This document shows, one piece after another, positions 1-32,632 of a DNA stretch of 32,632 nt. Source of the stretch: Muribaculaceae bacterium (GTDB taxonomy: Bacteria; Bacteroidota; Bacteroidia; Bacteroidales; Muribaculaceae). Numbering within the stretch: the stretch's first letter is position 1; every line of letters starts with the position of its first letter. Both the position numbers and the translations under genes were made by a program. The notes under the pieces were generated by a model. That model made no database searches. It was not told the DNA's origin and saw nothing but the letters and a program-made list of their open reading frames with translations. The stretch is from contig JAGBIJ010000034.1 of NCBI GenBank assembly GCA_017935045.1, positions 1 through 32,632 of the forward strand, in the 5' to 3' direction.

Positions 1-96
1 AGGACAAAATACATTTGCGATTTCGAGACCGCGCAATAATAACTGAGTTGAATAATTTTACACACAATGATAAAAAATAAGGATAATTTGCATTGT

Positions 97-190
97 CCGC
101 CGGATTTTCGCCAGAATCCGGCCGCGTCTCAGTCGCATAGCCCGCTATGCTCCATCGACTTAACGGGATTCTGCCTGAAAATCCGCCGCC
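97..190. repeat. Large nested inverted repeat (intergenic element)
   Basis: The outer arms are 97-119 and 165-190; they share GGATTTTC and AGAATCC blocks in inverted orientation, separated by a small internal loop. Inside lies a second dyad, AGTCG (131-135) with CGACT (156-160), and within it a perfect 7-bp hairpin, GCATAGC (135-141) and GCTATGC (144-150), around CC. The element is GC-rich in an AT-rich spacer and has no reading frame of note. It has no U-tract, so it is a poor intrinsic terminator. It resembles a dispersed palindromic intergenic repeat, but only one copy is in this window. The rest of 1-235 shows no recognisable gene. Confidence 0.7.
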
Positions 191-235
191 CCATAATTCA
201 CATTTGTTATTAAACAGCCTCTTAATATTATTCCG

Positions 236-946
236 ATGAAAGAGAGAGTATTCAGGTTCAAAAAGTTCAGTGTAGCTCATAGCCGTAGCGCCATGAAGGT
301 AGGGATGGACGGCGTTCTTGCCGGCTGTGCCGCCCGGCTTGCCGGCTCCGCACGCATACTTGATGCGGGCTGCGGCTGCGGCCTGATTGCCTTGATTTGC
401 GCCCAGCGGTGTGAGGCGGCTGAAATCGAGGCCATCGACACGCATTTGCCTTCTGTGGAAGAGGCCGCCGACAATTTTGCAGCCTCTCCATGGGCATCCC
501 GGCTTGCCGCACGTCATCTGGATTTCTGCAGTCTCGGCAAAGGGGAATATGACCACATAATTTCTAATCCCCCATTTTTCGATGCCGGAATAATCGCTCC
601 GGCCACTGATCGCCAGACAGCGCGCCATGCCGCCGTTTTCAGTCCTGTCTCGCTTATCGGCATTGGAGCACGCCTGATTAATCCGGCCGGCGCCGTCTCG
701 CTGATCTCACCGCCCGACTGGCTCGACAGACTCCATAGCCAGGCAGATATCTCGGGTATGGCTCTTTCCTATATATTATATGTAAAAGGTACGGTTTCCG
801 GCCCGGTCAAGCGTGTCTTTACAGAGTGGAGACATCGGGAGTACGCCGGACGCTGTGTGGAAGACTCGCTCGCCGTCGAGCGCTCTCCGGGCTGCTATAC
901 CGAAAAATACAAGGAATTAACCTCAGAATTTTATCTGAAATTTTAA
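236..946 (+). CDS. trmN6: TrmN6-like tRNA1(Val) (adenine-37-N6)-methyltransferase
   Basis: This is a 236-residue class I SAM-dependent methyltransferase. The SAM-binding loop is DAGCGCGLIAL at about 43-53, and the amino-methylase motif NPPFF at 111-115 identifies an N6-adenine methyltransferase. The N-terminal segment (FRFKKFSVAHSRSAMKVGMDGVLAG) matches the YfiC/TrmN6 family, which methylates A37 of tRNA1(Val) in the cytoplasm. The length is normal for the family (about 230-250). The start is the first in-frame ATG and lies directly in front of the family's N-terminal motif. The gene stands alone, with a 134-base spacer after it. The assignment to TrmN6 rather than another NPPF methylase rests on the N-terminal resemblance and is good but not certain. 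Confidence 0.85.
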   Translation: MKERVFRFKKFSVAHSRSAMKVGMDGVLAGCAARLAGSARILDAGCGCGLIALICAQRCEAAEIEAIDTHLPSVEEAADNFAASPWASRLAARHLDFCSLGKGEYDHIISNPPFFDAGIIAPATDRQTARHAAVFSPVSLIGIGARLINPAGAVSLISPPDWLDRLHSQADISGMALSYILYVKGTVSGPVKRVFTEWRHREYAGRCVEDSLAVERSPGCYTEKYKELTSEFYLKF

Positions 947-983
947 GAAATGCTGTTAAAAAATGTCAATTAATCAGTTCCTA

Positions 984-1015
984 TTTGTGGGAGACGCAAT
1001 TAATTATTACATTAG
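984..1015 (+). promoter_or_regulatory. Bacteroidetes-type promoter for the 1081 gene
   Basis: TTTG at 984-987 is followed after 20 bases by TACATTAG at 1008-1015, one mismatch from TAnnTTTG. Transcription would start near 1020, leaving a leader of about 60 bases before the ATG at 1081. Confidence 0.5.
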
Positions 1016-1080
1016 CGCATTAAACTTTTCAGTCGTTGATTGGTCTTAATAATATATAGTAAAGTAAAAAAGGAAAGGGT

Positions 1081-2286
1081 ATGAAACATAGATTATTGCT
1101 TTTGACAGCTGCTTTTTTGTGCGGAATATCTTTCGCCAATGCTCAGGATTATGAAGATGTATACTATAATCCCAAGAAGGCGAAGAAAGAGACCGTAAAT
1201 AAAGTGTCATCAAAGTCTGCCGCCGAACGTAGTTACATTGTGAACAGCGACGGTACGGTCACTTATATTGACAATTACGCGAATATACCCGCCAGCAATT
1301 ATCAGGAAGAACGCGATGTGGACGAATATAACCGCTTCGGCCAGACATATTACACATCGCCCATCGACACCATAGGCAGCGGTATTGCCATGTCTGAGGA
1401 TTTCAGCAACACGCAGAAGATTCAGAAGTATTATAATCCTACCATCGTGGTAGACAATTCCGATATTCTGGCCGATGTGCTGAACAGCAGCTACGGCAAT
1501 GTGAATATCATATACGCCAACGGTTATCCCACCTTTGGCCGATGGTCGGTAGGCATAGACGTATGGAATCCTTATTACGTATGGGGGGCGCCCTGGTACG
1601 GAGGATATTATGCTTACAGCCCCTGGTACGATCCCTGGTATGGTGGATATTGGTATAGTCCGTGGAACTATGGATGGTGCCATCCATGGTATGATCCCTG
1701 GATAGGTCCAGGCTGGGGATGGGGCTACGACTGGGCCTGGAGCCACGGTCCCTCGTATCACTATCGTCCGAACCGCCAGCCCACTGTAGGCGCAGGCGCC
1801 GGATGGTCAGCCGGCGCAAGACCGTCTGGCAGTCTCGCACACCGTCCTTCGGTCTCCACACGTCCCGGCGTCAGCGGGCGTCCCGGCGTTTCTGGAGCAA
1901 CCTCTGCCCATAGGCCTTCCGCCGGCAGCGGCTATGTCAACAATTCCCATAGGGTAAACGGCAATTCCGGCTACAGGGTAGACCGCACTCCGATTTCATC
2001 CGTACGACCTGCTCAGGGTACATCCACATATCGTCCTGCCCAGGGTACGACTTCCACACACCGTGGTTCCACTACAGTCAATCGTTCGTGGAACGGTACC
2101 GTAGACCGCGGAGCGGTATCCTCTGGTTCCGCTGTTACAACCCGTCCTTCGACCAACTATTCCCGTCCTTCCAATTCCGGTTCGTCTTACCGCAGCTCCG
2201 GCAGCAGCTATCGCAGCTCCGGCAGTATGGGCGGCAGCCGCAGCAGTGGCTCTATGCGCGGCGGAGGTGGCGGACGCCATCGTTAA
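1081..2286 (+). CDS. Exported protein with aromatic W/Y/P/G-rich centre and Ser/Gly/Arg-rich tail
   Basis: This is a 401-residue protein of unknown function. Residues 1-21 form a clear signal peptide ending ANA-QD. Residues 22-150 are ordinary and polar. Residues about 160-230 are extremely rich in Trp, Tyr, Pro and Gly, built on repeated PWYDPWYGG-like units. The remaining 170 residues are low-complexity Ser/Arg/Gly/Thr, with repeats such as RPAQGT(S/T)T, RPGVSG and SSYRSSG, ending in GGGGGRHR. Such tails occur in surface-exposed or matrix-like proteins, but no function can be read from it. The nearest neighbour downstream is an outer-membrane beta-barrel protein, which suggests an envelope location. 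A terminator follows, so the two genes may be transcribed separately. Confidence 0.8.
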   Translation: MKHRLLLLTAAFLCGISFANAQDYEDVYYNPKKAKKETVNKVSSKSAAERSYIVNSDGTVTYIDNYANIPASNYQEERDVDEYNRFGQTYYTSPIDTIGSGIAMSEDFSNTQKIQKYYNPTIVVDNSDILADVLNSSYGNVNIIYANGYPTFGRWSVGIDVWNPYYVWGAPWYGGYYAYSPWYDPWYGGYWYSPWNYGWCHPWYDPWIGPGWGWGYDWAWSHGPSYHYRPNRQPTVGAGAGWSAGARPSGSLAHRPSVSTRPGVSGRPGVSGATSAHRPSAGSGYVNNSHRVNGNSGYRVDRTPISSVRPAQGTSTYRPAQGTTSTHRGSTTVNRSWNGTVDRGAVSSGSAVTTRPSTNYSRPSNSGSSYRSSGSSYRSSGSMGGSRSSGSMRGGGGGRHR

Positions 2287-2294
2287 AATATCTT

Positions 2295-2340
2295 CAGGTG
2301 TGCCGCGGTTTATCACGGCGGCACACCTGATTGTATTTCT
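2295..2340 (+). terminator. Rho-independent terminator after the 1081 gene
   Basis: A perfect 12-bp stem, CAGGTGTGCCGC (2295-2306) and GCGGCACACCTG (2318-2329), encloses an 11-base loop and is followed by ATTGTATTTCT. The U-tract is interrupted. Confidence 0.7.
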
Positions 2341-2399
2341 AACGACCTCTTTAACAATTCTTTAAATTATATTTATTCATCAGCCTCTCATTATTGATT

Positions 2400-4049
2400 A
2401 TGAATAAACCTCTACTGCTTCTGGCTTCTCTCTCCATAGCTTCCGCCGCTTCTGCTCAAAGCGCGCTTGAGGGTTATGCTTTGGCACAGCCCGATCTTTT
2501 CGGCACAGCCCGCTTCATGGGTATGGGTGGCGCTTTCGGCGCTTTGGGCGGCGATATGTCGACACTCTCCTATAATCCCGGCGGTATCGGCGTATACCGC
2601 AGCTCCGAGATTGGCGCTACAATGAACCTGGATTTTCAGAACTCCGACATGAAATTCGGTAATTTTACGAATAAAGATAATCACACACTGTTTATGATGA
2701 ACAATGCCGGCTATATAGGCGCCATTCGTCTAAACAGCAACGTAATGCCCAATTTCAACTGGGGATTCACGTATAACCGCCGCGCCAATTTCAACCGCCG
2801 CTATTCCGGATATGACGGAGCTATCCCCAACTCAATGAGCAACTACATAGCCGGCATAGCCAACAGCAACGGCATCACGACCGGAGACGTTACCGAGACT
2901 AACCGGTTTGATCCGTACTATCCCAATGACGGTTATTATGCCGCTCCCTGGATTACAATTCTCGGCGCGTCCTCCCATCTTATCACTCCCGAAGGCAAAG
3001 ATTCCGATACGCGCTGGTACGGACTTTACGGCGACGGTACTTCCGGCACATCCAAGGTAACTGTGCAGGAGGAGGGCGGCATAGATGAATACAACCTCGC
3101 TTTCGGCGGTAATTTCGGAAATATCGTCTTCTGGGGCATGGATTTCGGAATTACTGATCTGAGCCTGACACGCAAGACACTGTACTCTGAATCGCTGGAC
3201 AACGCTTATCTCGGCGGAGCCACTGACTTCGTACGCAGCCGGGCCGACTGGGACATGTATTCATATTACAAGGTAGGCGGTACAGGCTTCAATTATAAGC
3301 TCGGCCTTATCTTCAAGCCCATCCAGGAATTGCGTCTCGGCTTTACTTTCCATACGCCGACATGGTATTCTCTTACGGAATATTTTTACGCCAATACGCA
3401 ATACAGCTATCCTGACACCAATATACCGTCCGGCTCTCAGCAGACAGGAGGCGGTTTTGAAGGTGTGAACGATGTGAATTTCCGCACTCCCTGGCGTTTT
3501 ATCGCAAGCGCTGCCGGAGTGATTGCTGACCGTATGATTGTCAGTATAGATGTCGACTGGACAGGCATGCAGTACATGCACTTCTCCTCTCCTTATTATG
3601 ACAGCGACAGCTTCGAGAGCGCTGTCAATCCCAGCGCAGACCCCTATTATTATACTAACAGCGACATAAAGGATTATTACAAGACATCCGTGACATTCCG
3701 AGCCGGCGTAGAGTACCGCATCAGCGACAACGTTAGCGCCCGCGTAGGCTATGCCCATGTCTCTGAACCGGTAAAGAGCGACGCCAAGGACAACAGACTG
3801 CCTATCTACACATCTTCGACCAACATGAGTCCGTCATACGAGTTTGACAACACTACGGACTACATCACGGCCGGTCTGGGTTACCGATACAAGCATTTCT
3901 ATCTGGATGCAGCCTACGTCAATCGTCGCAAGACATCTGAATGGCATGCGTTCTCTCCGGATATCGAAGTCCCCTCAGCTTCCGGCGCGCAGGCCAAGCT
4001 GACAAACTACGACAACCAGATAGTTCTATCGTTGGGATTCCGGTTCTGA
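2400..4049 (+). CDS. OmpP1/FadL-like outer-membrane protein
   Basis: This 549-residue protein has a signal peptide at 1-20 (MNKPLLLLASLSIASAASAQ). After it comes the motif region ALEGYALAQPDLFGTARFMG, GGAFGALGGDMSTLSYNPGGIGVYR, typical of the Bacteroidetes members of the OmpP1/FadL/TodX family (the plug segment with NPGG). The remainder alternates aromatic and polar residues, as in a 14-strand beta-barrel, and ends SLGFRF, with the C-terminal Phe usual for barrel insertion. Family members move hydrophobic compounds across the outer membrane; the substrate here is unknown. The start chosen is the ATG at 2400, because an upstream in-frame TTG at 2394 adds only two residues. A strong terminator follows. 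Confidence 0.85.
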   Translation: MNKPLLLLASLSIASAASAQSALEGYALAQPDLFGTARFMGMGGAFGALGGDMSTLSYNPGGIGVYRSSEIGATMNLDFQNSDMKFGNFTNKDNHTLFMMNNAGYIGAIRLNSNVMPNFNWGFTYNRRANFNRRYSGYDGAIPNSMSNYIAGIANSNGITTGDVTETNRFDPYYPNDGYYAAPWITILGASSHLITPEGKDSDTRWYGLYGDGTSGTSKVTVQEEGGIDEYNLAFGGNFGNIVFWGMDFGITDLSLTRKTLYSESLDNAYLGGATDFVRSRADWDMYSYYKVGGTGFNYKLGLIFKPIQELRLGFTFHTPTWYSLTEYFYANTQYSYPDTNIPSGSQQTGGGFEGVNDVNFRTPWRFIASAAGVIADRMIVSIDVDWTGMQYMHFSSPYYDSDSFESAVNPSADPYYYTNSDIKDYYKTSVTFRAGVEYRISDNVSARVGYAHVSEPVKSDAKDNRLPIYTSSTNMSPSYEFDNTTDYITAGLGYRYKHFYLDAAYVNRRKTSEWHAFSPDIEVPSASGAQAKLTNYDNQIVLSLGFRF

Positions 4050-4067
4050 CGTACAAATCATACCTAC

Positions 4068-4102
4068 AGTCAGCCCGGCCCCTCGACCGGGCTGACTTTT
4101 TA
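4068..4102 (+). terminator. Rho-independent terminator after the porin gene
   Basis: An 11-bp perfect stem, AGTCAGCCCGG (4068-4078) and CCGGGCTGACT (4087-4097), is followed by TTTTTAT. It separates the porin from the convergent methyltransferase gene that ends at 4109. Confidence 0.9.
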
Positions 4103-4108
4103 TTTGCT

Positions 4109-5323
4109 TCAAAGACTTGTACAGAGCAGCAGACAGATACTCCCGGCGGTACGAGTAGCAATCAGGTACTTATTGCCTCCTTCTTTGATTTTCAGTTTTT
4201 TTATGACTTGCGACGGAGTGTCGGGAAAGTTGCGGCAGACGAGGTTGAAGGCTCCATTGCTTAATTCGCGTGCGGCTTTCTTATTGTAAGGAAGCACTTT
4301 CTCTATGGCCATAATCCGGCCAGGAAAGCCGGTGGCCGCATAGTCTCCCACATAGAGATGGCTGTCTCTATCCAGTTTTGACAGCCCGGGGTAAACGTCA
4401 GTCAGGGACACACGGCTGATGACTTTCATAACCGAGGAGTTGGGGATATGCAATATCTGGCTCGTTTGCGGAAGGACGGCAGAAATTTTTTCGTATTTGC
4501 TGCCGTTGCCCCAGGGAAATGAAAAACGTGTGGCAGAGCCGTCTGAGCTGATATCGATGGCATGGACTGTAACCTCCTTTACAGTCTCCGCTCTCGTATC
4601 GCAGTCGCACAACAGCTCTTTGCACTCGTTGCGTACACTTAGTATATAAAGATTATTCAGACCTGGCAGTGAGGCCGTGACCGCATCTACGTCGAGCATC
4701 GGTGAAGCCTTGACAATCAGACGCGGAGCAGTACGCCTTATCAGAGGCATAGCCTGCAGAATATCGGGAGAACAGTCGGCGAAGCTGTATGTACGGCGGT
4801 TGTCGGCGGCACGCCTTGCAGGATCGGCGAAAACGAGATCAAATCTATCGGCAGAGGCATGTCGGCAGAGATAATCCACCGAGTCGCCGTGTATTGCCTC
4901 AAGCCCACTTATATTCAGTCTGGCTGCATTGTGGCGGACGGCTGCGATATGCGTTTCGCCGATGTCGAAAGTCTTTACCCGCCATCCGTGCCGGCATAAG
5001 GACATCGCGTCAATACCGAGACCGCAGGTCATGTCAAGGGCGTCGCCCGGCTGTCCTGCGATTTCGGCATGGAGTCCCGCCAGAATCTCGCCGGTGCATT
5101 GTTCGGCAGCGAGTGCGGTAGGGAAGACAAAGTCGGGGCAGGCGAGTGCCGCAGGCAATTTTGAGGAAGCCTTGCGTCGGGCCTCGATCTGAGTAATGGC
5201 AAAATCAATATCTATGTCATCCAGTGATTTCCCACTGTATTTCAGGCGCAGGGCTACCGGGTCGTCCTTTATATGGGCGGCTACGAAACGCATGGCGGCA
5301 GCTGAAAAAACACGGTTGTCCAT
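4109..5323 (-). CDS. THUMP-like-domain SAM-dependent methyltransferase
   Basis: This 404-residue protein has a helical N-terminal part (about 1-90), a class I methyltransferase core with the SAM loop ALDMTCGLGIDAMSL, the acidic residue after beta-2 (KTFDIGE), and FADPARR in the position of the catalytic D/N-P-P motif. A C-terminal region of about 100 residues corresponds to the THUMP-like domain found in this Bacteroidetes/Actinobacteria family. The substrate is not established; an RNA base is likely from the domain type. The start at 5323 (MDNRVFSAAAMRF) is preferred over the longer frame from 5359, because a promoter ends just upstream of it. It is divergent from the exonuclease gene. Confidence 0.82.
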   Translation of the reverse strand: MDNRVFSAAAMRFVAAHIKDDPVALRLKYSGKSLDDIDIDFAITQIEARRKASSKLPAALACPDFVFPTALAAEQCTGEILAGLHAEIAGQPGDALDMTCGLGIDAMSLCRHGWRVKTFDIGETHIAAVRHNAARLNISGLEAIHGDSVDYLCRHASADRFDLVFADPARRAADNRRTYSFADCSPDILQAMPLIRRTAPRLIVKASPMLDVDAVTASLPGLNNLYILSVRNECKELLCDCDTRAETVKEVTVHAIDISSDGSATRFSFPWGNGSKYEKISAVLPQTSQILHIPNSSVMKVISRVSLTDVYPGLSKLDRDSHLYVGDYAATGFPGRIMAIEKVLPYNKKAARELSNGAFNLVCRNFPDTPSQVIKKLKIKEGGNKYLIATRTAGSICLLLCTSL

Positions 5324-5328
5324 GGGCG

Positions 5329-5360
5329 CAAATTTACGAAATTTTAGTGTGATTAACAAT
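5329..5360 (-). promoter_or_regulatory. Promoter of the THUMP-like methyltransferase, apparently leaderless
   Basis: Read on the minus strand, ATTG (5360-5357) is followed after 20 bases by TAAATTTG (5336-5329). Only five bases separate this -7 box from the ATG at 5323, so the transcript would begin at or near the start codon. Confidence 0.65.
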
Positions 5361-5400
5361 TATTGATGAATGAATATCTCCCTATCTGAGTGGAAATGAG

Positions 5401-5408
5401 TAATTTTG
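5401..5408 (+). promoter_or_regulatory. -7 promoter box of the exonuclease gene
   Basis: TAATTTTG matches TAnnTTTG exactly and lies four bases before the ATG at 5413, again suggesting a leaderless message. No convincing TTTG -33 box is at the usual distance. Confidence 0.5.
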
Positions 5409-5412
5409 CGAC

Positions 5413-5907
5413 ATGAAAGATTTCGCAGCCATAGATTTTGAGACAGCCAACGGTTGCCGGTCGAGCGTATGTAGTGTAGGAGTCGTGATAGTGCGCGACG
5501 GTGTCGTAGCCGACCGCTTCTACAGCCTTATACACCCGGTGCCTAATTATTATAATGCCTTGAATACAGGGATACATGGTCTGACCCGTGAGGACACGGA
5601 CAGTGCCGATTATTTTCCGGAAGTATGGGCTTCGGTAGCCCGCAGAATAGAGGGACTGCCGCTGGTGGCCCACAACAGCGCGTTTGACGAAGGGTGCCTT
5701 AAGGCGGCATTCCAAAGGTTCGAGCTGGACTACCCGGGCTACGAATTTCATTGTACATGCCGGGCCTCTCGACGCTTTTTCGGACATCGGCTCGTAAACT
5801 ATCGTCTCCCGACCGTTGCGCGCGAATGTGGATATGATATGGAAAATCATCATCACGCGTTATGTGACGCTGAAGCCGCGGCGATGATCGCGCTGAAGAT
5901 ACTTTAG
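5413..5907 (+). CDS. DnaQ-like DEDDh 3'-5' exonuclease
   Basis: This 164-residue protein consists of a single exonuclease domain. Exo I is AAIDFETAN with D8 and E10, Exo II is LVAHNSAFD, and Exo III is HHALCDAEAAA with the His and Asp of the DEDDh class. It would remove nucleotides from 3' ends using two metal ions. It has no polymerase or helicase domain, so it is either a stand-alone repair/RNase T-like nuclease or an epsilon-like proofreading subunit; the short length and presence of only the nuclease domain fit the small Bacteroidetes '3'-5' exonuclease' group. It is transcribed divergently from the methyltransferase. Confidence 0.88.
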   Translation: MKDFAAIDFETANGCRSSVCSVGVVIVRDGVVADRFYSLIHPVPNYYNALNTGIHGLTREDTDSADYFPEVWASVARRIEGLPLVAHNSAFDEGCLKAAFQRFELDYPGYEFHCTCRASRRFFGHRLVNYRLPTVARECGYDMENHHHALCDAEAAAMIALKIL

Positions 5908-5917
5908 ACTGGCGATT

Positions 5918-5950
5918 TTTGGATAGTATCGAAGATTTTTTGTAACTTTG
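5918..5950 (+). promoter_or_regulatory. Promoter for the amidase-mlaD operon
   Basis: TTTG (5918-5921), a 21-base spacer and TAACTTTG (5943-5950) fit the Bacteroidetes consensus. Transcription should start near 5956, about 45 bases before the ATG at 6001. Confidence 0.8.
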
Positions 5951-6000
5951 CAGACTGTAGGCTCTCATGCAAGGGCGTGCGCTCTCTCAAAAATATACTT

Positions 6001-7671
6001 ATGAATACTCATTTTAAGACATATTTACGCATACTGACGCTTATTGTCTGTGCGACATTGGGGTTCAACGGCGCATTGGCCGCTGACACATATACTGTAG
6101 TCATAGATGCCGGCCACGGCGGCAAGGATCATGGCGCGATTGACAATAATCTGCGCGAGAAGGATATAAATCTTGCTGTCGCACTCAAAGCGGGCGAGTT
6201 GATAAAGAAGCAGAATAAGAATATTAAGGTCGTATATACGCGCTCTAAAGATGAATATCTTACACTCCAGCAGCGAGCCGACAAGGCCAACAAGGCTAAG
6301 GGCGACCTCTTCATCTCCATACATACCAATTCTGTAGACAAGAAAAATCCTAACCGTACCACGGTCAGCGGCGCGTCGGTCTATACCCTGGGTCTGCATA
6401 AAGAGGGGAACAATATGGACGTGGCCAGGCGCGAGAACAGCGTCATGGCGCTTGAGGACAATTATGAAGCCAAATACAGTGGTTTCGATCCCAATTCCGA
6501 CGAATCGTACATTATCTTCGAGATGGCTCAGAAAGCCAACATGACTCAGAGCGTGAAGTTCGCCAACGAAGTGCAGCGGCAGCTGACCCACGTCGCCAAG
6601 CGAGGCGACAGGGGAGTGCGGCAGGCCGGCTTCTGGGTGTTGTGGGCCACCTCGATGCCGTCGGTGCTTGTGGAGCTCGATTTTATATGCAATCCGAATT
6701 CAGCCAAATATATGGGTTCTACTACCGGCCAGAAGCAACTCGCCCAAAGTATAGCCAACGCTGCGAAGAACTATTTTACCGCCCTCACGCAGCATAAGAA
6801 AAACAGGCTCAAAGCCAAGGCTGATGACGAGGAGCCGGATTTCGGCTTCTCTGAGGATGCAGATGGTGTGATGCTTGCTTCGGCTGCTCCCAAAAGCGAG
6901 AGAAAGACTACGGCTTCCCGTGCCAATACTCCGGCCGAGCGTACGCGTCGCCCCGGTGCCCGCCGCCGCCGCTCGGATGCTTCGCGCGAAAAGTCAGAGC
7001 GCCAGCAGTATGCCGTAGCCGTAATCCAGGAAGAAGAGGTATATGTGGACAGTACTCCCGATGTGGAGGAAACCTCAGCTCCGGTTGTCGTGGAGGCCAC
7101 TCCGGTAAAAGACAATAAGAAAACAAAAGAGCCTAAATCTAAAAAATCACGTGTGGCCAAGCCTGCGAAACGACCGTCGTCCACTTCGCTCGCCAAGGCT
7201 GACAACGGCAAGAAAGATACCGGAAAAAAGGATGTGAAGAGAGTCACGAAACCTGAATCCGCCAAGAAGACGATAGCCGCAGAAAATATCAATAAGCGGA
7301 CCCGTGACAGCAAACTGGCTGACAACAGGCAGAAGAAGACTGCAAAGAAGATATCTAAGCCGGCTACGGATAAAAAGAAGTCTGCCTCCAAGAGTGAGGA
7401 CGGCAATAAGAATGTATCGCCGGTGCGTCTGCAGAAGATGGCTACAGTGTATAAAATACAGTTGTTCTCATCTCCCCAGCTGCTTAAGGCCAACAATACA
7501 CTGTTCTGCGGTCTGTCTCCCGTCACATGCATCAAGGATGGCGAAGAATACAAATACGTCTATGGCGAATCGACCAACCGCAACGAGATATATCAGCTTC
7601 TGGCAGATGTACAGAAGGACATCCCCGATGCTGTGGTAATCAAAGTGAAAAAAGGCGTTTCAGCCCAGTAA
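6001..7671 (+). CDS. N-acetylmuramoyl-L-alanine amidase with basic linker and SPOR-like C-terminus
   Basis: This 556-residue periplasmic enzyme cuts the bond between muramic acid and L-Ala in peptidoglycan. A signal peptide covers 1-28. The Amidase_3 domain (about 32-265) has zinc ligands H39 (DAGHGGKD), E53 (REKDI) and H108 (SIHTN), and catalytic E225 (LVELDF). Residues about 270-478 are a disordered linker, first acidic and then very rich in Lys, Ser and Thr. Residues about 480-553 (VYKIQLFSS...YKYVYGES) look like a SPOR domain, which in other proteins binds denuded glycan at the septum. The start is the ATG at 6001; the in-frame GTG at 5977 would add a short stretch ahead of the signal peptide. 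The MCE gene follows after 41 bases. Confidence 0.9.
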   Translation: MNTHFKTYLRILTLIVCATLGFNGALAADTYTVVIDAGHGGKDHGAIDNNLREKDINLAVALKAGELIKKQNKNIKVVYTRSKDEYLTLQQRADKANKAKGDLFISIHTNSVDKKNPNRTTVSGASVYTLGLHKEGNNMDVARRENSVMALEDNYEAKYSGFDPNSDESYIIFEMAQKANMTQSVKFANEVQRQLTHVAKRGDRGVRQAGFWVLWATSMPSVLVELDFICNPNSAKYMGSTTGQKQLAQSIANAAKNYFTALTQHKKNRLKAKADDEEPDFGFSEDADGVMLASAAPKSERKTTASRANTPAERTRRPGARRRRSDASREKSERQQYAVAVIQEEEVYVDSTPDVEETSAPVVVEATPVKDNKKTKEPKSKKSRVAKPAKRPSSTSLAKADNGKKDTGKKDVKRVTKPESAKKTIAAENINKRTRDSKLADNRQKKTAKKISKPATDKKKSASKSEDGNKNVSPVRLQKMATVYKIQLFSSPQLLKANNTLFCGLSPVTCIKDGEEYKYVYGESTNRNEIYQLLADVQKDIPDAVVIKVKKGVSAQ

Positions 7672-7712
7672 TAACCCGAATTATAACCGTCTCTCCCTGA
7701 TATAAATAGACA

Positions 7713-8636
7713 ATGAAAAAGATTTTTTCAAAGGAGCTGGTCATTGGCCTGTGTGTGATTGTCGCGCTTGCCATACTGTTCTTCGGTATCAATTATCTGA
7801 AGGGAATCAACCTGTTTAAGCCCGCTAATTTCTACTATGTGAATTACGACAACATAGCTGGGCTCGACAACGCCGCGCCGGTAACTATCGACGGATATAA
7901 AGTCGGTCAGGTAAGGGAGATTGAATTCAACTATGACAATCCGGGCAAAATTAAGGTAACACTCGCGTTAAACGAAAACCTGAAAGTGCCGGAGGATTCA
8001 TACGCAGTGATAGAGCAGGGGCTCCTCAACGGCGCCTCCATAGTAATCCGCCTCGGCAAGAGCAGAAATATGATTCCCTTAGGCGGCGAAATAAAAGGCG
8101 ATGTGGCGAAGGGCATGATGGATGCCGTAACGCAAGACATCATGCCGCAGGTCAATGACATATTGCCATCCGTCAATGCATTGCTGGTCAATCTGAACCA
8201 GACTGCCGGCAATCTCAATGCCTTGTCCTCACACCCGGCATTGGCAGCCTCCATCGCCCGCCTCAGCACCATTACGGCAAATATCACTGACCTTACCGCC
8301 TCCCTGAATCAGAGCCTTGGCAGCGGTGTGCCGGCGCTTATGCACAATACACAGGATATTACCGCCAAACTCGACTCTGTCGCCGCAGACCTGGCCGTGC
8401 TTTCCGCCGAGCTGAAATCCCTCCCCATCTCGGATACCATGGACGACGTGAAGGCCACTACGTCCAATCTGCGCCAGATGTCGGAGGAAATCAATAATCC
8501 TGACGGCACTCTCGGACTTTTGCTGCGCGATCCGCAGTTATACAATCAGCTCAATCAGGTGTCGGCTGACATTGATTCGCTTATAGTGGACATAAAGAAG
8601 AATCCTAAGCGCTATATCAGCATCAAGCTGCTCTGA
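7713..8636 (+). CDS. MlaD/MCE-family lipid-transport protein
   Basis: This 307-residue protein has one N-terminal membrane helix (about 7-29, ELVIGLCVIVALAILFFGIN). An MCE domain follows at about 36-115 (YDNIAGLDNAAPVTIDGYKVGQV...YAVIEQGLLNGASIVIRLG), and then a long helical region containing repeated Asn/Leu-rich segments. MCE proteins are the periplasmic substrate-binding part of lipid ABC transporters that keep the outer membrane asymmetric. No MlaE permease or MlaF ATPase gene is in this window. In Bacteroidetes this gene commonly sits beside the amidase, as here, and the two form an operon closed by a good terminator. Confidence 0.88.
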   Translation: MKKIFSKELVIGLCVIVALAILFFGINYLKGINLFKPANFYYVNYDNIAGLDNAAPVTIDGYKVGQVREIEFNYDNPGKIKVTLALNENLKVPEDSYAVIEQGLLNGASIVIRLGKSRNMIPLGGEIKGDVAKGMMDAVTQDIMPQVNDILPSVNALLVNLNQTAGNLNALSSHPALAASIARLSTITANITDLTASLNQSLGSGVPALMHNTQDITAKLDSVAADLAVLSAELKSLPISDTMDDVKATTSNLRQMSEEINNPDGTLGLLLRDPQLYNQLNQVSADIDSLIVDIKKNPKRYISIKLL

Positions 8637-8670
8637 CGGATACATGCAGTCTATACTGAGCCAAAACATG

Positions 8671-8705
8671 AAGGTCTTTAAAGAAATCTCTTTAGAGACC
8701 TTTTT
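8671..8705 (+). terminator. Rho-independent terminator of the amidase-mlaD operon
   Basis: A 14-bp stem with a single G-U pair, AAGGTCTTTAAAGA (8671-8684) and TCTTTAGAGACCTT (8689-8702), has the loop AATC and is followed by a T-run at 8701-8705. Confidence 0.88.
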
Positions 8706-8738
8706 GGAATCATAAAAAAAGTTAAATTGATGGCTTGG

Positions 8739-8771
8739 ATTGCTCTGTTTGGCTGTAAAGTAGTATCTTTG
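8739..8771 (+). promoter_or_regulatory. Promoter for the small acidic protein and downstream genes
   Basis: ATTG (8739-8742), a 21-base spacer and TATCTTTG (8764-8771) fit the phylum consensus. The start codon at 8797 lies about 20 bases after the predicted transcription start. Confidence 0.65.
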
Positions 8772-8796
8772 GGACAAACATTGAAAACTTTAAGAT

Positions 8797-9054
8797 GTGA
8801 AGGAGGAAACAGATTTTCAAGATGTCCTTGATGTCTTTGAGCACGTGCTTGAGACAAACCGGTCGATAGATGTAGCCGAGAGCGAATTCAAGAGACAGAT
8901 ATATGAAGATGATGCTTTACACCGGCGTTACCGTGAGTGGTGCCGCATGGAGGGCGTTACTGAGAAAACCGGTTTCGTAGATTACTGTCAGGAGCGCTAC
9001 GATCAGGAAGAAAGCCTTTGGGAAGCCTTGTCAGACGAAGAAGATTTCAGCTGA
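8797..9054 (+). CDS. Small acidic conserved-type hypothetical protein
   Basis: This 85-residue cytoplasmic protein, pI clearly acidic, has a largely helical appearance. Its notable segment is DDALHRRYREWCRMEG followed by GFVDYCQERYDQEESLWEALSD. It has no signal peptide or membrane segment. The start is GTG at 8797; the overlapping ATG at 8795 reads straight into a stop codon. I recall similar small proteins in Bacteroidales but know of no function. It lies just after a strong promoter and 55 bases before aguA, so it may be the first gene of the putrescine operon. Confidence 0.7.
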   Translation: MKEETDFQDVLDVFEHVLETNRSIDVAESEFKRQIYEDDALHRRYREWCRMEGVTEKTGFVDYCQERYDQEESLWEALSDEEDFS

Positions 9055-9109
9055 CCGCTGCCTGTAGGCGTGTAAAGAGAGGCTGTTTAAAAATTTAACG
9101 ACAATTACG

Positions 9110-10156
9110 ATGACAGACATACGTTTAACGCTCAAAGCGGAATGGGAGCCGCAGTCAGAAATATTGCTCGTCTGGCCTGACCGGCATACTGACTGGGAAT
9201 ATATGCTGGACGAGGTGCGGAAGTGCGTCGCCGCTATACTTGAGGCGCTCCGCCGCCATGGCTCGAAAATCAGTCTGCTTGTGCGCGATCCCGCCGAGCC
9301 GCTGGAATATCTTTCCGAAGATGTGCTGCAGGGGCTTACGTTGGTAAAGACCGAATACAACGATACGTGGATACGCGATTACGGGCCTTTGAGCCTGACA
9401 CTCGAGGGCGCGGGCGACAAGCGCGCTCTGCTCGCGGATTTCGGTTTTAACGGCTGGGGGCTGAAGTTTGCCTCTGACCTCGACAATCTCGTCACTTACA
9501 GATGCTTTTCACATCATTCGGACGGCAGTCTCAATCCCGCATATCTCAACTGCCGCGGCTACGAACTGGAAGGAGGCTCCGTCGAGACCGACGGTCGCGG
9601 CACACTGCTTACTACGTCGCGTTGCCTGTGTTCGCCCAACCGCAACGGAGGCCTGAGTAAAGATCAGGTGGAACGCCGTCTCGCCCGGCTGCTTGGCATA
9701 CGTCACTTCCTGTGGCTTGACCACGGCTATCTGGCCGGAGACGACACCGACAGCCATATAGACACTCTGGCTCGCCTCTGTCCCGGAGACGTAATAATCT
9801 ATACTGCCTGCCATGACAATGAAGATGAGCATTACAGCGAGCTGCAAGCTATGGCCACGCAACTGAAAGAAATGCGTACGCCCGAAGGCAAACCGTACTC
9901 TCTGGTGGAACTGCCGCTTCCTTCCCCCTTCTATGATCCGGATGACGGCCATCGTCTTCCCGCCACGTATGCCAATTATCTCGTTACGGACAACGCCATA
10001 CTTGTCCCGGTCTATGGCCGTCCTGAAGAGGACCGCATGGCCTTGGACATCATCCGCAGCGTGTATTCAGACAGAGAGGTAGAAGGCATTGACTGCCGCG
10101 CGCTTATCCGGCAGCATGGCTCGCTCCATTGCGCCACCATGCAGCTCAACAGGTAG
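9110..10156 (+). CDS. aguA: Agmatine deiminase (peptidylarginine-deiminase family)
   Basis: This 348-residue cytoplasmic enzyme converts agmatine to N-carbamoylputrescine and ammonia. Family motifs visible are WEPQSEILLVWP near the N-terminus, DTWIRDYGP (about 84-92), ELEGGSVETDGRGT, and DHGYLAGDDTDSHIDTLAR with the catalytic His/Asp residues. The nucleophile is C341 in GSLHCATMQ, close to the C-terminus. The length and motif order match AguA/PPAD-type deiminases. There is no signal peptide, which argues against a secreted protein-citrullinating enzyme and for a metabolic one. The next gene catalyses the following step, which strengthens the call. Confidence 0.93.
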   Translation: MTDIRLTLKAEWEPQSEILLVWPDRHTDWEYMLDEVRKCVAAILEALRRHGSKISLLVRDPAEPLEYLSEDVLQGLTLVKTEYNDTWIRDYGPLSLTLEGAGDKRALLADFGFNGWGLKFASDLDNLVTYRCFSHHSDGSLNPAYLNCRGYELEGGSVETDGRGTLLTTSRCLCSPNRNGGLSKDQVERRLARLLGIRHFLWLDHGYLAGDDTDSHIDTLARLCPGDVIIYTACHDNEDEHYSELQAMATQLKEMRTPEGKPYSLVELPLPSPFYDPDDGHRLPATYANYLVTDNAILVPVYGRPEEDRMALDIIRSVYSDREVEGIDCRALIRQHGSLHCATMQLNR

Positions 10157-10200
10157 ACTACATATCCCATAAGTATAGCAGCCGATAATCCACTAATGAA

Positions 10201-11109
10201 ATGAAAATGAAGAAGACAAATATATTGACAGGCGTAGTCCAGAATCATTACGTAGCTGACGCGCAATACAATAGATCGAAGAATCTGTGTCAGGTCGAGC
10301 AGCTCGCCAATTCGGGCGCAGATCTTATCGTTCTGTCTGAACTGCACGACAGTCTGTATTTCTGCCAGACTGAAAATGTGGCCAATTTTGATTTGGCCCA
10401 CGAGGTCAACGAGGACAACGAGTCCATAGCCGAGTATGCGAGGCTTGCCCGGTTTCTGCATGTAGTAATCATTACCTCGTTTTTTGAGAAACGCGCTCCC
10501 GGCCTGTACCACAATACAGCAGTCGTTATAGATTCCGACGGCACCATAGCCGGAAAATACCGCAAGATGCACATACCCGACGACCCGGCGTATTATGAAA
10601 AATTTTATTTTGCCCCCGGCGATCTGGGCTTTACTCCCGTCGACACCTCTCTGGGCCGGTTGGGTGTATGTGTATGTTGGGACCAATGGTATCCTGAGGC
10701 GGCCCGCATCATGGCTCTGCAGGGCGCCGACATGCTGATTTATCCTACGGCTATAGGGTGGGAGAGTACTGATCCCCTCGACGAAAAGAAGCGTCAGCGT
10801 GACGCGTGGATTACCATACAGCGGGCTCACGCCGTAGCCAACGGTCTGCCTGTCATCGTAGCCAATCGCGTAGGCTACGAGCCCGATCCGAGCGGTGCGA
10901 CCAACGGTATCACGTTCTGGGGAAGCAGCTTCGTAGCCGGCCCGCAGGGAGAGATACTTGCCCAGCTGTCTGACAACACCGAGGATACCATTCTGACATC
11001 GGTCGATATGAACCGCTGCGAGCAGGTACGCCGTTGGTGGCCCTTCCTGCGCGACCGCCGCATCGACGCTTATAAACCGATACTACAAAGATATATTGAC
11101 AATAAATGA
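10201..11109 (+). CDS. aguB: N-carbamoylputrescine amidohydrolase
   Basis: This 302-residue member of the nitrilase superfamily hydrolyses N-carbamoylputrescine to putrescine, CO2 and ammonia. The catalytic triad is E47 (LSELHDS), K122 (YRKMHIPDD) and C159 (CVCWDQWYPEAAR), with the family-specific signature WDQWYPEAAR. It lies 44 bases after aguA, so agmatine would be processed fully by this pair; the arginine decarboxylase that makes agmatine is not in the window. Translation starts at the ATG at 10201. The stop codon overlaps the start of the ABC-F gene (ATGA). Confidence 0.94.
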   Translation: MKMKKTNILTGVVQNHYVADAQYNRSKNLCQVEQLANSGADLIVLSELHDSLYFCQTENVANFDLAHEVNEDNESIAEYARLARFLHVVIITSFFEKRAPGLYHNTAVVIDSDGTIAGKYRKMHIPDDPAYYEKFYFAPGDLGFTPVDTSLGRLGVCVCWDQWYPEAARIMALQGADMLIYPTAIGWESTDPLDEKKRQRDAWITIQRAHAVANGLPVIVANRVGYEPDPSGATNGITFWGSSFVAGPQGEILAQLSDNTEDTILTSVDMNRCEQVRRWWPFLRDRRIDAYKPILQRYIDNK

Positions 11110-13079
11110 TAGCGTTACAAAACTTAGGGGTGGAATTTTCAGCCCGCCCTCTGTTTTCCGGTATCAATGCCGTAATCAATAAGACTGATAAGATAGCCCT
11201 TGTGGGCAAGAACGGCGCGGGCAAGTCGACGCTGCTCAAGATATTGGCCGGCCTGCAGGCTCCCACCTGCGGAAGCGTGTCTGTTCCGCAGGATGTGACT
11301 ATAGGCTATCTGCCCCAGCAGATGGAAGTAGCCGACGACACCACTCTCATAGATGAAGTGCGCAAAGTCTTCGGCCGTCTGCTGGAGCGCAAGCGTAAGG
11401 TAGAGGAAATATCCGCCGCGCTGGCCGAGCGCACAGATTATGATAGCGAGGAATACACAGCCTTGATAGAGCGCCTGACTTATCTGAATGAACGTATAGA
11501 TATCGAAGGCGCTGACAATATGGAGGCAGAGATAGAGCGTACGCTGATGGGTCTGGGATTCATGCGCAGCGATTTCCAGCGTCCTACCTCCGAGTTTTCA
11601 GGCGGGTGGCGTATGCGCGTGGAGCTTGCCAAAATACTGCTGCAGCGCCCTGATTTGCTGCTGCTTGACGAGCCTACCAACCATCTCGATATCGAGTCTA
11701 TACAATGGCTGGAACAGTTTCTTGCCTCGCGGGCCAAGGCCGTGCTGCTCGTAAGCCATGACCGCGCGTTCATAGACAATGTGACAAACCGCACCATAGA
11801 GATTTCCTGCGGCAAAGCATACGATTACAAGGTCAACTATTCCCATTTCGTAGAGCTGCGCGCCGAACGGGTGGAACAGCAGATGCGCGCATGGCGCAAT
11901 CAGCAGAAACAGATAGAGGACATCAAGGACTTCATAGAGCGGTTCCGCTACAAACCTACAAAGGCCATACAGGTGCAGAGCCGCATCAAGCAGCTGGAAA
12001 AGATTGTGCCGATCGAGGTGGACGAGGTTGACAAGAGCCGTCTGAATCTGAAGTTTCCCCCTGCTCCCAGATCCGGAGACTATCCCGTGATTGCCGACGA
12101 TTGCGGCAAGGCGTATGGCGACCATCAGGTATTCGACCATGTGACATTCACTTTGAAGCGAGGCGAGAAAGTGGCTTTCGTGGGTAAGAACGGCGAGGGC
12201 AAATCCACACTCGTGAAGTGCATTATGGGGCAGATCCCATATACCGGCACACTGAAGCTGGGACACAATGTCAGGATAGGTTATTTCGCCCAGAATCAGG
12301 CGCAGCTGCTTGACGGCACGATTACTGTATTCGACACCATCGACCAGGTGGCCACAGGCGACATACGCCTGAAGATACGTGATATCTTAGGCGCCTTCAT
12401 GTTCGGCGGCGAAGCTTCGGACAAAAAGGTAAAAGTGCTTTCCGGAGGGGAGAAGACACGTCTGGCCATGATAAGGCTTCTTCTCGAGCCGGTCAATCTG
12501 CTGATTCTCGACGAGCCTACCAATCATCTGGACATGAAGACCAAAGACATCCTGAAGGAAGCGATACGCGACTTTGACGGAACTGTCATAGTGGTCAGCC
12601 ATGACCGTCAGTTTCTCGACGGTCTGGTCGACAAGGTATATGAATTTGGCGGAGGCAAGGTACGCGAGCATCTGGGCGGTATTTACGATTTCCTGCACGC
12701 CAGGCAGATTGACTCGCTGAGCGACCTGGAGCGCAAGGTGGCCTCCGGACAGTCCAAGCCGAATAAGACAGCGGTCACGGCGTCTGAAACGGCTGTGGAA
12801 AAGCAGAGCGTTGCCACGCCCGCTGCGGAGCGGAAGCTGTCGTACGCCGAGCAGAAGGAGATGTCGAAGATAGTGCGCAAGGCAGAAAAGGACGTGACCG
12901 ATGCCGAGAAGGCAATCGAGGAAATAGAGGGCCGGATTGCCGATATGGAAGCCCGTCTGGCCAATGGAGACGCTTCTGCGGAATTGCTCTCGGATTATGC
13001 CGCTATGCAGAAAAAGCTGGAAAACCAGATGAGTGTCTGGGAACTGGCTCAGCAGCGTCTTGATGAACTGAAAGGATAA
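11106..13079 (+). CDS. ABC-F family ATPase (translation factor or Uup-like)
   Basis: This 657-residue soluble protein has two ABC domains and no membrane segments. The Walker A motifs are GKNGAGKST (about 33-41) and GKNGEGKST (about 359-367). The signature motifs are SGGWRMR and LSGGEKTRLA, each with a LLDEPTNHLD/LILDEPTNHLD Walker B. The linker between the domains holds the charged RYKPTKAIQVQSRIKQLEK region usual for ABC-F proteins. The C-terminal 110 residues are predicted coiled coil (EQKEMSKIVRKAEKDVTDAEKAIEEIEGRI), as in Uup/YdiF types. Such proteins act at the ribosomal E site or on DNA; some give antibiotic resistance, but nothing here indicates that. The four-base overlap with aguB implies translational coupling. 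Confidence 0.92.
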   Translation: MIALQNLGVEFSARPLFSGINAVINKTDKIALVGKNGAGKSTLLKILAGLQAPTCGSVSVPQDVTIGYLPQQMEVADDTTLIDEVRKVFGRLLERKRKVEEISAALAERTDYDSEEYTALIERLTYLNERIDIEGADNMEAEIERTLMGLGFMRSDFQRPTSEFSGGWRMRVELAKILLQRPDLLLLDEPTNHLDIESIQWLEQFLASRAKAVLLVSHDRAFIDNVTNRTIEISCGKAYDYKVNYSHFVELRAERVEQQMRAWRNQQKQIEDIKDFIERFRYKPTKAIQVQSRIKQLEKIVPIEVDEVDKSRLNLKFPPAPRSGDYPVIADDCGKAYGDHQVFDHVTFTLKRGEKVAFVGKNGEGKSTLVKCIMGQIPYTGTLKLGHNVRIGYFAQNQAQLLDGTITVFDTIDQVATGDIRLKIRDILGAFMFGGEASDKKVKVLSGGEKTRLAMIRLLLEPVNLLILDEPTNHLDMKTKDILKEAIRDFDGTVIVVSHDRQFLDGLVDKVYEFGGGKVREHLGGIYDFLHARQIDSLSDLERKVASGQSKPNKTAVTASETAVEKQSVATPAAERKLSYAEQKEMSKIVRKAEKDVTDAEKAIEEIEGRIADMEARLANGDASAELLSDYAAMQKKLENQMSVWELAQQRLDELKG

Positions 13080-13082
13080 ATC

Positions 13083-13112
13083 GTAGCAGATAAATGAGTA
13101 GCAGATAAATGA
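13083..13112 (+). repeat. 15-bp tandem duplication at the M13 peptidase start
   Basis: GTAGCAGATAAATGA occurs twice head to tail, at 13083-13097 and 13098-13112. Each copy carries an ATG. The first (13094) opens a five-codon frame, ATG-AGT-AGC-AGA-TAA, that stops immediately before the second ATG (13109), where the peptidase begins. Confidence 0.85.
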
Positions 13113-15109
13113 TAAGTAAAGATAAACATGGCGTCGATTGCGCCAATCTCGATAAAAACATAGACCCCGCGGACGATTTCTACGAATACGCCTGCGGAGG
13201 CTGGAAAAAAGCACATCCGCTACCGGCGGAACACTCGCGGTACGGGATGTTTGACCTGCTTCGTGAGGAAAACCGCAAGAAGCTGCGTACCTTGGTGGAG
13301 GAGCTGGGTCAGGACTCCGACAGCCGTATCACGGGTACCGTGGCGCAGAAAGTAAGCGATCTCTTTGCCCAGGGTATGGATATGGAGCGGCGCAACCGCG
13401 AGGGGGCTGCGCCCTTGCGCCCGCAGCTCGACCACATAGCCGCAGCCTCCGACTTTTCTGAGCTGCTCGCATGGGCACACAACGGGATAACCGGCACTTT
13501 CCTGTCCACCGGAGTAGGCCCTGACCCCAAGGATTCCGGCATGAATATCATGCACGCCGGCGAGGGGGGCTTAGGTCTGGGAGACCGCGATTATTATCTG
13601 GTGGACAATGACAACAACCGCCGGATTCTGGATGCCTATAAGACGTACATACGCCGTATAATGGAGTTGATAGGGTATCCGGAGTCAGACCGTGACAGAG
13701 TCTGCGACAACGTGATGCGCATAGAGACCGAGCTTGCCCGCTACAAGAAGACCCGCGAGGAGCGCCGCGACCCGACCAAAAGCTACTATATGCTCGCTTA
13801 CGAGGACTTCAAAAAAGAGTTTCCCGTCCTTGACTGGGACAGGTATTTCGCTACACTCGGTGTCAGGGATATAGACAGAATCAATGTCGGCAGCCGCAAT
13901 TATCTTGCCCGGCTTACGGAATATCTGCCTACACTCGGAATCCAGGAAATAAAGGATTATCTCGTGTTTCAGGCTGTGGACGGAGCTACCGGGCTGCTGT
14001 CTGAAGATTTCTTCAACGCTTCGTTTCAGATGTACGACGTGACCATGAGCGGCATCGAGGAGCCGGAGCCGCTGTGGAAACGCGCGCTCGGAGTCCCGGG
14101 CTCAATGCTTGGCGAGGCCATCGGCCAGCTGTATGTGAAGCGATGGTTTCCCGAGGAGAACAAGACATACGTGAGGAGCCTGGTCGAGAATCTGCGTCAC
14201 GCTCTGGCTGACCATATCAAGTCTTTAGCCTGGATGAGCGAGCCTACGAAGACCAAGGCCCTGGAGAAACTGGCCGGCCTGACGGTCAAGATAGGCTATC
14301 CCGACAAATGGAAGGATTATTCGGCCATCACGGTCGACCCCGGACTGCCTTATCTGGAGAACGTCTACCGTGCGTCAGTCTGGTACGTGCAGGACAATTA
14401 TTCCAAGATGGGCAAGCCGGTGGATAAGGAGGAGTGGTTTATGTTTCCCCAGACGGTCAACGCTTACTACAGTCCGCAGAACAATGAGATATGCTTCCCG
14501 GCCGGAATACTGCAGCCTCCGTATTTCGATATAACGGCCGATGACGCCATGAATTACGGCGCGATAGGTGTGGTTATAGGCCACGAGATGACTCATGGTT
14601 TCGATGACCAGGGACGCCGCTTCGACAGTCACGGCAATCTGCACGAATGGTGGGCCAAGGAGGATGCCGAGCGCTTCAATGCTTTGGCCGACAGACTCGT
14701 ACAGCAGTTTGACGAAGTTGAGGTGGCGCCGGGCACACACGCCAACGGACGCTATACGCTGGGAGAAAACATTGCCGATCAGGGCGGATTGCGTATTGCC
14801 CTGACAGCATGGTTGCGTTTCCTCGGTTACGGCGATCTGGAGGCAGCCCGCGATTTTCTGACGACTCCCGACGGCCTGGCTGATGGATTCACGCCGTTGC
14901 AGCGGTTTTATCTGGCTTATGCCATGCTTTGGGCGGGCAATATACGTCCCGAGGAAATCCTGGTACGCGTTCAGTCCGACCCTCACTCGCTCGGACGTCA
15001 GCGTGTGAATACTACACTCTCCAATATCGATGAATTTTATAAGGCTTTCTCCATTACGGCGCAATCTCCGCTGTGGCGTGAAGAAGACCGACGCACAATA
15101 ATCTGGTAA
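13109..15109 (+). CDS. pepO: M13-family zinc metalloendopeptidase (PepO/neprilysin type)
   Basis: This 666-residue protein begins with LDKNIDPADDFYEYACGGWKK, the conserved start of the mature M13 fold. The zinc site is HEMTH (H492, E493, H496) with third ligand E553 and D557 in ENIADQGG. NAYYSPQNNEICFPAGILQPP is the substrate-binding NAYY region. The end is close to SPLWREEDRRTIIW, although members usually end CxVW. Members cleave small peptides. Bacteroidales relatives that I recall carry a signal peptide or lipobox; here only about ten residues precede the domain, so it appears cytoplasmic. The gene lies 29 bases after the ABC-F gene and two bases before the DUF1599 gene. Confidence 0.92.
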   Translation: MISKDKHGVDCANLDKNIDPADDFYEYACGGWKKAHPLPAEHSRYGMFDLLREENRKKLRTLVEELGQDSDSRITGTVAQKVSDLFAQGMDMERRNREGAAPLRPQLDHIAAASDFSELLAWAHNGITGTFLSTGVGPDPKDSGMNIMHAGEGGLGLGDRDYYLVDNDNNRRILDAYKTYIRRIMELIGYPESDRDRVCDNVMRIETELARYKKTREERRDPTKSYYMLAYEDFKKEFPVLDWDRYFATLGVRDIDRINVGSRNYLARLTEYLPTLGIQEIKDYLVFQAVDGATGLLSEDFFNASFQMYDVTMSGIEEPEPLWKRALGVPGSMLGEAIGQLYVKRWFPEENKTYVRSLVENLRHALADHIKSLAWMSEPTKTKALEKLAGLTVKIGYPDKWKDYSAITVDPGLPYLENVYRASVWYVQDNYSKMGKPVDKEEWFMFPQTVNAYYSPQNNEICFPAGILQPPYFDITADDAMNYGAIGVVIGHEMTHGFDDQGRRFDSHGNLHEWWAKEDAERFNALADRLVQQFDEVEVAPGTHANGRYTLGENIADQGGLRIALTAWLRFLGYGDLEAARDFLTTPDGLADGFTPLQRFYLAYAMLWAGNIRPEEILVRVQSDPHSLGRQRVNTTLSNIDEFYKAFSITAQSPLWREEDRRTIIW

Positions 15110-15111
15110 TC

Positions 15112-15684
15112 ATGGTTCACAATACAGACAACATACAGACAGACCGGAATCTTACGGCTACGCAGTTTGACACGATTCATGCCTTGTGTCTGGACATATA
15201 TACCAAGAAACTGAATGACTACGGCACATCATGGCGCCTTATGCGTCTGCCGTCGCTCACGGATCAGATTCTTATCAAGGCTCGCCGCATACGTACCCTG
15301 GAGGAGACAGGAGAGGCACGTATCCAGGAGGGAATAGCTCCGGAATTCATAGGCATAATCAATTACGGAGTGATGGCGCTGATACAGTATGCTCTCGGTC
15401 CCGGAGAAGATCTGGACCCGCAGGAGGCGCTCAGTCTCTATAATCGAGAGTTCGGACGCGCCACGTCGCTTATGACAGACAAAAACCATGACTACGACGA
15501 GGTCTGGCGCGAGATGCGCGTCAGCAGTTTTACCGATATTATTCTGACCAAGCTCCGTCGTATCAAGCAGATAGAAGACCATGACGGTAAAACTCTGATT
15601 TCAGAGGGTGTGGACGCAGGATATATGGATATCGTCAACTACGCGGTCTTCGCACTGATAAAACTGGGGTATGCCGATGAGTGA
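15112..15684 (+). CDS. DUF1599 (nucleotide-modification-associated) protein, internally duplicated
   Basis: This 190-residue soluble protein is made of two related halves. The first (about 16-100) has YTKKLNDYGTSWRLMR...LTDQILIKARRIRTLEE...EFIGIINYGVMALIQ. The second (about 120-187) has LMTDKNHDYDEVWREMR...FTDIILTKLRRIKQIED...YMDIVNYAVFALIK. Repeated DYG/DYD, KARRI/KLRRI and IINYG/IVNYA motifs mark DUF1599, an all-helical fold grouped with nucleotide-modification domains. The function is unproven. In Bacteroides this gene precedes a DoxX gene, as here, and the two reading frames overlap by up to 14 bases. Confidence 0.88.
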   Translation: MVHNTDNIQTDRNLTATQFDTIHALCLDIYTKKLNDYGTSWRLMRLPSLTDQILIKARRIRTLEETGEARIQEGIAPEFIGIINYGVMALIQYALGPGEDLDPQEALSLYNREFGRATSLMTDKNHDYDEVWREMRVSSFTDIILTKLRRIKQIEDHDGKTLISEGVDAGYMDIVNYAVFALIKLGYADE

Positions 15685-18142
15685 GACTGCGGAAAACATA
15701 TCATCTGATGTCGGGACTATAGTCGCCGGAGAGCCTCACAGCGCCTGGTGGGTGCGTGTACTGACGTGGCTGTGTCGCCTGTGTGTAGGCGGTGTATTCA
15801 TCTATTCCGGCTTTGTCAAGGGGGTGGATCCATGGGGTGCCATTTACAAAATGGACGATTACCTGAGTGTGATGCCCGATGCTCTTTCGAATCTGTTTTC
15901 GCCACTGCTGACAGTCGGTGTATTCGCGCTTTTCGGCTTTGAATTTATCATAGGCGTGTTCCTTGTCACAGGCTCCTACAGGCGTCTCGCACCTCTGGGA
16001 GCCGGACTGCTGATGCTCGTCATGCTTCCTCTCACGCTATGGATAGCCCTGACTGATCCTGTGGCTGATTGCGGCTGCTTCGGCGACGCCCTTATCCTCT
16101 CCAACTGGGCCACGTTCTGGAAAAACGTGGTCATAACAGTAATGGTGGCATGGCTGCTGCGCCGCAACAACCGCTGCCGCTGTCTGGTCCATCCTACGCT
16201 GCAGTGGCTTCTGTTCGCAGCATCGCTGACCTTCATCATGGCCATCGGATTCATAGGCTACTCGTATCAGCCTGTCATAGATTATCGCCCTTATCCGGTA
16301 GGAGGCGGACTGACGGATTCCGCTGCCGAGGAGACTCCGATAATGGCTGTATGGGAAAAAGACGGCAAGCGCATTACCATTCCCGCCGACAGCATACCTG
16401 AAGACGAGGGATGGATTTTCATCGACAGGGTGGCGCAGCCGGCCGCAGCCGGCCAGGCAAAGAAGAAAACCAAGGGACTTGCCATTTTTGACGAGGCGGA
16501 GGAGATTACCGAAGACGTCCTGCTGACCGAAGGAGAGCAGGTAGTGGTTTTTATGACTGATCTGCCGTCGGTAAGCAGCGGCGCTTTCTACAAGCTCAAC
16601 TCTCTTTATTCCTATTGCAAGCAGCAGGATGTAGATATGATTGCCGTCGTGGCGGCCACTCCGATACAGATTGAGGATTTCATCTCGATGTCGCTTGCCG
16701 AATATCCGGTATATACGGCTGAAGATACGGCTATCAAGGAAGTGGTGCGCGGTAATCCCGCGGTCGTTTATCTTGAAGATGGGAAAATCATCTGGAAGAG
16801 CTCGCTGCAGTCCATCCCTACCGATGATTTCCTGCAGGGTACGCCTGCCAAACCGCGTGGCTTGCGCATATATCAGCGCGACAGCCGTCAGTGGCTCGAT
16901 TCATTGTCGGCAGGTATGCTGGGTGTGGTCTGTCTGTTGATTTTATTGAGCCATGTGCCTCTGGTCATACGCGCCACCTTGCGTCGCCGCTCCCGCTCGC
17001 GTTACGGCAAGTATATCAAGGACGGGTCAGTGGTCAAGGCGCTGGCAGCCGTAGCGCTCGCCGGCAGCATGACATCATGTCACAAAGATGAACCGGAGCC
17101 GCAGCCGGTTTCCGGCGAGAATGCCGTATTGATATACATGGTGGCCACTAATAATCTCAACCGCAATGCCGACGCCGATCTGCAAGAGATGCTTGATGGA
17201 TATGAAGCGGCCGCTCGGCGGAACACAGATTTTTATGTCTATATAGCCCATCCTGATTTCGACAGTCCGGAACTAAGACAGTTGGTAATGGACGGAGGCA
17301 AGCCGCAGTTTGTTACCCTGAAGTCCTATCCCCGCACCGTGTCGTCAGTGGCTCCGTCGCGCATATCGGAGGTAATAGATGATTTCCGTGGCATCGCCCG
17401 TGCGCCGCATAACGGCATGATTTTCTGGAGCCACGCTACGGCCTGGTTACCCGGAAGCGGACTGCCGGCGCCTCCGATGCGCTCTTATGGAGATGATTAC
17501 GGCAGGCGTATCGGTATTCCTGATCTGGCGGCCGCGCTGCCTGACGGTTTCTTTGATTTTATATGGATGGATTGTTGCTTTATGGGCAACATAGAGACTG
17601 TCTATGAGCTGCGCGACAAATGCAGCGAATACGTCGCCTCGCCTACCGAGGTACTGGCCAAGGGAGCGCCATATCAGATTTTGGTCAGAGACTTTTGTGA
17701 GCTTGGATTTGACCTGTGCGCCGTGGGTCGCAACGTGTTCGATTCTTTCCTTCTGCCGGGCGCCACTCCATATTATACGGTAGCCATTACCGATACCGGC
17801 TCTCTTGACGATGTCGCGGCCCAGGCGAGAGCGATCGCCTTTGCCGGCAATATGTCGACTGTCGGCCTGCAGTCATACGGCTCTTTAGGCCTCGTGCGGT
17901 TTTATGATTTCGGTCAGAGTTATCTCCGCATGGCTCAGGAGCAAGGAATCTTGTCCGCTGGCTTTGAAGAAGCATTGAACAGTGCCGTGACATACAAGGC
18001 TGCGACTGACCGCTTCATCAATATCACTATCAATCAGTCGGATTACAGCGGACTAAGTTGCTCGCTGCCGTCAATGTTGACCGGCGCCGATCTCGACGAA
18101 TACAGGCGTCTGCAGTGGTGGCAGGACGTATATATGCAATAA
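15671..18142 (+). CDS. DoxX membrane domain + thioredoxin-like domain + C11 clostripain-type peptidase fusion
   Basis: This is a single 823-residue frame. Residues about 28-178 hold the DoxX-type membrane region (four to five helices) with the DCGCFGD motif of the redox-linked DoxX/MauE group. Residues about 255-400 look like a thioredoxin-like fold without CxxC (EQVVVFMTDLPSVSS...NPAVVYLEDGKIIWKS). A further helix lies at 412-433, followed by the basic stretch RRRSRSRYGKYIK and a second hydrophobic segment ending at C470 (LAGSMTSC-HKDEPEP), which reads exactly like a lipoprotein signal peptide. Residues 480-820 form a clostripain-like C11 cysteine peptidase with H588 (WSHATAW) and C636 in MDCCFMG. 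No stop, in-frame ATG in a usual position or frameshift separates the two halves. The start may instead be the ATG at 15677. Confidence 0.82.
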   Translation: MPMSETAENISSDVGTIVAGEPHSAWWVRVLTWLCRLCVGGVFIYSGFVKGVDPWGAIYKMDDYLSVMPDALSNLFSPLLTVGVFALFGFEFIIGVFLVTGSYRRLAPLGAGLLMLVMLPLTLWIALTDPVADCGCFGDALILSNWATFWKNVVITVMVAWLLRRNNRCRCLVHPTLQWLLFAASLTFIMAIGFIGYSYQPVIDYRPYPVGGGLTDSAAEETPIMAVWEKDGKRITIPADSIPEDEGWIFIDRVAQPAAAGQAKKKTKGLAIFDEAEEITEDVLLTEGEQVVVFMTDLPSVSSGAFYKLNSLYSYCKQQDVDMIAVVAATPIQIEDFISMSLAEYPVYTAEDTAIKEVVRGNPAVVYLEDGKIIWKSSLQSIPTDDFLQGTPAKPRGLRIYQRDSRQWLDSLSAGMLGVVCLLILLSHVPLVIRATLRRRSRSRYGKYIKDGSVVKALAAVALAGSMTSCHKDEPEPQPVSGENAVLIYMVATNNLNRNADADLQEMLDGYEAAARRNTDFYVYIAHPDFDSPELRQLVMDGGKPQFVTLKSYPRTVSSVAPSRISEVIDDFRGIARAPHNGMIFWSHATAWLPGSGLPAPPMRSYGDDYGRRIGIPDLAAALPDGFFDFIWMDCCFMGNIETVYELRDKCSEYVASPTEVLAKGAPYQILVRDFCELGFDLCAVGRNVFDSFLLPGATPYYTVAITDTGSLDDVAAQARAIAFAGNMSTVGLQSYGSLGLVRFYDFGQSYLRMAQEQGILSAGFEEALNSAVTYKAATDRFINITINQSDYSGLSCSLPSMLTGADLDEYRRLQWWQDVYMQ

Positions 18143-18173
18143 CAGACCAATCACACATCTACTACCTGAATAT

Positions 18174-19514
18174 ATGAAAACTAAATTTTGTCTTCCTATC
18201 GCTTTCGCTCTTGCCCTCGCTGCGCCTGTCGCCAAGGGGGAGCAGGCTGTTTACACACCTACGGCTGAAATACTCAAGGCTCGCGAGGATTTCCGCGACA
18301 AAGGATTCGGTATTTTTATCCATTGGGGCATATACTCCATGCTCGGCAGCGGCGAATGGGTTCTCAATGACCCGGACATTTACCACAACGAGTACAAGGA
18401 CCTGGCACGCGGCTTATATCCGTCGCAGTTTGATGCCGACAGCTGGGTAAAGGCCATCAAAGACAGCGGCGCGAAATATATATGTATCACTACGCGCCAT
18501 CACGATGGCTTCTCGATGTTCGACAGCAAGCACACGGATTACGACATCGTAGACGCTACACCTTTCAAGCGTGATATAATCAAGGAGATAGCCGATGCAT
18601 GCGGCCGCCACGGCATTGCCCTGCATTTCTACTACAGTCAGCTTGACTGGGGCAGAAGCGACTACAATCCTATAGGCCGCACCGGCCATGAACCAGGCCG
18701 CGATACGAGCGGCGACTGGAATGAGTACACGGCTTTCATGCGCGACCAGCTTACCGAACTGCTTACCAATTATGGCCCGGTCGGAGCTATATGGTACGAC
18801 GGCATGTGGGATCGTGACGAGCTGCCAGGCGGTATGAGTCCCGAGCTGTGGGATCTGGACCGCCAGTATGCCCTGATACATAGCCTCCAGCCTGCCTGTC
18901 TTGTAGGCAGCAATCATCACACCACACCTTTTCAGGGCGAGGACATACAGATATTCGAGCGCGATAAGCCCGGTGAGAACGAGGCCGGCCTCTCCGGTCA
19001 GGAGATAAGCAAGCTGCCGCTGGAGACCTGTCAGACCATGAACACCTCGTGGGGTTACCGCATACGCGATAACAAATATGCTTCTGTCAACGAGTTGATA
19101 CAGTATCTTGTAGGCACCGCCGGACGCGATGCCAACCTTCTGCTCAATATCGGTCCCCGTCCCGACGGCACATTGCCTCCGCAGGCCTTGGAACGCCTCG
19201 CCGGCATAGGGGAGTGGATGAAGGAATACGCCCCTACGGTACAAGGCGTGCGGGGCGGTCCGGTAGGCCCTCATGACTGGGGCGTGACTACTAAAAAGGG
19301 GAATAAAATGTATCTGCACGTACTCGATGGTAAGGACGCTGCGATATTTGTGCCTTTTGCCGGAGCGCGTCTGAAGAAAGCGGTTGACTACAAGACCCGT
19401 AAGCCTGTACGCTTCCATCTGACCTCCGAGGGAGCCGTAGTCACGTTGCCGGCGGACAGAGACAAGGGGGCGCCCGACTATGTGGTGGAACTTGAATATG
19501 ACAAAACTATCTGA
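18174..19514 (+). CDS. GH29 alpha-L-fucosidase, exported
   Basis: This 446-residue protein has a signal peptide at about 1-22 (MKTKFCLPIAFALALAAPVAKG). The GH29 barrel shows GIFIHWGIYS, ITTRHHDGFSMFDS, ALHFYYSQLDWG, and the nucleophile D209 in IWYDGMWD. It also shows TMNTSWGYR and LLLNIGPRPDG, all standard for retaining fucosidases. It would release alpha-linked L-fucose from glycans, for example mucin or milk oligosaccharides, probably in the periplasm. The length is at the short end of the family, and no carbohydrate-binding module is present. The gene starts 31 bases after the C11 fusion and overlaps the next gene by one base. Confidence 0.93.
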   Translation: MKTKFCLPIAFALALAAPVAKGEQAVYTPTAEILKAREDFRDKGFGIFIHWGIYSMLGSGEWVLNDPDIYHNEYKDLARGLYPSQFDADSWVKAIKDSGAKYICITTRHHDGFSMFDSKHTDYDIVDATPFKRDIIKEIADACGRHGIALHFYYSQLDWGRSDYNPIGRTGHEPGRDTSGDWNEYTAFMRDQLTELLTNYGPVGAIWYDGMWDRDELPGGMSPELWDLDRQYALIHSLQPACLVGSNHHTTPFQGEDIQIFERDKPGENEAGLSGQEISKLPLETCQTMNTSWGYRIRDNKYASVNELIQYLVGTAGRDANLLLNIGPRPDGTLPPQALERLAGIGEWMKEYAPTVQGVRGGPVGPHDWGVTTKKGNKMYLHVLDGKDAAIFVPFAGARLKKAVDYKTRKPVRFHLTSEGAVVTLPADRDKGAPDYVVELEYDKTI

Positions 19515-22081
19515 TGAATCCTGCAATGAAAAAGATATTTTACGCGGTGGCGGCAGCTTTGACATGCTTTGCCGCTCCTTCCCATATACAGGCCGATGAA
19601 CCTGAGACCCGTATTCTCGGTCTTGCGGGTCGTGTCTACGACCTGCCTGTGGCCGAGGCCGATGCTATGGAATTTCTGTATCGGTATATGCCATTGAGCG
19701 ACAGGCTGATGTACACTCCGGAGTTTTACCTGCGCAACGTCCGGACGTCGCTGCTCGCACGTCGGGAGATGCCCTGGGGTAAGACTGTGCCTGATGATTT
19801 ATGGCGTCATTTTGTGCTTCCCGTCAGAGGAAACAACGAGTATCTCGATGATTTCCGATCTCACTATTATCCTGAGCTGAAGGAGCGTGTCAAAGATATG
19901 AGTATGTATGACGCCGCTCTTGAAATAAACCATTGGTTGCATGAAAAGGTAACTTACAAACCATCGGACAGCCGTACTTCTGCTCCGGAAGCCTCGATTC
20001 GCACGGCTACGGGACGATGCGGCGAGGAGTCGGTGCTGGGCGTGGCTGCGTTCCGTGCGGTAGGTATTCCGGCCCGTCAGGTCTATACTCCGCGCTGGGC
20101 GCATACCGACGACAATCATGCCTGGGTCGAGGTATGGGTGGACGGCAAGTGGTATTTCCTGGGCGCATGTGAGCCGGAGCCGGAGCTTAACCGCGCATGG
20201 TTCAACGCCCCGGTCTCGCGCGGCATGCTGATGCACACACGTGTGTTCGGCGATTACAAGGGCCCTGAGCAGATTATGAGCGTCAACGGCGGAATTACGG
20301 AAATCAACGTCACTGACAATTATGTGCCTGTGCGCGAGTCACGCGTCACGGTTGTCAGCGCCGCCGGGCGCCCTATGGCCGGTGTGAAAGTGTACTATAA
20401 GATTTACAATTACGCCGAGTTTTATACTGCCGGCACGCGCGTTACCGACGCTTCCGGCACTGCCATGCTGCTCACGGGGCAAGGCGACATGCTCGCCTGG
20501 GCCAGTGACGGCAAGTATTTCGGATTTGCCAAGGTCGATTCGCCTCAGACACGCCTGGTGCTTGACCATAAGATAGGAGATGTCTTTGAGACTGACATTG
20601 ACATTGTGCCGCCGGTCGAAAATCCCATCCCTTCCCATGCTACGGAAAGTCAGATAGCCGACAATGCCCGCCGCTTTGAAGCGGAGAACCGCGTTCGCGG
20701 CGTATATGAGGCCACATTTTTCGGTGGCAGATTCTGCGGGTTAGACAAGTCGGCGGTAATCTCTGCATTTGGAGAAAAGCAGGGAGAGCGCGTGGCAGAC
20801 ATACTGCTAAAAGCCAAAGGGAATTGGCAGAACATATATGATTTCCTTTCCGGTGTGGAACCGGAGCGCATGGACGAAGCGATAGGTATGCTTGAGGTTG
20901 TCTCCGAAAAAGATTTGCGCGACACTCCGCGCTATATCTTCTCAGCCACACTCGCCGCTACCGAGCCTCAGCCCGACAATGACCTGTATGTGGAATATGT
21001 ACTCAATCCGCGAGTAGCCAACGAACTTCTGACAGATTATCGGCGCTCCATGCGTCAGGCCGGTAAAACCAAGCCCATGACTGCGGAAGAAATCTTCGAT
21101 TATACGAAGAAGAATATCAGCATTGACCAGAAGGCCAATGCTTACCGTGTGCCGGTCGCTCCGCTTAATGTATGGAAAGCCGGTGTGGCCGATGCACATT
21201 CGCGTGACATCTTTTTTGTAGCGGCATGCCGCAACAACGGTATACCGGCACGCCTGGATCCGGTCAGCGGGCTGTGTCAGTACTATGCCGGCGGACAGTG
21301 GATGACGGTTAATTTCCAGAGCGGAAAGAGCGAAATCAGGCCGACCGGCACACTTGCAGCGGTCTATACGGCTTCTGAGTATCTGCCTGATCCCGAATAC
21401 TATAGGCATTTTACTATTTCTGAAATCTGTGAAGGTGAGCCGCGTGTCATAGAATTTGGCGATGATCTGGGCGAGAGTTATACCTCGCTGCTTGAGCGTG
21501 GCACTGAATTGCCGCAGGGATACTATATGCTGACTACCGGCGTTCGTCAGGCCAACGGCTCTGTCAGCGCACGCCTGAGTTTCTTCAATGTGGAGAAAGA
21601 CAAGAGACTCACTGTGCCGCTTATTCTGAACCACAAGCCTGAGGCAATCGAGGTAATCGGCTCCATCGACCCGGAGATGCTCTATCAGCCTGCCGGAGCG
21701 GATGCTGCGGCTTCGATTCTCTCTACTACCGGACGCGGATACTTCATAATCGGTGTTCTCGGAGACACCGACGAGCCGTCGAATCATGCCGTGACAGACC
21801 TGGCTTCGATAGCATCCACACTCAATAAATGGGGGCGCCCCATAGTCTTGTTGAGCAGAGACCGCGATGAACTGAAAGAATTGAGCAATCTGCATTATGG
21901 CAAGGACATAGAAGGCCGTGTCCGTGCCATGCTTGAGACCGGTGTGAAGAGCGGCAGCGGTACAGAGCGGCGTCTGCCGGTAATTATGGTGGCAGACAGC
22001 TTTGGCAGGGTGGTGTTTGTCAGCGAAGGCTATGACACGTCTCTGGGGCAGAAACTGACAAATTTACTGCCGCAGCTCTGA
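19514..22081 (+). CDS. Exported transglutaminase-like protein with a second, degenerate transglutaminase domain
   Basis: This 855-residue protein has a signal peptide (residues 5-27 if the ATG at 19526 is used). The first transglutaminase-like domain has C169 (TGRCGEESVLG), H202 (DDNHAWVEVW) and, in the place of the usual third residue, the acidic GACEPEPE around E220. A beta-sandwich-like region follows. A second copy at about 520-610 keeps RNNGIPARLDPVSG and GGQWMTVNF, but has DAHSRD in place of the Cys motif (H562, S563) and no catalytic His, so it should be inactive. Residues about 715-855 resemble a thioredoxin-like fold (GYFIIGVLGDTDEPSNHA...LPVIMVADSFGRVVFVSEG). Such Bacteroidetes proteins are thought to be peptidases or amidases of peptide substrates. 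It shares a one-base overlap with the fucosidase gene. Confidence 0.85.
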   Translation: MNPAMKKIFYAVAAALTCFAAPSHIQADEPETRILGLAGRVYDLPVAEADAMEFLYRYMPLSDRLMYTPEFYLRNVRTSLLARREMPWGKTVPDDLWRHFVLPVRGNNEYLDDFRSHYYPELKERVKDMSMYDAALEINHWLHEKVTYKPSDSRTSAPEASIRTATGRCGEESVLGVAAFRAVGIPARQVYTPRWAHTDDNHAWVEVWVDGKWYFLGACEPEPELNRAWFNAPVSRGMLMHTRVFGDYKGPEQIMSVNGGITEINVTDNYVPVRESRVTVVSAAGRPMAGVKVYYKIYNYAEFYTAGTRVTDASGTAMLLTGQGDMLAWASDGKYFGFAKVDSPQTRLVLDHKIGDVFETDIDIVPPVENPIPSHATESQIADNARRFEAENRVRGVYEATFFGGRFCGLDKSAVISAFGEKQGERVADILLKAKGNWQNIYDFLSGVEPERMDEAIGMLEVVSEKDLRDTPRYIFSATLAATEPQPDNDLYVEYVLNPRVANELLTDYRRSMRQAGKTKPMTAEEIFDYTKKNISIDQKANAYRVPVAPLNVWKAGVADAHSRDIFFVAACRNNGIPARLDPVSGLCQYYAGGQWMTVNFQSGKSEIRPTGTLAAVYTASEYLPDPEYYRHFTISEICEGEPRVIEFGDDLGESYTSLLERGTELPQGYYMLTTGVRQANGSVSARLSFFNVEKDKRLTVPLILNHKPEAIEVIGSIDPEMLYQPAGADAAASILSTTGRGYFIIGVLGDTDEPSNHAVTDLASIASTLNKWGRPIVLLSRDRDELKELSNLHYGKDIEGRVRAMLETGVKSGSGTERRLPVIMVADSFGRVVFVSEGYDTSLGQKLTNLLPQL

Positions 22082-22143
22082 GCGGACTGACAGCACTGTC
22101 AGTCTTCGTCACGCCGTGTCAGTGATGCTGTTAACGCTTTTTT
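22081..22143 (+). terminator. Terminator after the fucosidase-transglutaminase genes
   Basis: An imperfect stem pairs AGCG (22081-22084) with CGCT (22135-22138) and, inside it, ACAGCA with TGCTGT; it ends in TTTTTT at 22138-22143. An alternative tight hairpin, ACTGACAG/CTGTCAGT (22086-22103), lies on its left side. Confidence 0.6.
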
Positions 22144-22163
22144 GCAGATTTTCATCAACTTAT

Positions 22164-22195
22164 GCGCCGCCTGAATGTTAATACTCAGGCGGCGC
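22164..22195. promoter_or_regulatory. Perfect 11-bp hairpin upstream of groES
   Basis: GCGCCGCCTGA (22164-22174) and TCAGGCGGCGC (22185-22195) flank a 10-base loop. No T-run follows on either strand. It is not a CIRCE element. It sits 74 bases before groES and may be a leader structure or an operator. No clear phylum-type promoter could be found between it and groES. Confidence 0.55.
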
Positions 22196-22269
22196 AATTA
22201 TTGGCACGACTTATGTATATATCCAGACGGATTGAACCTTTAAAATTATTAACACTAAATATAATGACT

Positions 22270-22542
22270 ATGAATATCAGACCGCTTGCCGACCGCGTGC
22301 TCATTCAGCCCGCTCAGGCCGAAGAAGTGACCGTGGGAGGTATCATCATCCCCGATTCAGCTAAAGAGAAACCTCTGAAGGGCCTTGTGGTGGCTGCCGG
22401 AAAGGGCACCAAAGACGAGGAAATGCTGCTTAAAGAGGGAGACACTGTACTTTATGGCAAATATGCCGGTACGGAAATCGAACTGGAAGGTGAGAAATAT
22501 CTTATCATGCGTCAGAGCGACGTACTGGCAATAATAGGTTAA
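22270..22542 (+). CDS. groES: Co-chaperonin GroES (Hsp10)
   Basis: This 90-residue protein begins [15 protein letters not shown] and carries the mobile loop ([18 protein letters not shown]), which contacts GroEL, plus the C-terminal [29 protein letters not shown]. It caps the GroEL chamber during folding. The length matches the family exactly when the ATG at 22270 is used. A longer in-frame extension back to 22162 is not family-like and would run through the hairpin; an ATG at 22264 would add two residues. It is followed 19 bases later by groEL. Confidence 0.97.
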
Positions 22543-22552
22543 CAGCAAATAG

Positions 22553-24199
<1,647 letters not shown>

Positions 24200-24253
24200 T
24201 AATCCCGTCCGATTGAGATACGCGTCCTTCGGGACATCAAAGTACGATAATAG

Positions 24254-24303
24254 CAGCCGTCGCATCAGGTTTATGGCCTGTCTGCGACGGCTGTTCTTGT
24301 CTT
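24254..24303 (+). terminator. Rho-independent terminator of groES-groEL
   Basis: An 11-bp stem, CAGCCGTCGCA (24254-24264) and TGCGACGGCTG (24283-24293), is extended inside by CAGG/CCTG. It is followed by TTCTTGTCTT. Confidence 0.8.
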
Positions 24304-24472
24304 AAGGCACTCTGAAAAAGAGAATATTATACTTATATTTTTTAAATTTTGATTTTTTAACTTAAAATAATAAATATTTAAATTAACACTCTGACTAGCT
24401 TTGAATAGATGATTGTCTGCTGGAAAAATATGTTATACAACATAGTTTTGTGACATGAATATTAATTCTTAA
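24304..24472. other. AT-rich non-coding spacer with a 6-bp dyad
   Basis: No reading frame of note is present. The stretch is very AT-rich around 24320-24390. A perfect dyad, TATGTT (24429-24434) and AACATA (24439-24444), with a four-base spacer lies 28 bases before the next -33 box and could be a regulator site. Confidence 0.4.
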
Positions 24473-24504
24473 TTTGGAGGACTCAACTTAATTGCCTAAT
24501 TTTG
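24473..24504 (+). promoter_or_regulatory. Consensus promoter of the thioredoxin-like gene
   Basis: TTTG (24473-24476), a 20-base spacer and TAATTTTG (24497-24504) match the Bacteroidetes consensus fully. Transcription should begin near 24509, giving a leader of about 128 bases. Confidence 0.85.
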
Positions 24505-24508
24505 TGTT

Positions 24509-24637
24509 GTATTAAAAGAGCCGAAGGTATCGTGAAGACGAGTAGACCTTACGGCTTAAGCGCCGAAAATCGGTGCGTCTGCCTGAGTTGTCGTGTGACA
24601 ACAGTGGCGGATTATCAGTAACGAAAATGATAGAATT
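24509..24637 (+). ncRNA. Structured 5' leader (possible cis-regulatory RNA)
   Basis: Three hairpins follow one another. The first pairs AGCCGAAGGT (24519-24528) with ACCTTACGGCT (24546-24556), one bulge. The second pairs GCGCCGA (24560-24566) with TCGGTGC (24570-24576), one G-U. The third pairs GTTGTC (24587-24592) with GACAAC (24597-24602). The loop of hairpin one (GTAGAC) can also pair with GTCTGC at 24578-24583. No TPP, cobalamin, FMN, SAM or c-di-GMP riboswitch core could be recognised. It could also be a small RNA that reads into the gene. Confidence 0.45.
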
Positions 24638-25126
24638 GTGAAAAAATGGTCTATAATTTTGGCCGCCGCAATCGCACTGTTTCTCTCGTCGGCAGGTTCT
24701 GACGGGCATACAGAGGCAGCAGCAGGTAATCATGCTCCGTATTTTGAACTGAAAAATGATATCAGGCGGGTCAATCTGTCAGCTGCAAGAGGGAAATACG
24801 TGGTAATCAATTTCTGGAGTGCGCAAGATGCTCAGTCTCGGATTGACAATGCGTTGTTTGATCGCGCGTTTACCACCGGTTCCCGTTCAGATGTCGAATA
24901 TGTGTCCGTCTGTCTGGATGACGACGAAATACTATGGAAGCAGATTATGATTGCCGACGGACTTCATGCAGTCAATCAATATATGGCGAGTGAATCTCCT
25001 CTTACCGACATACTGTCGGACTACGGTACGGAATCCGGCTGCCGCAATTTTCTTATCTCTCCTCAGGGCGAAGTGCTGGCCGCAGGCCTCGATGTTCCAT
25101 CCATCCTGTCCCGCCTCGCCTCCTGA
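24638..25126 (+). CDS. Exported thioredoxin-fold protein lacking catalytic cysteines
   Basis: This 162-residue protein has a hydrophobic N-terminal signal segment (KKWSIILAAAIALFLSSAGS). It then shows a peroxiredoxin/TlpA-like core: APYFELKNDIRRVNLSAARGKYVVINFWSAQDAQSR, EYVSVCLDD and NFLISPQGEVLAAGL. In the fold FWS is normally followed by a CxxC; here the positions read AQDAQS, so it cannot act as a thiol oxidoreductase in the usual way. The start codon is GTG at 24638. A short frame ATG-ATA-GAA-TTG-TGA (24627-24641) ends across it. It has its own strong promoter and long leader, and is closed by a bidirectional terminator. A structural or binding role is possible; function unknown. Confidence 0.8.
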   Translation: MKKWSIILAAAIALFLSSAGSDGHTEAAAGNHAPYFELKNDIRRVNLSAARGKYVVINFWSAQDAQSRIDNALFDRAFTTGSRSDVEYVSVCLDDDEILWKQIMIADGLHAVNQYMASESPLTDILSDYGTESGCRNFLISPQGEVLAAGLDVPSILSRLAS

Positions 25127-25145
25127 CTAAAAAGAGCATTACCAA

Positions 25146-25176
25146 TAAAAAAGCGCCCGGAAGGGCGCTTAATTTT
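25146..25176. terminator. Bidirectional terminator between convergent genes
   Basis: A perfect 8-bp stem, AAGCGCCC (25151-25158) and GGGCGCTT (25163-25170), with a GGAA tetraloop, is flanked by an A-run on the left and AATTTTT on the right. It can serve both the thioredoxin-like gene and the DUF362 gene. Confidence 0.88.
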
Positions 25177-25194
25177 TACTTATAGCAAGTTTTC

Positions 25195-26175
25195 TTAAAG
25201 ATTGACGATTTTGTATTTGCGTGAGCCGAGGCCAATCTGCTCGCCGTACTCGAGAGTATGCATGCCGTGGCGCGAGTCGATGCGTTCTATCAGGTGGACT
25301 TTGCCGGGATCGTCGGAATTGCGTACATAGTCTGTGCAGGCCTGATCAAGAGCGATGGGATCGAGAGAGGCGAAGATACCTATATCGCGCATCTGCGGAG
25401 CCTCGGGATGGGAGCTGCAGTCGCAGTCTACGGACAGGTTGTTGGCGACACTGATATAGATGATGTTGTCGCCGCAGTGGTCTGCTACTGCCTTGGCCGC
25501 TTCGGCCATGGATTCGAGAAAATCGTCTTGCTCGGCGAGATTGGTCCACAGTACTTCCGGGTCTTCGATTTTACCGGCGGAGTGGATGTAGCTTTTGCCG
25601 GCCGAGGAACCGATGCCGATGGACATGTTTTTGACAGCGCCGCCAAATCCACCCATGGCGTGACCCTTGAAGTGGGATAGTATAACTGTGAAGTCGTAGT
25701 CGGGATAGGTCTTGCCTACGATGTCATATTTCAGGTGTTTGCCACCTTTCAGCGGCAGCTTCACGTCGCCGTCGGCGTCCATGATGTCAACGTTGGCTAT
25801 AGCCGTAAATCCATGGTCTTCAGCAGCCTTGCGGTGGTCGACGGTAGAGTAGCGTTTGCCTTTGTAGGCGGTGTTGCACTCTACGATTGTGCCGCCGGTA
25901 AGGTCTACGAAGTCCTTGATGAGCGCGGGATTGAGAAAGTTGTGACCACCCGGTTCTCCCGTGGAAATCTTTATTGCCACTTTGCCTTTGGCCTCGCGCC
26001 CGAGAGCCTTGTAGAGCTTTATGATTGCTTCCGGCGATATGTCTTGAGTCATATATACCACTGAGGCATTGTCTGCTTCAGCGGCCTGCGAGGCTTGCGC
26101 GGCGCCGTCTGCCGTCTGGCCGCAGCACTGGAGAGCCAGCGCGCCGGCAAACAGGATAGATGCTATTCGTTTCAT
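25195..26175 (-). CDS. Exported DUF362 domain protein
   Basis: This 326-residue protein has a signal segment at 1-18 that ends ALALQCCGQ; an atypical lipobox may make it a lipoprotein. The remainder is a DUF362 domain: VAIKISTGEPGGHNFLNPALIKDFVDLTGGTIVECNTAYKGKR, VILSHFKGHAMGGFGGAVKNMSIGIGSSAGK and IGIFASLDPIALDQACTDYV. The domain is found in many anaerobes, often fused to 4Fe-4S ferredoxin modules; none is present here, and the protein has few cysteines. The biochemical role is unknown. It follows the flavodoxin gene by 13 bases, so a redox link is plausible. Overall length matches stand-alone members. Confidence 0.88.
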   Translation of the reverse strand: MKRIASILFAGALALQCCGQTADGAAQASQAAEADNASVVYMTQDISPEAIIKLYKALGREAKGKVAIKISTGEPGGHNFLNPALIKDFVDLTGGTIVECNTAYKGKRYSTVDHRKAAEDHGFTAIANVDIMDADGDVKLPLKGGKHLKYDIVGKTYPDYDFTVILSHFKGHAMGGFGGAVKNMSIGIGSSAGKSYIHSAGKIEDPEVLWTNLAEQDDFLESMAEAAKAVADHCGDNIIYISVANNLSVDCDCSSHPEAPQMRDIGIFASLDPIALDQACTDYVRNSDDPGKVHLIERIDSRHGMHTLEYGEQIGLGSRKYKIVNL

Positions 26176-26188
26176 ACGTAATATCAGG

Positions 26189-26782
26189 TTATTTTGAGTT
26201 TATCCAGTCTGTAATCTGAGTATCGGTGGCATCGTTCATCAGGAGTCCGGCGCCGAAAGTTAGCTCCGGATAGTTCTTGCGCAGGTCGGCTATGCTCTGC
26301 TCGATGTCGCCGCCGCCGGAGGTCATGAAGGGAAGAATGGTCTTGCCTTTCAGTTTGTCTTGATTCTTTTCGATGAAAGTGTTGATTACAGTGGGACAGG
26401 TGTTCCACCAGTTGGGGTAGCCCAGACAGATGACATCATATCCGGATAAGTCGGGCAGAGAGTCGGTCACGGCCGGACGGATGGAGAAGTCATGCATCTC
26501 TACGTAGCTGCGGCTGAGACTGTCGCGCCAGTCGAGGTCTGCGTCGGAGTACGGCTTTTCGGGGGTAATCTCGTGGAGAGTGCCGCCTGTAAGTTCCGCC
26601 ACGCGTTTAGCCGCATCGGCAGTAGTGCCTGTGGCTGAGAAATAGCATACCAAAGCTTTTTTGCCGGTAGTGGCTGCGGGCTCTTTGCCAGACTCTGTCC
26701 CGGTCTTGCTTTGTCCGCATGATGCGAGGGATACGAATGTGAAGATTGCTGCTATAGTGCAGGTAATGGTTTTATAGTTCAT
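26189..26782 (-). CDS. Flavodoxin-like lipoprotein
   Basis: This 197-residue protein has a lipoprotein signal (FTFVSLASC, C22 as the acylated residue), then a flavodoxin fold. The FMN phosphate loop is YFSATGTTADAAKRVAEL, the second flavin loop is LGYPNWWNTCP, and the third is MTSGGGDIEQS. It belongs to the longer Flavodoxin_4-like group rather than short electron-carrier flavodoxins. The export signal implies a periplasmic or surface location, which is unusual for a flavodoxin. It is the first gene of a two-gene unit with DUF362. Substrate and partners are unknown. Confidence 0.88.
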   Translation of the reverse strand: MNYKTITCTIAAIFTFVSLASCGQSKTGTESGKEPAATTGKKALVCYFSATGTTADAAKRVAELTGGTLHEITPEKPYSDADLDWRDSLSRSYVEMHDFSIRPAVTDSLPDLSGYDVICLGYPNWWNTCPTVINTFIEKNQDKLKGKTILPFMTSGGGDIEQSIADLRKNYPELTFGAGLLMNDATDTQITDWINSK

Positions 26783-26807
26783 AAGTTTAAGTGATAGTTT
26801 CCGACTA

Positions 26808-26815
26808 CAAAGATA
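26808..26815 (-). promoter_or_regulatory. -7 promoter box of the flavodoxin-DUF362 operon
   Basis: On the minus strand TATCTTTG matches TAnnTTTG. No TTTG occurs at the -33 distance (AACC instead), so the promoter may need an activator. The leader would be about 20-25 bases. Confidence 0.55.
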
Positions 26816-26844
26816 GGTTTATAATCTGATAGAGCGGTTACCTG

Positions 26845-26857
26845 TTTTACGGTAAAA
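26845..26857. promoter_or_regulatory. Palindromic operator candidate upstream of flavodoxin
   Basis: TTTTAC-G-GTAAAA is a perfect 6-1-6 dyad. It lies just upstream of where the weak -33 box should be, the usual place for an activator site. Confidence 0.4.
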
Positions 26858-26887
26858 AATACCAAATGCACCGATAAGATACGCAAA

Positions 26888-26917
26888 TCCCTGCCGGGAG
26901 TCGCTGCCCGGCAGGGA
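26888..26917 (-). terminator. Hairpin after the amylase gene
   Basis: An 11-bp perfect stem, TCCCTGCCGGG and CCCGGCAGGGA, has an eight-base loop. On the minus strand it is followed by only a short T-stretch (TTTG), so termination may be partial. Confidence 0.6.
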
Positions 26918-26939
26918 TAATATATGTCAGTTCAGATTC

Positions 26940-28376
26940 TTATTTGGTCAGAATATAAGAGCGGAAAGGAGCGGCTATGCCTTTGAGGCGTCCGTTCTTT
27001 ACTTTAAATTCCTTGCCGTAGACCTGATCCTTATAGGTGCCGTTGGGGAGCCCTGTGGGCAGATCTACGTATGACGCCTGCTCGCTGATGTTGACTACCG
27101 CCGCGCCTTTCTTGCCGCGGTTTACGAGTAATATCTTGCCGTTGTCAGAGAATTGCAGATCCTCTTTCTGGCCCTTCATGGCCTGGCGGAAATGGTTGAC
27201 GGCACTTACTTCGGGATGGAAAAACTCATCGTTGCCGCGCGCCCCGGCTACATTGTCGCCCCAGTAATTGGTACGGGTGGAGTTCATCGGACGCGAGAAG
27301 AAGAGGGGAGTGCCGTTCTGGCGAGCGGTCAGATATACCCATCCGCAGCGTATCTGATCGTCAGTAAGCGCCGCGCTTTCGTGGGCGTTGCAATAAGTGT
27401 CATGGCTTTCCACCCATGTGGTCAGATATTCCGGGGCAGCCTCGTGGCGCCAGTCCTTCAGGTCGATGCCTTTGGCAGACTTATGTTCGAGAGCCTGACG
27501 GAGAAAATATCCGAAGCCGGATGCTGTCTGGCCGAAATAGCTCGCATATTCAGCTTCGGGCACATTCTTGTCCTGAAGCACCTCGCCGTAGACGAAAAGG
27601 TCGTCGTAAGGCACGGCCAGCTGCACTCCTTTCACGGGCTTGATACCGGTGGCGACATCCCAGAAATCATTCTCCTTTACACCGGCGGCCGAGTCTACCG
27701 GATCGGAGTGTACGCCTATATGCTTGGCTGTATCGTAGCGGAATCCACGCACTCCGAGCGAGAGCAAATCATTGACATACTGCATGTAATATTTCTGAAA
27801 ATCGGGGTTCTCGGTGTTTACATCAGGCAGGCCGCCGCTTCCCCACAGCGTACACTGCAGACGGTCGTTGTAGTCCTGTACGGGCTGGAGGCCGTTGCTA
27901 TGATAGAGTTTGTCACGGCCGCCTACAGCCTTGACCATGTCATCGGACACGAGGTCTACGTCAAAAGCGGTATGGTTTGGCAGTACATCTACGATTACGC
28001 GTACGTCGTATTTCGCAGCCGAGTCCATCATGGCTTTCAGCTGGTCGCGTGTGCCTACTATGTCGTTGCCTATCTTCCAGTCCGTCGGCTGATAGTAGTG
28101 GTACCAGTTGCCACCCTTTTCGCCGGGCTGGGAGAAGAGCCTGGTGTTGCCGCCTTCGGGCGTGAGGCAGGCCTGGGCCGGAGAGGTCTGTACCATTGTG
28201 AATCCGGCATCATGGATAGCTTTCATGTTTTCGGCAATGGTAGGGAAGTTCCAGCTCCAAGCGTGAAGTATTGTCTCCTCGTTGGTAGCGTTGGGATTAC
28301 GTGTGATTCTGTCTTTGGCTACGGCAGGGCTTGCAGCCAGACCCAGGCCAAGAGTCAGCAAGATGAATTTTCGCAT
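26940..28376 (-). CDS. GH13 alpha-amylase, AmyE-like (GH13_28 type)
   Basis: This 478-residue exported enzyme has a signal peptide at 1-20 (ending AVA-KD). It opens with ETILHAWSWNFPTIAENMKAIHDAGFTMVQTSP, strongly resembling Bacillus subtilis AmyE. The catalytic residues are D215 (GFRYDTAKHIG), E265 (VYGEVLQ) and D326 (VESHDTY). NH in LPNHTAFD and LFFSRP are also conserved. It cuts internal alpha-1,4 links in starch. There is a short C-terminal beta domain but no starch-binding module, and it is not the lipoprotein SusG type; no SusC/SusD pair is nearby. It follows nadC by 32 bases with no recognisable promoter between. Confidence 0.92.
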   Translation of the reverse strand: MRKFILLTLGLGLAASPAVAKDRITRNPNATNEETILHAWSWNFPTIAENMKAIHDAGFTMVQTSPAQACLTPEGGNTRLFSQPGEKGGNWYHYYQPTDWKIGNDIVGTRDQLKAMMDSAAKYDVRVIVDVLPNHTAFDVDLVSDDMVKAVGGRDKLYHSNGLQPVQDYNDRLQCTLWGSGGLPDVNTENPDFQKYYMQYVNDLLSLGVRGFRYDTAKHIGVHSDPVDSAAGVKENDFWDVATGIKPVKGVQLAVPYDDLFVYGEVLQDKNVPEAEYASYFGQTASGFGYFLRQALEHKSAKGIDLKDWRHEAAPEYLTTWVESHDTYCNAHESAALTDDQIRCGWVYLTARQNGTPLFFSRPMNSTRTNYWGDNVAGARGNDEFFHPEVSAVNHFRQAMKGQKEDLQFSDNGKILLVNRGKKGAAVVNISEQASYVDLPTGLPNGTYKDQVYGKEFKVKNGRLKGIAAPFRSYILTK

Positions 28377-28408
28377 CGGTAAGTATTTGATTTAGTTAAC
28401 TTTGTTTA

Positions 28409-29260
28409 TTAGTTGAATGCCTTGAACGACATGTCAAGACCTTTCACGGAGTGTGTCAGGGCGCCTACGGAGATGAAGTCCACGCCTGTCTCGCCGTAGT
28501 CACGCAGAGTCTCCAGCGTGATACCGCCCGACGATTCCGTCTCGCAGCGTCCGCCGACGAGTTTTACGGCTTCTCTGGTCAGCTCCGGAGTGAAATTGTC
28601 GAACATTATCCTGTCTACGCCTCCGATAGCCAGCACCTTTCGTATGTCGTCAAGACTGCGCACCTCTACTTCTATTTTCAGCTGCTTGCCGTTCTCGCGG
28701 AGGTAAGTTTTGGCAGCGTTGACCGCCTGCTCTATTCCGCCTGCGAAGTCGATGTGGTTGTCTTTAATCAGAATCATGTCAAACAGGCCGATGCGATGGT
28801 TGGCTCCGCCGCCGGTCTTCACGGCCTCTTTTTCCAGCATACGCATGCCGGGAGTGGTCTTGCGTGTGTCAAGAACTTTGGTATGCAGTCCGGCCAGGCG
28901 CTGCTGGTAGACATCGGTCATTGTGGCTACACCGCTCATGCGCTGCATTATATTGAGCATAGTGCGCTCCGCTATCAGCATGGAGCGTACCGATCCTTCG
29001 ACAGTGAAAGCTATGTCGCCGGGGCTGACGCGGGCGCCGTCTTCGATAAGCACTGTCATCTTCAGCGCGGGGTCTACTTTGTGGAGTACTTTACGCGCTA
29101 TCTCCACGCCGGAGAGTATGCCTTCTTCTTTGATAAGGAGTTTGCTTTTTCCCGTTGCGGAGACGGGGATAGTGGAAAGAGTGGTATGGTCACCATCGCC
29201 TACGTCTTCGGCAAATGCCAGCGTAAGCAGGTCGTCTATCAGTTCGTCTTTGGTCTTCAT
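28409..29260 (-). CDS. nadC: Nicotinate-nucleotide pyrophosphorylase (carboxylating)
   Basis: This 283-residue cytoplasmic enzyme converts quinolinate and PRPP to nicotinate mononucleotide in de novo NAD synthesis. Motifs seen are EDVGDGDHTT near the N-terminus, GILSGVEIARKV, ERTMLNIMQRMSGVAT, LDTRKTTPGMRMLEKEAVKTGGGANHRIGLFDMILIKDNH, IMFDNFTPE and ESSGGITLETLRDYGETGVDFISVGALTHS. Length and all motifs are normal. nadA and nadB are not in the window. A -7 element is present upstream, and the divergent rlmH promoter overlaps its first codons. Confidence 0.97.
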   Translation of the reverse strand: MKTKDELIDDLLTLAFAEDVGDGDHTTLSTIPVSATGKSKLLIKEEGILSGVEIARKVLHKVDPALKMTVLIEDGARVSPGDIAFTVEGSVRSMLIAERTMLNIMQRMSGVATMTDVYQQRLAGLHTKVLDTRKTTPGMRMLEKEAVKTGGGANHRIGLFDMILIKDNHIDFAGGIEQAVNAAKTYLRENGKQLKIEVEVRSLDDIRKVLAIGGVDRIMFDNFTPELTREAVKLVGGRCETESSGGITLETLRDYGETGVDFISVGALTHSVKGLDMSFKAFN

Positions 29261-29280
29261 AAAGATTTTTTGTAATTTTG
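29249..29280 (+). promoter_or_regulatory. Promoter of rlmH, overlapping the nadC start
   Basis: TTTG (29249-29252), a 20-base spacer and TAATTTTG (29273-29280) are a full consensus match. The -33 box lies inside the first codons of nadC. The leader is about 45 bases. Confidence 0.85.
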
Positions 29281-29313
29281 CGCAGCCGCCGGGCGGCCTC
29301 TGAAACTATAACG

Positions 29314-29321
29314 CAAAGTTA
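29314..29321 (-). promoter_or_regulatory. -7 promoter box of nadC
   Basis: TAACTTTG on the minus strand matches the consensus and would start the nadC message near 29308, about 48 bases before the ATG. No TTTG is at the -33 distance. Confidence 0.45.
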
Positions 29322-29331
29322 CAAAAAAAGT

Positions 29332-29805
29332 ATGGAAATCACGCTTTTGGTAATGGGAAAAAGTAACAGTAAGCTGTTTGCAGCAGCGATTTCGGACTAT
29401 CAGACGCGACTGAAGCATTACGTGCCTTTCGTGTTGCGCGAGCTGCCGGATGTCAAAAAGGGGCGAGGAATGACGACCGAATTACAGAAAGAGGCCGAAG
29501 GGAAAGCATTTCTTGCCGCTCTGCAGCCTTCGGACTACGTGGTGCTTCTCGATGAGAGGGGAACGGAGTACAGCTCCGTAGAGTTTGCCTCTTATCTTCA
29601 GACCCGCATGAGCGCGGGTCTGAAAAGGGTAGTGTTTGTCGTCGGTGGCCCGTACGGATTTTCTCCGGCCATGTATGCCAGAGGCAATCACAAGATTTCG
29701 CTATCGCGCATGACGCTCACGCACGAGATGATACGCCTGCTGTTCGTAGAACAGATTTATCGCGCGATGACTATATTGCGCGGAGAGTCATACCACCACG
29801 AATGA
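29332..29805 (+). CDS. rlmH: 23S rRNA pseudouridine-1915 N3-methyltransferase
   Basis: This 157-residue SPOUT-class methyltransferase has DYVVLLDERGTEYSS, VVFVVGGPYGFSPAMYAR (SAM-binding knot) and the C-terminal signature LSRMTLTHEMIRLLFVEQIYRAMTILRGESYHHE. The length is exactly that of RlmH/YbeA when the ATG at 29332 is used; the in-frame extension to 29278 is rejected because it would cover the promoter. It methylates the ribosomal decoding-region helix 69. It ends 12 bases from the convergent helicase gene, with no terminator visible between. Confidence 0.97.
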   Translation: MEITLLVMGKSNSKLFAAAISDYQTRLKHYVPFVLRELPDVKKGRGMTTELQKEAEGKAFLAALQPSDYVVLLDERGTEYSSVEFASYLQTRMSAGLKRVVFVVGGPYGFSPAMYARGNHKISLSRMTLTHEMIRLLFVEQIYRAMTILRGESYHHE

Positions 29806-29817
29806 TGTTCCTCCCGT

Positions 29818-31179
29818 TCACTGAGGCTTCTGTGTTTTCGATTTAGGACGCCTGTAGTAGCGGCGTTTCTTCTTTTTAGCAGTGGCTTCGTTGCTGTCCG
29901 GCTGGACGCCGGTATCGCCTGCTGTCTGCTTGCTTCCGGCGTGTGGCTGACGGTTTTCCTCTTTCTTTTTGCCTTGCGGACGGCGTCCCTTGCCTCCTCC
30001 TTTGCCTCCGAATCGCTTTGTCGGGTTATACGTCGGAGTCTCGCCGAGCGCCGAGGGTATTTCCTCTTTGCGTATCTCGTAGCCGAGGAATTTTTCAATG
30101 GAGCCGAAGCGGGGCATGTCGCGGTCGCTTACCAGGGTCATGGCGCGGCCTCCGGCTCCGGCACGCGCGGTGCGTCCTATACGGTGTACGTAGTCTTCTA
30201 CCTCGCGCGGCACATCGTAGTTGACGACCATAGTGATATCGTCTATGTCGATGCCGCGTGCCACAATATCTGTAGCTACAAGCACATCGATGCGGTCGGC
30301 GCGGAAGCTGATCATCACATCCTCGCGCTGCTTCTGGTCAAGGTCTGAGTGCATCTCGGCAGCCTTGATGCCCGAACGGCGCAGCAGGCGGGTAAGCTCC
30401 TTGACTTTCAGCTTGGATGCTACGAAGATAATGACACGTCTGGCTTTTTCGGCCTTTAGCATGTCGCGCAGATAGGGCTCTTTCTGAGCCTCGTACAGTA
30501 CTGCGGCGCTTTGGTCTATACCTTCAGCCGGCTTGCTGACGGCTGTCTTGACCTCCACCGGATTGCGGAGCAGCCGTGAGGCGAGCTGCTTGATTTTCGG
30601 AGGCATGGTGGCTGAGAACATAAGCGTCTGGCGATTTTCAGGCAAATGCTTGGCGATGGCCATTATATCGTCGAAGAAACCCATATCGAGCATACGGTCC
30701 GCTTCATCGAGTATGAAGAAGCTGACTTTCGACAGATCGCAGTATCCCATCTGCAGATGTGCCAGCAGCCTGCCGGGGGTGGCGATGAGTATGTCGGCGC
30801 CTTTGCGTATGCCTTGTTCCTGCTGCGAGAATCCGCGTCCGTCGGTGCCTCCGTAGATAGGCAGTGAGCTGACAGGCAGATAATAGGCGAATCCCTCCAT
30901 CTGCTGGTCAATCTGTATGGCCAGTTCGCGTGTCGGGGTCATAATCACGCAGTTGATGGCGTCTGTAGGGTAGTCGCCATAGGTAATACGCTCTATTACA
31001 GGCAGCAGATATGCGGCTGTCTTGCCCGTGCCTGTCTGCGCTATGGCCATGAGGTCGCGCCCTTCAAGCGCTGGGGGAATAGCCATTTCCTGAATAGGTG
31101 TACACTGGTCGAAGTGCATTATGTCGAGGGCATCGAGCAGGTCGTCGCCGAAGTCTAACTCATCGAAATACATTATCAA
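29818..31179 (-). CDS. rhlE: DEAD-box RNA helicase, RhlE-like
   Basis: This 453-residue helicase has the Q motif (FDQCTPIQEMAIP), motif I AQTGTGKTAA, PTRELA, motif II DEAD in ILDEADRMLDMGF, SAT (motif III), and the C-terminal helicase motifs VATDIVARGIDI and YVHRIGRTARAG. After about residue 375 comes a basic tail (GGKGGGKGRRPQGKKKEENRQ...KKKKRRYYRRPKSKTQKPQ) that likely binds RNA. The domain order and the MPPKIKQLASRLL segment fit the RhlE group, which acts in ribosome assembly and mRNA decay. It lies downstream of the ribosomal-protein operon with a hairpin but no promoter in between. Confidence 0.92.
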   Translation of the reverse strand: MIMYFDELDFGDDLLDALDIMHFDQCTPIQEMAIPPALEGRDLMAIAQTGTGKTAAYLLPVIERITYGDYPTDAINCVIMTPTRELAIQIDQQMEGFAYYLPVSSLPIYGGTDGRGFSQQEQGIRKGADILIATPGRLLAHLQMGYCDLSKVSFFILDEADRMLDMGFFDDIMAIAKHLPENRQTLMFSATMPPKIKQLASRLLRNPVEVKTAVSKPAEGIDQSAAVLYEAQKEPYLRDMLKAEKARRVIIFVASKLKVKELTRLLRRSGIKAAEMHSDLDQKQREDVMISFRADRIDVLVATDIVARGIDIDDITMVVNYDVPREVEDYVHRIGRTARAGAGGRAMTLVSDRDMPRFGSIEKFLGYEIRKEEIPSALGETPTYNPTKRFGGKGGGKGRRPQGKKKEENRQPHAGSKQTAGDTGVQPDSNEATAKKKKRRYYRRPKSKTQKPQ

Positions 31180-31224
31180 TATGTTTTGTGTGCCGCAGTC
31201 GCGTGCGTGGCGGAATCATAAGAG

Positions 31225-31260
31225 TACAGCGGGAAAGCCATGGTGGGCTTGCCCGCTGTA
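31225..31260 (-). terminator. Hairpin after rplI, possibly an attenuator
   Basis: TACAGCGGG (31225-31233) pairs with CCCGCTGTA (31252-31260), with an inner AAGCC/GGCTT stem. No U-tract follows on the minus strand, so read-through into the helicase gene is likely. The 109-base gap holds nothing else recognisable. Confidence 0.5.
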
Positions 31261-31288
31261 TATTGTATGGTAAATCTGAATAGTCGGA

Positions 31289-31732
31289 TTATTCAGCTAC
31301 TACCTCAAAGGGAATCTCAACGGTAACTTCCTTGTGAAGCTTGACGATAGCCTTGTAGTTGCCAACTTCCTTGACAGTCTCCTTGATGGAGATGAGCTTG
31401 CGGTCTACGTTGTGACCCAGCTTCTCAAGAGCTTCGGCGATCTGGATATTGTTGACAGAACCGAAGATAGTGCCGGTGGAGCTTGCTTTTGCTCCGATGG
31501 TCAGAGCTACGCCTTCCAGAGTGGCTGCGACAGCCTTGGCGTCTTCCAGCATCTTGGCAATCTTGTGGGCACGCTGTTTCTGATTTTCAGCGAGTTGCTT
31601 CAGCGCGGATGCATTGGCGATTACGGCCTTACCCTGCGGGATAAGGTAGTTGCGGCCATATCCATCTTTTACTTCTACAACATCATCCTTGTAACCCAGA
31701 TTGGGTACGTTTTCTTTAAGTATAATCTTCAT
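31289..31732 (-). CDS. rplI: 50S ribosomal protein L9
   Basis: This 147-residue protein has the standard L9 N-terminal domain (MKIILKENVPNLGYKDDVVEVKDGYGRNYLIPQGKAVIAN), the long connecting helix (about 41-75), and the C-terminal domain with GSVNNIQIAEALEK and VEIPFEVVAE. It binds domain V of 23S rRNA near the L1 stalk. It is the last gene of the rpsF-rpsR-rplI unit, 36 bases after rpsR. Length is normal. Confidence 0.98.
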   Translation of the reverse strand: MKIILKENVPNLGYKDDVVEVKDGYGRNYLIPQGKAVIANASALKQLAENQKQRAHKIAKMLEDAKAVAATLEGVALTIGAKASSTGTIFGSVNNIQIAEALEKLGHNVDRKLISIKETVKEVGNYKAIVKLHKEVTVEIPFEVVAE

Positions 31733-31768
31733 AATAGTGTGCTTATGCTGTTGTGTAAATGATGGTTC

Positions 31769-32038
31769 TTACTTCATGAGGTCAGTGACGTAGGGCAGCA
31801 GAGCCAGGTGGCGGGCACGCTTTACGGCCTGAGCCACGCGACGCTGGAACTTCAGAGAAGTGCCGGTAATACGACGGGGAAGAATCTTGCCCTGCTCGTT
31901 GAGGAACTTCTTGAGGAACTCGGGGTCCTTATAGTCGATATACTTGATGCCGCTGCGCTTGAAACGGCAGTATTTTTTCTTTTTTACGTCTACAGACAGG
32001 GGAGTGAGGTAACGGATTTCGCTATTGTTCTGTGCCAT
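31769..32038 (-). CDS. rpsR: 30S ribosomal protein S18
   Basis: This 89-residue protein contains the S18 signature [53 protein letters not shown]. It binds next to S6 on the 30S platform. It carries a single cysteine ([10 protein letters not shown]) near the N-terminus rather than a zinc-binding set, as in the non-zinc form. It begins five bases after rpsF ends, and is co-transcribed. Confidence 0.98.
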
Positions 32039-32043
32039 GATTC

Positions 32044-32427
32044 TTAGTCCTCCTTGTTGTTGGTTTCAGTTTCTGCGGGAGCGGGAGCGGCGGCCTTCTC
32101 AGCGCGCACGTGGCGGCGCTTTTCAGCGTAGGCTACAGCATATTTGTCCAGACGGAAAGTCAGGAAGCGGATTACGCGCTCGTCGCGGCGGAAAGCGGTC
32201 TCAAGCTTTTTGACGATGGTGGGTTCGCCTTTGAACTCAAAGAGGCAATAGAAGCCTGTCGATTTTTTCTCGATGGGATAAGCGAGCTTGCGCAGACCCC
32301 ATGTCTCTTCATTGACCATCTCGCAGCCGTTGCTTACGAGGAAGTCTTTGAATTTGTCTACCGCTTCCTTCATCTGAACGTCAGACAAAACGGGAGTTAA
32401 AATGAAAACGGTTTCGTACTGATTCAT
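32044..32427 (-). CDS. rpsF: 30S ribosomal protein S6
   Basis: This 127-residue protein begins [30 protein letters not shown], has the central [30 protein letters not shown] and [23 protein letters not shown]. It ends in an Ala/Pro/Glu-rich acidic tail of about 20 residues, as in many S6 proteins. It forms a dimer with S18 on the small subunit. It is the first gene of the operon, behind a consensus promoter. Confidence 0.98.
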
Positions 32428-32516
32428 ACGTTGATTAATGATTTATTATATATGTAATGATTTGAAATACATAAAGATAATGCTAATGAAAGCGCATATC
32501 TCTGTTTTTCCGGGTG

Positions 32517-32548
32517 CAAAGGTACGCATTTTTTCGCTAACCGCCAAA
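32517..32548 (-). promoter_or_regulatory. Promoter of the rpsF-rpsR-rplI operon
   Basis: On the minus strand TTTG (32548-32545), a 20-base spacer and TACCTTTG (32524-32517) match the consensus perfectly. The leader would be about 80 bases, 32428-32510. The remainder to 32632 is AT-rich and shows no gene. Confidence 0.88.
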
Positions 32549-32632
32549 CTTTCAGCTGTTTTTCTTTTTTTGAATCCACGGCTCTTTCATTTAAAAAAGT
32601 CTTGTGCTTCCGAAAAGCCTGTTATTTTATAG

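Follow-up and report, generated by a model that had tools for sequence, protein, structure and literature searches.

In the window, by which we mean the whole stretch of 32,632 nucleotides analysed here, one open reading frame joins a MauE/DoxX-like membrane protein to a peptidase of the C11 (clostripain) family and is flanked by genes that recur at related loci:

15112..15684, + strand: DUF1599 gene (Pfam PF07659, 197.9 bits; tblastn neighbours)
15671..18142, + strand: MauE/DoxX-like (BT_3928 family)–C11 peptidase fusion, 823 aa, the same frame being open in five genomes
18174..19514, + strand: alpha-L-fucosidase (PF01120), downstream in four of the five fusion loci and there placed between the fusion and the next gene
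19514..22081, + strand: transglutaminase-like protein (PF01841), downstream in all five fusion loci

The single frame of 823 residues, together with His588, Cys636 and Cys470, is exactly as a sequence-only reading of this DNA had described it. In Pfam the C-terminal half matches Peptidase_C11 (PF03415; 101.8 bits against a cut-off of 25.8, residues 488-723), and the DoxX-type label that had been given to the N-terminal half stands at the level of MauE (PF07291; 53.5 bits against 27.0, residues 30-163) and of the NCBIfam BT_3928 family (NF045576; 308.7 bits against 250, residues 31-383), but not for DoxX itself, with PF07681 at 23.0 bits just below its cut-off of 23.6. No Rfam match was found in the whole window at gathering scores.

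The DUF1599 gene lies upstream of the membrane-protein gene in all five fusion loci and in the six unfused loci examined. In the window its frame shares 14 bases (15671-15684) with the start of the fusion, and this overlap, which holds a second ATG at 15677, suggests coupled translation. In G028 the transglutaminase-like neighbour is present as two partial pieces. Genes for a PAD_porph protein and a carbon-nitrogen hydrolase are located at window positions 9110-11109, while the same pair adjoins DUF1599 and the membrane-protein gene in four of the six unfused loci (G083, G084, G017 and G067), pointing to an older gene order.

Distribution and phylogeny of the fusion

Full-length fusions with no internal stop occur in five of the 111 genus genomes searched, namely the window's own (G000) and G018, G028, G070 and G097, the latter four being 46-50% identical to the window. 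The assembly that contains the window is a draft with 62 contigs and 89.91% completeness, of the kind in which two genes could be joined by an assembly or sequencing error; yet the in-frame fusion recurs in four further genomes at this level of identity and with common neighbours, so that such an origin is hardly conceivable. The fusion is genuine and no assembly slip. The sequence-only reading had proposed a search for the same fusion elsewhere and had regarded homologues always encoded as two genes as speaking against it, which does not hold, because four relatives encode the fusion. Among the membrane-protein matches listed for the other genus genomes, none lies in a frame longer than 534 aa. 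Among the best matches listed in a family-wide search (297 genomes, E <= 1e-60) the fusions were the same five, and the window was the sole fusion in an order-wide search (393 genomes, E <= 1e-85), where in both cases distant fusions could be missed because of the thresholds. Among 80 related loci, one (L096, compare contig C42 of G018) matches residues 28-821, and the matches of the remaining 79 stop at or before residue 489.

Trees were built from 50 membrane-protein rows and from 30 C11 rows, and in both of them the five fusions form one clade with a support of 100/99, for which one fusion event would be the simplest account. The nearest unfused kin are G083 and G084 in the membrane-half tree, with weak support (81/71), and G084 in the C11-half tree (100/98, midpoint root). 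The C11 gene and the membrane-protein gene of G084 are found on different contigs, and no C11 was seen in G083, which is 81% complete. Stops that looked like a split fusion in G083 and G084 were traced to the alignment overrunning the end of the DoxX-type gene, after which a different gene comes next. Within the clade, branch lengths added up by hand reach ~2.4 changes per site in the membrane half and ~4.2 in the C11 half. The placement of the window row differs between the trees, since it groups with G028 and G097 (100/97) in one and with G018 and G070 (90/73) in the other. An alignment that combined fused rows with membrane-only and C11-only ones was excluded from the results, as its C11 half looked unreliable.

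Membrane half and predicted topology

The following features were assigned to the N-terminal part of the fusion:

15755..16195, + strand: four-helix MauE/DoxX-like domain, residues 29-175 (PF07291; hydropathy)
16070..16078, + strand: Cys-Gly-Cys of the motif DCGCFGD, residues 134-136, predicted periplasmic
16199..16255, + strand: fifth membrane helix, residues 177-195 (hydropathy)
16526..16825, + strand: middle soluble domain, residues 286-385, forming the last part of the region matched by the BT_3928 family; weakly thioredoxin-like, without CXXC
16904..16969, + strand: sixth membrane helix, residues 412-433 in the sequence-only reading, with its hydropathy peak at 415-433 (hydropathy, alignment)
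16970..17023, + strand: basic loop, residues 434-451, predicted cytoplasmic; eight Lys and Arg, length and sequence varying among the fusions

The profile match to the BT_3928 family and the upstream DUF1599 gene are common to fused and unfused loci. The unfused relatives, however, stop soon after helix six, whereas the fusion continues into a whole lipoprotein-type precursor. Hydropathy gives helices at residues 30-48, 81-99, 109-127, 141-159, 177-195 and 415-433, plus the seam stretch at 452-470; one more hydrophobic segment, at 324-342, falls within the middle domain and is taken for a buried element. The loops predicted to lie inside carry Lys+Arg against Asp+Glu in the numbers 2/0 (loop 2), 4/0 (loop 4) and 8/1 (seam loop), and the outside loops are net acidic. 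Thus the arrangement proposed in the sequence-only reading, with the middle domain out, the basic loop in and the peptidase out, is consistent with hydropathy and loop charges, while the N-tail, which is predicted inside but is acidic against the rule (one Lys or Arg, four Asp or Glu), goes against it. With this topology the CGC motif, the middle domain and the C11 peptidase would all be placed on the outer side of the inner membrane.

Another in-frame fusion, of a membrane protein of this type, was encountered in G214, a genome from another genus of the same family (contig C64; L167:2097-4169, - strand), and was considered as an independent fusion, but its partner is a triose-phosphate isomerase (691 residues in total; PF00121, 314 bits). 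It comes from one draft genome and may be a sequencing slip; in G038 (L172) the genes for the MauE/DoxX-like protein and for triose-phosphate isomerase are separate neighbours. Because triose-phosphate isomerase is a cytoplasmic enzyme, the G214 frame, for what a single draft genome can say, fits a cytoplasmic end of helix six.

The thioredoxin-like label of the middle domain is a weak one: the similarity to ResA is sub-threshold (E 0.093), no Pfam domain was found over the middle region, and none of the 50 family rows has a CXXC motif in the middle domain. The only CXXC in these 50 rows is that of the window, in TM1 (residues 35-38). The two cysteines of the CGC motif are present in 50/50 rows, fused or unfused; as a trait of the family, the pair therefore says nothing about the protease. 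Hence, while the sequence-only reading holds for the fusion, and its lipoprotein signal and topology are consistent with the data, its idea that the protease is coupled to a redox sensor is weak and finds no support.

The seam and the processing of the fused chain

Between helix six and the peptidase lies the seam, in which the following elements can be distinguished:

17024..17080, + strand: internal lipoprotein-type signal, residues 452-470, with hydrophobic core and lipobox M-T-S-C470 (seam alignment, conservation)
17030..17032, + strand: in-frame GTG, residue 454, a possible unconserved internal start; no other start-type codon lies strictly between -33 and -3 relative to Cys470
17078..17080, + strand: Cys470, predicted acylation site, directly preceded by the predicted cleavage site of signal peptidase II; invariant in 24/24 aligned fused and standalone C11 rows
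17081..17092, + strand: His-Lys-Asp-Glu after Cys470

As had been noted from the sequence, the seam resembles a lipoprotein signal, in that a hydrophobic run leads into a lipobox ending in Cys470 and acidic residues follow. All five fusions have [MLF]-T-[SA]-C after the hydrophobic core, and in all five this signal is internal (in the window at residue 470 of 823), unlike N-terminal lipoprotein signals. To our knowledge, known lipoprotein signals are N-terminal, and because they are described as such, annotation would not seek one 450 residues into a protein with several helices. When the seam is divided into the loop (434-456) and the h-region (457-466), together 33 columns of which 21 are gap-free, and the lipobox of four columns, no column of the former is invariant among the five fusions, but two of the latter are, Thr468 (-2) and Cys470 (+1). 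The chance of both invariant columns falling within the lipobox is 0.009 for 37 columns and 0.02 for the 25 gap-free ones, figures of limited power, as the regions were picked post hoc and the five sequences come from one clade. The Thr and Cys codons of the lipobox vary synonymously among the fusions and, therefore, it is the residues that are under selection.

Standalone C11 peptidases of the genus have the same arrangement at their beginning: a hydrophobic stretch with a lipobox-type Cys near the N-terminus was present in 25/25 loci read, which are the best-scoring of other genus members and include two near copies (L159 and L165). Fused and standalone proteins thus have in common the family, the His-Cys dyad, the S1 Asp, the lipobox-type Cys and the acidic residues, whereas the signal is N-terminal in the latter and internal in the fusion. 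An alignment of the five fusions with 19 of these 25 loci (the six left out also have the lipobox Cys) contains 31 invariant columns, among them Cys470, His588, Asp634 and Cys636. Between one and three acidic residues are found at +2 to +6 in each of the five fusions and in all 19 standalone rows, with only one in G018. At -3 the window and G018 have Met and G070 has Phe; these three fall outside the [LV] that PMC8048626 gives for this lipobox position, but the standalone relatives are equally loose. For surface lipoprotein export, PMC5080379 reports a signal C-X-K-(D/E)2 and an S-D-rich form for B. fragilis. The window (C-H-K-D-E) fits the former and G028 (C-S-D-D-D) resembles the latter, while G018, G070 and G097 are acidic with a looser fit. 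A survey covered 887 distinct ORFs with a length of 150 aa or more, from a set biased towards DoxX and C11 loci. Beyond residue 60 it showed 16 lipobox-like sites that have a hydrophobic stretch, and an acidic residue at +2 to +6 was present in only six of them. These are the five fusions and L108, which has its Cys at residue 61 and is probably a genuine lipoprotein whose start is annotated too early.

The sequence-only reading had set a polyprotein releasing an acylated protease beside a protease that stays tethered. The former is favoured, because the lipobox and the acidic residues are kept while the remaining seam drifts, and the fusion is probably a two-product polyprotein cut by signal peptidase II; a chain of about 91 kDa would then yield products of about 52 and 39 kDa, the latter being the peptidase. 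The N-terminal part would insert into the inner membrane as six helices with its N-terminus inside, so that the CGC motif and the middle domain face the periplasm. The basic loop after helix six would stay in the cytoplasm, where hydropathy and charge place it and in keeping with the G214 frame, and because of this location could provide the positive n-region of a lipoprotein signal. The hydrophobic stretch that follows would cross outward and bring Cys470 to the outer leaflet, where Lgt would acylate it and signal peptidase II (LspA) would cut before it. Both enzymes are encoded in each of the seven genomes searched. The membrane half would remain and retain the former signal helix as an additional one at its C-terminus, and the C11 peptidase would be set free as a lipoprotein whose first residues are acidic as in export signals, its probable destination being the cell surface, on which the lipidated protease is perhaps exposed.

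If the chain is not cut, the seam helix would serve as a mere membrane anchor and the periplasmic protease would stay joined to the membrane protein. A signal in an internal position might indeed be read as a plain helix, known lipoprotein signals being N-terminal, and the presence of Met or Phe at -3 in the window, G018 and G070 would agree with this; a plain anchor, however, needs no Cys, no Thr-[Ser/Ala] and no acidic residues, yet the seam keeps these, which makes the uncut form quite improbable. The protease could also be made as an ordinary N-terminal lipoprotein if ribosomes also or mainly began translation in the seam, so that the fused frame is a by-product. Start-type codons at a workable distance from the Cys are present in all five fusions: GTG at -16 in the window, GTG at -16 and ATG at -12 in G028, ATG at -17 and -13 in G097, ATG at -30 and -21 in G018 and ATG at -27 in G070. 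Neither the position nor the codon is conserved, however, the window and G028 having GTG about where G097 has ATG. In G070 the ATG at -27 is the only such codon between -38 and -10 and encodes the Met of the membrane-protein motif H-I-P-M, which is found in the unfused G083 and G084 as well (H-V-P-M). Furthermore, although the loop contains indels, all five fusions keep the reading frame open from one half to the other, for which internal starts give no need, and we consider this route unlikely.

Both halves of the putative two-product polyprotein are known families, and the separation of polyproteins at an internal signal is known in principle. FbcH of Bradyrhizobium japonicum is a cytochrome b/c1 polyprotein that signal peptidase I cleaves at an internal signal. 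It likewise holds a bacterial membrane protein and an exported protein in one chain, which are separated at an internal signal, but FbcH involves signal peptidase I and a respiratory complex, whereas the window fusion, if read correctly, would combine unrelated partners and rely on signal peptidase II and a lipid anchor. The open-licence literature searched gave no example of a polyprotein with an internal lipobox or of an internal signal cleaved by signal peptidase II. The locus may well represent a chromosomal polyprotein that has been kept through long divergence in the genus, uses LspA as its processing enzyme and sends its products to different membranes, namely a redox-type protein to the inner membrane and a protease to the outer surface. 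If the chain is cut, Lgt and signal peptidase II would be able to act on a signal that lies within a polytopic chain, the fusion would offer a natural system for testing this, and cutting would be one way to keep a gene fusion without joining the products.

The C11 peptidase half

The peptidase domain comprises the following elements:

17120..18139, + strand: C11 (clostripain family) peptidase, residues 484-823 (PF03415; PDB 6mzo)
17432..17434, + strand: catalytic His588, invariant in 24/24 rows and aligned with the His of 6mzo
17570..17578, + strand: Asp634 (S1 pocket) to catalytic Cys636, both invariant in 24/24 rows and aligned with the DAC of 4yec

PDB 6mzo, which is named an inactive zymogen C11 protease, aligns with residues 479-822 (E 4.4e-36). 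The family, the His-Cys dyad and the S1 Asp are common to the fusion and the structures 6mzo, 3uws/4yec (which we take to be PmC11) and 5dyn (presumably fragipain). Asp634 and Cys636 have their counterparts in Asp177 and Cys179 in the PmC11 numbering of PMC4850288. One Lys or Arg is present in the loop after the catalytic His in two of the five fusions and none in the other three, nor in 5/19 standalone rows, so that self-cleavage at a Lys as in PmC11 cannot be assumed, and activation of the fusion protease may differ from that of PmC11. The observation on the post-His loop refers to window positions 17432-17491 and to L048, L031 and L032.

The fused copy is the sole C11 found in each of the five fusion draft genomes. 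If the protease keeps the job of its unfused relatives, a lipid anchor would therefore be needed. C11 stretches also occur in tandem within one open frame, with two Pfam stretches each, at L171:6149-8524 (- strand; G005), a frame of 792 aa, and at L163:1456-3717 (+ strand; G109), one of 754-756 aa.
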